From: Gayadomonas joobiniege G7
Lineage (GTDB): Bacteria; Pseudomonadota; Gammaproteobacteria; Enterobacterales; Alteromonadaceae
Assembly: GCF_000300815.1 (NCBI RefSeq)
Contig: NZ_AMRX01000006.1
Location: 868,001 to 932,000, forward strand
Direction: 5' to 3'
DNA: 64,000 nucleotides
The notes under the pieces are model-generated. The model saw nothing but the letters and a program-made list of their open reading frames with translations. It made no database searches and was not told the origin of the DNA. The position numbers and the translations under genes are program-made. Positions 1-64,000 of this stretch are shown here, in pieces (the stretch's first letter is position 1; the number at the start of each line of letters is the position of its first letter).

Positions 1-2844
1 AACTTGCTCTGGCCAAGGTGTGACTTTTTCAAACGCATTTTGCACTTCGTCTGGTTCAGTTGTTAACAGACCAAATAAGTCCGTTTGCCCAGCCAGTTGA
101 TTTTTAGCATGTTGCTCGGCCGCTTTCATGGCAGTATTTAACGATGCCATAATTGACGCTCGGTGCGGACCAAGGTTGTCCATCGCCCCTGCTTGCACCA
201 ACTTCTCTAAAACTCTACGGTTAATACGCTTTAGATCCACACGGGCACAAAAATCGAATAAGTCTTTAAATGCGCCACCATTTTGGCGCGCTTCGATAAT
301 GGCTTCTATCGGCCCTTCACCCACCCCTTTAATGGCACCAATGCCATATACAATTTCACCTTCGTCGTTCACGCTGAATTTGTATTGCCCTTGATTAACG
401 TCAGGCGGACAAATTTTGAGCCTCATGCGCTCGCATTCGTCGACCAAGGTGACCACTTTGTCTGTATTGTCCATATCGGCAGACATTACAGCCGCCATAA
501 ATTCAGCAGGATGATGTGTTTTTAACCATAAGGTTTGATAAGAAACCAGTGCGTAAGCCGCAGAGTGCGATTTGTTAAAACCATAACCGGCAAATTTTTC
601 TACCAGGTCAAAGATCTTCATTGCCAAATCGGGATCTATATTGTTATTTTTAGCCCCTTCAGCAAACGTTGACCTCTGTTTCGCCATTTCTTCGGGTTTC
701 TTTTTACCCATTGCACGACGCAATAAATCGGCTCCCCCCAGAGAATAACCCGCCATCACCTGAGCAATCTGCATGACCTGCTCTTGGTATAAAATGATAC
801 CGTATGTCGGTTCTAAAATGGGTTTTAAACATTCGTGCTGATATTCGGCGTCTGGATAAGAAATTTCTTCCCGGCCCCGTTTACGATCTATAAAGTTATC
901 AACCATACCTGATTGTAATGGTCCAGGCCTAAATAATGCGACCAATGCAATCATGTCTTCAAAACAATCTGGCTGTAGACGTTTAATCAAGTCTTTCATG
1001 CCACGTGATTCAAGCTGAAAGACGGCGGTTGTTTGATATTTTTTAAGTGTTATAAAACTTTCTTTGTCGTCTAATTCTATCGCGTTGATATCAACGAGTG
1101 GTTGATTGGTCTTGGCTAACTTTTCATTCGCCATATCAATCGCCCACTGCATTATGGTCAGGGTACGTAAACCCAAAAAGTCAAATTTAACTAAGCCTGC
1201 AGTTTCAACATCGTTTTTATCAAATTGTGTGACTGGCTGTTTACCTTCAGAATCGCAATACAAGGGCGCAAAATCAGTAATTGTTGTTGGTGATATAACT
1301 ACGCCCCCAGCATGTTTACCCGCGTTTCGCGTTGTCCCTTCTAAAATTCTCGCCATATCAATTAATGCACGAACTTCTTCATCGGCATCGTATAACTCAA
1401 CCAATCTAGGTTCGTTATCAAAGGCTTTTTGCAGTGTCATGCCCGGATCGGCAGGGATCAATTTTGATATACGATCAACAAAACCAAATGGGTGACCAAG
1501 CACTCGACCAACATCCCGCACCGCCGCTTTGGCCGCCATGGTTCCAAACGTAATGATCTGAGACACGGCATCACGGCCATATAGTTCGGCAACATGATCA
1601 ATCACCTCGTCCCGCCTGTCCATGCAAAAATCGATATCAAAATCTGGCATTGAAACCCGCTCAGGGTTCAAAAATCGCTCAAATAGTAAATCAAACTCCA
1701 ATGGGTCGAGATCGGTTATTTTTAACGCATAAGCAACCAGGGAGCCGGCTCCTGAACCTCTTCCGGGTCCAACAGGGATGTTATTGTCTTTACTCCACTG
1801 AATAAACTCCATTACAATCAAAAAATAACCAGGAAATCCCATCTGGTTAATACAGTCAAGTTCTATCTGTAAGCGCTCATCATATTCCGGCCGTTTTTCA
1901 GCACGCTCTTTTTCGTCTTTAAATAAAAACTCTAATCTTTCTTCTAAACCTTCGCGCGAAACTTTAACTAAATAGTCGGCTTCGCTAAGTCCATCCGTTG
2001 GGCAATTTGGCAAAAAGTATTTTCCCAATTGCACTTCAACATTACATCGTTTAGCAATTTCAACTGTGTTTTCAATCGCTTCAGGAATGTCTGAAAAAAC
2101 CTCTATCATCTCTTCGCTGCTGCGGAAATATTGCTGTTTAGAATACCGTTTTGGACGTTTTTTATCATCTAACGTATAACCATCATAAATGGCAACACGA
2201 ATTTCATGCGCGTCAAAATCTTCTGGTTCTAAAAAAACCACTTCATTCGTGGCTACAACTGGCCACTCATATTTTTCGGCCCATTTAACGGCTTCATGCA
2301 AGTAGCTTTCTTCATCTTTGCGACCTGTTCGAATTAACTCAATATAATAATGATCATCAAAGTGAGTTTGGTAAAATTCATTTATTTTGTCGGCCATCCG
2401 GTAGTTGCCTTTCAGCAAGGCCATCCCCAGATCGCCTTCCCGCGCTCCGGATAAAAGGATTAACCCTTCTTTATATTTTGCAAGCCAAGCTTGTTCAACG
2501 ACTGGCCTGTCATTGATAGAACCACGTAAATAGGCATCGGAAATTAAACGAGTCAGGTTTTTATAACCAACTTTGTTTTTGGCTAACACGGTTAGGCGGT
2601 AGAGATCATCACCAGTTGTTTCGCTGCGAAACCATAAATCGGCCCCTATGATAGGTTTAATACCGGCACCGTTAGCCTGGGTATAAAAACGTACCAAACC
2701 ACATAAGTTGTTTTGATCTGTGATCGCGATTGCAGGCATCTGTTGTTCTAACGTTTTTTGAATGATAGGTTTGGTTTTCGCCAAACCATCCACCATCGAA
2801 AAATCAGAATGCACTCGTAAATGAATAAAGTTTGCCTGCGTCAT
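1..2844 (-). CDS. dnaE: DNA polymerase III alpha subunit (3' part cut by window edge)
   Basis: Catalytic subunit of the replicative polymerase III core. The reading frame starts at the ATG at 2844 and stays open for 948 codons to base 1, so about four fifths of a roughly 1160-residue family protein is present and the C-terminal part lies outside. The N-terminal PHP domain begins with an HLRVHSDFS-type motif. The palm motif [12 protein letters not shown] (around 1613-1648, near residue 400) carries the first two catalytic aspartates, and VKFDFLGL (around 1165-1190) carries the third. The start overlaps the rnhB stop by four bases (ATGA), so the two are probably translationally coupled. It is the last visible gene of the lpx-rnhB-dnaE block. 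Confidence 0.97.
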
Positions 2845-3452
2845 TTATCTGCCTCTGCCATTAATAAACGAATCGGTTTAAAGGTTTTTCGGTATTCGGG
2901 TAGAATAGTTAACTCAGCTAATAAAGCTAGATGTTCTTTAGTTGGGTAACCTTTATGGCGCTCAAAGCCGTATGCTGGGTATTTTTCAGCCAGTGCCAAC
3001 ATTTCGCGGTCACGAGCTTGTTTAGCTAAAATCGACGCAGCGCTAATAGCCGCAACTTTGTCATCACCTTTAACAACAGGCTGCGCCGGACAAGCGAGTT
3101 TTGGTAGCCGGTTGCCATCTACGAGCGCGATATCAAATGGTATAGTTAACGCCTCTACCGCCCTTTGCATCGCCAACATGCTCGCATGGAGTATATTTAA
3201 CTCATCTATTTCGGCAGGCGAAGCACTGGCAACCGCCCAGCCTAAGGCATGCGTTTTAATGAGTGTTTCTAATTCGCTACGCTTTTTAAAGGATAATTTT
3301 TTAGAGTCTTTTAAACCAACTATCGGATGTGTAGGATTTAAAACAACCGCAGCCGCAACCACAGAGCCAACGAGTGGTCCACGACCTACTTCATCAACAC
3401 CTGCAACCAATAATTTGGCATCCAGTTGATTAATATCAAATTCAGTTTGCAT
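2841..3452 (-). CDS. rnhB: Ribonuclease HII
   Basis: Removes RNA from RNA-DNA hybrids and nicks at single misincorporated ribonucleotides. The protein has 203 residues, the usual length. The N-terminal motif [12 protein letters not shown] carries the paired Asp-Glu of the active site, followed by DSKKLS and ALVDGNRLP, which holds a further catalytic aspartate. It overlaps lpxB by 11 bases upstream and dnaE by 4 bases downstream, consistent with one transcript. The lpxB-rnhB-dnaE order is conserved in gammaproteobacteria. Confidence 0.97.
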
Positions 3453-4593
3453 CGATTAACTTTTTAACAGCTTGTGCGGCCACTAGGCCAGCATTTTGTT
3501 TTAAGGTGGTATGAATATATTCAAAATCGGCTTTTTGCTGACTATTTTCACCGCTAAGTGCAATCTCAATATGCTCAGCAATGGCCTGCGGGCTTACTTC
3601 GTCCTGCAATAATTCAGGGATGGTCTGGTGCCCTGTGATTAAGTTTGGCAAGCTAAAGTATTTAACCTTTACCAGACGTTTAAATATTTGATATGAGAGC
3701 TTTTTAAAGCGATAACATGCAACCATAGGCGTTTTGCTTAACGCCCCTTCTAGGGTGGCTGTGCCAGACGCTATCATAATGGCATCAGCGGCCGCCATTA
3801 ACTCGCGCGCTTGGCCATCAATAATAGTTAACTTAAAGTCAACTGACTGCGCAGCGAGGATACTTTTAATTTGCTGCTTACGCCGCTCATTTGCTGCCGC
3901 ACAAACAAAGTGCCGTTGTGGCTCTTGTTTAGCTAACCGTTGGCAAGCCTGGATAAAATCCGGTGCCAGCAATTCAACTTCTGCCTTGCGACTACCCGGT
4001 AACACGGCAATTAATTGCCCATCAGCCGGTAAATTTAATTGTTGGCGAACTTGCTTTTTATCAATTTTTTCACTGATTTGATCAGCAAGCGTATGACCAA
4101 CAAACTCACAGGGTACTTGGTATTTGTCGTAAAAGGATTTTTCAAACGGCAATAAAACCAGCACTTTGTCAACCGCACGTTTAACTTTAAAAACTCGCTT
4201 TTGTCGCCACGCCCATATCGAAGGACTCACATAATGAAGTGTTTTTATCCCTGATGTTTTTAGTTTTTCTTCTAAAGTAAGATTAAAATCAGGCGCATCA
4301 ACGCCTATAAATACATCGGGAGGGTTTTGTCGCCAATATTTTACCAACTGGCGGCGAATAGAAAGTAAACGAGGGAGCCGACCTAAAACTTCAACCAGGC
4401 CCATGACTGATAACTCTTCTAAATCAAAAAGTTTATTAATGCCTTGCGCTTGCATCAAGGGCCCTGCAACCCCTTCAAATTCAACATCAATGTCTGCTTC
4501 GGCCATCAATTGCCGAAATGATTGCATAAAATTGGCCGCCAAAATGTCGCCAGAGGCTTCTCCGGCAACAATACCTACACGAACACTTTTCAT
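3442..4593 (-). CDS. lpxB: Lipid-A-disaccharide synthase
   Basis: Glycosyltransferase of the Raetz pathway that joins UDP-2,3-diacylglucosamine and lipid X into the lipid A disaccharide at the inner face of the cytoplasmic membrane. It has 383 residues, as expected. The N-terminal [13 protein letters not shown] motif and the LPGSRKAEV segment (near residue 200) are characteristic of this GT-B family. The start codon directly abuts the lpxA stop, and the 3' end overlaps rnhB by 11 bases. Confidence 0.97.
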
Positions 4594-5364
4594 TTAACGA
4601 ATGATACCGCGAGATGATACGGCTAAAAAGTCGGTGATTAACTTAACCGGCTCATGCTGCTTCGCCAGTTCGTTTAATTCAGCTTTCGCATTTTCAAGGG
4701 TTAGACCACTTCGATAAATCAGTTTATAGGCCTTTTTAAGTGCCGAAATATCTGTAGCTGAATATCCACGGCGGCGCAAGCCTTCGCTATTAATGCCATG
4801 CGGCACAGCGTTTTGCCCGGCGGCCATTAAATAGGGCAAAACGTCTTTAACGACAACAGAACCAACCCCGCAAAACGAAAAACTCCCAATCTTACAAAAT
4901 TGGTGAACGCCAGTAAAACCGCCTAAAATAGCTCCGTTACCCACTTCTACGTGACCTGCCAAAGTTGCATTATTAGCCAATATATTATTGTCACCGACAA
5001 TACAGTCATGTGCCACATGCACATAAGCCATTAGCAGGTTTCCACTGCCAATTTTAGTTAAGCTGTCATCTTGCACTGTACCACGATGAATAGTGACAGA
5101 TTCGCGGATCACATTGTTATCACCGATTTCTAAACGAGTCGGTTCACCTTTGTACTTTTTGTCCTGACATTCTTCCCCGACTGATGCAAATTGAAAAATT
5201 CGATTATTTTTCCCAATTTTGCATGGGCCTTTAATGACCACGTGTGACCCAATTTGAGTACCATCGGCGATCTCAACTTGATCACCTATGTAAGCCCAAG
5301 GTCCAACGCTAACATTGGCACCGAGTTTAGCACCTGGTTCTACAATGGCAGTTTCATGAATCAC
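4594..5364 (-). CDS. lpxA: UDP-N-acetylglucosamine acyltransferase
   Basis: First enzyme of lipid A synthesis: transfers 3-hydroxyacyl from ACP to UDP-GlcNAc. The 256-residue protein consists mostly of hexapeptide repeats forming a left-handed beta-helix, with [11 protein letters not shown] containing the expected catalytic histidine near residue 120, and the C-terminal EGLRRRGYS signature. It lies two bases after fabZ and directly against lpxB, in the conserved lpxD-fabZ-lpxA-lpxB order. Confidence 0.97.
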
Positions 5365-5366
5365 AA

Positions 5367-5834
5367 TTACATTACCCGTCTAGCACACATGATGTCGGCA
5401 GCACAAACCACTTTGCCATCGACTTTTGCTTCACAATCAAATTTCCAGATGCCTTTGCGTTCTTTGACAAAATTAGCATGTAAATGCAATTGGTCACCTG
5501 GTGTTACCGGCTGCTTAAAACGCACGTTATCAATACCGGCTAATAAATATAGTTCGTCTTGACTGGCGACTCTGTCCGGGTCATCTTGCATAGATTTAAA
5601 ACCTAAAACACCAGTCGCTTGAGCTAAGGCTTCAACAATTAATACTCCCGGAAAAATAGGTTTATCCGGAAAGTGACCCGTAAAGATAGGCTCATTAACG
5701 GTGATATTTTTATACCCATGTAGATAATCAAGTGGTTTGTAATCTACAACACGATCAATTAATAAAAATGGATAGCGGTGCGGTAAAAGTGTAAATATCT
5801 CTTGAATATCTATTGAGTTAAGTTCATTAGTCAA
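5367..5834 (-). CDS. fabZ: 3-hydroxyacyl-ACP dehydratase FabZ
   Basis: Dehydrates beta-hydroxyacyl-ACP in fatty acid elongation, competing with LpxA and LpxD for hydroxyacyl-ACP. The protein has 155 residues with the hot-dog fold signature: [13 protein letters not shown] near the N-terminus, and [11 protein letters not shown] with its catalytic histidine, followed by EALAQ carrying the catalytic glutamate. A 75-base gap separates it from lpxD upstream, in which I recognise no distinct signal. Confidence 0.97.
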
Positions 5835-5909
5835 AACGAAAATTCCTGTTCATCATTTTTTTATTGGTCGCATTATATATGTCATCAACAATATTTGCGA
5901 TATTTTAAC

Positions 5910-6944
5910 TTAATCGCGTGTTTTTAACGCGGCTAATTCTGCCTCTAGGGCTTTTACTTTATTAAATAAAGTTTCAACTTTCCGTAACCGAGCGGTATTT
6001 TTTCGCCAACTTAAATTGTCGGTCGCAGGCATACCCGAAGAATAAACGCCGGGTTTTTCTATTGATTGAGTCACCATTGTCATACCAGTAAAATGAACAT
6101 CATCAGTAATATTGATATGCCCATTAATGCCAACATTTCCGGCTATGGTACAGCGTTTACCTATGGTGGTACTTCCAGCGATGCCTGTATTGGCTGCAAT
6201 GGCAGAATTTTCACCTATGCTAACGTTGTGGGCAATATGAACCTTATTGTCAATTATTACACCGTTAGCAATTAGGGTATCGTTAAGCGCCCCCCGGTCT
6301 ATGGTGGTCCCGGCGCCTATTTCGACCCTATCGCCGATTATCACTCGACCTACTTGAGGAATTTTAACCCACTGAGATTTTTCGTTCGCATAACCAAAGC
6401 CATCGGATCCGATCACAGCGTTGCTGTGAATGATACAGTCTGCACCAATTTCGACCGCATGATAAATGCTGGCATTGGCATAAACTTTAGTGTTAGCGCC
6501 AATTTTAGCCCCTTCACCAACAAAAACCCCGGCCCCAATTTGGCAGCCCGACGCAATTTTTGCACCGGCACTGATCACAGCAAAATCACCAATATGGCAA
6601 TCACTCGCCACTTCGGCAGTTTTATCAATACTCGCATTTGCGCTAATACCACAAGCTATCGCTGGGGTGGTATCAAACAATTGACAGACCTTAGCGTAAA
6701 TTAAATAAGGATTATCATGGATTAAACAGTTCCCATTAAATAACTCGTGGTCTTCTGCTTTTAAAATCACCGCGCCCGCTTGACTGTCAGCAAGTTGAGC
6801 CTGATACTTTTTGTCTTTGTAAAAAGTAATTTGGCTGTGGTCCGCACCAGATAAGTCGGCCACAGCACACACAGAGTGCGCCGCATTCCCTTTTAATTCA
6901 CTGCCAGTTAATTCAGCGAGTTGAGCCAGAGTGAAACTGGCCAT
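5910..6944 (-). CDS. lpxD: UDP-3-O-acylglucosamine N-acyltransferase
   Basis: Third step of lipid A synthesis: N-acylates UDP-3-O-acyl-glucosamine. The 344-residue protein has an N-terminal uridine-binding domain, a central left-handed beta-helix of hexapeptide repeats, and a short helical C-terminus (KVETLFNKVKALEAEL) typical of LpxD. The segment DNKVHIAHNVSIGEN holds the conserved catalytic histidine. The start codon overlaps the skp stop by one base (TAATG), indicating coupling. Confidence 0.97.
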   Translation of the reverse strand: MASFTLAQLAELTGSELKGNAAHSVCAVADLSGADHSQITFYKDKKYQAQLADSQAGAVILKAEDHELFNGNCLIHDNPYLIYAKVCQLFDTTPAIACGISANASIDKTAEVASDCHIGDFAVISAGAKIASGCQIGAGVFVGEGAKIGANTKVYANASIYHAVEIGADCIIHSNAVIGSDGFGYANEKSQWVKIPQVGRVIIGDRVEIGAGTTIDRGALNDTLIANGVIIDNKVHIAHNVSIGENSAIAANTGIAGSTTIGKRCTIAGNVGINGHINITDDVHFTGMTMVTQSIEKPGVYSSGMPATDNLSWRKNTARLRKVETLFNKVKALEAELAALKTRD

Positions 6945-7462
6945 TATTTCATTTTACTCACAGCATCAACAACTTTTTGCGATAGATTGTTGGCATCATC
7001 ATCTAAATACACAACAGCAGAGCTTTGTAAAATGATGTCATAATTTTCTTTTTCGCCAATGCTATCTACTGACTTTTTAATCATGCTGACTAAGCGATTT
7101 TGTTCTTCAGCCTTTCGACGACGTAATTCAGCATCTAAAGGTTTGGCTTTTTCTTGATATTGAGTACCCAATTCACGGATTTTACCATCAATTTCATTTT
7201 TCTGAGCTTCACTCAAGGTTGCCCCTTCACGTTGCTTCTTATCCATATAATACTTGATGTCGTTTTGCAGACGCTGAATCTCTTCAATACGATCTTTAAA
7301 CTCAGCATTAATGGTATTTTCAATTGCTGCGGCTTGCGGTAACTGTTGAAAAACAGCTTGTACATCAATTACACCAATTTTTTGTGCTGCGTTGGCTTGT
7401 AAACTAAAAAAGCCGGCTGCCAATGTTACTAACAAAGCGGCAGCTTTATTATATTTTTTCAT
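6944..7462 (-). CDS. skp: Periplasmic chaperone Skp/OmpH
   Basis: Trimeric periplasmic holdase that carries unfolded outer-membrane proteins to the BAM machinery. I place the start at the ATG at 7462 because AGGAG stands just upstream and the next residues form a signal peptide (MKKYNKAAALLVTLAAG... ending ANA-A). A longer frame would run into the bamA 3' end. The mature part is the expected charged coiled-coil (about 150 residues) with the conserved IGVIDVQAVF start. It follows bamA by 16 bases, the normal gammaproteobacterial order. Confidence 0.95.
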   Translation of the reverse strand: MKKYNKAAALLVTLAAGFFSLQANAAQKIGVIDVQAVFQQLPQAAAIENTINAEFKDRIEEIQRLQNDIKYYMDKKQREGATLSEAQKNEIDGKIRELGTQYQEKAKPLDAELRRRKAEEQNRLVSMIKKSVDSIGEKENYDIILQSSAVVYLDDDANNLSQKVVDAVSKMK

Positions 7463-7478
7463 AAAAACTCCTAAAAAA

Positions 7479-9980
7479 TTAAAAGGTCTGGCCAATATTA
7501 AAGCTGAAGAATTTAGTATCGTCATCAGAGAACTTCTTCAGTGGTTTTGCAAAACTAAATACAATTGGACCCATTGGCGAGATCCATTGTACTGACAACC
7601 CAGCAGAGGCACGGAAGCGTTCTGGATCGGCATAGTCTGCCAGTTTTGCACGTTCGGAAGCTTGTAGGTCATTGTACAAGTCTAGATCAAATTCTGTATC
7701 CCACACGTTACCCGCATCGATAAAAAAGCTCGGACGCAAAGAATTAGACTCTTCTTCGGTAAACGGAATCGGAAAAATCAACTCTAAGGTTCCCAAAAGC
7801 TGCGCGTTACCACCATTAGAGATCGCATTGCTACCATTGCGGGTATACATCTGAATGCTGTCGAATTCAGGACCTAACAAAATATTTTCTGTCTCACCAC
7901 TCGCATCAGGGATACCAGTCGTTGTAGATGATTGACGGTAGAAGAGTTTAGGACCAACAACATTATTTTCGAACCCTCGCATGGTCGAAGAACCACCTGC
8001 ACGGAACATTTCCCATATTGGCAGGACATGGTCATTACCATTCACATCACCATAACCGTTCGCATATCCAAAAGACGCTTTGGTCATTAACACCCAGCGG
8101 TGATCACGACTTAGCGTAAAATAATGTCTGTCTTCAGCCGTAAATTTAAAAAACTGAGCGTCTGACCCTGGTACTGCGATCTTAAAACCAACATTTTGAC
8201 TGTAACCCGCAGTTGGAAATAAACCACGGTTTAACGTTGAGCGTAACCAGTTAATATTAAACTCGTAATTATCAAATACTAGCTGGTTATTACGGTTGCC
8301 CGGGTCAGTATAGATAGAATAAAAGTTTTTAATTTGTTCAGACGGCTGTGAAATGTTAGACATTTCATTGTGTAAATAACCCACACCATAATTTAGGCGA
8401 CTAATTTCATCAAGTGGATAACCTATCGTCAAACGACCACTGATTCGGCTTAATTCATAATCTTCTGAGTTAGAGAAGCTGTTACCATAATCCAGCTCAC
8501 TGTAACTTAAAGAACCGCCCAAACTCACACCATCTACGGTAAAGTATGGGTCAGTAAAACTTAAACTCACCTGACGCGAATAACTATAAGTGTTTACATT
8601 AATACCAACACTGTTACCTGTGCCTAAAAAGTTTTGTTGTTGAACGCCTAACTGTAAACTTAACCCCGTTAAGTCACCATAACCCACCCCTGCGGTAAAT
8701 GAACCTGAAGGACGTTCGGTCACACTAAATACAACGTCAACTAAATCCTCTTGACCCGGTACTTTAGTGGTTTCATAGTTAACATTTTCGATATACGGCA
8801 ACCGTGCTAATCGCGCTTTAGACGACTCTAACAAACGGTTAGACAGCCAACTGCCTTCAAACTGTCGTAATTCTCGGCGCAGAACTTCATCATCTGTTAC
8901 ACCATTACCCACAAAATCAATCCGACGAACGTTAATTCGTTTACCTGGGGTCACAGAAATTGTCAGAGATACCTCTTTGTTTTCGTCATCAATATCTGGA
9001 ATGGTTTTAACTTCTGGATATGCATAACCAAAAGCACCTAAATAGTTACTAATGGTTTCTTCAGCGTAGGTGATTGCAGCCGCGTTATAAAATGCGCCTT
9101 CACGGATGGGCACCATGGCTTTAATCGCCCGATCGAGGCCAACCATATCACCAATAAAAGAAACGTCTTTTATTTTGTATTTTTCGCCTTCGGTTACATT
9201 TAACGTAACGTAAACTTGCTCTCGGTCTGGTGTTAACGAGACCTGAGTCGAATCCACTGCAAAACGAACATAACCTTTGTCTTTATAAAAAGATTCTAAG
9301 GTTTCTATATCGCCAGAAATTGCTTGTTTTTGATATCTGTCGTTTGCTAAAAAACGCCACCAAGGTAAGTCATATTCAGACTCAAACAAGTCTAAAAGTT
9401 CAGCGTCCGAATAGAGTTGGTTGCCGACTAGGTTAATTTGTTTAACTTTAGCCGCATCCCCTTCGCTGAACTCAAAAGTTAACTTCACTCGTTTACGCGG
9501 CAAGTGGCTAATTTTCGCAGTCACTTTGGCATTATATTTACCAATACTCTGATAAAAGTCTTCAAGACCTTTTTCTAACTGAATTAACGTGGTTTTATCT
9601 AGGGTTTCGCCAACACGGATATTTTGATCGTCTAAATTTTCTTTTAACTGCTCTTCTTTGACGTCTTTGTTGCCATCAAATTCTATTTCGGCAATCGTTG
9701 GGCGTTCAGACACTTTTAAAATAAGTGTATTGCCTTCTCGATATGCTTGAATATCATCAAAGTGGCCAGATGCAAACAATGACTTGATTGTCTGAGACAA
9801 ACGAAAGTCACTCAATTTATCGCCAATTTGCACCGGGATATAGGTTAAAGAGGCGCCTAACGCAACTCTTTGTAATCCGTTAACCTGAATATCTTCGATG
9901 ATAAATTCTTCGATAGCAGCAGCTTTTCCTGAAAATACCAAAGCGACAGCGGACGCTATAATTGATTTTTTTATTGTCAT
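7479..9980 (-). CDS. bamA: Outer-membrane protein assembly factor BamA
   Basis: Central Omp85 subunit of the BAM complex that folds and inserts outer-membrane beta-barrels. The 833-residue protein has a signal peptide (cleavage after AAA or nearby), five POTRA repeats over about residues 25-425 and a C-terminal 16-strand barrel. The MRGFENN segment matches the conserved (V/I)RGF loop motif, and the chain ends in FNIGQTF with a terminal phenylalanine, the usual barrel signal. It sits between rseP and skp as in relatives. Confidence 0.98.
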   Translation of the reverse strand: MTIKKSIIASAVALVFSGKAAAIEEFIIEDIQVNGLQRVALGASLTYIPVQIGDKLSDFRLSQTIKSLFASGHFDDIQAYREGNTLILKVSERPTIAEIEFDGNKDVKEEQLKENLDDQNIRVGETLDKTTLIQLEKGLEDFYQSIGKYNAKVTAKISHLPRKRVKLTFEFSEGDAAKVKQINLVGNQLYSDAELLDLFESEYDLPWWRFLANDRYQKQAISGDIETLESFYKDKGYVRFAVDSTQVSLTPDREQVYVTLNVTEGEKYKIKDVSFIGDMVGLDRAIKAMVPIREGAFYNAAAITYAEETISNYLGAFGYAYPEVKTIPDIDDENKEVSLTISVTPGKRINVRRIDFVGNGVTDDEVLRRELRQFEGSWLSNRLLESSKARLARLPYIENVNYETTKVPGQEDLVDVVFSVTERPSGSFTAGVGYGDLTGLSLQLGVQQQNFLGTGNSVGINVNTYSYSRQVSLSFTDPYFTVDGVSLGGSLSYSELDYGNSFSNSEDYELSRISGRLTIGYPLDEISRLNYGVGYLHNEMSNISQPSEQIKNFYSIYTDPGNRNNQLVFDNYEFNINWLRSTLNRGLFPTAGYSQNVGFKIAVPGSDAQFFKFTAEDRHYFTLSRDHRWVLMTKASFGYANGYGDVNGNDHVLPIWEMFRAGGSSTMRGFENNVVGPKLFYRQSSTTTGIPDASGETENILLGPEFDSIQMYTRNGSNAISNGGNAQLLGTLELIFPIPFTEEESNSLRPSFFIDAGNVWDTEFDLDLYNDLQASERAKLADYADPERFRASAGLSVQWISPMGPIVFSFAKPLKKFSDDDTKFFSFNIGQTF

Positions 9981-10000
9981 TCGAAAACTCAGTTATTCTC

Positions 10001-11350
10001 TCACCAACGAGATAAATCATTTAAAATGGCGACTGACATCAAGCAAAAAATAAGTGCAGCACCTATTCTAAACCCAATTTCCTGTATTTTTTCCGGTACA
10101 GGTTTACCAGTCACAAACTCTATAAAGTAATAAACTAAATGGCCACCATCAAGTACAGGTAAAGGTAATAAATTAATTATGCCTAAATTGACACTAATTA
10201 ACGCCAAAAAGCTCAAAAAATAAACCACACCTAAACCTGCCGACTGACCGGCACCCTGCGCAATTGAGATTGGACCGCTTAATGATTTATAAGACACATC
10301 GCCGGTCACCAGTTTTTCGATCATAGAAAAACTTAAAGTAATCAATCGCCAAGTATTCAAGGTGGCTTCATGCAAAGAATCTATTACCGAAAAACTATGG
10401 TTAAAACGGTATTCGTCCGGCCATTGACCAACTTCAGGGGCAACCCCTAGATAGCCAATTGATTCAGCATTGCGTTTTCTGACGCCTGTTTGCAACGAAA
10501 GTTCAAGTTCACTGCCGTCTCTTTCGATCAATAGCTTAACATTTTGCTCAGGGTGTTCGGCTATCCATTTGGATATTTTTTCCCAATCAAAGCGCTTACC
10601 TTCGCCAAAAGCTAAAATTCTGTCACCGACTTTTAATCCGCCTTTTTCGGCTGGGCTACCTTCAGCGACCTGCACTATTTTATTGCTCACTTCAGGACGA
10701 TAAGGTTTTAACCCTAATGCACTGATCAAATTACCTTTTTCAACGTCAAAGTGCCAATCTTTAAGATTTAATGTATGTTTAATAGGCTGACTATTTGATG
10801 GTCGCAAGATACTTATTTGCATATCCTTGTCACCTATTGCATCCATCAATTCTAAATTAACTTGTTGCCAAGTCAGTGTTTTATGGCCATTAACTGAGAC
10901 AATTTGATCACCGCTCTGCAAGCCACTGGCACTGGCCGGAGATGACTGCGTAATACCGCCTAAAACAGGTTTGACTTCAGGCACGCCAATCATATACATG
11001 CCCCACAGTGCAACAATTGCAAATAATAAATTTGCCAATGGGCCAGCTGCAACTACAGCAATACGTTGTAACACAGGGCGGCGGTTAAAGGCTAAATGAG
11101 CTTCTTCAGCTTTAACAGAGTCAACCCGCTCATCTAACATGCGCACATACCCCCCAAAAGGCAGTGCAGCAATCACAAACTCGACCCCGTCTTTATTGGT
11201 CCAACGCCATAAGGGTTTCCCAAAACCAACCGAAAACCTTAATACTTTAACACCACACCAGCGAGCGACTTTATAATGACCATATTCATGTATGGTAACC
11301 AATACACTGATGGCGATAATAAAGGAAATTAAATTCCAGATAATACTCAT
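10001..11350 (-). CDS. rseP: Site-2 intramembrane zinc protease RseP
   Basis: Cleaves the anti-sigma factor RseA within the membrane to release the envelope-stress sigma factor. The protein has 449 residues. The first membrane segment carries the zinc motif HEYGH, two PDZ domains occupy roughly residues 115-310, and a C-terminal membrane segment contains LPLPVLDGGHL, the second metal-binding motif. The start overlaps the dxr stop by one base (TAATG). Confidence 0.97.
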   Translation of the reverse strand: MSIIWNLISFIIAISVLVTIHEYGHYKVARWCGVKVLRFSVGFGKPLWRWTNKDGVEFVIAALPFGGYVRMLDERVDSVKAEEAHLAFNRRPVLQRIAVVAAGPLANLLFAIVALWGMYMIGVPEVKPVLGGITQSSPASASGLQSGDQIVSVNGHKTLTWQQVNLELMDAIGDKDMQISILRPSNSQPIKHTLNLKDWHFDVEKGNLISALGLKPYRPEVSNKIVQVAEGSPAEKGGLKVGDRILAFGEGKRFDWEKISKWIAEHPEQNVKLLIERDGSELELSLQTGVRKRNAESIGYLGVAPEVGQWPDEYRFNHSFSVIDSLHEATLNTWRLITLSFSMIEKLVTGDVSYKSLSGPISIAQGAGQSAGLGVVYFLSFLALISVNLGIINLLPLPVLDGGHLVYYFIEFVTGKPVPEKIQEIGFRIGAALIFCLMSVAILNDLSRW

Positions 11351-12534
11351 TAACTCAACGCTCCTTCAGCGATAGAACGAGCATGCTGATCAATATGAAT
11401 TAAACTGTCAATAGAAAAAACAGAAGAGGGACTATAGCTGTTTAATATTCGTTCATTTTGCTCTGCAATTTGAGTAAATTTAAGGCGCCCTTGTAAAAAT
11501 GCGCCAACATGTACCTCATTGACGGCACTTAACACTGTGGTCGCTTCTTGTCCCGCTTTAAACGCTTGTTTTGCCAATTTAAGATTAGGAAAACGCTGAT
11601 AGTCTGGGCGTTTGAAGGTAAAGTCACACCCATCAATAAAATTATAATGGTCCGCAGCGCTGGCGATCCGATCGCTAAAACCTAAACAATGAGCAATCGG
11701 AATCTTCATATCTGGCGCACCCATTTGCGATAAAACCGAACCATCGATATAACGAACCATAGAATGAATCACCGACTGTGGATGAATCAGTACTTCAATA
11801 AAGTCAGTGTCTACTCCGAATAACCAACAGGCTTCAATTAACTCTAAACCTTTATTCATCATACTAGCTGAATCGACCGAAATTTTTTGTCCCATCGACC
11901 AATTCGGATGTTTGCACGCTTGCTCCGGTGTTTTGCTTGCCAAACTTGACAAGGGCTGGTTTAAAAAAGGCCCACCTGAACCCGTTAAAATGATTGAATG
12001 AATACCAAAATCACGAATGTCTAAATTTAAATAATCGTTTTGATATTCAGCAGGTAAACTTTGAAAAATAGCATTATGTTCGCTATCCACCGGCAATAAT
12101 TTAGCACCATTTTGTTTAACGGTATCAATGAATAAACGCCCCGACATTACGAGTGCTTCTTTGTTTGCTAGTAAAATCTTTTTACCCGCTTGCGCCGCCG
12201 CAAAAGTTGAGGGTAAACCCGCGGCTCCAACAATGGCAGCCACTAATGTACAATAACCGTCGCTTTTAGCAAGCAAGGTTAAATTATCGGTGCCGCAAAC
12301 CACTTGCGTATTTGAATTTGCCGCTTTTAAAGATTTTTCTAAACGAGCGGCAGCTTGTGGGCAAACCAAAGCAGCAATGGCTGGTTTAAATTCTAAACAT
12401 TGAGCGAGTAGCCGCTTATCGTTTTGATTGGCCGCAAGTGCATACACTTTTAATATTTTTTGATTTTGTCGAACAACCGCCAAGGTGCTTTCACCGATTG
12501 AACCGGTTGAACCAAAAATTGCTAGATTTTTCAT
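11350..12534 (-). CDS. dxr: 1-deoxy-D-xylulose 5-phosphate reductoisomerase
   Basis: Converts DXP to 2-C-methyl-D-erythritol 4-phosphate using NADPH, the committed step of the MEP isoprenoid pathway. The protein has 394 residues, with the N-terminal nucleotide-binding motif GSTGSIGEST, the metal and substrate motif PVDSEHNAIFQ, the flexible GSGGPF loop and SMMNKGLE. It directly abuts cdsA upstream. It probably shares a transcript with uppS, the next isoprenoid gene. Confidence 0.97.
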   Translation of the reverse strand: MKNLAIFGSTGSIGESTLAVVRQNQKILKVYALAANQNDKRLLAQCLEFKPAIAALVCPQAAARLEKSLKAANSNTQVVCGTDNLTLLAKSDGYCTLVAAIVGAAGLPSTFAAAQAGKKILLANKEALVMSGRLFIDTVKQNGAKLLPVDSEHNAIFQSLPAEYQNDYLNLDIRDFGIHSIILTGSGGPFLNQPLSSLASKTPEQACKHPNWSMGQKISVDSASMMNKGLELIEACWLFGVDTDFIEVLIHPQSVIHSMVRYIDGSVLSQMGAPDMKIPIAHCLGFSDRIASAADHYNFIDGCDFTFKRPDYQRFPNLKLAKQAFKAGQEATTVLSAVNEVHVGAFLQGRLKFTQIAEQNERILNSYSPSSVFSIDSLIHIDQHARSIAEGALS

Positions 12535-13431
12535 TTAGATTGCATAAAAGAATAAACAGGCAAAAATAGGAAGTGCAGCCGTTAAGCTGTCCACTCGGTC
12601 GAGTACGCCACCATGGCCAGGTAAAATTGTTCCACTATCTTTAACCCCCGCCTGGCGCTTTAACATGCTTTCTAATAAATCACCCAGTACAGAACTCACC
12701 ACCACCAATAAAGAAATAAAAACTATGGTTAAGCCATTTTGACCGATAAACAAAGGCGTTTGTAAAACCAAAAAAATCAAAGTGGCACTCGCCAACATGC
12801 CGCCTAACATACCTTCGATTGTTTTTCCTGGACTCACATTGGGCATCAGCTTACGTTTACCGAAAGCTTTGCCTGCAAAATAAGCACCAATATCAGCCGC
12901 CCAAACAAGAGACATCACATATAATAACAACCAAGCGCCCATCAGACTTTCTTGCGGATATTGATAACCACGCAACAAGTTAATCGCCAACCAAGCAGGT
13001 AATAAAGTCACTAAACCAAATAGACCTTTTAACCAACGGTTCGTTCGCCACAAAGGTGCCGACTTTGGATAGGAAACAACCAAAATAAGTGCCAGCCCCC
13101 ACCAAAAAAGCGATAACCATATTAATTGCTCAATAATAGCAGTGTATATTGCTAACTGGCCGCTTGTAAATAAGCCTCCATGCCAACCTAGAGCCAGCAT
13201 GCTAACGATTAACAAACCGACTAAACAGGCTCGTCGGCGTTTGTTATTAAAACCGATAAAAGGCCCCCATTCCCACGCGCCTATCGCTAAAATAGCGGCA
13301 GTAAAAAGCGCAAAATAAGCCAGCGGCAATTTAAAAATGGCGACTAACGCCAATGGCAATAAAATCAAAGCCGTTAAAATACGTTTTTTTAAACTACTTT
13401 GTTTTATCTGCGTATCATTTTGAATTTTCAA
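12535..13431 (-). CDS. cdsA: Phosphatidate cytidylyltransferase
   Basis: Makes CDP-diacylglycerol from phosphatidate and CTP, the entry point to all membrane phospholipids. The 298-residue protein is mostly hydrophobic with around eight membrane segments. The family signature near the C-terminus reads [10 protein letters not shown] followed by [14 protein letters not shown], matching the CDP-diglyceride synthase pattern. It overlaps uppS by 17 bases and abuts dxr. Confidence 0.97.
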
Positions 13432-14161
13432 CCTGATCCCCTGTCAGACCGAATCGTCTTTGTCTGCTGGCAAAACTTTTTATTGCTTTAGCAAAACTTT
13501 CTTCACGAAAATCTGGCCATAGTTCATCGCTAAAATAAAGTTCAGCATACGCGGCATGCCATAACAGAAAATTACTGATTCTTTGTTCGCCACCGGTTCG
13601 AATAATCAAATCCAGATCGGCAAAATCACTTAGGCTGACCTGTTGATGGATATCGTCTTCGCTAATTAGCTGTCCCGGTTTGTTTTTAATATGATGATTG
13701 ACCGATTGCACTATATCCCAACGGCCACCATAGTTGGCCGCAACCGCTAATACTAACCCTGTATTCTGTTCGGTTTGCGCTTCAGCTTCGGCAATTTTTT
13801 TTTGCAGTTTGTCACTAAAGCGACGAGTATCTCCGATGACTTTTAAACGGACGTTATTTTTGTGCAAGCGTTTTACTTCACGCCCCAGAACATACATAAA
13901 GAGCTCCATCAAAATAGAAACTTCATCTTCTGGGCGCTTCCAATTTTCACTGCTAAATGCAAACAGAGTGAGCACTTGGACACCACTTTGCTGAGCAAAC
14001 TTAACCGCAGAGCGAACTGATTCGACGCCAGCTTTATGCCCAAATGTGCGCGCTTTTCCACGCTGTTTAGCCCAACGACCATTGCCATCCATGATAATAC
14101 CGACATGCTTCGGGCAGATAGTGGTTTGCGTATTTGTAGTTATATTTGTGGGATTAGTCAT
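13415..14161 (-). CDS. uppS: Undecaprenyl diphosphate synthase (UppS)
   Basis: Cis-prenyltransferase that extends farnesyl diphosphate to C55 undecaprenyl diphosphate, the lipid carrier for peptidoglycan and O-antigen. It has 248 residues with [13 protein letters not shown] near the N-terminus (the catalytic aspartate in MDGN), [11 protein letters not shown], and the C-terminal [18 protein letters not shown] signature. It overlaps cdsA by 17 bases. A small hairpin lies between it and frr. Confidence 0.97.
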
Positions 14162-14175
14162 GCCGTTCCAAATAC

Positions 14176-14195
14176 AAGCCCCATATAAGGGGCTT
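14176..14195 (-). terminator. Hairpin between frr and uppS, possible attenuator
   Basis: A perfect 7-bp stem (AAGCCCC/GGGGCTT) with a 6-base loop follows the frr stop. The bases after it on the minus strand are only moderately T-rich, so it is more likely a partial terminator or processing site than a strong terminator. Confidence 0.4.
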
Positions 14196-14199
14196 TAAA

Positions 14200-14757
14200 T
14201 TAGATTTCCAATAATTCCTTTTCTTTGGCTTCCAAAACCGAGTCAACAGATTTGATATACTCGTCGGTCACCTTCTGAACATCGTCTTCAGCTTTTTTAG
14301 CTTCATCTTCGCTTATGTCTTTATCTTTTAATAACGATTTGATGTCAGAATTTGCATCACGGCGGATGTTTCGCACAGCGACTCTACCCTGTTCAGCTTC
14401 AGCACGAACAATTTTAATTAGGTCTTTACGGCGTTCTTCCGTTAACGGTGGCAATGGAATACGAATAGTCGTGCCAGCTGAGCTTGGATTTAATCCTAAG
14501 TCAGAGGTTAAGATCGCTTTTTCAACCGCCTGAATTAACGACTTATCAAATACTGACACTGTCAATGTACGGGAATCAGATACAGAAACGTTACCAACCT
14601 GATTTAACGGTGTATCTACACCATAATAAGGCACCTTAATGGTGTCTAACAAGCTTGGGTGAGCACGGCCAGTGCGTACTTTTGCTAATTGGCCTTTTAA
14701 CGCTTCAACACTTTTTGCCATACGGCTTTGTGCATCTTCAATAATTTCTTTAATCAC
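14200..14757 (-). CDS. frr: Ribosome recycling factor
   Basis: With EF-G it splits post-termination ribosomes. The 185-residue length is exactly typical. Visible family features are [13 protein letters not shown] near residue 30, [13 protein letters not shown] in the middle and the helical C-terminal [20 protein letters not shown]. It follows pyrH by 18 bases in the universal tsf-pyrH-frr order. Confidence 0.98.
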
Positions 14758-14775
14758 AGCATATTCCTGTTTTTG

Positions 14776-15519
14776 CTAAGTATTTAGTTCTAAATTATCG
14801 GCGTGATCGATCACAGTACCTTCTTTTTCACCCATGATAACATTTTTCAACGCGCCTGGCTTATTCATATTAAAAACACGGATCGGTAAACTGTGATCGC
14901 GGGCTAATGTAAAAGCGGCTAGATCCATCACTTTGAGCTCTTTTTCTAACACTTCTTGGTAACTCAGCTCACTAAGCAACACTGCATCTGGATTGCTAAC
15001 TGGATCATCTGAGTATACACCATCCACCTTGGTTGCTTTTAAAACCGCATCGGCTTCGATCTCGATACCTCGTAAACAAGCCGCCGAATCTGTGGTAAAA
15101 AACGGGTTGCCTGTGCCAGCGGCAAAAATAACAACCTTGCCAGCTTTTAATAAACTTATCGCTTCTGCCCAGTTATATGTATCACAAACACCACTGAGTT
15201 CTATCGCAGACATCAGACGCGCGTTCACATAGGCACGGTGTAGCGCATCGCGCATTGCTAAACCGTTCATTGTTGTTGCCAGCATACCCATGTGATCACC
15301 GACTACACGGTTCATACCTGCTTTTGCTAAACCAGAACCACGAAACAAATTACCACCGCCTATTACAATGCCAACTTGCACACCCTGCTCAACGAGTTCT
15401 TTTATTTCTTGAGCCATGCGGTCTAATACTTTAGGGTCAATGCCAAAGCCTTCATCGCCCATTAAGGCTTCGCCACTTAATTTTAATAGGACGCGTCGAT
15501 AGTGAGGTTTAGGATTCAT
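14776..15519 (-). CDS. pyrH: Uridylate kinase
   Basis: Phosphorylates UMP to UDP in pyrimidine nucleotide synthesis. It has the bacterial UMP kinase signatures [13 protein letters not shown] near the N-terminus and [10 protein letters not shown] prefer the ATG at 15519 because GGAAACG lies just upstream with good spacing. The ATG at 15531, which would add four residues, has no ribosome-binding site. A strong terminator separates it from tsf, so pyrH must rely on read-through or on a promoter within tsf. Confidence 0.96.
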
Positions 15520-15540
15520 ATTCGTTTCCATCTAGTGTCA

Positions 15541-15567
15541 AAAAAAAGCCGCGGTAGACGCGGCTCA
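15541..15567 (-). terminator. Rho-independent terminator after tsf
   Basis: On the minus strand a GC stem GCCGCG/CGCGGC with a 5-base loop is followed directly by seven T residues. It lies 10 bases after the tsf stop and would end the rpsB-tsf transcript, leaving pyrH at least partly separate. Confidence 0.85.
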
Positions 15568-15577
15568 GAGAAATAAC

Positions 15578-16429
15578 TTACTGGCCTTTTGCAGCGGCCA
15601 TCTGCGCTTGAACTTCAGCAGCAAAGTCTTCTTCTTTCTTTTCGATGCCCTCGCCTACTTCTAAACGAGTGAAAGAAGTTACGCTAGCACCTTTTTCTTT
15701 AAGGTATTCACCAACAGACTTTTTAGGCTCCATGATGAAGGCCTGACCTGTTAAAGAAATTTCACCAGTGAATTTTTTCATTCGACCAGTCACCATTTTT
15801 TCAGCGATTTCTGCCGGCTTACCTTCATTCATCGCGATATCAATTTGAATGGCTTTTTCTTTTTCAACAACATCAGCAGGAACGTCAGTTGGATTAACAT
15901 ATTCTGGTTTGCTCGCAGCAACATGCATGGCAACATGTTTTAATGTTTCTACGTCACCTTGGCCGGCAACAACAACACCAATGCGATCACCGTGGGTGTA
16001 GCTTGCTAAGTCTTGACCTTCAACGTACTCAAGACGACGAACATTGATGTTTTCACCAATTTTTGCGACTAAAGCAACACGGGTTTCTTCAAATTTAGCT
16101 TTTAAGCTATCGATATCAGTTTTTTCAGCAATCGCACTATCAGCAACTTCGTTTGCAAAAGATAAGAAGTTAGAATCTTTAGCAACAAAGTCTGTTTGAC
16201 AGTTCACTTCAACTAATACGGCTACACCATCTTTTTGTTTGATGATAATAGTACCTTCAGCGGCGATATTACCAGCTTTTTTAGCTGCTTTAGCCTGACC
16301 TGATTTACGCATATTTTCGATTGCCGCTTCGATATCACCATCAGTTTCTACCAAAGCTTTTTTACAATCCATCATACCCGCGCCTGTGCGCTCACGAAGC
16401 TCTTTAACCAGAGCAGCAGTAATTGCCAT
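15578..16429 (-). CDS. tsf: Elongation factor Ts
   Basis: Guanine-nucleotide exchange factor for EF-Tu. The protein has 283 residues, with the N-terminal UBA-like region [20 protein letters not shown] and the core TDFVAKD motif that contacts EF-Tu. It lies downstream of rpsB, separated by a hairpin that probably sets the S2/EF-Ts ratio, and upstream of a strong terminator. Confidence 0.98.
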
Positions 16430-16465
16430 CTTAACTCATCCTCGTATATTTAATTCGCCATTTAA

Positions 16466-16492
16466 TAAACAGGGGCATAGTGCCCCTGTTTA
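16466..16492 (-). terminator. rpsB-tsf intergenic attenuator hairpin
   Basis: A perfect 12-bp inverted repeat (arms 16466-16477 and 16481-16492, 3-base loop) with a GC core lies between rpsB and tsf. The bases following on the minus strand are AT-rich without a long T run. An attenuating hairpin at this site is established for enterobacterial rpsB-tsf operons. Its role here is inferred from position. Confidence 0.7.
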
Positions 16493-16520
16493 ACAATAGA
16501 TGCTGGTTATTACAACAGAA

Positions 16521-17249
16521 TTATTCTGCTTCAACAAAACCGTCTTTTTCAGCTTGAACTTCAAGGTTGCTTTCACGACCTTCAGTCACAGCAGCCGCTG
16601 CTGCATTCAAATATAATTGAATTGCACGGATTGCATCATCGTTGCCAGGAATAACGTAATCAACGTTATCAGGCTTAGAGTTTGTATCTACAACAGAGAT
16701 AACCGGAATACCCAGGTTGTTTGCTTCTTTAATTGCAATGTGCTCATGGTCAGCATCAATTACAAATAAAACATCTGGTAAGCCACCCATGTTTTTGATA
16801 CCACCCAGGCTTAACTCTAATTTTTGCATTTCGCGAGTCAGCATCAGGGCTTCTTTTTTAGTTAGTTTCTCAAAAGTACCGTCTTGGCTTTGAGTCTCTA
16901 AATCTTTCAAACGTTTAATTGATTGACGAACTGTTTTCCAGTTAGTCAACATACCACCTAACCAGCGATGGTTAACATAATATTGGTCACAGCTTTGAGC
17001 TGCAGCTTTAACCGATTCGCCAGCTGCACGTTTAGTACCAACGAATAAAATTTTACCTTTGCGCTGGGCAACTTTTGACAGTTCAGCCAGAGCTTCGTTG
17101 AACATAGGTACAGTTTTTTCAAGGTTGATGATATGAATTTTATTGCGCGCACCAAAAATGTAAGGTTTCATTTTTGGTTCCCAGTAACGGGTTTGGTGAC
17201 CGAAGTGAACACCTGCTTTTAGCATGTCGCGCATAGATACGTTTGGCAT
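16521..17249 (-). CDS. rpsB: 30S ribosomal protein S2
   Basis: Structural protein of the small subunit. It has 242 residues from the chosen ATG at 17249 ([17 protein letters not shown]...), which aligns with the E. coli start. The ATG 12 bases further upstream lies inside the GAGGAAAATT ribosome-binding site and is not used. The conserved HFGHQTRYW and IIDLEKT-like segments are present. The acidic C-terminal tail ([10 protein letters not shown]) is as in relatives. Confidence 0.98.
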
Positions 17250-17340
17250 AATTTTCCTCATTTAATTGGGGTTAAGCCTCCACATACCCCCGAAATCCGA
17301 CCATAAAATGGCACCCCGGACAAGGTTCTGGTATGTGTGT
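17250..17340 (-). promoter_or_regulatory. Putative S2 (rpsB) autoregulatory mRNA leader
   Basis: The 5' region of rpsB holds two complementary segments, CACATACC (17281-17288, plus strand) and GGTATGTG (17330-17337), that can form an 8-bp long-range stem. Between and next to them are GC-rich runs, including GGGG and CCCC that pair across the ribosome-binding region. Gammaproteobacterial rpsB mRNAs are known to carry a structured leader bound by S2. This assignment rests on position and the visible pairing, not on a covariance-model match. Confidence 0.5.
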
Positions 17341-17445
17341 GTGGTTTAAAGTTAAGTAATATCACAATTCATTTGCGAATTGCTGGCGCGCTTTATACCA
17401 TAGACAGCCTCAAACGACAATTAAAAATCACCGCGAGGCGAACTC

Positions 17446-18264
17446 TTGAGTATTAAAATTAAAACACCTGAACAAATTGAAAAAATGCGTACCGCTGGCA
17501 AAATGGCGGCAGAAGTTTTGCAGATGATAGCGCCGTATGTTAAAAAAGGCGTCACAACCGATGAATTAAATCAAATTTGCCATGATTATATTGTTAATGT
17601 GCAAAAAGCATATCCAGCACCGTTAAACTATCATGGATTTCCAAAATCTATCTGTACGTCGGTTAATCATGTGGTTTGCCATGGCATCCCAAATGATAAA
17701 ATGTTAAAAGACGGTGATATTATCAATATCGACGTTACCGTACGCTACGATGAAGATAGCAACGATGCACTTCATTTGAACGGGTATCACGGTGATACCA
17801 GTGCCATGTTTTTAGTCGGCCCCTCTAGTTTAAAAACTCGATTAGCTGAACGATTAATCAAAAACACCCAAGAATGTTTATATCTTGCTATCGAAATGGT
17901 CAAACCTGGCGTTCGATTAGGCGATATTGGCCATGCAATATCTAAACATGCGCATGGCGAAGGCTTTTCTGTCGTTCGCGAATATTGCGGTCACGGCATT
18001 GGTCAAGAATTCCATGAAGAGCCCCAAGTATTACACTATGGGAAACCTGGCACAGGTGAAGTATTACAAGCAGGCATGTGTTTAACAATTGAACCTATGA
18101 TCAATGCTGGTAAAAGAGAGACTAAAGTTTTAAAAGATGACTGGACAGTTGTTACCCGAGACCGTAGTCTCAGTGCGCAATGGGAGCATACGCTGTTAGT
18201 CACCGATGATGGTTGTGAAATATTAACGTTACGAGAAGATGAGACCATCGCAAGAATCCGATAA
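17446..18264 (+). CDS. map: Type I methionine aminopeptidase
   Basis: Removes the initiator methionine from nascent proteins. The start is a TTG at 17446 preceded by GAGGCG, and the next residues SIKIKTPEQIEKMRTAG match the family N-terminus. Metal ligands are visible in NIDVTV, GYHGDTS, GHGIGQEFHEEP, TIEPM and WEHT. Relative to E. coli there are about ten extra residues (DEDSNDALHLNG region) just before HGDTS. It is divergent from rpsB and followed by glnD after 21 bases, as usual. Confidence 0.97.
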   Translation: MSIKIKTPEQIEKMRTAGKMAAEVLQMIAPYVKKGVTTDELNQICHDYIVNVQKAYPAPLNYHGFPKSICTSVNHVVCHGIPNDKMLKDGDIINIDVTVRYDEDSNDALHLNGYHGDTSAMFLVGPSSLKTRLAERLIKNTQECLYLAIEMVKPGVRLGDIGHAISKHAHGEGFSVVREYCGHGIGQEFHEEPQVLHYGKPGTGEVLQAGMCLTIEPMINAGKRETKVLKDDWTVVTRDRSLSAQWEHTLLVTDDGCEILTLREDETIARIR

Positions 18265-18285
18265 CCAAAAAACAGGAAACATTCA

Positions 18286-20907
18286 GTGAGCAGCCAACAA
18301 GCCTTTTTAGAACAATTAAAAACGATTGATAACCTCGATAATATTCAGTCGCTGCGAAGTCTAGTTGACAACTATCATGATTGGCTGCAGAGCGAATTTA
18401 CCCAGCAACCCATTGCTAAGTTGGTGCTGGGTCGGGCCTTTTTTATTGATAATCTAATCCGTAAATTATGGCAACTAGTCACATTAAACGATGAGTGTGA
18501 ATTGGCACTCGTTGCGGTTGGTGGTTATGGCCGAGGTCATTTAAATTTGCATTCGGATATTGACCTTCTTATTTTATCTCGTGAACGAATTAGCAAAAAT
18601 TGTGAGCAAAAAGTGAGTCGTTTTGTAACCAGTTTATGGGATTTAGGGTTAGATATTGGGCAAAGTTTACGTACACTAAAAGAGACGATTAGTTTAGGAC
18701 AAGAAGATATTACAATTGCCACTAACCTACTCGAATCACGCCTGTTAAATGGTGATGAAAAACTCTTTAGCGAACTCAACAAAAAAATTAACTCCCGCCA
18801 ATTTTGGCCAAGTGTTAAATTTTTTAAAGCTAAAATAGAAGAGCAAAAAATCCGCCACAAAAAGTTCAACGATACCAGCTACAACCTAGAACCTAATATC
18901 AAAGAAAATCCCGGCTGTTTGCGCGATATTCAGAATATTGGCTGGATCGCTAAAAAACATTATAAAGTGTTTGACGGCAGCCAACTGGTCAAACAGGACT
19001 TTATGACAGACGAAGAGCTGCGTGAACTTCAGGATTGTCGTGAGTTTTTATGGCATATGCGCTTTGCATTGCATATGGTTGCAGGACGCAGCGAAAACCG
19101 ACTGTTATTTGAACACCAACCCGCGGTTGCTAAACTATTAGGTTATGGAGACAGCAAAGCGGCTGTTGAAAGCATGATGAAACGCTTTTTTGTGATGGTA
19201 CGCCGCGTAGTAGAACTCAACCAGGTCCTATTGCAATATTTTTCGGACGAATTTGTGGTTAGCTTTCGGCCGTGGAATCGCAAACGTCTAAATAATGACT
19301 TTGAAATCGTCAACGGATTAATTAAAGCCCGCCGTAGCGACATATTTGATACCCCTGCACAAATTTTAGATATGTTTTTAATCATTGCCGACCATAAAAA
19401 AATTCTGGGTTTACATTCATCTACGTTAAGACTATTACGCAATGCACGGCGTAAATACGAAAGCTTAGAACTGTTACAGCTAAAAGCATGTCGTGAACGT
19501 TTTATGCAATTATTGTGTCACCCCAATTTTTTTGCGATTAGTTGGGATTTAATGCACAAACATGGTGTGATGGCAATTTACAACCATGATTGGGCACATA
19601 TCGTCGGTTTAATGCAATTTGATTTATTTCATAGCTATACGGTAGATGAACATACCAATCGCCTTATAAAAAATATCTTTAGGTACACTCAATCCGAGCA
19701 CAAAAAAGAGTTTCCGCGCTGCTCTGCGATTTGTAATGAGTTCGGAAAACTTGAGCTTTTATATATTGCTGCAATTTATCATGATATTTGCAAAGGCAAA
19801 GGCGGTGATCATAGCGAATTAGGTGCAATTGCCGTCAAAAATTTTTGTCGGTTACACAAAATCAGTGATTCAGACGCCGACATGATAGCCTGGTTGGTTG
19901 AAAACCATTTATTAATGTCTGTTATTGCGCAGCGCAAAGATATAAATGATCCTGAGGTTATTTTAGACTTTTGCCAACGGGTACAAAATGAAACCCGCTT
20001 AAACCTGCTCTACGCTTTAACACTAGCGGACATCCGTGCCACCAATGCGACTTTATTAAACGATTGGAAAGCCTCACTGCTGCAACAACTATATAGTGCA
20101 ACGTTAAATGCCCTACGTAGTGGTTTAGAAGAGCCGGCGACGGTGAGTGAACAAATTGCCGAAAAGCGCGAAATCGCTCTAGATCAACTTTTAAACGATA
20201 AATTAGCGTTAAACGATGTACAATTTTTATGGCAAGATTTACCCAACGATTATTTTTTACGCTATAGCGTTGAGCAAATCTGTTGGCATGCTAAAACCAT
20301 TATCAATAATAAAGAAGGTGCCTGTGTAGCCGTAGATAACAGCCGACATAAAGGGGGCACTGCGGTATTTATTTACCTGCCTGATCGAGAATATTTATTC
20401 GCCAGCATATGTTCGGCACTCGATCGTAAAAATTTTAATATTCATGATGCCAACATCTTAAATACTAACAGCAAAGCTGCTTTAGATACTTTTATTGTAT
20501 TGGAAGATGACGGCAGTCAAGTTAAGAAAAAACGCTTTAAAGACATTTATGATGCCATCAAAGAGGCGATTGCTGAACAAGGTCAACCTAAAGTGCCCGA
20601 ACGTATTCCGCGTAACATTAAGCAGTTCAATATTCCAACAAAAGTGACCTGGGTTGAACATAAAAACGACAAACGCAGCATGATGCAATTAGAAGCACTT
20701 GATACACCGGGATTACTGGTTAAAATTGGGCGTATTTTTTATCAGAACAAAATTACCATTCATGCTGCTAAAGTCGCTACAATAGGCGAACGGGCTGAAG
20801 ACTTTTTTGTTTTAACCAATCAATCTGGTGAACCGCTAAGCGATTCAGAAAAATCTAGTCTGGCTCAACAATTAAGACAGACATTAACAATTAAACCTGC
20901 AAACTGA
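18286..20907 (+). CDS. glnD: Bifunctional PII uridylyltransferase/uridylyl-removing enzyme
   Basis: Senses glutamine and adds or removes UMP on PII proteins, controlling nitrogen assimilation. The protein has 873 residues from a GTG start preceded by CAGGAAAC. Order: nucleotidyltransferase domain with GGYGRGHLNLHSDIDLLIL (catalytic aspartates present), GlnD helical domain, HD domain around residue 500 (YIAAIYHDICKGKGGDHSE), and two C-terminal ACT domains for glutamine sensing. The usual GRGE of the first motif reads GRGH here, while the DxD pair is intact. Confidence 0.97.
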   Translation: MSSQQAFLEQLKTIDNLDNIQSLRSLVDNYHDWLQSEFTQQPIAKLVLGRAFFIDNLIRKLWQLVTLNDECELALVAVGGYGRGHLNLHSDIDLLILSRERISKNCEQKVSRFVTSLWDLGLDIGQSLRTLKETISLGQEDITIATNLLESRLLNGDEKLFSELNKKINSRQFWPSVKFFKAKIEEQKIRHKKFNDTSYNLEPNIKENPGCLRDIQNIGWIAKKHYKVFDGSQLVKQDFMTDEELRELQDCREFLWHMRFALHMVAGRSENRLLFEHQPAVAKLLGYGDSKAAVESMMKRFFVMVRRVVELNQVLLQYFSDEFVVSFRPWNRKRLNNDFEIVNGLIKARRSDIFDTPAQILDMFLIIADHKKILGLHSSTLRLLRNARRKYESLELLQLKACRERFMQLLCHPNFFAISWDLMHKHGVMAIYNHDWAHIVGLMQFDLFHSYTVDEHTNRLIKNIFRYTQSEHKKEFPRCSAICNEFGKLELLYIAAIYHDICKGKGGDHSELGAIAVKNFCRLHKISDSDADMIAWLVENHLLMSVIAQRKDINDPEVILDFCQRVQNETRLNLLYALTLADIRATNATLLNDWKASLLQQLYSATLNALRSGLEEPATVSEQIAEKREIALDQLLNDKLALNDVQFLWQDLPNDYFLRYSVEQICWHAKTIINNKEGACVAVDNSRHKGGTAVFIYLPDREYLFASICSALDRKNFNIHDANILNTNSKAALDTFIVLEDDGSQVKKKRFKDIYDAIKEAIAEQGQPKVPERIPRNIKQFNIPTKVTWVEHKNDKRSMMQLEALDTPGLLVKIGRIFYQNKITIHAAKVATIGERAEDFFVLTNQSGEPLSDSEKSSLAQQLRQTLTIKPAN

Positions 20908-20916
20908 GAGTAAAAC

Positions 20917-21741
20917 ATGGCAGAAATCAAAGACATCATCGAACAGGCGTTTGAAAACCGCGCCGAGATCACCCCAAGCAATGTATCGGACGAAGTCCGT
21001 AGCGCCATCGAAACTGCAATGACTAAAATCGACCAAGGCGAAGCTCGCGTTGCAGAAAAAATAGAGGGTGAATGGGTTGTTCATCAATGGCTGAAAAAAG
21101 CCGTTTTATTGTCATTCCGTATTAATGACAATGCACCTATCCAAGGTGGTGAAACTCAGTACTATGATAAAGTCCCAATGAAATATGCAGACTACACTGC
21201 CGAACAATTTAAAGCTGACGGTGTTCGTGTGGTACCACCAGCGGCTGTTCGTCGTGGTTCATTTATTGCCAAAAACACTGTTTTAATGCCGTCATACGTT
21301 AATATCGGTGCCTATGTAGATGAAGGATCTATGGTAGATACTTGGGCCACTGTAGGTTCATGTGCACAAATTGGTAAAAACGTACACTTATCTGGTGGCG
21401 TAGGTATTGGTGGTGTGTTAGAGCCATTACAAGCGAACCCTACCATTATCGAAGACAACTGTTTTATCGGCGCCCGCTCTGAAATTGTTGAAGGTGTGGT
21501 GGTTGAAGAAGGTTCAGTGATTTCTATGGGTGTTTACATTGGTCAAAGCACTCGTATTTTTGATCGCGAAACTGGCGAAATTCACTATGGCCGTGTGCCG
21601 GCTGGCTCTGTTGTTGTTTCTGGTTCATTGCCTTCTAAATGTGGCACTTACAGCTTATACGCCGCTGTTATTGTGAAAAAAGTTGACGCAAAAACTTTAG
21701 GTAAAGTTGGAATCAACGAGCTTTTACGCACAATCGATTAA
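20917..21741 (+). CDS. dapD: Tetrahydrodipicolinate N-succinyltransferase
   Basis: Succinylates tetrahydrodipicolinate in the lysine/diaminopimelate pathway. It has 274 residues with an N-terminal helical domain ([18 protein letters not shown]) and a left-handed beta-helix of hexapeptide repeats from about residue 100, including [17 protein letters not shown]. It lies 9 bases after glnD, as in many gammaproteobacteria, and is followed by a terminator hairpin. Confidence 0.97.
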
Positions 21742-21787
21742 GGTGACAATAAGAATGGCCCATATGCGTCATTCTTACCCTCATTTA

Positions 21788-21835
21788 GGGCCTGTTTGTA
21801 TTTAGCGCAACAAATACCAGGCCCAACGTCTTTTT
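21788..21835 (+). terminator. Terminator downstream of dapD
   Basis: A long stem begins GGGCCTG (21788-21794), closes with CAGGCCC (21818-21824) and is extended by an inner GTATTT/AAATAC pairing. It is followed within 6 bases by TTTTT. It ends the map-glnD-dapD unit before galR. Confidence 0.6.
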
Positions 21836-21877
21836 CTGCTCACACTGTTTAAATAACTACCAAATAAATCAATATTT

Positions 21878-21894
21878 TAGTAATATTATTACTA
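21878..21894. promoter_or_regulatory. 17-bp palindrome upstream of galR
   Basis: TAGTAATA-T-TATTACTA is a perfect inverted repeat about a single central base, 23 bases before the galR start. It could be an operator for autoregulation or another factor. It does not resemble the LacI/GalR-type consensus with a central CG. Confidence 0.3.
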
Positions 21895-21917
21895 TTGTGT
21901 TAGCAGAAGTTTTTTTC

Positions 21918-22928
21918 ATGGCCACCATCAAAGATATAGCAAAAGAAGCCGGTGTATCCCTCGCCACAGTGTCTAGGGTTATTAACAACGGTCCTAAAGT
22001 TAGCGATAAAACTCGTGAACGAATTAAAGCCATCATGAAAGATTTGGGTTATCGACCCAATGCTAACGCACGTGCACTGGTTAAACAAAAAAACCCGTCT
22101 ATCGGCGTTGTTTTAGCTGAGCTATCCGACCCATTTTTTGCAACCCTTGCGCACGGAATTGAAAGTGTTGCCCGGGAGCAAAATTTGCAAATATTGTTAA
22201 GCTCAGGCTCTATCCATGCTAAAACTGAACGTAAAGCCATAGAAACTTTATTTGAGCACCGCTGCGAAGCTATGATAGTACATAGCAAAGCTTTAGATAA
22301 TCACACCCTCATAGATTTTGCCAAACAAGTACCAGGATTTGTCCTAATTAACCGCTACATTCCAGAAATTGCCGACTGTTGTGTTTGGTTAGACAACTAT
22401 GTGGGTGGAGGACTCATGGCTCGTCACCTGTTAAATAACGGCCATCAGAAATTTGTTGTGTTAAGCTCCGAGTATCAAATTAATGACCCCTATGAACGGC
22501 TTGACGGTATCAAAGACGAATTAGCCAAAGCCAATATTCAATTAAGCGAACAACAAATAGCCTGTGACAAACCCGACCTAGAAGGAGGGGCACAGGCGAT
22601 GCAAAAGCTGTTAAACAATAAACCTGATTTTACCGCTGTTATCGCTTATAACGATGCAATGGCTGCCGGTGCAATTTCAGTTTTACAAGAAGCAGGCTAT
22701 CAGTTACCAGAGCAGATCTCTGTGATGGGTTTTGATGATGTGATGTTGGCAAGATTTTGCCGACCAAAACTATCAACCTTGCACTACCCAATTGAAGAAA
22801 TGGCCGTAAAAGCCGCAGAGTTAGCGATTGAAAAATCGACTAATCTAGAGTTTACACCGGACCCGAGTGGTTATAAATTTACCCCAAGCATTGTTAGCCG
22901 TCAGTCGATTAAAAACCTAACACAATAA
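21918..22928 (+). CDS. galR: LacI-family transcriptional regulator, probable GalR
   Basis: DNA-binding repressor with the N-terminal LacI-type helix-turn-helix MATIKDIAKEAGVSLATVSRVINN and a periplasmic-binding-protein-like sugar-binding core. The ATG at 21918 is chosen because it opens exactly at the helix-turn-helix, while an earlier TTG would add seven residues. Segments such as HRCEAMIVHSK, YNDAMAAGAISVL and GFDDV align well with enterobacterial GalR. It converges on galT-galK, and a GalR-like operator lies before galT, so control of galactose catabolism is the likely role. Confidence 0.88.
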   Translation: MATIKDIAKEAGVSLATVSRVINNGPKVSDKTRERIKAIMKDLGYRPNANARALVKQKNPSIGVVLAELSDPFFATLAHGIESVAREQNLQILLSSGSIHAKTERKAIETLFEHRCEAMIVHSKALDNHTLIDFAKQVPGFVLINRYIPEIADCCVWLDNYVGGGLMARHLLNNGHQKFVVLSSEYQINDPYERLDGIKDELAKANIQLSEQQIACDKPDLEGGAQAMQKLLNNKPDFTAVIAYNDAMAAGAISVLQEAGYQLPEQISVMGFDDVMLARFCRPKLSTLHYPIEEMAVKAAELAIEKSTNLEFTPDPSGYKFTPSIVSRQSIKNLTQ

Positions 22929-22951
22929 CCCGAGCCGAAGCTGGGGTTATT
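22924..22951. terminator. Bidirectional hairpin between galR and galK
   Basis: AATAACCC (22924-22931) pairs with GGGTTATT (22944-22951), overlapping the galR stop codon and lying between the two convergent genes. There is no strong T run, so termination strength is uncertain. Confidence 0.4.
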
Positions 22952-22964
22952 GCTCGTGTACAGT

Positions 22965-24110
22965 TTAACCAGCAAACGCCCCCTGCTCGGCTGAGCAGAC
23001 AAAAATACTGGCTTTTAAACCCGTTTTTGCTTCGTACTTTTCATTAACGACCTGTTTAACCGCCTCAGTTAAGTTTTTAGGCACTAAAGAAACAACACAA
23101 CCACCAAAACCGCCACCTGTCATACGTACGCCGCCTTGTTCTTTAATCACATCACCAATGATTTCAACTAAATAATCAATTTGGCTGGTCGTAATTTCAA
23201 AGTCATCGCGCATTGATACATGAGATTCTCCCATCAAGCGGCTCATGGTTGCCATATCAGCTGCATTTAACGCGTCAAACATATCTTTAGTACGCTGATT
23301 TTCAGTAATAACATGATGCGCTCTACGATATTCTGCGTCAGACATTTTATCTTTAGACGCTTGCAAATCTTGCATCGTCGCAGGACGCAATGTTTTAAAT
23401 CCCATTGCGCGTGCAGCAGTTTCACATTGCTCACGACGGGTATTGTATTCACTGTCAACTAAACCACGTTTTACATTTGAGTTAATAATAACCAAGTCTA
23501 ACGCTGCTGGAATTGATGAATGGGCAATGTCTAATGACTCACAGTCTAATAACATGGCATGTCCTTTATGACCCATTGCCGAAATTAACTGATCCATAAT
23601 GCCACATGAACAACCAACAAATTCATTTTCAGCTTGCTGACCCAAAAGTGCGGCTTTTACACCATCTAACGGCAACTCGTAAAGGCTAGCAAAACATTTA
23701 AGTACCGCGATCTCAAAACTGGCTGAAGAACTTAAACCAGCCCCCTGAGGTACATTGCCAGACACTGCTAAATCAGCGCCTCCGACTTTTGGAAAAACTT
23801 TTTGTAAAGCAATTAAAACACCGCGAACATAATTACTCCAACTATACTGTTCATCAAACTGAATGTCGTTCAGTGCAAATTCGCTGACTTCTTCATTGAT
23901 ATCAACTGCTAATACTTTCACTTTGTTATCGTCACGTTTAGCCGCAACAATATCAGTGCCAAAATTAATTGCGGCAGGTAGTACAAAACCACCGTTATAG
24001 TCTGTATGCTCACCAATTAAATTAACACGACCGGGTGCGTGACACTCATGAGTCCCTTGATAACCAAAAAACTGATTAAATTGTTGTGCTAATTTTTGCA
24101 TTCTGCTCAT
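22965..24110 (-). CDS. galK: Galactokinase
   Basis: Phosphorylates galactose at C1 in the Leloir pathway. The 381-residue GHMP kinase has the galactokinase signature GRVNLIGEHTDYNGGFVLP near residue 25, the ATP-binding motif GAGLSSSASFE near residue 130, and MTGGGFGGCVVSLV near the C-terminus. It follows galT by 15 bases on the same strand, forming a two-gene galTK operon. No galE or galM is seen here. Confidence 0.97.
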   Translation of the reverse strand: MSRMQKLAQQFNQFFGYQGTHECHAPGRVNLIGEHTDYNGGFVLPAAINFGTDIVAAKRDDNKVKVLAVDINEEVSEFALNDIQFDEQYSWSNYVRGVLIALQKVFPKVGGADLAVSGNVPQGAGLSSSASFEIAVLKCFASLYELPLDGVKAALLGQQAENEFVGCSCGIMDQLISAMGHKGHAMLLDCESLDIAHSSIPAALDLVIINSNVKRGLVDSEYNTRREQCETAARAMGFKTLRPATMQDLQASKDKMSDAEYRRAHHVITENQRTKDMFDALNAADMATMSRLMGESHVSMRDDFEITTSQIDYLVEIIGDVIKEQGGVRMTGGGFGGCVVSLVPKNLTEAVKQVVNEKYEAKTGLKASIFVCSAEQGAFAG

Positions 24111-24125
24111 TGCTTGTTCCTCTAA

Positions 24126-25169
24126 TTATTTGGCTGACTTATAATGTACTGCAGGGACTTCACGTAAACGTGTGGCCGCTTGCTCTGGCGTTAGATCACG
24201 TTGTGCTTCAGCCATCATTTCATAACCCACCATAAATTTTCTGACCGTTGCAGAACGTAACAAAGGCGGGAAAAAGTGCGCGTGCAAGTTCCATTCAAAA
24301 TGGCTTTGACCGTCATAAGGCGCCCCATGCCAACCCATTGAATATGGAAAAGACGTGTTAAACAGGTTATCGTACCGGATAGTTATCTGCTGCAAAATGT
24401 CAGCCAAAGTTGATTTTTGACCGTCGTTCAAATCAACCATTCTAGTCACCGCAAACTTAGGTAATAATAGGGTTTCAAACGGCCAACCCGCCCAGTAAGG
24501 CACAACGACAATCCAATCATCATTTTCAACAACCGTCCGCTCACCATTTGCCGATTCACGCTTTGCGTAATCTAACAGCATGTTGCTATGATTTTTATCA
24601 GTGTAAGCAGAAAAATGGGTTTGTTTTTTTGCCGCTAAAGTCGGTAAATGATGGTGCGCCCAAATTTGACCATGTGGATGTGGGTTAGAACAGCCCATCA
24701 TTGCACCTTTATTTTCAAATACTTGAATCCACTCATAATCTTTAGATAAATCAGAACACTGATCTTGCCAAGTATCTATTACTTGCTGAATTTCAGACTG
24801 ACTTAATTCAGGCAGGGTTTTACTGTGATCCGGTGAAAAACAAATCACTCGGCTACAGCCTTGGGCCGATTCACTGCGGAACAAAGGGTCTTCTGTTTGG
24901 TGAACCACGGTATCAGGTTTTAGTGCCGCAAAATCGTTTTGGAAAACAAAGGTGCCTTTATAGTCAGGGTTTTGTTCACCAGTAATACGTTTATTGGTTG
25001 GACACAAATAACAAGACTCATCATAACTTGGCTTTTGCTCTTCGTCTAACGTTTCTTGCTGACCTTGCCAAGGGCGTTTAGCTCGATGTGGCGAAACCAG
25101 TACCCACTCTCCAATCATGGGGTTATAGCGGCGATGAGGATGTTCAGTTGGATCAAATTCAGTGGTCAT
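24126..25169 (-). CDS. galT: Galactose-1-phosphate uridylyltransferase
   Basis: Transfers UMP between UDP-glucose and galactose-1-phosphate in the Leloir pathway. The 347-residue HIT-superfamily protein contains the active-site [11 protein letters not shown] motif (nucleophilic histidine in HPH) near residue 165 and an N-terminal SCYLCPTN that supplies the structural metal site. It is first in the galTK operon, with a GalR-type operator about 90 bases upstream. Confidence 0.97.
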
Positions 25170-25257
25170 AATTTACCCTTTTGTCAGTGAACCTAAGTAA
25201 TTTTAATGTTAATAGCATGCGAATATGGGGCTAAGAATAATCTAAAAAAAGATAAAA

Positions 25258-25270
25258 GTAAAACGTTTAC
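25258..25270. promoter_or_regulatory. Putative GalR operator before galT
   Basis: GTAAAACGTTTAC is a near-perfect palindrome with the central CG and flanking TAAA/TTTA half sites of LacI/GalR-family operators, about 90 bases upstream of the galT start. The adjacent GalR-like regulator makes it the natural candidate ligand. Only one clear site was found. Confidence 0.5.
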
Positions 25271-25431
25271 CCTGCATTAAATTTAACCATTCATGGATTT
25301 AATTGCTAAGCAATTGTCTGTTAACAAACTTTATAAGCTTGCTTAAAACGGAATGAATTTGCAGCTGTGTACAATTAATATTCAACCTGGTCTTTCAGAG
25401 CAGTTCAAATACGGAGGTTTGGGCCTTGATC

Positions 25432-25445
25432 TTGACTTAAATCAT
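25432..25445 (+). promoter_or_regulatory. Putative FNR box upstream of ccoN
   Basis: TTGACTTAAATCAT matches the FNR consensus TTGAT-N4-ATCAA at 8 of 10 defined positions. It lies about 190 bases before ccoN, so a class II promoter would start near 25480 and give a long 5' leader. The rest of the 467-base galT-ccoN gap shows the gal operator and AT-rich DNA. I see no supported gene there. Confidence 0.5.
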
Positions 25446-25636
25446 GTTTTTTTAAAAGTCGACTGTATTTTTGACTTCAAAAGCCATACAATTTGCACGA
25501 TTTTGGTCACATTGGGATTTTTGATGCTGACCTAAAGACTCAAACTAAATGATTGTTTTTAAAATTTAATAAAAATGATTTGGTCTGAGCTACCTTAAAT
25601 ATTCGTTTTACGCTATAGAACTTTGGAAGATACAAA

Positions 25637-27079
25637 ATGAGCGCAACAAGTTCTGCAACTCCTAACTATAACTTTGACATAGTCAAAAAATTTGCCTTTA
25701 TGGCTGTTGTTTGGGGTCTGGTCGGAATGTCTGCTGGTGTTGTTATTGCAGCCCAGTTAGTCTGGCCGGAACTCAACTTTGATACGCCCTGGTTTACTTA
25801 TTCCAGACTCCGTCCTTTGCATACTAATGCGGTAATTTTCGCATTTGGTGGGTGTGCGTTATTTGCAACTTCATACTGGGTTGTGCAGCGTACCTGTCAA
25901 GTTAGATTATTTAGTGACAAAATTGCTAACTTTACGTTTTGGGGTTGGCAAGCTGTGATCGTCAGTGCGATTATTACTTTGCCACTAGGTATGACTTCAT
26001 CAAAAGAGTATGCTGAACTTGAGTGGCCGATTGATGTGTTAATTGCATTAGTTTGGATCGCTTATGCCATCGTCTTTTTTGGCACTATTGTTAAACGAGC
26101 AACCTCACACATTTATGTTGCCAACTGGTTTTATGGTGGTTTTATCTTAACCGTAGCCTGTTTGCACATTGGTAACAGTATGGCGATCCCAGTCAGCTTA
26201 ACCAAGTCTTATTCTATTTATGCCGGTGCTGTCGACGCTATGATGCAATGGTGGTACGGACACAACGCAGTAGGCTTTTTCTTAACGGCTGGTTTCCTTG
26301 GTATGATGTATTATTTTGTACCAAAACAAGCAGGCCGTCCGGTTTATTCTTACCGCTTATCTGTTGTTCACTTCTGGGCACTCATCTCATTGTATATTTG
26401 GGCGGGTCCGCACCACTTACACTACACTGCTCTGCCTGATTGGACTCAGTCGTTAGGTATGGTGATGTCAATCGTATTATTCGTACCTTCATGGGGCGGG
26501 ATGATCAACGGTATTATGACCCTTTCAGGGGCTTGGCATAAACTACGTACTGATCCGATTTTACGCTTTATGATTGTCTCGCTGTCATTCTACGGGATGT
26601 CAACGTTCGAAGGTCCAATGATGGCAATTAAATCGGTAAACGCTTTATCTCACTACACTGACTGGACTGTTGGTCACGTTCACTCAGGTGCATTAGGTTG
26701 GGTGGCTATGATTTCTATCGGTTCTTTGTATCACTTAATACCACGTGCATTTGGTAAAGAAAAAATGTACAGCGTTAAACTGATTAACGTGCACTTCTGG
26801 TTAGCAACTATTGGTGTTGTTTTATACATTGTTGCTATGTGGATTTCTGGTGTTATGCAAGGCATGATGTGGCGTTCCGTTAACGCTGACGGTACTTTGA
26901 CTTACAGTTTTGTTGAAGTTGTTGCGGCAACCTACCCCTACCATACTATTCGTTGGATCGGTGGTCTATGTGTCGTTACCGGTATGATCATCATGTTGTA
27001 CAATACAATTAAAACCATTCGTTCAAAAGATGCCGCAAAAGCTGAAGTACCAGCTCAAAGCGCACAGGCGACAGCCTAG
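25637..27079 (+). CDS. ccoN: cbb3-type cytochrome c oxidase subunit I
   Basis: Catalytic haem-copper subunit of the high-affinity cbb3 terminal oxidase in the inner membrane. The 480-residue protein has about 12 membrane helices. Conserved histidine-bearing segments are visible, including [14 protein letters not shown] (low-spin haem ligand region), [14 protein letters not shown] (copper-B ligand) and the paired histidines in [14 protein letters not shown], with further ligands in [13 protein letters not shown]. It is first of the ccoNOQP operon. Confidence 0.97.
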
Positions 27080-27093
27080 GAGAATTAGATAAA

Positions 27094-27702
27094 ATGGCGA
27101 ATAAACACGAAATTGTAGAAAAAAATATCGGTTTGATGGCTATTCTTGCCATCATCGCAATTAGCTTTGGTACGCTAGTTGAGATCACGCCGCTGATGTT
27201 TATGAAAGATACAACAGAACCAGTGAAAGGGTTAAAACCTTACACAGCGCTTGAAATGGAAGGCCGTGATATATACATCCGTGAAGGCTGTGTTGGCTGT
27301 CACAGTCAGATGATCCGCCCTTTTCGTGCCGAAACAGAGCGCTATGGTCACTACTCGGTGGCTGGTGAGTCGGTTTGGGAACACCCATTTTTATGGGGTT
27401 CAAAACGAACTGGTCCTGATCTAGCACGTGTCGGTGGACGTTATTCTGACGAATGGCATAGAGTTCATCTAATCAATCCAAGAAACGTTGTACCTGAATC
27501 TAATATGCCTGGTTTCCCTTGGTTGGAAGAAAATGTTTTAGACGGTGAATTAACCGCCAAAAAACTTGCGGTATTCCGAGACTATTACGGTGTGCCTTAT
27601 ACGCAAGAAGACATTGACCAGGCACAAGCCAGTGTTCGTGGCAAAACCGAGATGGACGCCTTAATTGCGTACCTGCAAACTCTTGGCACGGCATTGAAAT
27701 AA
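27094..27702 (+). CDS. ccoO: cbb3-type cytochrome c oxidase subunit II
   Basis: Membrane-anchored mono-haem cytochrome c that passes electrons to CcoN. The protein has 202 residues: one N-terminal membrane helix ([19 protein letters not shown]), then a periplasmic domain with the haem motif [11 protein letters not shown]. The methionine ligand is probably in [10 protein letters not shown]. It lies 14 bases after ccoN and one base before ccoQ. Confidence 0.97.
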
Positions 27703-27703
27703 T

Positions 27704-27907
27704 ATGGATTACGGTACCTACAGAGGCATATACACCATAATAATGTTGCTTGTTTTTGCAGGCATCATTTGGTGGGCCTACAGTAAGCACAGTAAAAAGC
27801 GTTTTGATAAAGCGGCCAACTCAATCTTTGAAGAAGATGAGTTAAAAGAAAGCCGAAAAAAAGAGCGTAGCGCTCAAGACAACGAGCAGCAAGCTCACAA
27901 AGATTAG
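27704..27907 (+). CDS. ccoQ: cbb3-type oxidase small subunit CcoQ
   Basis: Small single-helix subunit of 67 residues thought to stabilise the cbb3 complex. It has one membrane segment (YTIIMLLVFAGIIWWAY) followed by a charged, lysine- and glutamate-rich cytoplasmic tail. Position between ccoO and ccoP is diagnostic. Confidence 0.93.
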   Translation: MDYGTYRGIYTIIMLLVFAGIIWWAYSKHSKKRFDKAANSIFEEDELKESRKKERSAQDNEQQAHKD

Positions 27908-27917
27908 AGGATTCAGC

Positions 27918-28880
27918 ATGAGTACCTTTTGGAGCTTATGGGTAGCTATACTATCCATATTAACATTGGTTCTGGTATTTTCCCTGCTTTACTGGAACAT
28001 GAAAAACTATACCGGCGTTGAAGAAGGCAAATCAATGGGCCACGAATTCGACGGTATTGAAGAGTTAAACAACCCACTACCGGCTTGGTGGACCAAAATG
28101 TTTTGGATCACTGCTGTATGGGCGGCTTATTATTTATTGGCTTACCCTGGTTTAGGTAACTACGAAGGCTTTTTAGGCTGGAAAAGTTCTAATCAAGGGA
28201 TCACGACCTTAGCAGAATCGAAAGAAGCCCGCGAGCAAGCCGAAGCCGAGGGTTACCACGTAGAATATGATGCTGAGTTGCGTCGTGCGGACGAAAAGTT
28301 TGGTCCTATCTTCCAACAATATGCACAACAAGATATTCACGCGCTCGCTAATAACGAAGAAGCATTGGAAATTGGACAACGTCTATTTTTGCAAAACTGC
28401 TCTCAGTGTCATGGCTCTGATGCACGCGGTGGTGTTGGTTTTCCAAACTTAACCGATGATGATTGGTTATACGGCGGCAGCCCAGCAAAAATAAAAGAAA
28501 CCTTATTGTTAGGTCGTAAAGCAGCGATGCCAGCCTGGCAAGCTTCTTTAGGCGAACAAGGCATTAAAGAGGTTGTTGCTTATGTGATAAGCTTAAGTGG
28601 TCGTGATGCAGATCCAGCTTTAGTGCAGGCCGGTAAAGCTAAATTTGGTGCCTGTGCTGCATGTCACGGTGCTGATGGTAAAGGCAGCCTAGCGCACAAC
28701 TTGCCTTTTGGAGCTCCTAATCTAACCGATGATATTTGGTTATATGGTGGCTCAGAGCGTGCAATCACAGAAACGTTACAACATGGTCGTAACGGTGTAA
28801 TGCCAGCTTGGAAAGACATCTTAGGTGAAGATAAGGTTCACTTAATTAGTGCCTACGTTTATAGTTTATCAAACAAATAA
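27918..28880 (+). CDS. ccoP: cbb3-type cytochrome c oxidase subunit III
   Basis: Di-haem cytochrome c subunit that receives electrons from soluble donors. The 320-residue protein has two N-terminal membrane segments and two cytochrome c domains with haem motifs CSQCHGSDARGG and CAACHGADGKG, both followed by repeated LTDDxWLYGGS blocks. A strong terminator follows the stop. Confidence 0.97.
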   Translation: MSTFWSLWVAILSILTLVLVFSLLYWNMKNYTGVEEGKSMGHEFDGIEELNNPLPAWWTKMFWITAVWAAYYLLAYPGLGNYEGFLGWKSSNQGITTLAESKEAREQAEAEGYHVEYDAELRRADEKFGPIFQQYAQQDIHALANNEEALEIGQRLFLQNCSQCHGSDARGGVGFPNLTDDDWLYGGSPAKIKETLLLGRKAAMPAWQASLGEQGIKEVVAYVISLSGRDADPALVQAGKAKFGACAACHGADGKGSLAHNLPFGAPNLTDDIWLYGGSERAITETLQHGRNGVMPAWKDILGEDKVHLISAYVYSLSNK

Positions 28881-28899
28881 ACAACGCCATTATTTCATT

Positions 28900-28930
28900 A
28901 AAAAACCAGCGCTTATGTGCTGGTTTTTTG
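28900..28930 (+). terminator. Terminator after ccoP
   Basis: An AAAAAACCAGC/GCTGGTTTTTT stem with a short loop and U-tract lies 20 bases after ccoP. It can act in both directions and separates ccoNOQP from the assembly genes. Confidence 0.85.
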
Positions 28931-28972
28931 TTATTATGAGGCCGTGTTTTTTAAAAGAGTTTACCCCCCACT

Positions 28973-29467
28973 ATGACAGATTCTGCTTTTCGCCCTTGGT
29001 ACAAAGAACCTTGGCCATGGGTGTTAATTACCATCATTGTAGTGCCTATGCTGGTTGCAGTTGTCCGCCTGAATATTTATAACGAGTATAAAGTAGACAT
29101 GGTGGTTGATGATTATTACAAAAAAGGTAAAGCCATCAATCAGGAATTTGATCGGGAAGATTTAGCAGCCGAATACAACATAGTTATTTTTGCCCAAATA
29201 AACAGTGATAATATTGTATTAGAGCTAAACCATAACCGGAAATTGAAAGAAGTTCCTAGTTTATTTATTTCTTTTTATCACTCAACGCAGTCTGAAAAAG
29301 ACTTTAAAGTGATAGCAACCCAGCGTGCTGATGGTAAATATTCTGCCAGTTTTGATCACGCCATTGATGGAAAATGGCAATTAACATTCGAGTCACATGA
29401 CAAAAGCTGGAAACTGCAAAAAAATGTTTATTTACCCTATTCGGATAAAATTTTAATTAAACCTTAA
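28973..29467 (+). CDS. fixH: FixH-family cbb3 oxidase assembly protein
   Basis: Assembly factor found next to CcoI copper transporters, also called CcoH. The protein has 164 residues: one N-terminal membrane helix (WPWVLITIIVVPMLVAVV) followed by the FixH motif VVDDYYKKGKAINQ and a periplasmic beta-rich domain. Its stop overlaps the ccoI start by one base (TAATG). No ccoG/rdxA is present between ccoP and fixH, where it often lies. Confidence 0.92.
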   Translation: MTDSAFRPWYKEPWPWVLITIIVVPMLVAVVRLNIYNEYKVDMVVDDYYKKGKAINQEFDREDLAAEYNIVIFAQINSDNIVLELNHNRKLKEVPSLFISFYHSTQSEKDFKVIATQRADGKYSASFDHAIDGKWQLTFESHDKSWKLQKNVYLPYSDKILIKP

Positions 29468-31827
29468 TGCAAACAAAGTGCTTTCATTGTGATCTGCCAA
29501 TTCCGGTAGATGTTGACTTAACCATCAACTTTCAAGGGCAAAAAAAACCTGTCTGTTGTCTCGGTTGTCAGGCCGTCGCTGAAGTGATCATCCAAGGTGG
29601 TTTAAGTCAGTATTACAAATTTAGAGAAAACACTGCAACTCAACCGGACGACCTTACTCAACTTAGCGAACTAGAATTAGCCTATGACAACCCAGCAATC
29701 CAGCAAGCGTTTGTTAGCCAAAGTGGGCAAACTTACACCGCAGACATCAGTCTGCAAGGGATGCATTGTGCTGCCTGTGCTTGGCTGATCGAAGCCCATT
29801 TAAAAAATAGCCTAACAGGTATTGAGGCGGTCACAGTTAATCTTGTCAATCAACGCGCTCAAATCAGTTGGCATACCGAACAGTGTAAACTCAGTCAAAT
29901 CTTTGCGGCAATACGTCAAATCGGCTACCAAGCCGCACCATTTAAAATTAGCGAACAAGAAATAAAATTCAAACAGCAAGCCAAAGGCTACCTAAAACAG
30001 CTTGCTGTGGCTGGTTTATTTACGATGCAAGTCATGATGCTTGCGTTTGCTTTATATTTTGGTGTGGTCGAAAGTGAATTTAACGAATACTTTAGATGGT
30101 TGAGTTTATTGTTAGCGACCCCTGTGGTTTTTTATAGTGCTAAACCTCTTCATATATCCGCATTTAAAGCATTAAAAAATCGCCAATTGAATATGGATGT
30201 ACCAGTCGTATTTGCGGTTATGACTACATACATCGCCAGTGCTTATGCAACCTTTAGCCGCTCTGGCGAAGTTTATTTTGAATCGGCCAGTATGTTTGTT
30301 TTTTTGCTGCTCAGCAGTCGCTATTTAGAACATTTGGTAAAAATGAAAGCAGTCAGTTTATCAGCAAATTTATTAAAAATTTTACCTTTGGTCGCGTTCA
30401 GATTTAACCAGCAAAATCAGCTTGAAGTCTGCCATGCAAATCAATTAAAAGTCGGTGAAATCATTCAAGTACAACCAGGGCAGACAGTACCAGCCGATGG
30501 TATTTTATTGAACGACGCGGCTTTATTTGAAGAGTCAGTCATCAGCGGCGAAAGTATCCCTGTCAACAAAATCGCTGGCGATACAGTGTTTGCAGGCAGC
30601 ATACCAGCAGAACATTCAGTTAAAATTAGTGTAACGGCAAGCGGTGCTGCCACTAGTTTAAGTCAATTAGCGCATCACCAAGAAACTTTACAGCAAAGTC
30701 AAAACCCGATTTATCAAAGTGCCGATAAGATTGCTCGTCAAGCAACCCTTATGGTATTGCTTTTGTCCGTTCTCACTTATGTCGGCTGGACATTGGCAGG
30801 CGAAAATGGCTTATGGTATGCAGTTGCTGTGTTAGTTGCTACCTGCCCTTGTGCCCTTTCGTTAGCGTTACCGACGGCGGTCTCGGCAAGCGCAGCTGCG
30901 CTAAAAAAATCGGCTATTTTATTACAACACAGTCGAGCGCTCGAACTGATTGATAAAAGTGATTTTTTTGCTTTTGATAAAACGGGCACCCTCACCAACG
31001 GCCGCTTTAAAATTCATCAGTTGTATTGGCTAGATAAAACAATGAACACATCGCAAATCCTAAGTTTAACTGCGGCAATAGAGCAGCAAAGCAGTCACCC
31101 GCTAGCCAGTGCATTTAGTGATATTGCTCACACCCATCAGGTTGAAAACTTTACCGTCTTACCTTCAGTTGGCTTAACAGCCAAAGTTGACGGCTATCAA
31201 GTCATCGTCGGCGCTCGAAGTTTGTTGCCAGAGTCAATACACAGACAATATCCTGACGCTCAGATTTTTGTCATTATAAACGGTAAGCCATGTGCGGCAC
31301 TTGTATTAACAGACGAATTAAAAGATGATGCCCCTGCCACGTTAAAATCACTCGACAAACCAAGTTATATTTTAAGTGGTGATAGTAGCTTACGCGTTCA
31401 ACAAACTGCCAAAACGCTGCAAACCGGTTATTATCAAGGATTAAGTGCCAATGAAAAAGTGCGGTTTTTGCAAGCATTACAAAATAACCAAAAAATTGTT
31501 ACCATGTTAGGTGATGGGGTCAATGATGCACCAGTATTAGCGGCTGCAGATGTAAGTATTGTAATGCACGAAGGTGCAGACCTCACTCGTTACAAAGCAG
31601 ATGTGGTATTTTTAAATTCAAATATCTCAGCACTGACTAATCTCATCAAAAAATCACGGCACTTTAATCAAATCGTTAATCAAAATTATACTTGGGCGCT
31701 ATTGTATAATTTAACCGCAGTGCCGTTGGCAGTGGCCGGAATTTTAACCCCTTGGATGGCAGCGTTGGGTATGTCGGTGAGCTCGTTAATTGTTGTTTCA
31801 AACTCTATGAGGCTATTAAGGTCATGA
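29467..31827 (+). CDS. ccoI: Copper-transporting P1B-type ATPase CcoI
   Basis: Exports copper needed to metallate the cbb3 oxidase. The 786-residue protein has an N-terminal cysteine-rich domain (CFHCDLPIP and CCLGCQA), a heavy-metal-associated domain with GMHCAACAWLIE, eight membrane segments with the transport motif CPC (ATCPCALSLALP), the phosphorylation site DKTGTL, the HP motif in SSHPLA, and GDGVNDAP. It overlaps fixH by one base and ccoS by four. Confidence 0.96.
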   Translation: MQTKCFHCDLPIPVDVDLTINFQGQKKPVCCLGCQAVAEVIIQGGLSQYYKFRENTATQPDDLTQLSELELAYDNPAIQQAFVSQSGQTYTADISLQGMHCAACAWLIEAHLKNSLTGIEAVTVNLVNQRAQISWHTEQCKLSQIFAAIRQIGYQAAPFKISEQEIKFKQQAKGYLKQLAVAGLFTMQVMMLAFALYFGVVESEFNEYFRWLSLLLATPVVFYSAKPLHISAFKALKNRQLNMDVPVVFAVMTTYIASAYATFSRSGEVYFESASMFVFLLLSSRYLEHLVKMKAVSLSANLLKILPLVAFRFNQQNQLEVCHANQLKVGEIIQVQPGQTVPADGILLNDAALFEESVISGESIPVNKIAGDTVFAGSIPAEHSVKISVTASGAATSLSQLAHHQETLQQSQNPIYQSADKIARQATLMVLLLSVLTYVGWTLAGENGLWYAVAVLVATCPCALSLALPTAVSASAAALKKSAILLQHSRALELIDKSDFFAFDKTGTLTNGRFKIHQLYWLDKTMNTSQILSLTAAIEQQSSHPLASAFSDIAHTHQVENFTVLPSVGLTAKVDGYQVIVGARSLLPESIHRQYPDAQIFVIINGKPCAALVLTDELKDDAPATLKSLDKPSYILSGDSSLRVQQTAKTLQTGYYQGLSANEKVRFLQALQNNQKIVTMLGDGVNDAPVLAAADVSIVMHEGADLTRYKADVVFLNSNISALTNLIKKSRHFNQIVNQNYTWALLYNLTAVPLAVAGILTPWMAALGMSVSSLIVVSNSMRLLRS

Positions 31828-32000
31828 GCATCATTTATGTATTAATTCCAATCGCTATTATTTTAGTACTGGTTGCGATTGGCGTATTTTTTTGGGCTGT
31901 TAAAAAAAATCAATTTGAAGACTTAGACCGTCAAGGTCATAGCATTTTGTTTGACGAGGACGAATCTAAACAAAAAAAATCCGACCCAAATAATGAGTGA
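31824..32000 (+). CDS. ccoS: cbb3 oxidase maturation protein CcoS
   Basis: Small maturation factor, 58 residues from the ATG at 31824, which overlaps the ccoI stop (ATGA). One membrane helix (IYVLIPIAIILVLVAIGVFFWAV) is followed by the family signature QFEDLDRQGHSILFD. Known to be required for cofactor insertion into cbb3 oxidase in other proteobacteria. It overlaps the next gene by eight bases. Confidence 0.94.
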   Translation: MSIIYVLIPIAIILVLVAIGVFFWAVKKNQFEDLDRQGHSILFDEDESKQKKSDPNNE

Positions 32001-32646
32001 TTATATAACCGCATTTATATTGGGTTTAACGGGTGCAGGACATTGTATTGCCATGTGTGGTGGTTTATCTATTGCCACTGGACTCCAAAAACACTGGTTT
32101 TATCTGCTCAGTTATCATAGCGGCCGCATATTCAGTTATGCCTGTGCTGGGTTTATTTTTGCCCTGCTTAGCCAAACCTTTAGTCAGGCGTTTTCTCCGC
32201 TACTTATAATTTTAAAATTTTTAGCCGCCGTACTCCTGGTTTTATTGGCCTGTTACCTAGGTCGCTGGAATATGAGTCTTGTTAAACTCGAACACTTATT
32301 TGCCCCCATTTGGAAAAAAATGAGTCCTTACGCAAACCAGGCGTTGTTAAATAAAGCCTGGTATGCAAGATTTTTTGCAGGCATCTTGTGGGGATGGTTG
32401 CCATGTGGCCTAGTTTATAGCGTATTAACCTTTGCTACAGCGTCTGGCGATGCACTTAAAGGTGCGCTGATCATGTTATTTTTTGGTTTAGGTACTTGGC
32501 CTGCGCTTTTTTTATCGGCTTCACTTGGCCACCAGATGAATTTATTTTTAAATAAAAGCAGCAGCCGATTTATTTTGGCATTGTTATTGTTAAGCTATGG
32601 TATTTTCAACTTTTATCAAGCGGTTATGATGACTCTAGCCACTTAA
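31993..32646 (+). CDS. TauE/SafE-like integral membrane protein
   Basis: A 217-residue membrane protein with about six helices. I choose the ATG at 31993 ([14 protein letters not shown]), which overlaps ccoS by eight bases. [13 protein letters not shown] near the N-terminus and [12 protein letters not shown] in the middle are paired cysteine/proline motifs of the sulfite exporter TauE/SafE-DsbD transmembrane superfamily. Members in this position are conserved in gammaproteobacterial cbb3 clusters and may handle copper or thiols. The precise substrate is not established from sequence. Confidence 0.85.
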
Positions 32647-32704
32647 CTTGCACTTACCTACACAAATAGGTAGGGTATCAGCTAACGTTTTTAAAAGGAT
32701 TCGA

Positions 32705-33430
32705 ATGCTCATGAAACATGTTGCAAGCTTTAGCCATGCAGTCACCTGCCAAAATTGCAGCCTGAGCCAAATGTGTTTGCCATTTTCGCTTAATAACGCA
32801 GAATTGAACCAACTGGATGGAATAATTGAACGTGAAACTCCGCTACATAAAGGCGAAAAATTAATTAGTACGGGTGACGAATTTACTGCACTGTATGCCG
32901 TACGCTCCGGCTCGCTAAAGTCATTTACGCTTTCAAAACAGGGTGACGAGCAAATCACTTCATTTCATTTGCCCGGTGATATCATAGGTTTTGATGGCAT
33001 TGGCGATCAAAAACACCGTACCTCTTCAATCGCGTTAGAAACTTCGATGATCTGTAAAATCCCTTACCAGACCATGGATAAGTTATCTGTTACCTTGCCT
33101 AAACTGCGCCAACAAGTCATGCGGTTAATGAGTGGTGAGATAAATCTAGAACAAGAAATGATCTACTTACTCAATAAAAAAACGGCCGAAGAACGTATTG
33201 CAACTTTTGTCATGCGCTTATCTAACTGTTACAAAGAGCGAGGCCTATCAGCCAGCCAGTTTAGATTAAGCATGACACGGTCAGAAATCGGTAATTATTT
33301 AGGCCTTACAGTGGAGACCGTCAGTCGTTTATTAAGCCGCTTTCATAAAAACCAATATATTGAGGTAAATGGCAAATTTATTACTATACTAAACTTTGAC
33401 AAACTCGAAGAATTAGCAGAAGTGAGGTAA
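32705..33430 (+). CDS. fnr: Oxygen-responsive regulator FNR
   Basis: Global anaerobic regulator of the CRP family with an oxygen-labile [4Fe-4S] cluster. I choose the ATG at 32705 since AAAAGGA precedes it at good spacing, giving 241 residues. The cluster cysteines are visible as [10 protein letters not shown] plus the distal one in SMICKIPY. The DNA-recognition helix [15 protein letters not shown] retains the ExxSR core of FNR. A short inverted repeat TACCTA/TAGGTA lies at 32655-32672 upstream. It sits between the cbb3 assembly genes it probably controls and uspE. Confidence 0.96.
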
Positions 33431-33432
33431 CC

Positions 33433-34380
33433 ATGAACCGCCTTAATCGAATTCTGGCCGTCATAGATCCCGCCGACGAACAGCAAAAGTCGTTAAAACG
33501 TGCAGTAGAGTTAGCTCGATTGTCAAATGCTTCAATGACAGCATTTTTAGTGGTTTATGATTTTTCTTACGAAATGACCACTATGCTGTCGCCAGATGAA
33601 CGTGAATTAATGCGACGCTGTATGATTGAAGAACGCACGCAATGGTTAGAAGCACAAATAGAACCTTATCTGGAGCAAGTCTCACAGCTACATACTAAAG
33701 TGATTTGGCATAGCCGGCCGTTTGAGTGCATTATCCAACAAGTTTTAGAGACTAATTATGATTTGGTGGTCAAAGCCACGCATGAGCACTCAACGTTACG
33801 CTCTGTCATTTTTACACCAACGGATTGGCATTTGATTCGAAAATGTCCCTGCCCTCTGCTTTTAGTTAAAGAACATGATTGGCCACCACAAGGCACCATT
33901 TTAGCTGCCATCAATGCCGCTAACGAAGAAACACACCATCAGGATTTAAACGAGCAAATTATTAAAACGGGTCAATTTATGCAAAGCTTAGTGGATGCAA
34001 ACCTTAAGCTTTTAAATTGTTTTCCTGGCACGCCGGTTAATTTAGCCGTGGAAATTCCCGAGTTTGATCCAACCAGCTACCGTGATGCCATTAAATCGCA
34101 CCATCTGAATGCGATTCATAAACAGGCTGATAAACACAATATTGCACATGAAAACTGTATTTTAACCGAAGGCCTACCTGAAGATTCAATTTTAGATATT
34201 GCTAAAGAAACAGATGCTGAACTGGTCATAATGGGCACGGTTGGCCGCTCTGGCATTTCTGCAGCGCTATTAGGCAATACAGCAGAACATTTATTAGAAG
34301 GTATTAATTGTGACGTACTGGCTTTAAAACCTTATGGCTTTGTATCGCCGGTTAAACTGCCAGACAAATATCACGAATGA
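33433..34380 (+). CDS. uspE: Universal stress protein UspE
   Basis: Tandem universal stress protein of 315 residues with two Usp domains (about residues 1-150 and 160-305). The second ends in the nucleotide-binding-like motif VIMGTVGRSGISAALLGNTAE. It starts two bases after fnr. The fnr-uspE pair is conserved in Shewanella, Vibrio and enterobacteria. Confidence 0.95.
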   Translation: MNRLNRILAVIDPADEQQKSLKRAVELARLSNASMTAFLVVYDFSYEMTTMLSPDERELMRRCMIEERTQWLEAQIEPYLEQVSQLHTKVIWHSRPFECIIQQVLETNYDLVVKATHEHSTLRSVIFTPTDWHLIRKCPCPLLLVKEHDWPPQGTILAAINAANEETHHQDLNEQIIKTGQFMQSLVDANLKLLNCFPGTPVNLAVEIPEFDPTSYRDAIKSHHLNAIHKQADKHNIAHENCILTEGLPEDSILDIAKETDAELVIMGTVGRSGISAALLGNTAEHLLEGINCDVLALKPYGFVSPVKLPDKYHE

Positions 34381-34408
34381 TTGCCGAATAAACTCAATTT
34401 GCTATAAT
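34381..34408 (+). promoter_or_regulatory. Promoter of ttcA
   Basis: A TTGCCG -35 (34381-34386), 16-base spacer and TATAAT -10 (34403-34408) preceded by TG (extended -10) lie immediately after the uspE stop and 30 bases before ttcA. Confidence 0.65.
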
Positions 34409-34437
34409 CCGCGCCTCTAAATCTGACGAGGCGCATT

Positions 34438-35361
34438 ATGCAAACCCTAACGGCTAAAAGCAAATACAACTTCAACAAACTTCAAAAACGTTTACGCCGA
34501 TGTGTCGGTAAAGCCATTGAAGACTTTAATATGATTGAAGATGGCGACAGAGTTATGGTGTGTTTATCCGGTGGTAAAGACAGTTATACCATGTTAGATA
34601 TATTACGTTTTTTACAAAAACGGGCACCGATTAAATTTGACATAATTGCCGTTAATTTAGATCAAAAACAACCTGGGTTTCCAGCCCATGTGTTGCCTGA
34701 ATATTTAGAGTCAATCGGTGTTGAATACAAGATTATTGAAGAAGACACCTATAGCATAGTTAAAGAAAAAATTCCTGAAGGCAAAACCACTTGTTCGCTT
34801 TGTTCTCGTTTACGCCGTGGCATTTTATACCGTAGCGCTAGTGAACTGGGCATTACCAAAATTGCCTTGGGTCACCACAGAGATGATATTTTAGAAACCT
34901 TGTTTTTAAACATGTTTTATGGTGGCAAACTAAAAGGCATGCCACCTAAACTGATCAGCGACAATAAAGAACATATAGTGATCCGCCCGCTTGCCTATTG
35001 CCGTGAAAAAGACATTGTAAAATACTCTGAAATTTTAGAGTTTCCGATCATCCCGTGCAATTTATGTGGCTCACAAGAAAACTTGCAGCGAAAAGTGATT
35101 AAAGAAATGCTGCAAACTTGGGATAAGCAGCACCCTGGCCGTTTAGAAACCATGTTTAATGCAGTGCAGAACGTTTCTCGCTCGCACCTCGCCGATACCA
35201 GCTTATATGACTTTAAAAGCCTAACTCAGCAAACCTATAACGGCGAAGGCGATACCGCATTTGATCCAGTGACTGTGATAGCACCCGCGTTAGATAACAA
35301 CTTATACGCAGATGACGAATCGCCGCAAAGCGAAGACAAGATCGCGATAAAGGTGGTTTAA
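34438..35361 (+). CDS. ttcA: tRNA 2-thiocytidine biosynthesis protein TtcA
   Basis: Iron-sulfur enzyme that thiolates cytidine 32 of certain tRNAs. The 307-residue protein has the PP-loop motif [15 protein letters not shown] for ATP activation and the two CxxC pairs [11 protein letters not shown] and PCNLCGSQ that bind the cluster. It has its own promoter upstream and a strong terminator downstream. Confidence 0.96.
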
Positions 35362-35426
35362 GATAGTTTCCAGCTGACCGGCAGCTCAATCGCTTGGCAT
35401 TTATCAAGCATGAATAGATTCTCTAT

Positions 35427-35467
35427 TTTGCCCGAGCTTTACAAAATCATGTAAAGTTCGGGCAAAA
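35427..35467. terminator. Bidirectional terminator between ttcA and the sulfatase block
   Basis: A 13-bp stem (GCCCGAGCTTTAC with GTAAAGTTCGGGC, one G-U pair) is flanked by TTTT and AAAA on its two sides, so it can terminate transcription from both convergent genes. Confidence 0.85.
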
Positions 35468-35510
35468 GTAGGCGTATATTAGGTTTCAAACAAATACCCT
35501 TTTCAACTTC

Positions 35511-37892
35511 CTATTTATAATGAATATATAAAGTTTGCTCGGCTTGGTTACGAACAATATATAATTTTATACCTTTGTTTGTTTTAGTATTGTTATAGGC
35601 CAACTGCAGGTCTTCGATATTATCTATTTTAACCTTTCGCCCATTGACACTTGCAAATATGACCACGTCGCCAATCAGCAAGTTAGGATTTTGTTGCACG
35701 CCTTTACGAGTGGTTGCATAAACATAAGCACCGGCTATTTCAGGCAAGCCTAGGGCAGATTGCTCACCTAAGCTAGATACTGATTTAAAATGAGCCTCAA
35801 ATATTTTTGCTGAACGATTCGCACGTTCAGTTGATTTAACAAATAATTTTGGAAAACTTGGCTGTTTTGCTTTAGCTTTTAAATTAGGGCTAACCACACC
35901 AAATTGATCCATTGGGAAGTTTTTAAATCCTATGCTTAAAGCGGGCGAAGATGATTCAACACGATAGTCCCCGCGACTAGGATCAATAAACATGGGCCGG
36001 CCCGCTACAGAATTTTTATCTGTTTTGAATTTTTCCTGTGTGCGTATTAAAGCGGCTGCGTCGGTAAATAAATTGTAGTCAATTTCAGTTCCCCACCGTT
36101 TAATTTTCATTCTTGCGGGTTTATGAGCTGTAAAAAATATATTGTTACGTACCGTATCCAGACTATTTTCAAACCAGACATGTGGGTGTAGACCATTATT
36201 AATCATAATGTTATTTGTAACGACCCGGTCAAAACCTTCTCGTAGTTTAAGTCCGCCGCTAAGTCCAACATTATTATAAATGCGGTAGTTTGATGAACCG
36301 TCATCTAAATCAATATCCCAACCATGAGCACACTGAAACCTATTATTGCGAATGACTATCGGCTCTAATACATCCAATTTGTACATACCTGGATTATTTT
36401 TCGCAATTTGCTCAGCTTTAGCTCGATCTGGATGCCAAAATCGATCGCGTCCCCAAGAGTTAAACGCACCATGATCGTTAGTTTCTAATACCGTGTTGAA
36501 CACATCATTGTACTCAAAAATGTGCCCACCCCAAGTGCCTTCTCCGACATTAATGCCGGCGCGAGGCACATCATAAATCGAATTGTGGCTTGCGGTTATA
36601 TTGGCGGCCATTTGCACTTGAATACCAGCCACTTGTTTTTCAATTAAACCTATATTGTGAATCAGATTATCGTGAGCGTTAGAATCGGCTGGATAGTTAT
36701 TATTTTTAGGACCAGCGGCCATATCCATTTTATCAATATCAACATATTCTTCGTAACGAAAGCTAGCCGATCTCACCGCAGAAGGATCTCCAATAAAACT
36801 GATTGCGTTCGCACCTATTTCATAAATTTCATTGCTAGCGATAGAGACATGTCGGTTGTAATTATTTACAAATACTGCGTTGCCCCCCAACTGAGTAAAC
36901 TCATTATTGGTGATCTTTACATGCTCTGAACCTTCAATAAACACAGCACCACCGCGATAAATTGTCCAGTCACTTCGCAATAGAGGCTCTTTAGTTTTCA
37001 TAAAGGTTTGTTTGGTTTGAGTAAACCTAATGCCGGATATTTCTATATATTTAACGGGCGCTTCAACACTGCCTTTTATTTCAATTAAGTGCTCGGCCTG
37101 AGATACAGTTAAATGTGCGGTCGATAAATCCAAATCTTTGGGTGGATAATAATATAGAGTGGATGTTGATTTATCATAAAACCACTCGTTTGGCGCATCT
37201 AACTCTTCAAATATGTTCTCAACATAGCGGTACATTCGATGAGGCCCAGAACTGCGATTATTTTGAAAACCGCCAGTCAAAATAACATTCCCTGAATTAT
37301 CCACACCAGAAATTTCATAATGCATGCCTCCCCACCGCGCACGATGCAAAGCATGTAAAATCCCACCCACCGGATTTTTCCACTTCGCGACCCGAGCCGG
37401 ATCAATAGCGTCGGTCGCATACCCGTTAAAAATTGAAATATTAGGGTTAAAGTTTGGATATCTAGCACGGTGCTGGCGCTGATGATTAATGTACAATTGA
37501 TCAAAATCCTCAAGATCGAGTTTAGTTTTCATCAATTGAGCACTATGTTTTTGCCAGTTTGCGTTGATCACCTTGGCACCACTGAATACAACTTGTTGCT
37601 CTTTTGCTGCTTTAATAACAAAAGGTGCACGCTCGGTCCCTGAAAATTCAGGACCTAACAACAAAGGTTCGCTTAAATAATAAGTCCCTGCTGCTAAATG
37701 AATTTCGACAGCTTTATTGTTTGCCAACAAGGTTTTGGCTTGGTTTAGGGTTTTGTTTAAGCTGTTGTCATCTGGGTGTGCGGTAAGAACAATTGCCTCA
37801 TCACCGGATGAGGCACTTTTGCCTGTCAAACCATGCTGTGCACAGGAAGATAAAACAAAAGAAAAAAACAATATCCAAAAACGCATAATCAT
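35511..37892 (-). CDS. Beta-helix lipoprotein, GH141-like glycosidase candidate with C-terminal PDZ domain
   Basis: A 793-residue exported protein with a lipoprotein signal (lipobox LSSC, cysteine 17). Residues about 35-120 carry the AGTYYLSEPLLL and VVFSGAKVI motifs, followed by HRARYPN and then WFYDKSTSTLYYYP. This is the arrangement I associate with GH141-type parallel beta-helix glycosidases (known activities alpha-L-fucosidase and xylanase). Asparagine-rich helix rungs run to about residue 640. The last 80 residues (GAYVYATTRKGV... IGDVVIFASVNGRKV) look like a PDZ domain, an unusual addition. It is the last gene after two S1 sulfatases, suggesting breakdown of a sulfated polysaccharide. 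The family call is by motif memory and moderate; another beta-helix GH or a polysaccharide lyase remains possible. Confidence 0.6.
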   Translation of the reverse strand: MIMRFWILFFSFVLSSCAQHGLTGKSASSGDEAIVLTAHPDDNSLNKTLNQAKTLLANNKAVEIHLAAGTYYLSEPLLLGPEFSGTERAPFVIKAAKEQQVVFSGAKVINANWQKHSAQLMKTKLDLEDFDQLYINHQRQHRARYPNFNPNISIFNGYATDAIDPARVAKWKNPVGGILHALHRARWGGMHYEISGVDNSGNVILTGGFQNNRSSGPHRMYRYVENIFEELDAPNEWFYDKSTSTLYYYPPKDLDLSTAHLTVSQAEHLIEIKGSVEAPVKYIEISGIRFTQTKQTFMKTKEPLLRSDWTIYRGGAVFIEGSEHVKITNNEFTQLGGNAVFVNNYNRHVSIASNEIYEIGANAISFIGDPSAVRSASFRYEEYVDIDKMDMAAGPKNNNYPADSNAHDNLIHNIGLIEKQVAGIQVQMAANITASHNSIYDVPRAGINVGEGTWGGHIFEYNDVFNTVLETNDHGAFNSWGRDRFWHPDRAKAEQIAKNNPGMYKLDVLEPIVIRNNRFQCAHGWDIDLDDGSSNYRIYNNVGLSGGLKLREGFDRVVTNNIMINNGLHPHVWFENSLDTVRNNIFFTAHKPARMKIKRWGTEIDYNLFTDAAALIRTQEKFKTDKNSVAGRPMFIDPSRGDYRVESSSPALSIGFKNFPMDQFGVVSPNLKAKAKQPSFPKLFVKSTERANRSAKIFEAHFKSVSSLGEQSALGLPEIAGAYVYATTRKGVQQNPNLLIGDVVIFASVNGRKVKIDNIEDLQLAYNNTKTNKGIKLYIVRNQAEQTLYIHYK

Positions 37893-37920
37893 TGCTCGCT
37901 GTGAAAAATTATTTAAATAT

Positions 37921-39510
37921 TTATAAAAGGCTTACATAATCAGGGTCGCGCATGTTACTTCTACCTGAACGGATATACTCACGTAAAAGTTGATGCAGGT
38001 CCCTAACTATTTTTTCTTCTCGCGGCGTTAGTCCATCCGCAGCCAAGTTATATTGTTCACTCAGGTCGGTATCTAGCTTAAACAGCTGTAGTTTGTTAAG
38101 TTGCAACTTTTCAAATTCCTGATCCGGATCCACCGCAACGCCAGCATTGCCCCAGCCACCTGTACCAGTGCCAAAAATCAGCTTGTATTCGTCACCGTTT
38201 GAATACTGTTTGGCGATGATATATTGTCCAGTATAACTAGTGCTAACATTTGCTTCTCGCAGTCTCTTTGGTGTGCCATCTCCCAACAGAATGGGTAATA
38301 TATTCCAACTGTCCACCCCTTGTTCATTGGCAAGGGGTTGCCCCACAATAGCCGCTGCCGTGCGATAAAAATCTTGTAAATTAACCAAATCGTTTGTGAG
38401 GGTTCCGGGTTGAATAACAGATCCCGACTTTTTACCATTACCCCAGTGTGCAATAAAAGGAACCCTATGTCCTCCTTCGAACGATGTGGTTTTTTGCCCT
38501 TTTATTGTGGCTTGTTTCAAAACCCCAGTAGAAATGTGTTTGCTACCTTTGTTATTTTTAGTTAAACCACCGTTGTCGCTCGTTATTATTATCAGAGTAT
38601 TGTCAAAATAGCCTTGCTCTTTTAACGCCGCCACTATTGCCCCCACGATAGCGTCGCTTTCTTTAATATAGTCAGTATAAGGGGTTAGAGTTTTCCCTTG
38701 AAAGTCTGGGTGAGGGACGACTGGATTATGGGGGGCAGACAAAGGCACATACAGAAAAAATGGCTTGTTTTTTGGCACAACGTCAGTAATAAACTCGACG
38801 GCACCCTGCTGTATTTTCCTTTGGATCTGAAAAAAATCCCAATCGGGGTCCATATATCCGGGCCTGCCTGGCCCGTCTTTTTTAGTCTTATATACTGAGT
38901 TTAAATTTAGCCAACGATCATTTAAAAAATACTTGTAGGGTGCGATATCTGCCGAAGCCGTGTGGCCAAACGCCCAATCGAACCCTCGGTGAAACGGCCC
39001 ATCGACGATCCCTTTGCTCCAGTCTGGTTCATTCTGCCGTAAGTGTGCAGAGGTGGTAATTGGCTGACCTGACACATCATATACGTTATAACCCAGGTGC
39101 CACTTACCGGCATATCCTGTGATGTAACCAGCGTCCTGTAACACATTAGCTATGGTTTTTTGTGTTCGTTGAATCCACACGTCGCCGTGAGATTTTTGCA
39201 CTCGATCTGCCAAACCTACTCGTGCAGGGTGCTCTCCCATCATTAAACCATAGCGTGTAGGACTACACACAGCGGAGGATGTATGTGCATTGGTAAACAT
39301 CATTCCCCCGTTGGCTAGCGCATCTATGTTTGGTGTGCTTACCGAGATATGTTCAGGGTTATATGCAGATATATCACCTAACCCCATATCGTCAAACAAT
39401 ATGTATACAAAATTAGGCGTTTTTTGGGCGTCAGTTAAAAAAGAGGCTTGCGCTATCAGTGGCACAAGTAGCAAACTTGTGAACAGTGTTCGGCGGATAC
39501 ATAAGCTCAT
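37921..39510 (-). CDS. S1-family sulfatase, exported
   Basis: Type I formylglycine-dependent sulfatase of 529 residues with a signal peptide (cleavage near AQA-S). Metal-binding aspartates appear in ILFDDMGLGD, the modified cysteine in VCSPTRYG (cysteine 82, C-x-P-x-R motif), and further active-site motifs in GKWHLGY and ITSDNGGL. It is preceded by the other sulfatase after 4 bases and followed by the beta-helix lipoprotein after 28 bases. The sulfated substrate is probably a marine polysaccharide, and the S1 subfamily cannot be assigned by eye. Confidence 0.92.
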   Translation of the reverse strand: MSLCIRRTLFTSLLLVPLIAQASFLTDAQKTPNFVYILFDDMGLGDISAYNPEHISVSTPNIDALANGGMMFTNAHTSSAVCSPTRYGLMMGEHPARVGLADRVQKSHGDVWIQRTQKTIANVLQDAGYITGYAGKWHLGYNVYDVSGQPITTSAHLRQNEPDWSKGIVDGPFHRGFDWAFGHTASADIAPYKYFLNDRWLNLNSVYKTKKDGPGRPGYMDPDWDFFQIQRKIQQGAVEFITDVVPKNKPFFLYVPLSAPHNPVVPHPDFQGKTLTPYTDYIKESDAIVGAIVAALKEQGYFDNTLIIITSDNGGLTKNNKGSKHISTGVLKQATIKGQKTTSFEGGHRVPFIAHWGNGKKSGSVIQPGTLTNDLVNLQDFYRTAAAIVGQPLANEQGVDSWNILPILLGDGTPKRLREANVSTSYTGQYIIAKQYSNGDEYKLIFGTGTGGWGNAGVAVDPDQEFEKLQLNKLQLFKLDTDLSEQYNLAADGLTPREEKIVRDLHQLLREYIRSGRSNMRDPDYVSLL

Positions 39511-39514
39511 CTAA

Positions 39515-40897
39515 CTATTGCTCCATGTTAGTATTTTGGGGTTGAATTTTATAAGGCAAATACGGCAGGATTTTTTCTTCCCAAGCTTTCATCCGTGCGG
39601 TTAATTGAGCAACAATTTGGGGATGTTTTTGTGCAACATCGTCTTGTTCTGAAATATCAGCTGATAAATCGTATAAACTTATCTGCTCGTAATAAGGACT
39701 AATGACTAATTTCCATTTCCCTTTACGCATAGCTTTTTCTGAATCTTGAGCGATTAATTTTTTTGAATGAAAATGTAATCCGCCCTTCCGCCAAAATAAA
39801 ACCCTATCGACCGGCGCTAACCCTAATAGAGTCGGCATTAAATCAACCCCATCTAGCCTATGATTATCAGGTAATTTTGCACCAGTTAATGAAACAATGG
39901 TTGGCATAATATCAAGGGTGGAAGCCAATTGTTCAGTCACTGAGTTTGAAGCCACAACACCTGGCCACCAAGCGATCATTGGAACCCTGTGCCCTCCTTC
40001 ATATAAACTGCCTTTTTGACCACGTAGCGGGCCAGCAGAAGAATATTTCATTGGGCCATTATCGGAAGTAAATAAAATTAACGTGCTTTCGCTCAGTCCA
40101 GCTTGTTCAACAGCCGTAATAATTTGCCCAACACTTTTGTCCAGCTCAGCAATGACCTCGCTATAGACTTTTTGTTCATCAACTTTTTTTATCTTTTTTT
40201 TGTTCGGGCCTCTTAGTATCTGGGAGTTAGGGCCTTGCATTGGACTGTGTACAGCTGCATGGCTAACATACAATACAAAAGGTTTATTTTTGTTTTTTTC
40301 AATAAATTCTACCGCATGTTTAGTGATTAATTGAGTTGTATAACCTTCTTCAACTACTTTTTCAGTATTGTGCCACCAATCAAATTTTTCCATTCTGTCA
40401 TAGTGAGAAATGTAGTCGATATTACCGGATAGAAAGCCGACAAACCGGTCAAAGCCGAAGTGCATGGGATGGAAACGCTGCCGATAACCCAGATGCCATT
40501 TACCAAACAAGGCAGTTGCGTAACCTTGAGTTTTAACTAACTTAGGAAAGGTGATTTGAGTTTGCGGGTCGACGCCCAAACTGTGAGCTGGATGACTCGC
40601 GTTTGCATTTATTACCCCGTCTACACCCGCTTTTTGTTGATAACGTCCTGTAAGAAGGCCAGCCCGAGTAGGACTACACACAGTGCCACTCGAGTGGAAA
40701 TCAAAGAATCTCATTCCCTCCCGCGCCATTTTATCTAAGTTAGGCGTTGACTGAACACCTTTATATATGCCCAGATCACCATAGCCCAAATCGTCTGCCA
40801 TAATAACTATGATATTTGGCTTATGAAGATCTGACACTTTTGCTTGGGTCTGTGCAAGCGAAAAAACAGCGATGCAAAATACAATCAAGGTTTTCAT
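39515..40897 (-). CDS. S1-family sulfatase, exported
   Basis: Second type I sulfatase, 460 residues from the ATG at 40897, which has AAAGG upstream and opens directly on a signal peptide (MKTLIVFCIAVFSLAQTQA). An earlier start at 40927 would add ten residues ahead of the signal. Active-site motifs: IMADDLGYGD, VCSPTRAG (cysteine 74), GKWHLGY and LFTSDNGPM. It is first of the three-gene block. It is clearly divergent from the neighbouring sulfatase, so the pair probably removes sulfates at different positions. Confidence 0.92.
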   Translation of the reverse strand: MKTLIVFCIAVFSLAQTQAKVSDLHKPNIIVIMADDLGYGDLGIYKGVQSTPNLDKMAREGMRFFDFHSSGTVCSPTRAGLLTGRYQQKAGVDGVINANASHPAHSLGVDPQTQITFPKLVKTQGYATALFGKWHLGYRQRFHPMHFGFDRFVGFLSGNIDYISHYDRMEKFDWWHNTEKVVEEGYTTQLITKHAVEFIEKNKNKPFVLYVSHAAVHSPMQGPNSQILRGPNKKKIKKVDEQKVYSEVIAELDKSVGQIITAVEQAGLSESTLILFTSDNGPMKYSSAGPLRGQKGSLYEGGHRVPMIAWWPGVVASNSVTEQLASTLDIMPTIVSLTGAKLPDNHRLDGVDLMPTLLGLAPVDRVLFWRKGGLHFHSKKLIAQDSEKAMRKGKWKLVISPYYEQISLYDLSADISEQDDVAQKHPQIVAQLTARMKAWEEKILPYLPYKIQPQNTNMEQ

Positions 40898-40969
40898 ATC
40901 GACCTTTATTTTCAATAGGCGAATCATCGACCAATAGCAACAGGGTCGAATAAATAAACGATTTAGAAT

Positions 40970-40998
40970 TATGTATAAGACAGAAGTGGAGCTGACAA
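40970..40998 (-). promoter_or_regulatory. Possible promoter of the sulfatase block
   Basis: On the minus strand TTGTCA (plus 40993-40998) is followed after about 17 bases by TACATA, roughly 75 bases before the first sulfatase. The -10 is weak. No regulator gene or clear operator is seen nearby. Confidence 0.3.
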
Positions 40999-41056
40999 CC
41001 GCAAATATTTTTTAATAACCATAATTTGCTTACCCAAATGGGTCTTGATATATGGC

Positions 41057-41836
41057 TTAAACTAAATTGCTCGCATAAAATATTTCTTGCATCTCAAGTT
41101 GCAAAATATCGGCAGCATTTTTGTGCTGGGCTGAAGTTAGCTCGGTATGGCTATCTCTAAACAAGTACCGTTCGAGGTTAAAAGGCGCCCGCATCATTTT
41201 GGTGTGAAATATATTTTCTTGTGCCAGATTCACGTCGATCATTTTATAACCGCTTTGCAAATCGGCTGAAATGTAATTTTGAATAGAGTTGATTTCATGA
41301 TCGATAAATAGTTTTTTGCCGCGTATATCTCGAGTGAAACCACGAACCCGATAATCGATCGTAGCTATGTCAGCTGCAAACGACTGCAACAAATAATTAA
41401 GCGCTGTTAGTGGCGATATGACACCGCATGTGGATACATCAAGATCTATTCTAAAAGTGTTCAAACCTTTTTCGAGATCTCTTTCTGGATAAGTGTGCAC
41501 ACAGATATGGCTTTTATCTAAATGGGCGACCAAGTCAGTCGGCTGGATCACTTTATTTATGTTTGGTTTAACCTGAACGCCGGAGGCTTCACTCATCATC
41601 AAGGTGACACTGGCTCCCTGAGGCTGATAATTTTGCTGTGCAATATTTAAGATGTTGGCACCAATCATATCCACCACGCCTAACAACAGTTGCGTCAACT
41701 GCTCGGCACTGTATTGGCTATCTACTTTTTGAATGTAGCGGTCGGAATCTTTGGGCGATGCTGTCCAGCAGACTTTATAAACAGAAATACTTAAACTCTT
41801 GGTTAAATTATTAAAACCTTGTAGTTTAATCGGCAT
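41057..41836 (-). CDS. speD: S-adenosylmethionine decarboxylase proenzyme
   Basis: Pyruvoyl enzyme making decarboxylated SAM for spermidine synthesis. About 259 residues closely match E. coli SpeD. The self-cleavage site lies in AHLDKSHICVHTYPE (serine becomes the pyruvoyl group), and STCGVISPL and IDYRVRGFTRDIRG are conserved. The ATG at 41836 matches the family N-terminus (PIKLQGFNNLTKSL). A TTG at 41851 has a better-placed GGAG and would add five residues. No speE is seen here. Confidence 0.95.
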   Translation of the reverse strand: MPIKLQGFNNLTKSLSISVYKVCWTASPKDSDRYIQKVDSQYSAEQLTQLLLGVVDMIGANILNIAQQNYQPQGASVTLMMSEASGVQVKPNINKVIQPTDLVAHLDKSHICVHTYPERDLEKGLNTFRIDLDVSTCGVISPLTALNYLLQSFAADIATIDYRVRGFTRDIRGKKLFIDHEINSIQNYISADLQSGYKMIDVNLAQENIFHTKMMRAPFNLERYLFRDSHTELTSAQHKNAADILQLEMQEIFYASNLV

Positions 41837-41916
41837 GGCTGAAGGTGCCAAATTTGCGTGCTCCGTTATTTAAATTATAAACCGCCAAAAAACAACGACG
41901 CCCTAAAAAGATAAAA

Positions 41917-42264
41917 TTAAGCATTGATCTCAGAGTCAAACAAGTTTTTAACTAAACTCGCAAACTCCGCCAAAAACTCACTTTGCGCTTGATTAGCCTT
42001 TTGTTTTAATTTACTCGCTAAAATTTCTTCTAAGTCTGTTACTATGGCGTCAGTTTCTCGCACAATTTCAAGCCGCATATCTTGGCTAATCTGCTGGTGC
42101 TGATTAAAAAAATTAACCATATTGACGGTAATTTGCTCTTCAATCACATCTCGCAAGCTAGTTTCTTCAGTTGCGGCAATTTGCTTATCGGTATTTTCAA
42201 ATAATGCGATATTTTCAGTTAAATAAGTAATTAGCTCAATATAAGCTTGTGATTCGGTAACCAT
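41917..42264 (-). CDS. DUF3802-like protein
   Basis: Small acidic, wholly helical protein of 115 residues from the ATG at 42264, preceded by AGGGGG. The opening MVTESQAYIELITYLTENIALFE and the later LEIVRETDAIVTDLEEILA resemble the DUF3802 family of Vibrio and Shewanella, whose function I do not know. It lies between patB and speD on the same strand. Confidence 0.75.
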   Translation of the reverse strand: MVTESQAYIELITYLTENIALFENTDKQIAATEETSLRDVIEEQITVNMVNFFNQHQQISQDMRLEIVRETDAIVTDLEEILASKLKQKANQAQSEFLAEFASLVKNLFDSEINA

Positions 42265-42287
42265 ACAACCCCCTGTCACCTAACTAT

Positions 42288-42325
42288 CAGTGTTTGCAAA
42301 CCTAATATGAGGGGTGCAAACACTG
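42288..42325. repeat. Inverted repeat between patB and the DUF3802-like gene
   Basis: An 11-bp perfect inverted repeat (CAGTGTTTGCA at 42288-42298, TGCAAACACTG at 42315-42325) with a 16-base spacer. It could be a transcript-processing hairpin, a weak terminator (no T tract) or a protein-binding site. Confidence 0.5.
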
Positions 42326-42337
42326 GCTCAACTTGAC

Positions 42338-43486
42338 TTAAAATTGCAGTTTTGCGTGGGCCGCTTTAATGCGTGCAACCGCCTCTTCTAATTGGGCGCG
42401 TGAACAGGCAAAATTAATACGTGCAAACCTTGGTTCACCAAAATCACGCCCTGGTGATGGTCCGACACCAGCGTCTTCAAAAAACCTTTGTACGTCTTCA
42501 ACGGGTAAGTCACTACAATCAATCCAAGCTAAAAAGGTCGCATCGGCTTTCGCCAACTGCATGCCGTTAAGCTGATTAATTTCATTTAACAAATAATCTC
42601 TGTTGCCTTTTAAATAGATTAAAGCAGCCTGATGCCAATCGTCACATTGGGTAAAAGCAGCTTCAGTGGCGACTAAACCCAGTACTTGCACCCAAGGCAC
42701 AATGCCAAGTGCGGCATTTTTAAATTTGCCACGCACACGCGCGTCTGGAATGATAGCAAAAGAAGCGCCCAAGCCTGCAATATTAAATGTTTTGCTGGGT
42801 GCCATTAAACTCATTGATTGGTTTTTAATTGATTCAAGCGATGGCGCTGGAATGTGTTTGACCCCATCTTCTAAAATTAAATCACAATGAATTTCATCAG
42901 AGCATAAAACAACATTATGACGCTGACAAATGTCGGCCACCTGCTGCAATTCAGCTTCGCTCATAACAGAGCCGCATGGGTTCATTGGATTACACATAAT
43001 AAACAGCTTTGCTTTTGGATCGGCTGCGTATTTTTCTAATGCTTGCATGTCTAACTGCCAGCGACCATCCACTAGCTGGCTGCCAACATCGGCTCTATTA
43101 CATTGGTGAAGCGATGGCGCTTTTAGCAGCGGTGGGTAATTCGGCACTTGTACTATCACTGTATCACCTGGCTCACAATAAGCTTTACAAGCAACATTAA
43201 ATGCCGGCACAACGCCCGGTGTCCAAACTATCCAATCACTGGATATTTGCCAGTTATATTGTTTTTTCGCCCAATCAACGACACTCTGGTTTAACGAATC
43301 ATACGGCAAGGTGTACCCTAAAATGCCATGCCGAGTGCGCTCAACAATGGCGTCAGTGATTGGTTGCGGCGGTGCAAATTCGGCATCGGCAACCCACATT
43401 GGAATAATATCTTGCTCACCATATTTGTCCCACTTAAATGAATGGGTAGGTTTACGGTCGATGATTTTGTCAAAATCAAATGACAT
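42338..43486 (-). CDS. patB: PatB/MalY-type pyridoxal-phosphate C-S lyase (aminotransferase fold)
   Basis: Fold-type I PLP enzyme of 382 residues from the ATG at 43486 (MSFDFDKIIDRKPTHSFKWD), the family's standard opening. An upstream start would add 12 residues. PLP contacts are visible in CNPMNPCG, SDEIHCDLIL and the lysine of SKTFNIAGLGAS. Known members cleave cystathionine or cysteine conjugates. It is probably cystathionine beta-lyase-like, with the substrate not determinable from sequence. Confidence 0.88.
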   Translation of the reverse strand: MSFDFDKIIDRKPTHSFKWDKYGEQDIIPMWVADAEFAPPQPITDAIVERTRHGILGYTLPYDSLNQSVVDWAKKQYNWQISSDWIVWTPGVVPAFNVACKAYCEPGDTVIVQVPNYPPLLKAPSLHQCNRADVGSQLVDGRWQLDMQALEKYAADPKAKLFIMCNPMNPCGSVMSEAELQQVADICQRHNVVLCSDEIHCDLILEDGVKHIPAPSLESIKNQSMSLMAPSKTFNIAGLGASFAIIPDARVRGKFKNAALGIVPWVQVLGLVATEAAFTQCDDWHQAALIYLKGNRDYLLNEINQLNGMQLAKADATFLAWIDCSDLPVEDVQRFFEDAGVGPSPGRDFGEPRFARINFACSRAQLEEAVARIKAAHAKLQF

Positions 43487-43595
43487 AAAAGGCGCATCCT
43501 TTTTGAATTCTGTTAAAAACACCCTATTCTAACGCAAATTGACAGTAATCAGCCAATAAAACAAAAAAAGTTAGATTCAAAGGGGCTTAAGGCTT

Positions 43596-43604
43596 TGCTA
43601 TAAT
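43596..43604 (+). promoter_or_regulatory. Extended -10 promoter upstream of asnB
   Basis: TGCTATAAT is a perfect extended -10 element about 180 bases before asnB, giving a long leader that contains a short ACCC/GGGT hairpin. No convincing -35 is seen, as expected for extended -10 promoters. Confidence 0.5.
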
Positions 43605-43783
43605 GCCGTTTTTGGGTTTAAAAATTAATAATACGAATTGTAACGAATTAATTTGCCCCCATATACACGCAAGTCTTGCATTATTTCAATTTATGAATAT
43701 GCTGGCTTACCCTTATTTCGGGTTTTATCCCGTGTGATTTCGAAAAACAGTAAAATTAGGTTGAAGAGGGAGTCATAAACTCT

Positions 43784-45457
43784 ATGTGTTCAATTTTTGG
43801 TATTCTCGATTTAAAAACAGATCGAGCAGAATTACGACAGCAAGCACTTGAGCTGTCAAAACTTATGCGCCACCGTGGCCCAGATTGGTCAGGTATTTAT
43901 GCAGGTGAAAATGCTATTTTAGCTCACGAACGTTTGGCTATTGTTGATGTAGACAATGGTGCACAGCCGCTCTTCAACCAAAATCGAAATCACATCCTGG
44001 CTGTTAACGGTGAAATTTATAATCACAAAGAATTAGAAGCTAATTTAAGCATTGATTACAACTTTCAAACCAAATCAGACTGCGAAGTGATTTTGGCTAA
44101 ATACCAAGAAAAGGGCATTGATTTTATCGATGAGCTAAAAGGCATGTTTGCTTTTATCTTATACGATGAAGACAAAAATGAATACTTGGTTGCCCGCGAC
44201 CATATGGGCATTATTCCTCTATATATGGGTTGGGATGAGCATGGAAATACCTATGTAGCGAGCGAAATGAAATCATTGGTGCCTGTTTGTCGCTCAATAA
44301 AAGAGTTCCCTCCAGGACACTATATGCATAGTAAAGACGGTGGTGAGCTGAAAAAATATTATCAGCGCGATTGGATGAGCTATGACGCCGTTAAAAATAA
44401 CTCTGCCGATGCAAAAGACATCAACGCCGCGTTAGAAAAGTCAGTTAAAACACACTTAATGTCAGATGTTCCTTACGGTGTATTATTGTCTGGTGGTTTA
44501 GATTCATCTGTGATCTCTGCCATTACCCAAAAATTTGCCAAAAAACGCATCGAAGACAACGAAGAGTCAGAAGCCTGGTGGCCAAAACTGCATTCATTTG
44601 CGGTTGGTCTTGAAGGCGCACCTGATTTAATTGCAGCTAAAAAGGTGGCGGATGCCATAGGCACTGTACACCACGAAATTCACTACACAGTACAAGATGG
44701 TATCGATGCAGTCCGTGATGTTATCTATCATTTAGAAACTTACGATGTGACAACCATACGTGCTTCAACCCCAATGTACTTAATGGCACGTAAGATTAAA
44801 GCCATGGGTATTAAAATGGTGTTGTCTGGTGAGGGTGCTGACGAAGTTTTTGGTGGGTATTTGTATTTTCACAAAGCGCCAAACGCAAAAGAATTTCATG
44901 AAGAAACTTTACGTAAATTAGCTAAGTTACACATGTTTGACTGTGCCCGTGCAAACAAAGCAATGTCTGCTTGGGGTGTTGAATCCCGTGTACCTTTTTT
45001 AGACAAAGACTTTTTAGATGTGGCAATGTCAATCAACCCGGAAGCAAAAATGTGTAAAGATGGCCGTATCGAAAAGAACATCTTACGTGAAGCTTTTGAG
45101 GGCTATTTACCAAAAGAAGTATTATGGCGTCAAAAAGAGCAATTTTCTGACGGTGTCGGGTATAGCTGGATTGACAGTTTAAAAGAACATGCTGCGGCTC
45201 AGGTGTCTGACGATCAGTTGGCCAATGCATCACACCGTTATCCGCACAACACACCGGATACTAAAGAAGCTTATTATTATCGTAGCCTCTTTGAAGAATT
45301 CTTCCCACATGCTAGCTGTGCTGAATGTGTGCCTGGCGGTAAATCTGTTGCCTGTAGTACCCCAGAAGCGTTAGCTTGGGATGAAAGCTTTAGTAAAATG
45401 GCCGATCCTTCTGGCCGAGCTGTGAGCGGTGTTCACGACGACGCCTACAGCAAATAA
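43784..45457 (+). CDS. asnB: Asparagine synthetase B (glutamine-hydrolysing)
   Basis: Makes asparagine from aspartate, ATP and glutamine. The 557-residue protein has an N-terminal glutaminase domain with the nucleophilic cysteine at position 2 (MCSIFGILD) and RHRGPDWSG, and a C-terminal synthetase domain with the ATP pyrophosphatase motif LLSGGLDSSVIS and SGEGADEVFGGY. Length equals the E. coli enzyme closely. Confidence 0.97.
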   Translation: MCSIFGILDLKTDRAELRQQALELSKLMRHRGPDWSGIYAGENAILAHERLAIVDVDNGAQPLFNQNRNHILAVNGEIYNHKELEANLSIDYNFQTKSDCEVILAKYQEKGIDFIDELKGMFAFILYDEDKNEYLVARDHMGIIPLYMGWDEHGNTYVASEMKSLVPVCRSIKEFPPGHYMHSKDGGELKKYYQRDWMSYDAVKNNSADAKDINAALEKSVKTHLMSDVPYGVLLSGGLDSSVISAITQKFAKKRIEDNEESEAWWPKLHSFAVGLEGAPDLIAAKKVADAIGTVHHEIHYTVQDGIDAVRDVIYHLETYDVTTIRASTPMYLMARKIKAMGIKMVLSGEGADEVFGGYLYFHKAPNAKEFHEETLRKLAKLHMFDCARANKAMSAWGVESRVPFLDKDFLDVAMSINPEAKMCKDGRIEKNILREAFEGYLPKEVLWRQKEQFSDGVGYSWIDSLKEHAAAQVSDDQLANASHRYPHNTPDTKEAYYYRSLFEEFFPHASCAECVPGGKSVACSTPEALAWDESFSKMADPSGRAVSGVHDDAYSK

Positions 45458-45462
45458 AACAC

Positions 45463-45490
45463 GTTAAGCTGCTCACCACAGCAGCTTAAC
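45463..45490. terminator. Convergent hairpin between asnB and the GGDEF gene
   Basis: An 11-bp perfect stem (GTTAAGCTGCT/AGCAGCTTAAC, 6-base loop) spans the gap and includes the stop codon of the minus-strand gene. It lacks a T run and may act as a bidirectional terminator or 3'-end stabiliser. Confidence 0.45.
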
Positions 45491-46550
45491 TCTCAACCCT
45501 ATCTCGCCCGTTATCTTTTGCAAGATACAATAAACTGTCCGCTTGTTTTAATAAATCTTCCAAAGTCATTCCCTGACTATATTCAACCAAACCAAAACTC
45601 AATGTCACCGATTTAATATCTGGCTGAGTTAATTTTATATTGTCCGAGATTGACGTTTTTAATCGTGTTAACAAGTTAATGGCTAGTGCTTTATCAGTCG
45701 CCATATACACCAATACAAATTCCTCGCCTCCCCAACGGCAAACAATATCACTATCTCTGCTCTGCTCTAGTATTTGTTTAGCGACCGCTTTAAGCACTTT
45801 ATCACCAGCTGGGTGCCCTAGTTTATCGTTAATCTGTTTAAACAAATCGATATCACCAATCGCTAAACAAAACGTACCTTTTTGTTTATATTGGGTGTAT
45901 TTAATGGTCTGCTCTATCAGAACCTGACCATAACGACGATTGTATAATCCAGTAAGCCCATCTCGTGTTGCCAACCGCGTTAATTCAGCATCTTGGCTTT
46001 CCGACACTTCACGAACGATTAAAATACTAAGAATGAGAGGAAAAAAAGCGATTGTCGCATTCACTGCATATAAAGTTTTGATATAAGGTAACAAAAATTC
46101 AGGTGTTTCAACTTCAAAGTAGACGTAATTAACAATGAGAATCAATACAACAAACAAGGCTGAAGTCATTATTGCTTGTTTGCGGTTTAACGCCGGTGAT
46201 AAGGGTATTAAACAAGAAACTGGCCATAAATAATAATGAAACCCCGTTTGATATCCTAATTCAGAGACAGATACACAAGCGTACAAAAGAATAAAACTAC
46301 AAATGATCAGTATGGCTTTGTCTTGAGAACCACGGTAATTTGCTAGATAAGCAGCCAACCAAACAAAAGGGCCAATAAGATTGAATTGTGCAAGGCCTGT
46401 TTGAGCAAAATAATCAAATACAAAATAATAAAGAATATGGAAAGGTGGTGCAAACAGACAAATGAGTTTTATCAGCGCATATTTACGCACATTTTTTGGG
46501 TTGGTGTGTGGTGATTTAAAAAAATTAACCAACTGCGCTTTAAACGGCAC
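45486..46550 (-). CDS. Membrane-bound diguanylate cyclase
   Basis: Makes the second messenger cyclic di-GMP from GTP. The 354-residue protein has about six N-terminal membrane helices (residues 25-185) with no recognised sensor domain, then a GGDEF domain. The active site reads RWGGEEFVLVY (GGEEF), and the inhibitory I-site RDSD lies five residues before it, so both catalysis and product feedback look intact. DGLTGLYNRRYG marks the domain start. It is separated from acpS by 50 bases. Confidence 0.93.
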   Translation of the reverse strand: MPFKAQLVNFFKSPHTNPKNVRKYALIKLICLFAPPFHILYYFVFDYFAQTGLAQFNLIGPFVWLAAYLANYRGSQDKAILIICSFILLYACVSVSELGYQTGFHYYLWPVSCLIPLSPALNRKQAIMTSALFVVLILIVNYVYFEVETPEFLLPYIKTLYAVNATIAFFPLILSILIVREVSESQDAELTRLATRDGLTGLYNRRYGQVLIEQTIKYTQYKQKGTFCLAIGDIDLFKQINDKLGHPAGDKVLKAVAKQILEQSRDSDIVCRWGGEEFVLVYMATDKALAINLLTRLKTSISDNIKLTQPDIKSVTLSFGLVEYSQGMTLEDLLKQADSLLYLAKDNGRDRVES

Positions 46551-46600
46551 TAGACTACCTACTATGATTGTATTCAGTTCGGCAGCCTGATTTTATACCA

Positions 46601-46969
46601 TTAAAGCATTTCTAAAATAACAGTGGCTACCGCGTAATTTTTTTCATCAGACAGCGTTATCCAAGCTTTAGTCTGCTGACCAGCCCGCTGCGCTGCAACG
46701 CCAGATAAGGTTATCACAGGGGCACCGTTCTGATCTGAACTAACCTCAAAATTGTGAAAAGTAACACCTTTTGCAATTCCAGTTCCTAACGCTTTGGCCG
46801 CCGCCTCTTTTGCAGCCCAACGTTTGGCTAAATATCGTATAGGCTGTTTATGGCGATTAAATATCGCCAGTTCGTTAGGCGTTAGGATGCGCTGAGCCAG
46901 AGCGGCCAGATTTTTATTATCAAACCGTTCAATCTCAACGATGTCAGTGCCTAACCCGATGATCGCCAC
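46601..46969 (-). CDS. acpS: Holo-[acyl-carrier-protein] synthase
   Basis: Transfers 4'-phosphopantetheine from CoA to acyl carrier protein. It has 122 residues from a GTG start that overlaps the pdxJ stop by one base. Family motifs IIGLGTDIVEIERF and RWAAKEAAAKALGTG (magnesium-binding glutamate) are intact. Last gene of the lepA-lepB-rnc-era-recO-pdxJ-acpS block. Confidence 0.96.
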   Translation of the reverse strand: MAIIGLGTDIVEIERFDNKNLAALAQRILTPNELAIFNRHKQPIRYLAKRWAAKEAAAKALGTGIAKGVTFHNFEVSSDQNGAPVITLSGVAAQRAGQQTKAWITLSDEKNYAVATVILEML

Positions 46970-47700
46970 TAAGCTCTTGCCTCAATCATCAATTGACGCA
47001 TATCACGAACCGCTTTTTCGAGCCCGTCAATCGCTGCCCGCGCGATAATCGCATGGCCGATATTTAACTCTATCATCTGCTCAATAGCAGCAATAGGTTT
47101 TACGTTGTGATAATTTAAACCATGGCCAGCGTTCACTTTAAGGCCAATCGAATCGGCAAAAGCAGCCGCCTTACGAATGCGCGCAAGTTCTTTTTCAGCT
47201 TCTTCTTCGCTGCTTGCATCAGCATAACCACCGGTATGAATTTCTATATATGGCGCACCCGACTGTTTAGCTGCTTCAATTTGTTTATGGTCAGCATCAA
47301 TAAACAAAGACACTTGGGTTCCTTGGGCAGAAATACGGCTCACCGCATCAGTCACTTTAGCTAACTGACCTGCCACATCTAACCCTCCCTCTGTGGTCAG
47401 CTCAGCACGTTTTTCTGGCACTAAACAGCTAAAGGCAGGTTTCAACCGGGTACAAATGCCAATCATTTCATCAGTCACAGCCATTTCAAGGTTTAACCTT
47501 GTAGTAACCGTTTGGCTTAAAATTTCAACGTCTCTATCTTGGATATGGCGACGATCTTCACGTAAATGTACTGTGATCCCGGCCGCGCCTGCATGTTCGG
47601 CAACTGCAGCAGCGTGCACTGGATCAGGAAACGCCGTGCCTCTAGCTTGGCGGATCGTCGCTATGTGGTCAATATTGACCCCTAAAAATAATTCTTTCAT
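46969..47700 (-). CDS. pdxJ: Pyridoxine 5'-phosphate synthase
   Basis: Condenses 1-deoxyxylulose 5-phosphate with 3-amino-2-oxopropyl phosphate in vitamin B6 synthesis. The 243-residue TIM barrel has the opening [30 protein letters not shown] and the C-terminal GLNYHN and GHAIIARA segments. It overlaps recO by four bases and acpS by one. Confidence 0.97.
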
Positions 47701-48383
47701 GTTTTTATTCTCTTAAATAGTTCGCGAGTGAATAATGGCTGTTGACCAAGCAAATGGTCGAGCCAACTGCGCATTAAACGTTTGGCATATTTTAGCGTGT
47801 CTGGGTCTGAAAAGTCAGCCGCATCAATCAATTTTACAATCCTACCCGGTACACTATTGGCTTCGGTCGGCTGGCTTTTTAACCAACCATTGTCAAAATC
47901 TAAGCAGTAAAATTGATTGTCTAAAATAGTCTCTCCGTTTTGGGTTTGATTAAAATCTGGTTTAACCCCAAGCTCTTCAATTAATATGAGCTCATAATGA
48001 CGCAATAAAGCTTCTTGTTGGTAGCGCTCACTACTTTGCGCGAGTCGCGTAAGCACCTTTAGATAAATACCTTGTAAAAACTGCCCGTCGGCTAGGTTTT
48101 TAATCAATTTAATGGTGAGTTCATTAAGATAAAGAGCTAAATACAGCTCACGGCCGACAAGCTGCGGAAAGACCTTTAATGGCTCGGCTCGATGAACAAA
48201 ATAAAGGTCAGAATAGCCGGCGGCTAACTTACATTCATATAATACAAATGGCGTGAGACCGGGCGACGCAGGTTTACCGCGAAATAAAGCGCGAATTAAA
48301 CCCGCTTGATCGCTTAATAAATCAACCAGCTGGCTATTTTCCCGATACGGTCGACTATGTAAAACAACCGCTTGTACTAACAT
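47697..48383 (-). CDS. recO: DNA repair protein RecO
   Basis: Recombination mediator of the RecFOR pathway that loads RecA on SSB-coated DNA. The protein has 228 residues with the N-terminal OB fold opening [19 protein letters not shown] and helical C-terminus with [13 protein letters not shown]. It overlaps era by one base and pdxJ by four. Confidence 0.95.
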
Positions 48384-49288
48384 CAGAAGGCGTCGTCACC
48401 ATAACCTAAACTGCGTAAGGCGCGTTCATCGTCCGCCCAGCCAGATTTAACTTTAACAAACAGCTCTAAAAATATTCGACAGCCTAGCATTTTTTCGGCA
48501 TCTAAACGCGCGTCACGGCCGATGGTTTTAATTTTTTCGCCGCCTTTACCAATTACAATACGCTTTTGCGCTTCACGACTAACTAATATTGCTGCGTGAA
48601 TCTTCAATACGCCATTGGGTTGGGTGGCATATTTTTCAATTTCGACCGCGGTATCGTACGGCAATTCATCTCCTGTATTTCGCATGACTTTTTCACGGAT
48701 CAGTTCACTGATCATAAAGCGGGTTGAACGGTCAGTGAAATAATCTTCAGGAAAATAAAATTCACAGGCTTGCAGACTGTTTTTAACTAGCTTTTCAACT
48801 GTATCAACCTGCTCACCTTTACTTGCCGAAATTGGGATAATGTCTTTAAAATCGTGCTGCGCGGCTAAAAACTGTAAATGAGGCAATAAAGATTGTTTGT
48901 CTTTTACATTATCGATTTTATTGATCAACAATACACAAGGTACACCCGCTTGTTTTATACGTTTAAGCACCATTTCGTCATCTTTTTCCCAGTGAGTGCC
49001 CTCAACTAGAAATAAAACTAATGCAACATCCCCTAAAGAACTGTGTGCTGCACGGTTCATTAAACGGTTAATGGCTCGTTTTTCGTCCGAGTGTAATCCT
49101 GGGGTGTCGATATAAACGGTTTGATATTGACCTTGGGTATGAATACCTAAAACACGGTGCCGTGTCGTTTGCGGTTTGCGTGAGGTAATACTGACCTTTT
49201 GGCCAACAATGTGGTTAATTAACGTCGATTTACCCACATTTGGGCGGCCAACAATTGCAACAAAACCACAATAAGTATCTGGCGTCAT
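48383..49288 (-). CDS. era: GTPase Era
   Basis: Essential GTPase in 16S rRNA maturation and 30S assembly. The 301-residue protein has G1 [13 protein letters not shown]3 DTPGLH and G4 NKID, followed by a C-terminal KH RNA-binding domain with [14 protein letters not shown]. Overlaps rnc by four bases, the conserved rnc-era coupling. Confidence 0.98.
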
Positions 49289-49965
49289 TTTTTATCCTGT
49301 TCGGTTAACTGGTTTAACATTTCGCGCGCTGCACTCTGTTCAGCTTTACGGCGACTTGAGCCCGTTCCCGATGTGGCTGTTTGTTCATTTATACTGCAAC
49401 TTACTGTAAAAGTTTGATTGTGATCTTGGCCGCTGATAGATTCAACTTTATAGGTTGGTAACTCTAATTTTCGCCCTTGCAACCATTCTTGTAGCTGAGT
49501 TTTAGCATCTTTTTGGGCTTGCCCTGGCTGTAAATTTTTTAGCCGTTTAGCGTACCAGCTTAAGACTAAAGGTTTAACGGTTGCTATGTCTGAATCTAAA
49601 TAAATTGCCCCAATAATAGCTTCCAAGCCGTCTTCTAAAATAGAGTTGCGCCTATGCCCACCACTTTTTAATTCTCCCGGACCTAACACTAAATAATCGC
49701 TTAAGTTAAATTGCTGAGCAATTTGCGCTAACGTCTCACCGCGCACTAGGGTTGAGCGCATCCGAGATAAATCGCCTTCTTTACACTTAGGAAACTGATT
49801 ATAAAGCTGTTCAGCCATAATAAAGCTAAGCACAGAGTCGCCTAAAAACTCTAAGCGCTCATTATGGAGACTACGAGCGCTGCGGTGGGTTACTGCTTGT
49901 TCTAATAATTCGGGCTGCTTAAAGTGATAACCTAAAGCGTTTGCAAGTTTATCTAAACTATTCAT
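49285..49965 (-). CDS. rnc: Ribonuclease III
   Basis: Cuts double-stranded RNA, including rRNA precursors. The 226-residue protein has the catalytic signature [18 protein letters not shown], the second acidic cluster in [15 protein letters not shown] and a C-terminal double-stranded RNA-binding domain ending in [14 protein letters not shown]. It overlaps lepB by eight bases and era by four. Confidence 0.98.
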
Positions 49966-50911
49966 TGGTATTGTTTACTTCGCGGGTATTTTTTATCGTG
50001 CCTAACCTATTAAAACGTATGCCGGTTGGCACCCATTGTGGCAAAATATCGTTATTATCACGTTCAAATTCAAAACTCATCCATATAAATACCGCTTCGC
50101 CAACCAAGTTTTGTTCAGGCACAAATCCCCAATAACGACTGTCTTCAGAGTTATCCCGATTGTCACCCATTACAAAATAGTGCCCCTCTGGTACTATCCA
50201 TTCATCTCGTCGACTGGTTGCACTTTGAGTATAATAATGACGCACCATATCTGGCACCCGGTTATTTACTAATATATCGTGCTCTACCCCTGTCAGATCT
50301 TCTACATAATGGTCTAAGGGATATGGCCCCATTTGAAATGCGCCGCGCTCAATTAGCTTTTTATCTATCTTTTTAAACTTATCATCGCATGGCTGGCCAG
50401 TTTCACAGGCAGGTACAATATAAATATGTTTGTCACGATAAATAATGCGATCACCCGGCAAACCAATGACACGCTTAATATAATCAAGGTTTGGATCTTT
50501 AGGGTATTTAAATACCGCGATGTCTCCGCGCTCTGGTTTATTGGTTTCAACTAAAATGCTATTCGCCACCGGGTTGCGAATACCATAACTAAATTTTTCG
50601 ACCAAAATAAAATCTCCCACCAAAAGCGTGGGCATCATAGAACCAGAAGGAATTTGGAAGGGTTCATAAAAAAACGAACGCAAAACAAAAACAAACGCTA
50701 TTACCGGAAAAACAGATTCAGAAAACTCGGCAACACTATTTTGTGGTGCTAACTTTTTTTGCGCATCTTCGTCTAGCTTAACCCCGTTTTCTGCTTCTGC
50801 CTGAGCAATTTTAAGTTTACGTTTAGGTGCCCAAACAAACTTATCTATTAACCAGATAATGCCGGTTACCAAGGTTAAAATAAAAAGTAACTGTGAAAAG
50901 TAGCCCGCCAT
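49958..50911 (-). CDS. lepB: Signal peptidase I
   Basis: Inner-membrane serine protease that removes Sec/Tat signal peptides. The 317-residue protein has two N-terminal membrane segments, catalytic serine in [15 protein letters not shown], general-base lysine in [12 protein letters not shown] and the downstream [14 protein letters not shown] box. It is 25 bases after lepA and overlaps rnc. Confidence 0.97.
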
Positions 50912-50936
50912 AGAGTTTCCTTGAATTCTGTCTCGA

Positions 50937-52736
50937 TTATTTGCTTAACTTTAATACGGCTAAAAACGCGTCCTGCGGCACATCTACGTTACCAAGCTGC
51001 TTCATACGCTTTTTACCTTCTTTCTGCTTTTGCAATAGTTTTTTCTTACGCGAAACGTCACCACCATAACATTTGGCAATTACATTTTTACGTAGCTGTT
51101 TTACCGTCGTCCGAGCAATAACATGACTACCAATCACGGCTTGGATAGCTATGTCAAACATTTGCCTTGGAATAAGCTCTTTTAATTTTTCCGCCATTTC
51201 GCGACCACGATACTGGGCATTGTCTCTGTGTGTGATTAACGCCAATGCGTCAACACGGTCACCATTAATCAAAATGTCCACCCGCACCATGTCTGACTGC
51301 TGAAATTCTTTAAAGTTGTAATCAAGTGACGCATAACCACGTGTTGCTGATTTAATTTTATCAAAAAAGTCTAAAACCACTTCAGCCATAGGGATATCGT
51401 AAACAACGCTCACCTGGTTGCCATGATAAGTCATATTTTTTTGCACACCGCGCTTTTCAACACAGAGAGTAATAACGGCGCCCAAATGCTCCTGTGGAAC
51501 CAAAATGTTACACTCAGCAATCGGCTCATACATGGTTTCTATATTGTTAATTGGCGGCAATTCAGACGGGTTATCCACCAAAACCTCGGTGCCGTCGTTG
51601 AGTTCTACTTTGTAAACGACCGTTGGTGCCGAAGTGATCAAATCCAGATCGTATTCGCGCTCTAAACGTTCTTGAATGATCTCCATGTGTAGCATACCTA
51701 AAAAGCCACAACGAAAACCAAAACCTAACGCAGTTGAACTCTCTGGCTCGTAAAATAATGACGCATCATTCAAACTCAATTTACCAAGTGCATCTCGCAG
51801 ATCTTCAAAATCATCACTCGAAACGGGGAAAATACCGGCATACACCTGTGGTTTTACTTTTTTAAAACCGGGTAAACGTTGTTCAGCTGGGTTTCTACTC
51901 ATAGTAATGGTGTCACCAACAGGTGCACCTAAAATGTCTTTAATCCCAGCAATAACATAGCCTACTTCACCAGCTTTTAGCACGCCAGTTTTGGTCTGAT
52001 GCGGCGTAAAAATGCCGACTTGGTCAATCACATGATCTTGTTTTGTTGACATGACTCGCATGCGCTCGCCACTACGAATTTCACCGTTGACAACACGCAC
52101 CAGTGAAACAACGCCTTGGTAATTATCAAACCAAGAGTCAATGATTAGCGCTTGTAACGGTGCTTCCGGATCACCTTCTGGTGGTGGTATTTGTTTAACG
52201 ATCACTTCTAAAACATCTTCAACACCAATCCCTGTTTTAGCTGAACAGCGCACGGCATCAAGTGCATCTATTCCAACAATATCCTCGATTTCTTCAGCAA
52301 CCCTATCTGGTTCGGCGGCTGGTAAATCAATTTTATTTAAGATTGGAACCACTTCAAGATCCATTTCGATTGCGGTATAACAGTTTGCCAAGGTTTGTGC
52401 TTCGACACCTTGGCCTGCATCAACCACCAATAATGCACCTTCACAGGCAGCTAAAGAACGAGATACTTCGTAGCTAAAGTCGACGTGGCCTGGGGTGTCG
52501 ATAAAGTTAAGCTGATAAGTTTCACCGTCTTTAGCGGTGTAATTTAGGGTTACACTCTGAGCTTTAATAGTGATGCCACGCTCTCGCTCAAGCTCCATAG
52601 AGTCTAACACCTGTTCAGCCATTTCTCGGTTTGTTAAGCCGCCACAAGTCTGAATAAGTCGGTCGGATAAAGTTGATTTGCCGTGGTCGATGTGCGCAAT
52701 AATGGAAAAATTGCGTATCTTATTGAATTTTCTCAA
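50937..52736 (-). CDS. lepA: Elongation factor 4 (LepA)
   Basis: Ribosomal GTPase that helps translation and ribosome biogenesis under stress. The 599-residue protein has [16 protein letters not shown] (G1), [12 protein letters not shown] (G3), NKIDLP (G4), EF-G-like domains and the LepA-specific C-terminal domain rich in lysine ([18 protein letters not shown]). It is the first gene of the block. Its upstream neighbour is accessory DNA rather than the usual rseC or similar. Confidence 0.98.
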
Positions 52737-53003
52737 ATTTTAAACTCATTAAATCTGTAAAAACCGTACCAATCTACACACTGATCTACACAAAACGAAA
52801 ACAGCGATTTTACTCTAAATGATACGATTCAATGTTATAAACTAATTCGTGCATTATACTTATATACGCAATACTATAAAGAGACATTTACTATTCGTTT
52901 CATGAATGGGTATTAGATAATCATAAAAATCCAATATATACCTAATATCGCAAATCTTTACTAGCCTTAAAGTTCAGCATCAGCAAAAAGGGAAAGAAAG
53001 GAA
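52737..53003. other. lepA upstream region
   Basis: AT-rich intergenic DNA between lepA (minus) and a small plus-strand gene. A TATAAT-like -10 on the minus strand (plus 52853-52858) could serve lepA, though its -35 is weak. An AAAGGA ribosome-binding site for the plus-strand gene lies at the right end. Nothing else is recognised. Confidence 0.35.
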
Positions 53004-53225
53004 ATGATAGTTTGCAAATTTATGTCTGAATATAAAGATACATCTATAGCCAACTTTAATTCTCGGATTATAAAACTTGAATCTGCTCCATCTGTAGGAG
53101 ATGTGTTTTATTTAAAAGAAGAGGAAGGCTCAGTTAAGGAATGGGAAATAACAGATGTATTTCATCAATTTGATGTATCGAAAGGAACCCATGAAGTCGA
53201 AGTGATTTATAACGATATTACCTAA
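53004..53225 (+). CDS. Small hypothetical protein
   Basis: A 73-residue frame with a well-placed AAAGGA before its ATG and a hairpin 7 bases after its stop. The product is acidic (GDVFYLKEEEGSVKEWEI, FDVSKGTHEVEVIYND) and looks like a compact beta-rich soluble domain. I do not recognise the family. It is on the opposite strand from the adjacent integron cassettes and has no attC, so it is not part of the array. Confidence 0.6.
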   Translation: MIVCKFMSEYKDTSIANFNSRIIKLESAPSVGDVFYLKEEEGSVKEWEITDVFHQFDVSKGTHEVEVIYNDIT

Positions 53226-53231
53226 TTGAAA

Positions 53232-53250
53232 GGCTAGCAAATAGCTAGCC
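53232..53250 (+). terminator. Hairpin after the small gene
   Basis: GGCTAGC-AAATA-GCTAGCC is a perfect 7-bp stem shortly after the stop at 53225, followed by an AT-rich stretch rather than a T run. Confidence 0.5.
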
Positions 53251-53296
53251 CGAAATATTTAGTGGGTACAGTAAGTAGTGAATAAGTCTTAACTTG

Positions 53297-53413
53297 AGCT
53301 GCCAAACTCGAATTTTACAGTTGAACCAAATCGGATACTGAATTGCCGCTTTGTGCCAGAAGCGGAAGTTTGGCTCTAGAATATGTAATGTCGGCTAAAG
53401 CCAGATAGCCGAC
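53297..53413. repeat. Structured non-coding stretch next to the cassette array
   Basis: Nested inverted repeats: GCCAAACT (near 53301) pairs with AGTTTGGC (near 53367), enclosing an inner CCGCTT/AAGCGG hairpin. A separate GTCGGCTA/TAGCCGAC hairpin (53390-53413) is followed by TTAATTTT. No gene is seen. It may be a dispersed intergenic repeat plus a terminator for whatever reads rightwards. I see no integron core site here. Confidence 0.45.
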
Positions 53414-53436
53414 TTAATTTTGATACGGAAATACAA

Positions 53437-53512
53437 GTTTAACGCCTTGCACAGCGGCGCGAGGTACGAGTGTCCGGCCCCGCATGGGCGATTGTGCCTG
53501 GCCTTGTTAACT
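53437..53512 (-). repeat. attC site of cassette 3 (DUF5713 cassette)
   Basis: Read on the minus strand it opens with R'' AGTTAAC and ends with R' GTTAAAC (matches GTTRRRY), 76 bases overall. Internal bulged pairing GCC..GCACA/TGTGC..GGC gives the attC hairpin. R'' is the exact reverse complement of the cassette's own 5' core GTTAACT at 53892-53898. It shares the 11-base string TCGTACCTCGC with the attC at 54400-54501. Confidence 0.85.
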
Positions 53513-53530
53513 GCCTGTACTTAAATTCCA

Positions 53531-53872
53531 CTACCATTCTCTTGGTGCTATAACATCTTCAATGTCGACGTTTTCGAAGCCATAGGACTTAACTATGAAA
53601 TCAAAATTGTCAGCCATAACCTCTCTGGCCCCTGTTTCTAGCTCACTATCATTCTCTTCAAACTCTTCTTCTAACTCATTAATGCTTTCAGTAGCAGCGT
53701 GAGTTAGCTGCAATAGACTCTCAGTGGTTTGAGGTTTCTGTGCTTCTATTTTTTCACACAGATCAACAAGTATTGCCTTAATTTTATCGACCATAAAGTC
53801 TGGAAAGTACCCATCTCGATACATTCCAGTTAGAAAATCATAGCTTCTAATTTTTTCGTTAGTTACTTGCAC
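53531..53872 (-). CDS. DUF5713-family protein in an integron cassette
   Basis: A 113-residue acidic helical protein starting at a GTG (53872) with GGAG five bases upstream. An overlapping ATG reads into a stop after three codons. MYRDGYFPDFMVDKIK, LLQLTHAATESINELEEEF and AREVMADNFDFIVKSYGFE match what I recall of the DUF5713 family, of unknown function and often seen in integron arrays. It is the only gene of cassette 3, between the core sites at 53892 and 53443. Confidence 0.85.
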   Translation of the reverse strand: MQVTNEKIRSYDFLTGMYRDGYFPDFMVDKIKAILVDLCEKIEAQKPQTTESLLQLTHAATESINELEEEFEENDSELETGAREVMADNFDFIVKSYGFENVDIEDVIAPREW

Positions 53873-53891
53873 ATTTTCTCCTTGTGAAGAC

Positions 53892-54002
53892 AGTTAACGC
53901 CGTTATAACCGGCCTGAACGTAGTTGCTTTGTTTGCGCGAGCGTAGCGTTTAAGCGCAAACAAAGCAACGCAGTGAAGGTCAGGTTGATAACTTTGTTAT
54001 AG
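53892..54002 (-). repeat. attC site of cassette 2 (Nudix cassette)
   Basis: On the minus strand it opens with R'' CTATAAC (inside the last codons of the Nudix gene) and ends with GTTAACT. A 16-bp perfect stem, GTTGCTTTGTTTGCGC with its complement, forms the hairpin core, and CCTGA/TCAGG pairs outside it. R'' is the exact reverse complement of the cassette's 5' core GTTATAG at 54400-54406. Confidence 0.9.
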
Positions 54003-54393
54003 CGCGTTTTATAAAACCAATCGCCCCTTGAAATAAAGGATGCCATTGATCATTTAATTTTTCATTAAGTGGTTGCCAGAAAAAAGAAAAATTATGTCCG
54101 CCATCATCTTCTGTATAAAACTCCCATTCATTTGGCAAATGTGAAGTTACGGACATAACGTAGAATTCCCAAACTTGATTTTGATACCCGGAATCCCACG
54201 CTCCCAAATAATTAGCAATCTCCCCATGAATTCCTGACTCTTCCATCAACTCCCTTATCCCAGCAATCTCAGCTCTCTCATTTTCTTCAATAGTACCTTT
54301 TACGATCTGATACCCTGCAATAGGATGCTTAAAGGCTAAAACCTCATACCCCTCATTTCCAGATCTTAGTACAACAGGACAAACTTTTTTCAT
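53980..54393 (-). CDS. Nudix hydrolase in an integron cassette
   Basis: A 137-residue protein with a complete Nudix box from residue 33: GTIEENERAEIAGIREL followed by MEESGI, matching Gx5Ex7REUxEExGU, so hydrolysis of a nucleoside diphosphate linked to another moiety is expected. The substrate is unknown. The ATG lies only six bases inside the cassette border with no clear ribosome-binding site. The stop lies within its own attC, so the attC R'' core encodes the last residues. Confidence 0.92.
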   Translation of the reverse strand: MKKVCPVVLRSGNEGYEVLAFKHPIAGYQIVKGTIEENERAEIAGIRELMEESGIHGEIANYLGAWDSGYQNQVWEFYVMSVTSHLPNEWEFYTEDDGGHNFSFFWQPLNEKLNDQWHPLFQGAIGFIKRAITKLST

Positions 54394-54399
54394 AGTGAA

Positions 54400-54501
54400 C
54401 TATAACGCCGCCATATGGGGCGCGAAAAAGCTTGGCTATAATTTGCGAGGTACGAGCACAAGCCAAGCTTTTTGTGTCCGCCCTTAAACGCTTTGTTAGG
54501 T
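54400..54501 (-). repeat. attC site of cassette 1 (lipoprotein cassette)
   Basis: On the minus strand R'' ACCTAAC is followed by the classical AAAGCGTTTAAG and ends with GTTATAG. A 12- to 13-bp perfect stem AAAAAGCTTGGC/GCCAAGCTTTTT forms the core. R'' is the exact reverse complement of the cassette's 5' core GTTAGGT at 54928-54934. The layout is typical of chromosomal-integron attC sites. Confidence 0.92.
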
Positions 54502-54512
54502 ATTTTTTGTAC

Positions 54513-54923
54513 TTACATATTAATGTAAGTACCTTGTAACTCAGCATCACTACCTTTGCAAATTGGTATTCTTTGACCTGAAGTGATTGTTTTAATACCC
54601 CTTGTGGTTGGAACAAAAGTATCAGGTTCAAATGCAACTTTTGACGTAAGTTGGTAAAAAGGCTCGTTAATATATGTTGTGATTTTTTTTAATAGTGCCC
54701 AGTTAATATTTGTGTCGGGCATCACTTTCCGCTTTTTGTTGTATTCGTGAATTTGTTCAAAAGAGCTTGGCCAACGCTTATTTTCACAATAGTAAAATGC
54801 TGAAATTTCCATAATAGCGTTATGAGCTAATGCGACGGGATCTGTTTTGTCATTTAGGTCATTAGTGGATGTGCAAGCAGACAACAACCATAGAGATAGT
54901 AAAATTACAAATGAACTCTTCAT
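54513..54923 (-). CDS. Small lipoprotein in an integron cassette
   Basis: A 136-residue protein with a lipoprotein signal (MKSSFVILLSLWLLSACTST, lipobox LSAC), the +2 residue (Thr) favouring outer-membrane sorting. The mature part carries FYYCENKRWPSSFEQIHEYN, a pattern reminiscent of pilin-like or type II secretion pseudopilin-related solubles, but I do not recognise a family. The start codon is five bases from the cassette border, where AGG of the core GTTAGGT can serve as ribosome-binding site. Confidence 0.8.
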   Translation of the reverse strand: MKSSFVILLSLWLLSACTSTNDLNDKTDPVALAHNAIMEISAFYYCENKRWPSSFEQIHEYNKKRKVMPDTNINWALLKKITTYINEPFYQLTSKVAFEPDTFVPTTRGIKTITSGQRIPICKGSDAELQGTYINM

Positions 54924-54927
54924 AAAT

Positions 54928-54996
54928 ACCTAACAGCTTAATCATTAGAAGAGCGTATAGAACTTTTTAACATAGAGTCTATAAATGCCATTCCAA
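54928..54996 (-). promoter_or_regulatory. Cassette-array entry: attI-side core site and candidate Pc promoter
   Basis: The first cassette border is GTTAGGT on the minus strand (plus 54928-54934), a perfect GTTRRRY. Upstream on the same strand TTGGAA (plus 54991-54996), a 16-base spacer and TATGTT (plus 54969-54974) form a plausible promoter reading into the cassettes, where integrons carry Pc. No clear attI L/R pair could be assigned. Confidence 0.45.
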
Positions 54997-55101
54997 TAAG
55001 CTTTAAATTAATCATTTCATAAACTTAAGCATTAACTCGTCAAAAAGCAACAAGAACTTTCAGGAAAGAAACCAAGCCAACTTGCTTAACGAGCCAAATT
55101 G

Positions 55102-55182
55102 GTAAAAACAACTGAGATTTACACACATGTTATTGGTTCTAAATTTGGCTATGCTCGCAGCCCCCTTGATCTGGCATACTGA
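55102..55182 (+). pseudogene. 3' remnant of an integron integrase gene (intI)
   Basis: In one frame 26 codons read VKTTEIYTHVIGSKFG then YARSPLDLAY and a stop, which is the C-terminal end of IntI-type tyrosine recombinases, including the catalytic tyrosine (IYTHV). A stop in the same frame lies at 55087-55089 and nothing upstream resembles the rest of the integrase, so the gene is deleted or rearranged. Orientation (opposite to the cassettes, 3' end away from them) is exactly that of an integron. Confidence 0.8.
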
Positions 55183-55348
55183 AGTCTTCAAAACTCTGAT
55201 AGAAAACCAAGTGTCTACTTTGAGTCTGAGAGCCGACGCTCAACCAAAAGCTAACTGAGATCTGCTTTTCGCTCATAGCTGTCTGTCAGATGACGTCTAA
55301 ACCTATTCATCGAAACTGTAAGATCAGTTATGAGCTACTACAATCATG
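55183..55348. other. Non-coding junction between the integron relic and the prophage
   Basis: No gene, tRNA or clear attachment-site repeat is seen between the intI remnant and the first prophage-side gene. The prophage boundary should lie here or close by. Confidence 0.35.
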
Positions 55349-55606
55349 CTACCTGTAGGAGTTACTCACCCCATCCAAATACCCTTGGGCAAATGCTGCA
55401 TGTGGGCTTTTATGGCGAACGACCCCAGCTTGGCTTTCCGGTAAACTATCTAGATCGATTCGTAAATTTTCATCCCTGGTTAATCCTGCTTCATACCCCC
55501 TATCATATGCACACGCCGCACATCGATGCCTTCCGTGCCCCCCTTGGTCATGAGGTAAGCGTTCAAATATTTCATTATAACGATGATCGTCATCACATAC
55601 TGCCAT
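55349..55606 (-). CDS. Small CxxC protein of unknown function
   Basis: An 85-residue protein with ACGGA before its ATG. The sequence GGHGRHRCAACAYDRGYEAG, then DLDSLPESQAG and VRHKSPHAAFAQGYLDG, looks highly conserved in style and is familiar from short hypothetical proteins of mobile regions. I cannot name a function. One CxxC pair plus several histidines suggests a metal site. It has its own promoter and lies beyond the terminator of the phage operon, so it may be a prophage-edge cargo gene. Confidence 0.7.
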   Translation of the reverse strand: MAVCDDDHRYNEIFERLPHDQGGHGRHRCAACAYDRGYEAGLTRDENLRIDLDSLPESQAGVVRHKSPHAAFAQGYLDGVSNSYR

Positions 55607-55639
55607 AATCCGTTCCCCTGTGTTTAACTTAACTATATT

Positions 55640-55668
55640 TTAATAGACCACATTCACCGTAAAATCAA
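55640..55668 (-). promoter_or_regulatory. Promoter of the CxxC protein gene
   Basis: On the minus strand TTGATT (plus 55663-55668) and TATTAA (plus 55640-55645) are separated by 17 bases, about 35 bases before the ATG at 55606. Confidence 0.5.
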
Positions 55669-55694
55669 GAAACGCATACTTCGGGGCTATTTAG

Positions 55695-55717
55695 CAAAAA
55701 AGCGGCCTAAGCCGCTT
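55695..55717 (-). terminator. Terminator of the leftward phage operon
   Basis: AAGCGGC-TTAG-GCCGCTT followed by TTTT on the minus strand. The stem begins in the last codons of the AlpA-like gene and includes its stop. It would end the leftward early transcript. Confidence 0.75.
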
Positions 55718-55907
55718 CTTGTTTCTGTTCTATCCAACCTTCGACGGCCTTTAAACTCCAAAGGCGCTTACAACCGGCCGGTGTCACCGGTTTTGGAAAG
55801 CCTCTTTTTTTCATGTGTTGTTCTAAAGTGCTAATAGATACACCTAACAATTGAGTTATTTGCTTAGCGTTTACCATACGGCTTTGAGTTAATTCAGTAA
55901 TGTTCAT
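55707..55907 (-). CDS. AlpA/excisionase-like DNA-binding protein
   Basis: A 66-residue helix-turn-helix protein: MVNAKQITQLLGVSISTLEQHMKKRGFPKPV is a MerR/AlpA-type winged helix, followed by KRLWSLKAVEGWIEQ. Such proteins regulate integrase expression or direct excision. It is the last gene of the leftward operon and overlaps the methylase stop by four bases. No integrase follows it. Confidence 0.85.
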   Translation of the reverse strand: MNITELTQSRMVNAKQITQLLGVSISTLEQHMKKRGFPKPVTPAGCKRLWSLKAVEGWIEQKQEAA

Positions 55908-56437
55908 GCTGCTACCCCTATATTAATGCTATTTGTTGATCGAATACCGCGCTTAAATCGAACGCGAAGAGTTTCATTGGTGTAAGTTGGTGTGAACAGT
56001 ACAAAGCAAGATGCGAAGTTCACGCCTGATTTTTTGGTTTTACCGTCAGACTCAAGGAATGGGTACCGGCCATCGGGTTCATAAACAACACTGGCTTTCC
56101 CCTCGACATATTGTTCCCACCACCCTGTGCATGGCTCAAACGGTATCAACATCATCCCACTTGTTTTAAAGAATGACTTTTGAACATATGCCCAAGTTAA
56201 AAATGCTAACTTGCTGTCAAAAGGTGGATTACACCACCAATCATCAAGCCAAGGTGTTATTAGCGCATTTTCATGCTCGCTGAAAAACACACTACATTTT
56301 TTAGTTAACTGTGTTGCAGCAACGTCAATCTTGAATTTACGTCCGTATAGCGCTTGAGCATCGGCAAAACATTCAGGTGTGGTGGCCCAATAGTTTTTTT
56401 CAGCTTTTTTGGTTGAGCTATTGATTAATATTGGCAT
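55904..56437 (-). CDS. Phage DNA N-6-adenine methyltransferase (Dam-type)
   Basis: A 177-residue protein from the ATG at 56437, preceded by AGGGGG; the frame continues 53 codons upstream, but that part overlaps another gene and looks non-coding. Motifs: YWATTPECFADAQALYG at the N-terminus and the catalytic DWWCNPPFD (an N-P-P-F form of the amino-methyltransferase motif IV), then GWWEQYVEGKASVVYEPDGR. This is the phage Dam family (PF05869-like) that methylates adenine, probably to guard phage DNA. Confidence 0.85.
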   Translation of the reverse strand: MPILINSSTKKAEKNYWATTPECFADAQALYGRKFKIDVAATQLTKKCSVFFSEHENALITPWLDDWWCNPPFDSKLAFLTWAYVQKSFFKTSGMMLIPFEPCTGWWEQYVEGKASVVYEPDGRYPFLESDGKTKKSGVNFASCFVLFTPTYTNETLRVRFKRGIRSTNSINIGVAA

Positions 56438-56600
56438 TTTGCCCCCTATGCTTTGACTTTTTACGCTTCCTTTTATGTTTTGATTTTGATGGTTTACAGC
56501 TTGAGCATTTACGCGGGAATCCAGGTTCATCGCCATCGATAAAGCCAGCACAACCCTCACATAAAAAACCTTCCATAATTTGTTCAACAATCTCACCCAT
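56418..56600 (-). CDS. Small zinc-ribbon-like phage protein
   Basis: A 60-residue protein with two cysteine pairs, FLCEGCAGF and RKCSSCKPS, spaced as a treble-clef or ribbon zinc site, followed by a very basic tail (KSKHKRKRKKSKH). Small proteins of this kind are common among phage early genes. It abuts the coiled-coil gene stop-to-start and overlaps the methylase start by 20 bases. Confidence 0.65.
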   Translation of the reverse strand: MGEIVEQIMEGFLCEGCAGFIDGDEPGFPRKCSSCKPSKSKHKRKRKKSKHRGQNANINQ

Positions 56601-57661
56601 TAGTATTTAACCTCGACGTTTGGTACCTTGCCTTGAGCTAGGACTTTGACCGTATTTCTAGCATCAAGCAAAGTTAAGCCGGCAGACTCAACCAACGCAT
56701 TAACAATTGCATTATTAATCTGTTTTCTATGCTCAACGTTTGCTTTTCTCTGCTTTTCTTCGGCCTCAACCCGCACTTGCTCTGCGGCTTCTTGCTCTGC
56801 TTTTTGCTTAGCTTCACGCTCAATACGGGCGCGGGTTTCTGCTTCGGCTTGCTCAGCTTTAAGTTTGGCCTGCTCAGCCTCACGTTGTTGTTGCGCTAAT
56901 TTTTCTTCCGCATCACGTTTAGCTTTGGCTTCAGCTTCAATGGCTCGCTTTTCAGCTTCTTCTTTCTCACGATTTGCTCGCTCGATTGCTTCTTTATGCT
57001 CACGCTCGGCTTGCTCTTTAGCTTCTCGTTTAAGTCGCTCATCGCGTTCAGCCTTAGCCTTGGCTTGAGCCTCTTTTTGCAACCGAAGTTGTTCAGCTGC
57101 CTGCTCTTCTTGTTTGGTCAAAAATTCTATGTGGCCATTCAAGACGGTGATCGCTTCATCTTTTGCTAAGGCTGCATCTGCTTTAAATTCTGCAAATGAA
57201 TCATCAATTACAATTGCCAATAAATCTTCAAGCGCTTTGCGCGCCTGCACTGAATTATCGTGAGAGATAGCCTTGGCATGTTTAATATTAGATATTTTGG
57301 CTTCAATATCAGTAACCCGTTCTTTCTCAGCGTTTTCCCAATCTGTTAAGGGCTTGCGCACTTCTTCTTTAAGCGCATCACATGCACGAACAAATTCACG
57401 TAATTCAGCCTCAACAACTTTTGGCAGAGCTTTAATTTCTTTGAGATATTCACGACCTGGCTTTTCTACTGCTGTTTTACTTCGCGACACTTGTGCTGCC
57501 AAAGATTTGATGCGTTTACGTCCTGCCGCGGTTTCGATATCTGGAACCTCGCCAGAAACTTGTTCACGAATATGATCTAGGAATGACGCTAAACCATCTT
57601 TTTTGAAAATTTGCGGGGCGTTCGAATGATCGATCGCCTCAATTTCAATAGATAAAGTCAT
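56600..57661 (-). CDS. Phage coiled-coil protein, DUF1351-like
   Basis: A 353-residue protein with an N-terminal globular part (residues 1-120, including AAGRKRIKSLAAQVSRSK and FVRACDALKEEVRKPLTDWE) and a long highly charged coiled coil rich in Ala, Glu, Lys and Arg (about residues 185-310). Proteins of this type commonly precede RecT in phage recombination modules. Function is unproven and may be as an accessory to the annealing system. The repetitive coding region also opens long antisense frames, which are not genes. Confidence 0.7.
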   Translation of the reverse strand: MTLSIEIEAIDHSNAPQIFKKDGLASFLDHIREQVSGEVPDIETAAGRKRIKSLAAQVSRSKTAVEKPGREYLKEIKALPKVVEAELREFVRACDALKEEVRKPLTDWENAEKERVTDIEAKISNIKHAKAISHDNSVQARKALEDLLAIVIDDSFAEFKADAALAKDEAITVLNGHIEFLTKQEEQAAEQLRLQKEAQAKAKAERDERLKREAKEQAEREHKEAIERANREKEEAEKRAIEAEAKAKRDAEEKLAQQQREAEQAKLKAEQAEAETRARIEREAKQKAEQEAAEQVRVEAEEKQRKANVEHRKQINNAIVNALVESAGLTLLDARNTVKVLAQGKVPNVEVKY

Positions 57662-57662
57662 A

Positions 57663-58676
57663 TTATGCCGCCTCTAAAGTGTTGTTGTGATCTTTACAAA
57701 GTGATTGCAAAGTCTTTTGGTAAGCTGGGTACCCGTTTAGCGCTGACAAATATTTTTTAAATACCTGGTTTAACTCCCCTCGTGTTTTTGCAGATAGGAC
57801 CAATTTTTCAGCTTCTTGCAATATCTGCATCGCGGTATCATCATCTAGTCCAAAATCATCGTCTTCTGGTTGCTCACTCTCAGTCGATTCTGGTGCAGAA
57901 AACTCATGGTTATTTGTACCCGCCTCTGCTTCTGATTGATTATTTACTTTTCCTTGGCCCGCCAAAAAGCCTGTTAAGTCTTTTGCACTATTCCCTGTAC
58001 TTTGCGGAGTAACATCACGCTCGTAAGGCCGAGCTGTTTCTTCCATTTCATCAGGGGTATAAACACCGAGTAACACGTCAGGACAATGCATTCGTGCCCA
58101 AATACGCGCAGCGGTATATGTGATTTGGACCTTAGGATTTGTCGCCCAATATGTGCTAAAACGAGGGTGACATTGAGCGAGATAAACATGTTCAACCCGT
58201 GGTTCATCCTCACCAATAATATGTGCGCTAACTGTCACACCAAGGCCCTGCTCGTCTCGCGGGTCCCAACCAATAGCTGCGTACTCTTTACCCGACTGCC
58301 CCTTTTTTAAAACATGCTTGTTCAATACCTTATTCCAGTCTCCAAAGTGCTCAAAACGTAGCCGCTCTTTCACTGGCGCATTACTAGCGATAACAGCGTT
58401 CACTAATTGCCCCTCATAGACCAGTTTACCGCCAATCGTTGCAGTTTTTTGAGCGACAGCAAACGGGTTCATTTTCCATTGCGCAGCCTGCATAACTAGA
58501 GCAAAACAATCAGCTGGATTATTTTTTAAGTGGTCTGGCACTGTGCTTTTGCCCGAAGCCATTAGACGCGCAACATTATCAAGTGCTTGCATCATATTTG
58601 GATTAAATAGCAAACTTTGCATTTCAGCCTGGTTCACTACTGTTATATCTTGTGTATTTTGATTAGCTAGTTCCAT
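57663..58676 (-). CDS. recT: RecT-family single-strand annealing protein
   Basis: Binds and anneals single-stranded DNA in phage recombination with the neighbouring exonuclease. The 337-residue protein has the RecT core: NPADCFALVMQAAQWKMNP, GGKLVYEGQLVNAVI and YTAARIWARMHCPDVLLGVYTPDE. The C-terminal half is acidic and variable. It lies two bases after the RecE-like gene, the standard pair order. Confidence 0.93.
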   Translation of the reverse strand: MELANQNTQDITVVNQAEMQSLLFNPNMMQALDNVARLMASGKSTVPDHLKNNPADCFALVMQAAQWKMNPFAVAQKTATIGGKLVYEGQLVNAVIASNAPVKERLRFEHFGDWNKVLNKHVLKKGQSGKEYAAIGWDPRDEQGLGVTVSAHIIGEDEPRVEHVYLAQCHPRFSTYWATNPKVQITYTAARIWARMHCPDVLLGVYTPDEMEETARPYERDVTPQSTGNSAKDLTGFLAGQGKVNNQSEAEAGTNNHEFSAPESTESEQPEDDDFGLDDDTAMQILQEAEKLVLSAKTRGELNQVFKKYLSALNGYPAYQKTLQSLCKDHNNTLEAA

Positions 58677-58678
58677 AA

Positions 58679-59548
58679 TTAAGCCACCTCAGCCAGTGAT
58701 AATTTTTGCTCGGTTTTTTTGCGCGCCCAGGCAGGACGCTCTATGGTTTCTATTTCATGCCAGTTGCCTGATTTTAGGTGGTGGGCATATTTGTTAAGAC
58801 TTAACCGATATTCGGAGCGGCCATCGTGTTTATCCTGTTCATCAAGCATAAAAACACGCACCGGATAACGGCCGCATTCAATAGACGTACTGACCACTAG
58901 AAATACAAATAGTGGCTTTTTACCGAAGTGAGCTTCGTAGCCATCCGTATAGTATGAGTCTTGCTTGTGATAGCCGTACTCACTCACACTACCGATGAAT
59001 GATTTAAAAGAGCCTTCAATATCACCGCATGTTTTAACGTCCAATATGATGTTGTGTTGTTCATTCATCCAATCGGGGCGAATACGACACATTAGACCTG
59101 TCTCTGGGTCTTTCCAAAATATCGACGCTTCAGTCACACCGCCATCTAAACCTAAAATTGCCGCGGCGTCTGGATGAGCCATAACACTGCCGACCATCAG
59201 CTTAATCTTTCGAGCTTCATCATGTGTCACAATTACTTTGCCTTTTGCTGACTCAGCAAACTCGGCAGCTTTAGCTTTACCCTCTTTAGTACGTCGATCT
59301 AGTTTAGGCTCTGTAATGTATTCCTTGGCATACCGCTCAGGCTCTAGCAATGCACAGTGAAAAGCTTTACCAAAATCCAGTGAATCCGAGTTTTCATCAT
59401 CTACTGGTGCCGACTGCTGCCATTTTGCTAGCGCAGCGGATTTATCTACCAAATCTAACGTCGACTTACTAATAGCATTTGATTTGTGGTAATCGATATC
59501 ACTAACGTCAAAGTAGATACCAGGCTGGGGGTTATTTAAATCAAGCAT
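58679..59548 (-). CDS. RecE-like exonuclease (PD-(D/E)XK)
   Basis: A 289-residue protein aligning with the nuclease domain of E. coli RecE: PGIYFDVSDIDYHKS at the start, LDFGKAFHCALLEPE, EASIFWKDPETGLMCRIRPDWM and the catalytic IILDVKTCGDIE (D-x-K). It digests 5' ends of double-stranded DNA to feed RecT. It is short compared with full RecE, which has an extra N-terminal half, but normal for phage versions. Its start overlaps the upstream gene by eight bases. Confidence 0.92.
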   Translation of the reverse strand: MLDLNNPQPGIYFDVSDIDYHKSNAISKSTLDLVDKSAALAKWQQSAPVDDENSDSLDFGKAFHCALLEPERYAKEYITEPKLDRRTKEGKAKAAEFAESAKGKVIVTHDEARKIKLMVGSVMAHPDAAAILGLDGGVTEASIFWKDPETGLMCRIRPDWMNEQHNIILDVKTCGDIEGSFKSFIGSVSEYGYHKQDSYYTDGYEAHFGKKPLFVFLVVSTSIECGRYPVRVFMLDEQDKHDGRSEYRLSLNKYAHHLKSGNWHEIETIERPAWARKKTEQKLSLAEVA

Positions 59549-59834
59549 GTGATCCTCCGATATTCAGGGCACGATACTTTTCAACGGTATCGAGCATAAG
59601 GTTTATTTGTTCAGGTAGTTGCTTGTTGTGTTCATCATCAAAAGCGTGGACAAAGCAAGATGCTTTAAACACATTTCGATATGTTTCCCTATCGGTGATG
59701 TTTATCTCAGCCTCACCATTTCTAAGCGTTAACGAGATTAAATAGCGGAACTTTTTCCCTGGCATTGAGTAAGGTTCGCTTGCACCGACTACGCTAATCA
59801 TTCTCTCAACTAGGCTTGCTAAATTATCTTTCAT
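59541..59834 (-). CDS. Phage early hypothetical protein
   Basis: A 97-residue acidic protein with no family I recognise. The sequence MKDNLASLVERMISVVGASEPYS, then KKFRYLISLTL and INLMLDTVEKYRAL suggests an alpha/beta fold. It overlaps both neighbours by a few bases, as expected in a compact phage operon. Confidence 0.75.
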   Translation of the reverse strand: MKDNLASLVERMISVVGASEPYSMPGKKFRYLISLTLRNGEAEINITDRETYRNVFKASCFVHAFDDEHNKQLPEQINLMLDTVEKYRALNIGGSHA

Positions 59835-60129
59835 GGTTAACTCCCAAGGCCCGTAGCTCTTTGTCTATCAATTCCTCAGCAACGCCAAGTTGATACAATG
59901 CACTTCTTGCTGAAAGTTCTATTGTCCAAGCGCCTAGCATGATTGAAGTTGTTGGCCCAACATCCTTAACAAAAAGGATTTTTAACCGATCATCTCGCAG
60001 CCTCAGTACAATGCGATATGGTGCCTCCATCAGGCGGCGTTTTCTGGCAATATTATTGATTGCCTCATTGATCCATGCGTCCGGTTGCCCAAGGTCGCAC
60101 TTTGCGGTACTATTTTTGTAAGTGAACAT
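59824..60129 (-). CDS. Phage early hypothetical protein
   Basis: A 101-residue protein from the ATG at 60129, which has AGGA upstream; an earlier ATG at 60183 lies within the preceding gene. It contains a basic segment (INNIARKRRLMEAPYRIVLRLRDDRLKI) and no recognised domain. Position between other leftward early genes supports expression. Confidence 0.65.
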   Translation of the reverse strand: MFTYKNSTAKCDLGQPDAWINEAINNIARKRRLMEAPYRIVLRLRDDRLKILFVKDVGPTTSIMLGAWTIELSARSALYQLGVAEELIDKELRALGVNHER

Positions 60130-60166
60130 GAATTTGGTCCTGTTTACTTTCGGTACATACGGGCGG

Positions 60167-60448
60167 CTACTCGTATGTACCATCTAATTTAATTTCCAAC
60201 GCTTTACGCGCTTGCCCAAAAAAATCGTTAACCAGCTTTTCAATTTCATCTCGATTATCCGAGTACAAAAGAGCCAAACCAATAAACTCATTAACTTCCT
60301 CATTCCCAACGATTTCTATTAAATCCGCACCACTCTCAACCGTCTCTTGCGCTGCTTCATCAAAAGAAGCGTATTGAGGTTTGAAAACGTAAAACGGACT
60401 ACGAGGATCGTTGTCAAACATCCGAATATCATCTGGGTAGTTGTTCAT
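60167..60448 (-). CDS. Phage early hypothetical protein, first leftward gene
   Basis: A 93-residue acidic protein (MNNYPDDIRMFDNDPRSPFYVF, EEVNEFIGLALLYSD) with AGGAAAG before its ATG. It is the first gene after the left operator cluster and therefore sits where lambda carries its earliest leftward genes. No sequence similarity to antiterminator N was noticed. Confidence 0.7.
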   Translation of the reverse strand: MNNYPDDIRMFDNDPRSPFYVFKPQYASFDEAAQETVESGADLIEIVGNEEVNEFIGLALLYSDNRDEIEKLVNDFFGQARKALEIKLDGTYE

Positions 60449-60484
60449 CGACTTTCCTAAGAGTTAAGTAAACCATGCATAAAA

Positions 60485-60545
60485 TGTAAGCCAACTTTAC
60501 AATATAGTCAAGTTAGATTTACTTAAAATATAAAGAAAACTTTAC
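60485..60545. promoter_or_regulatory. Left operator cluster (OL-like, three sites)
   Basis: Three 16-base sites with the pattern GTAAAG-N4-CTTTAC or a close variant: TGTAAGCCAACTTTAC (60485-60500), GTCAAGTTAGATTTAC (60507-60522) and ATAAAGAAAACTTTAC (60530-60545). Spacing of about 22 bases between sites places them on one face of the helix. They precede the leftward operon and match the sites between cI and cro. Confidence 0.7.
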
Positions 60546-60840
60546 TGGGTGGATTTGTTTTCTGGGATTTAATTGAAAAGAATTATTTTAGGAGTGATTT
60601 AGATCGCTTTTTGAAACAAGGAATGTAATACGAATTAGTAAATTTTAAGTGGCGAGTCGAGATTATATATGCGTATAAGGAAAGATAAGAGTAAACCTAA
60701 GATCTTATTGTCAATTTAGTCAAACCTATTGAGGCCCCATTTACTGCTTGCTTGGTGGGCTTTAGACTTATCATACAATCTTAAAAGAAACCAAGACAAG
60801 CAGATTAGAAGTCCTTTTTCAAAAAACGTCCTTTACTATA
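60546..60840. repeat. Gap with a long imperfect inverted repeat
   Basis: No gene is seen between the left operators and cI. It holds an inverted repeat CTGCTTG-CTTGGT (60744-60756) and ACCAAGACAAGCAG (60790-60803), differing by one bulged base, with a 33-base loop. It could be a terminator for cI, a small RNA or a nut-like element. The cI transcript would run into it. Confidence 0.45.
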
Positions 60841-61542
60841 TTAAAAATAAAAAGCTGCCGACCAGAAAACTTTCCCAATAACTTTTATGTCTTCCAGCTC
60901 TGAACCTTTATATGTTTCATCTGGATGCTCGTCACTGTTGAAACTCTTGATCCTTAATCCACCAGGGACACGATGTAAAACTTTAACACGCAACAAACCA
61001 GAATGATCGATGGCATACATTTTTCCATCCACGACCTGAGTTTTGGATGTGTCAATTCCTACGGTCGAACCATTCGGGAGAATAGGCTCCATACTATCGC
61101 CATTGATCTGTACACAAGCTGCGTTACTCGGATCAATATTGTGTCTTTTTAATGTTGATTTTGAAAATCGTAATTTAAATCCGTTGTCTTCACGTACCAC
61201 TTCGCTGCCAATACCTGCGCTTAACTCTACCTCTTTAAAAAATGGGAGCTCTACATCATCATCATTCAGAGGTGTTCTGCTGTCCCAAGTTTCAAATTCA
61301 CCTAACACCCCACCTTTATCGTTATGTTGGCTTGGTTCATTTTCGCTGCCTGTTAACAAATAGGCAGGGGTAACCCCTAGCGCTTTCGCTAGTTTAAAAA
61401 ATTTGTCCGACTTAATTTCAATGTTCGGATTATTTTCCCATTGAGATATAGCCGAATGTGAAACACCTACTCTCTTACCTAATTCATGTATAGATAATTT
61501 GAGCTGCTTTCTGCGGTGTCTAATTCGTTCACTTTTATTCAT
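60841..61542 (-). CDS. CI-like phage repressor (HTH plus S24 peptidase)
   Basis: Lysogeny repressor of 233 residues. Residues 1-65 form an HTH_3 domain (KLSIHELGKRVGVSHSAISQWE). The C-terminal half is a LexA/CI-type peptidase with an Ala-Gly cleavage site in ELSAGIGSE, the serine in INGDSMEP and a downstream lysine in LLRVKVLHR. RecA-stimulated self-cleavage and SOS induction are therefore expected. It is divergent from cro with three operators between them. Confidence 0.94.
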   Translation of the reverse strand: MNKSERIRHRRKQLKLSIHELGKRVGVSHSAISQWENNPNIEIKSDKFFKLAKALGVTPAYLLTGSENEPSQHNDKGGVLGEFETWDSRTPLNDDDVELPFFKEVELSAGIGSEVVREDNGFKLRFSKSTLKRHNIDPSNAACVQINGDSMEPILPNGSTVGIDTSKTQVVDGKMYAIDHSGLLRVKVLHRVPGGLRIKSFNSDEHPDETYKGSELEDIKVIGKVFWSAAFYF

Positions 61543-61543
61543 A

Positions 61544-61627
61544 GTAAAGTTAGCTTAACACAATATTTTGTAAAGTTATCTTGATTTATCATTAATTATT
61601 ATTTACCTTATATAAAGCAATCTTTAC
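61544..61627. promoter_or_regulatory. Right operator cluster (OR-like, three sites)
   Basis: Three 16-base sites: GTAAAGTTAGCTTAAC (61544-61559), GTAAAGTTATCTTGAT (61570-61585) and ATAAAGCAATCTTTAC (61612-61627), the last just before cro. They fit the same GTAAAG-N4-CTTTAC pattern as the left cluster. This cI-cro intergenic region should hold the divergent PRM and PR promoters. Binding by CI and Cro is inferred from position. Confidence 0.75.
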
Positions 61628-61639
61628 ATAGAGGGTTTT

Positions 61640-61828
61640 ATGAAAACGTCCACCGCAATAGCTTTTTATGGTAATGCCACAAGGTTAGCCGACGCATTAA
61701 AAGTAAGCAGACAGGCTATCTCTCAATGGGGTGAAAAAGTTCCCCCTCTTCGTGCATACGAATTAGAACGCCTAACTAATGGCAAATTAAAGGCGGTTGA
61801 AGAGTTAGCCGACTCTGACGCTGCTTAA
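61640..61828 (+). CDS. Cro-like repressor
   Basis: A 62-residue protein: AIAFYGNATRLADALKVSRQAISQWGEKVPPLRAYELERLT is a Cro/Cro-like helix-turn-helix. First gene of the rightward operon, divergent from cI, as in lambdoid phages. It should repress cI transcription and early genes from the operators described beside it. Confidence 0.9.
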   Translation: MKTSTAIAFYGNATRLADALKVSRQAISQWGEKVPPLRAYELERLTNGKLKAVEELADSDAA

Positions 61829-61849
61829 AAACAACAAGAGGACCAAACC

Positions 61850-62065
61850 ATGTCAACAAACAAACGACTTATGTCATTCAAACGTGAAAATGCGATCAAA
61901 TTAAGCGTGAATGACTTCGACGAAGAACGCATCAACCGCATTAGTCGGCAAATTGGTGAGCGCAAAGCAACAACTGCATACCGACTACTCCAATTAGCGT
62001 TAAATACGATTGAAGCTGACGACCCTAATTCTGTTTCAAGCATAAAGCTTGAGCTAACCAAGTGA
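61850..62065 (+). CDS. Small phage protein after cro
   Basis: A 71-residue basic helical protein (DFDEERINRISRQIGERKATTAYRLLQLALNT) 21 bases after cro. It occupies the position of cII in lambdoid phages and the helical pattern could be DNA-binding, but I see no recognised motif that supports calling it CII. Confidence 0.65.
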   Translation: MSTNKRLMSFKRENAIKLSVNDFDEERINRISRQIGERKATTAYRLLQLALNTIEADDPNSVSSIKLELTK

Positions 62066-62099
62066 AGCGACAGTTAAGTACCGAGAAGTAGAGGTTTTA

Positions 62100-62300
62100 A
62101 TGATAATCGAGGTAAGTATGAAAGAAATCGATAAATTAAAGAGATACGCAGTCATGCAGGGGGTATCAGCCGATGAAGCTGCTAGTATCCTAATTTCTCA
62201 AAAAGCACGTGAAATGGAGTCTTCGTTAAATAAAAACGGCAGCAATGTTTATCGACTGGTTGATTACCGCAGACAGGGTATTCCGGATCCAGCCGCATGA
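62100..62300 (+). CDS. Small phage protein
   Basis: A 66-residue protein (KEIDKLKRYAVMQGVSADEAASILISQKAREME) whose helical pattern resembles short phage early proteins. Its stop overlaps the next gene by four bases (ATGA), supporting translation. Function unknown. Confidence 0.6.
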   Translation: MIIEVSMKEIDKLKRYAVMQGVSADEAASILISQKAREMESSLNKNGSNVYRLVDYRRQGIPDPAA

Positions 62301-62668
62301 TCGAAGAATTCACAGATAATCAACAGCAAGTGATCGGCTTGCTGCTTGAGGGAGATAATACACGCAGGCTTACGCGTGACGAGATCACTGTGGCCTGCGG
62401 TTTTCAAACTATCGCATGTACTTCTGGTGTTTTAGGTCAATTAAAAACCAAAGGGATCGTCGTTAAAAGCGGCGGGCTTTGGCGTTTGACCGGTAATTAT
62501 TTACGCGAAAGGTCCTTAAAAGATCCGAACAGTACCATAGAGTTAAGCCGTAGCGACCCCAGCGACCCACGACTGCAAATTGATACCTTACAGTCACTAT
62601 CTCGGCTAATGTCAGATGATATTGCCGCGGTACTTGATGCCGTCTGTAAAAAGTTAGAGGCCGTTTAA
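62297..62668 (+). CDS. Phage winged-helix-like protein
   Basis: A 123-residue protein. The first 75 residues (NQQQVIGLLLEGDNTRRLTRDE, then LGQLKTKGIVVKSGGLWRLT) read like a winged-helix DNA-binding domain. The C-terminus (LQSLSRLMSDDIAAVLDAVC) is helical. It overlaps the previous gene by four bases and the next by one, so it is embedded in the replication operon. Role unknown. Confidence 0.65.
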   Translation: MIEEFTDNQQQVIGLLLEGDNTRRLTRDEITVACGFQTIACTSGVLGQLKTKGIVVKSGGLWRLTGNYLRERSLKDPNSTIELSRSDPSDPRLQIDTLQSLSRLMSDDIAAVLDAVCKKLEAV

Positions 62669-63456
62669 TGTATCACGCTGAATACGATGCCCTGTTTAAC
62701 GTAGACGATCTCTCTGTGAAAGATTCGCAGAGGGTTATCTATATGTTGTTACGCAGGAGAATGGACAACAAAACTTGCATCGTCGGTGAAAAGCACGCCA
62801 TCAATTATCAATATTTAATTGAGCACAGTGAATATAAGCCATTACCCGGAAGCAAAGACAGCGCACGTAGATTTAGCAAAGACCAGGTGAAACGGCTACT
62901 TGCTTCACTTGTTAGTCGCGGTTGGATCACGCCTCTGCACGACACTAACAAAGTAAAATCAAGAATGATTTTTTTAATGGATTTAGCACAAGCTGAAAAA
63001 AACCGTCTCTGTGAGGAGCGCCACTTGAGCGCCACGAGAACACCGCCACAGAAAAAACCTCTGAAAGCCCCGTCAGAATCGGGCGTTAACAAATTAGCAA
63101 CGCCAGTTGAGCGCCACAAGGGGAGCGCCACACATCTAAATAATCTAAATAAATATATCTATAACGCGCGTGAGGTTTTGCTCACTCAAGAATTTGTAAA
63201 TATTGCTCACTTGGTTGGGTATCACCACGACCATGAATCACTAAAAACCGAATTAGAAATATTTCTGGCACATAAAAACAATCGCCACAAAACGCAACCG
63301 ATCAACGATTGGGCTATGGACTGGCGAGCGTGGTGTGCGATGGCCAAAAAGTATCAACGGGGGCTAAATGAAAACAGTCACAGCCAAAAACGCGATGAAC
63401 GTGATCGGATCTCAAGACAACTCGAAGATCCAGAATACGCATTCAGAAACTTTTGA
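62668..63456 (+). CDS. Phage replication protein, O/DnaT-like
   Basis: A 262-residue protein. Residues 1-110 form a winged-helix-type domain (SARRFSKDQVKRLLASLVSRGWI). A variable linker follows, then a C-terminal domain (TQPINDWAMDWRAWCAMAKKY) similar to the DnaT-like or lambda O replication proteins of marine phages. It probably binds the phage origin and recruits the helicase loader encoded next. It overlaps the P-like gene by 89 bases. Confidence 0.75.
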   Translation: MYHAEYDALFNVDDLSVKDSQRVIYMLLRRRMDNKTCIVGEKHAINYQYLIEHSEYKPLPGSKDSARRFSKDQVKRLLASLVSRGWITPLHDTNKVKSRMIFLMDLAQAEKNRLCEERHLSATRTPPQKKPLKAPSESGVNKLATPVERHKGSATHLNNLNKYIYNAREVLLTQEFVNIAHLVGYHHDHESLKTELEIFLAHKNNRHKTQPINDWAMDWRAWCAMAKKYQRGLNENSHSQKRDERDRISRQLEDPEYAFRNF

Positions 63457-64000
63457 CGAAACTGGAAAGGCGTTGACGATCATGTTCTTCAGCAAACTTA
63501 AAACCGTTTACGGTAAAAAATTTGAGATCCAATTTGGTGGTGAACGAGCACTACAGCAAGCTCGGCGTGAATGGTATTCGGAAATATCAAAACTGACACC
63601 TGAATCAATAAACCTAGGTTTTGAGCAACTGAAATCAAACCTTGTTGAAGAAGACCCAAATTACGAATGGCCAGAGGTGTCAAAAGTGATCGCACTTTGC
63701 CAGCTGAACCAGCTAGACCAGAATCTGCCAAGTTTAGAACAAACCATTGCAGAAATCATTCAGCGCAACGGACGCTACCGCGGTGAAAATTTTGAGTACA
63801 GCCATCGACTGATCGAGTTGGTTGCACAAGATTGCGGACACTTCGTGACCCGTGAACCCTCCGATAAATTTGAGCGAAGAGTTAGAACCTCTCATAAGAA
63901 ATGGGTTAAACAAGCTCAAAAAGATGGTTTACCGCAACGCAGAGCTGCTTTGGAGTTGAAGATCGTGGAAACACCCGCGTTTGAATATTCAAACGCTCAG
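63368..64000 (+). CDS. Phage replication protein, P-like (truncated by window)
   Basis: The frame opens at an ATG at 63368 with GGGGG just upstream, overlaps the O-like gene by 89 bases and remains open to base 64000. The segment MFFSKLKTVYGKKFEIQFG and then YEWPEVSKVIALCQ resemble lambda P-type helicase loaders of vibrio and alteromonad phages. Alternative starts are the ATGs at 63395 and 63482. The C-terminus lies outside the window. Confidence 0.75.
   Translation, partial: MKTVTAKNAMNVIGSQDNSKIQNTHSETFDETGKALTIMFFSKLKTVYGKKFEIQFGGERALQQARREWYSEISKLTPESINLGFEQLKSNLVEEDPNYEWPEVSKVIALCQLNQLDQNLPSLEQTIAEIIQRNGRYRGENFEYSHRLIELVAQDCGHFVTREPSDKFERRVRTSHKKWVKQAQKDGLPQRRAALELKIVETPAFEYSNAQ

Follow-up and report, generated by a model that had tools for sequence, protein, structure and literature searches.

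A decayed integron with three gene cassettes between transposon-like ends in a predicted prophage of a Catenovulum genome

What carries three short genes upstream of lepA, each followed by an attC-like hairpin, on a chromosome where no full integron integrase accompanies them? The window, by which we mean the whole stretch of 64,000 nucleotides that was analysed, is C7:868001-932000 of a draft genome (3.91 Mb, 8 contigs) of the genus Catenovulum in the Alteromonadaceae, and the genus-level sample holds 8 Catenovulum genomes, the present one and 7 genus mates (G001-G007). An earlier note on this DNA had described three minus-strand genes and three attC-like sites, and both were found at the coordinates that it gave. 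To these can be added parts that were absent from that note, namely an attI site, a remnant of the integrase gene intI, transposon-like ends, prophage borders and further arrays. In the reading that we consider likely, the cassettes lie in a dead integron, which is carried by a transposon, probably mobilised by IS481, within a prophage.

IntI inserts circular cassettes at G^TT, and the three genes, which are confirmed as integron gene cassettes, lie in units bounded by such points:

54406..54933, minus strand: cassette 1, between G^TT crossover points
54513..54923, minus strand: cassette 1 protein, 136 aa, no family above cut-off, start lipoprotein-like by eye
54400..54501, minus strand: attC1, covariance model 87.3 bits, E 3e-18, also seen in folding
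53898..54405, minus strand: cassette 2, between G^TT crossover points
53980..54393, minus strand: Nudix hydrolase of cassette 2, 137 aa, PF00293, 34 bits
53892..54002, minus strand: attC2, covariance model 38.4 bits, E 8.9e-7, also seen in folding
53443..53897, minus strand: cassette 3, between G^TT crossover points
53531..53872, minus strand: DUF5713 protein of cassette 3, 113 aa, PF18977, 150 bits
53437..53512, minus strand: attC3 (weak), 13.6 bits with filters off, palindrome scan 8.0

The earlier note had asked for an attC model to be run at the three positions, and with a covariance model of our own, which is not that of IntegronFinder, attC1 and attC2 were upheld and attC3 was left weak. 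This model was built from 30 attC-like sites, of which 9 lie elsewhere in this genome, 21 in genus mates and none in the window; they were chosen by our palindrome scan and are the same kind of palindrome as the sites tested. In the 64 kb, attC1 and attC2 are its only matches at E<=10; attC3 is matched only with the filters off, at E 0.025 over 2,701 bases. A first attC scan with strict cores found 0 of the window's 3 sites. The simpler palindrome scan gives 13.2 for attC1, 24.2 for attC2 and 8.0 for attC3, and six further places in the window reach at least 8.0, one of which (14.6, at 28952-28879) has no covariance-model match. Five mononucleotide shuffles yielded 14 matches of at least 8, none as high as 11. 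Since shuffles and other places reach 8.0, attC3 by itself is not above chance in the palindrome scan. When the bottom strand of each attC (the window's plus strand) was folded as DNA, the z scores were -2.59 for attC1, -5.36 for attC2 and -0.46 for attC3, the last being no better than shuffles. The core of attC3 is the complement of its own cassette's start, and the site abuts the conserved array end described below.

The self-matching 7-base cores that had been pointed out earlier are exact in 3 of 3 window cassettes, the attI junction being counted for cassette 1. Over seven arrays (window included), exact cores were seen in 21 of 29 consecutive pairs, as against 20 of 192 mismatched pairings, and part of the 8 non-matching pairs may be due to attC sites missing from our lists. 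As for the cassette proteins, a plasmid search with that of cassette 1 and a phage search with the Nudix protein were without match, and relatives of the DUF5713 protein are present on 10 plasmid records; PADLOC matches of these proteins are weak and are left out of the argument. Rfam at the gathering threshold gave no match in the whole window besides the following:

17271..17359, minus strand: t44 RNA (RF00127), Rfam, 70.5 bits

The cassettes run downwards from 54934, where attI adjoins cassette 1, and a divergent remnant of intI lies beyond:

54934..55099, minus strand: attI and intI leader, 92-97% identity to three other genome copies, crossover GATTAAGCTG^TTAGGT
55102..55182, plus strand: intI remnant, 3'-terminal 26 codons with their stop, frame intact (VKTTEIYTHV...), from alignment to intI copies

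By alignment and a search with the window DNA, 54934-55099 is 97, 95 and 92% identical to the attI/leader of three broken intI loci. This shared attI/leader and the in-frame 3' end of intI place cassette 1 at attI, with intI once divergent beyond it, and the layout, as far as it can be read from the DNA, is that of a normal integron with a dead integrase. That no full integrase accompanies the array, as had been noted before, is borne out at the level of the genome: the integron integrase profile TIGR02249 has 16 matches in the whole draft genome, of which 0 are above the curated cut-off and three fall on the broken intI copies. In the genus sample, a match above cut-off is present in 6 of 8 genomes (the present one included in the eight), one with an internal stop. 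IntegronFinder (PMC9024848) has chromosomal integrons and CALINs among its classes. An integron is recognised by a functional intI, of which 26 codons remain in the window, and a CALIN by at least two attC sites with no integrase nearby, which is formally the case here. Given that attI and an intI remnant are present, "decayed integron" is a better name than CALIN. Of the two readings left standing by the earlier note, it is thus the decayed integron that fits, and an anonymous CALIN is ruled out by the attI that adjoins the array. A sigma-70 scan of the minus strand from 54880 to 55360 had no match for a Pc promoter, an outcome that is no evidence of absence.

The search for an integrase and further attC sites in the genome, which had also been proposed, thus gave no integrase above cut-off; it did give further attC-model matches. 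At least 22 lie at E<=1 (one being the opposite strand of another), a count that rests on the scoring of 150 out of 1538 first-look candidates, in the genome from which nine of the training sites came. DNA of attI type has 8 matches at 7 loci in the present genome, with 6 each in G001, G004 and G006, 3 each in G002 and G005, 2 in G007 and 0 in G003. At 5 of the genome's 7 attI loci, attC-model matches lie within about 3 kb on the cassette side. The DNA adjoining the attI edge differs at the 25 copies that reach it (two matches short of the edge were set aside), and the 1.5-kb cassette sides have at most 102 bp in common. Two units, C7:1033953-1035310 and C1:21289-24822, are 99.3% identical over 1,056 bp beginning exactly at the array end, and the latter has three extra attC-like matches (82.1, 35.6 and 21.9 bits) between attI and the shared terminal cassette; comparison of the two points to a recent gain or loss of cassettes at attI. 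At C4:497029-497134, a 103-bp attI fragment with cassettes follows closely downstream of a gene end that was read by eye as the 3' end of groEL. Movement of attI and its flank as a cassette was looked at and is unsupported. Nor is the idea of old, fixed orphan attI sites borne out, flanks being common to two genomes at one locus only (G001 C2:455k and G005 C2:126k).

The integron of the window is enclosed by a pair of ends:

53279..55342, no strand: transposon-like element enclosing the integron, 2,064 bp, TGAATAAG...CTACTACA, imperfect inverted repeats, without a 7-bp duplication
53279..53364, plus strand: left end, imperfect inverted repeat of the right end at 35/86 positions
55257..55342, minus strand: right end, outer 27 nt agreeing with IS481-type ends at 23/27 (by eye)
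53352..53437, plus strand: conserved array end, 97% identity at two other genome units, within a 94-bp match at 53352-53445

Two other units of the genome have the 94-bp stretch beyond attC3 at their distal ends too, at 97% identity. On the intI side, a second stretch has 17 matches across the genus among those listed, of which 8 stop at or just past ...CGCTCA. In the window, both sides reach further out, to TGAATAAG at 53279 and to CTACTACA at 55342, and among the seven attI loci of the genome both outer ends are present at the window only. The termini are TG...CA, the inverted repeats of about 86 bp are imperfect, and the element has no transposase of its own. The ungapped match of 35/86 was reached by 5 of 5000 shuffles. 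Gapped local alignments gave weaker or mixed results: the score of the window ends was reached by 48 of 2000 shuffles, and in a second test on nine end pairings none of 500 shuffles reached the score of one pairing, while each of the remaining eight was reached by between 18 and 269 of 500. At the window copy a 7-bp target duplication is absent, 1 of 7 bases matching.

The same outer ends enclose other integrons and other cargo, which includes TIR-domain, NA37, AIPR and Abi-alpha proteins. One such element, in the genus mate G006 (G006:C71, 3,011 bp), has a 7-bp duplication and carries a TIR-domain protein together with a reverse-transcriptase match below the Pfam cut-off, a cargo that is predicted to be of defence type. 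Another is in the present genome (C7:835662-838348, 2,687 bp, duplication CCTAATC), with genes for an NA37 protein and for a protein of 400 aa that matches no family. A third (G006:C83, 3,068 bp) has a target duplication and carries an integron with an intI fragment and two attC sites, both of which belonged to the training set of the covariance model. Plasmid elements with these ends carry AIPR, Abi-alpha, GIY-YIG or alcohol dehydrogenase genes, or attC sites. Perfect 7-bp direct repeats (CTTTAAA, AATAATC, CCTAATC, CAGGATT and ATTTAAC) stand outside 5 of 9 cargo elements, those in which both ends are present having been counted (this leaves out C. adriaticum, G001, and pAMDE1, where one end is cut short); of the remaining four, one has 6/7 and three have none (1, 4 and 1 of 7), the window among them. 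In a cross-element control, matching 7-mers were found in 0 of 110 comparisons. The ungapped end match is 38-46/86 in four of the sisters (reached in none of 5000 shuffles for each), 29/86 in G006:C83, where the right end is truncated (399 of 5000 shuffles), and 33/86 in the genome's own element at C7:835.6k, for which there is no shuffle figure. Units with inner ends only (C1:21-25k and G002:C18) have no duplication by eye.

These ends are also present in other genera. A search of 30 relatives for the right-end pattern found it in 5, and the reversed control pattern had no match. Searches of plasmids with two right-end queries gave 23 and 25 records, mostly of Alteromonas and Pseudoalteromonas (matches in Klebsiella are of about 30 bases only), and the left end gave 10 records; a search of phage records with one end query had no match. 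Integron parts were met again in these plasmid elements: that of P. donghaensis has one attC match and an integron integrase (TIGR02249, 411 bits) with 76% identity to that of G005 over 291 aa, and that of A. macleodii QZ9-9 has two attC matches, one just within the left end. In the P. piscicida plasmid, a 21.5-bit attC match lies outside the element. In the A. mediterranea 615 element there is an IS30-type transposase, which may have inserted separately. In four Alteromonas plasmids, the terminal CTACTACA, whole or in part, was seen by eye to be repeated in tandem outside the right end, together with about 7 adjoining bases, as if these were footprints of several insertions.

One right-end variant met in the search of relatives, TGTAGTAGCTCAGACTTGATCTGACAG, recurs on plasmids: 873 records matched, and in 5 of the 15 that were listed it stands at ends of an element annotated as IS481. 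The transposase of one such element reaches 288.7 bits, where NCBIfam sets its IS481 cut-off at 224. With 7-bp duplications at its sister elements, the window element is considered transposon-like. An IS481-family transposase acting in trans probably moved such elements, as judged only by the similarity of the ends and the equal length of the duplications; against it stands that the present genome has no such transposase and that, at E<=1e-20, one of the 8 genus genomes has it. Copies of insertion sequences without duplications have been described, one IS481 among them with a reported sequence of 4 bp, not 7 (PMC11708052), and missing duplications are to that extent compatible with IS481 mobilisation. 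Could the window instead belong to a plain family of decaying integrons, whose platforms multiplied through segmental duplication or through homologous recombination and whose ends are ancestral flanks? Such a history would agree with a genome that has no IS481 transposase, with copies of inner-end units that have no duplications and with the restriction of both outer ends to one of the seven attI loci, but it does not account for the same ends around non-integron cargo and in plasmid elements of other genera, nor for perfect 7-bp duplications, all of them different, at five of nine elements, and we regard it as unlikely.

The transposon-like element in turn lies within the borders of a predicted prophage, at the 5' end of lepA:

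52690..52910, no strand: left copy of a 222-bp direct repeat, taken as attL, 87%, containing the first 47 nt of lepA and leader
53004..53225, plus strand: 73-aa ORF, no family match, between attL and the element
55349..55606, minus strand: gene of phage type, phrog_3941, 90.6 bits, with 6 bp between its stop codon and the element

The second copy of the repeat, C7:978767-978988, lies outside the window and is adjoined by a 425-aa integrase (Arm-DNA-bind_3, 54 bits; Phage_integrase, 34 bits; both above cut-off), and RecT, Dam, a CI-like repressor, terminase and portal are encoded between the copies. These features define a predicted prophage of 58 kb that sits in the 5' end of lepA and encloses the element. 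The position between att sites by which a prophage-borne integron is recognised is found here for borders that are themselves predicted, the 222-bp repeat standing beside the phage-type integrase. The prophage appears to integrate in the coding start of lepA, at about codon 16, and to supply replacement first 47 nt and leader, and both copies of the repeat were seen by eye to have the same peptide start. An integron that merely stands beside the prophage, the element having already been near lepA or having arrived separately and the 222-bp repeat not being true attL and attR, is an improbable arrangement to our mind: the element falls between the two copies of the direct repeat, one of them next to the integrase, and comes to within 6 bp of the stop codon of the phage-type gene, as against an IMG/VR entry for the prophage that ends at window position 55707 and leaves the integron outside, a 73-aa ORF between repeat and element that has no phage match, and phage searches that found no related phage with a comparable left end or carrying the integron.

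The genus mates also bear on the nature of the locus itself. Upstream of lepA, within 11 kb, rpoE-rseABC is found in 6 of the 7 (the contig of G003 ends too soon), and in the present genome rpoE is 65 kb away, at C7:985.6k; with the attC model, nothing better than E 0.24 was found upstream of lepA in the mates. The ordinary conserved operon that the earlier note had held against its own reading is therefore not what the relatives have. Chance hairpins in such an operon, to which the weak score of attC3 and its shuffle-like folding might lend themselves, are refuted by two strong model matches, exact cores, attI, the intI remnant and the lack of the operon in 6 of 7 mates, and hardly need to be considered.

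We thus return to the reading in which the cassettes of a dead integron are carried by a transposon within a prophage. From the cassettes, attI, the intI remnant, the ends common to varied cargo, the sister duplications and the prophage repeats, all of which are directly supported, the following course can be proposed. IntI would have inserted each circular cassette at the G^TT of attI, after which the integrase gene would have decayed to its last 26 codons, presumably with the loss of recombination activity at present. The integron would have become the cargo of an element of 2.06 kb that encodes no transposase itself, an IS481-family transposase would have mobilised such elements in trans, and the element would have entered a phage by transposition, so as to lie now near the attP end of the 58-kb lepA-integrating prophage; both the part played by an IS481 transposase and the entry by transposition are what we infer. 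This chain is weakest in that the window copy has no duplication, that units with inner ends only have none either, that the other attI loci lack the outer ends and that the genome has no IS481 transposase.

Mobilisation of native chromosomal integrons is a central question in integron evolution, and the present finding suggests how entire integrons could come to be copied to new places in these genomes. A transposon-ended integron with a duplication (G006:C83), sisters of defence type and a copy in a prophage make up a concrete and testable exit route for platforms. The transposon route could help explain seven attI loci in a genome without an integrase above cut-off, the outer ends both being kept at the window only. 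It is an evenly balanced question whether marine Alteromonadales hold, more generally, cargo-swapping IS481-ended transposons, most of them without their own transposase, which carry defence-type genes or whole integrons and have spread platforms over the Catenovulum chromosome and into phage. If so, mobility would be nested at four levels (cassette, integron, transposon and phage), and the scattered attI sites would be usable in trans by an IntI encoded elsewhere.

In the literature that was searched (mostly non-subscription journals), nothing was found on Catenovulum integrons, on non-autonomous IS481 cargo elements or on IS481-ended elements that count a native marine integron among their cargos. 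The nearest known systems each share a part of the present arrangement. Chromosomal integrons and CALINs (PMC9024848) have in common with it the attI, the attC cassettes in one direction and the divergent position of intI, whereas here intI is reduced to 26 codons, the bounds are transposon-like and there are seven attI loci per genome. Integrons are also known in phages, as in the Shewanella prophage M16-3 with its two attI-bearing arrays (PMC9892861), which is alike in having integron parts within a prophage; compared by its description only, it differs from the present case, in which intI is nearly gone and the borders are transposon-like. The IS481-family insertion sequences on plasmids of Pseudoalteromonas and Alteromonas have a similar outer right end (23/27, query variant) and 7-bp duplications in 2 of 2 that were read, but they are about 1.2 kb and have a transposase, which the window element does not. 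In Acinetobacter there are class 1 integrons flanked by MITEs, and an integron mobilization unit is also known (PMC10969869 and PMC13367494); in these, too, an integron is moved between non-autonomous transposon-like ends. Those integrons are of class 1, with Tn3-type ends in the integron mobilization unit, whereas an environmental integron with IS481-like ends is found here, together with 7-bp duplications at the sister elements, swapped cargo and single terminal repeats instead of two full MITEs.
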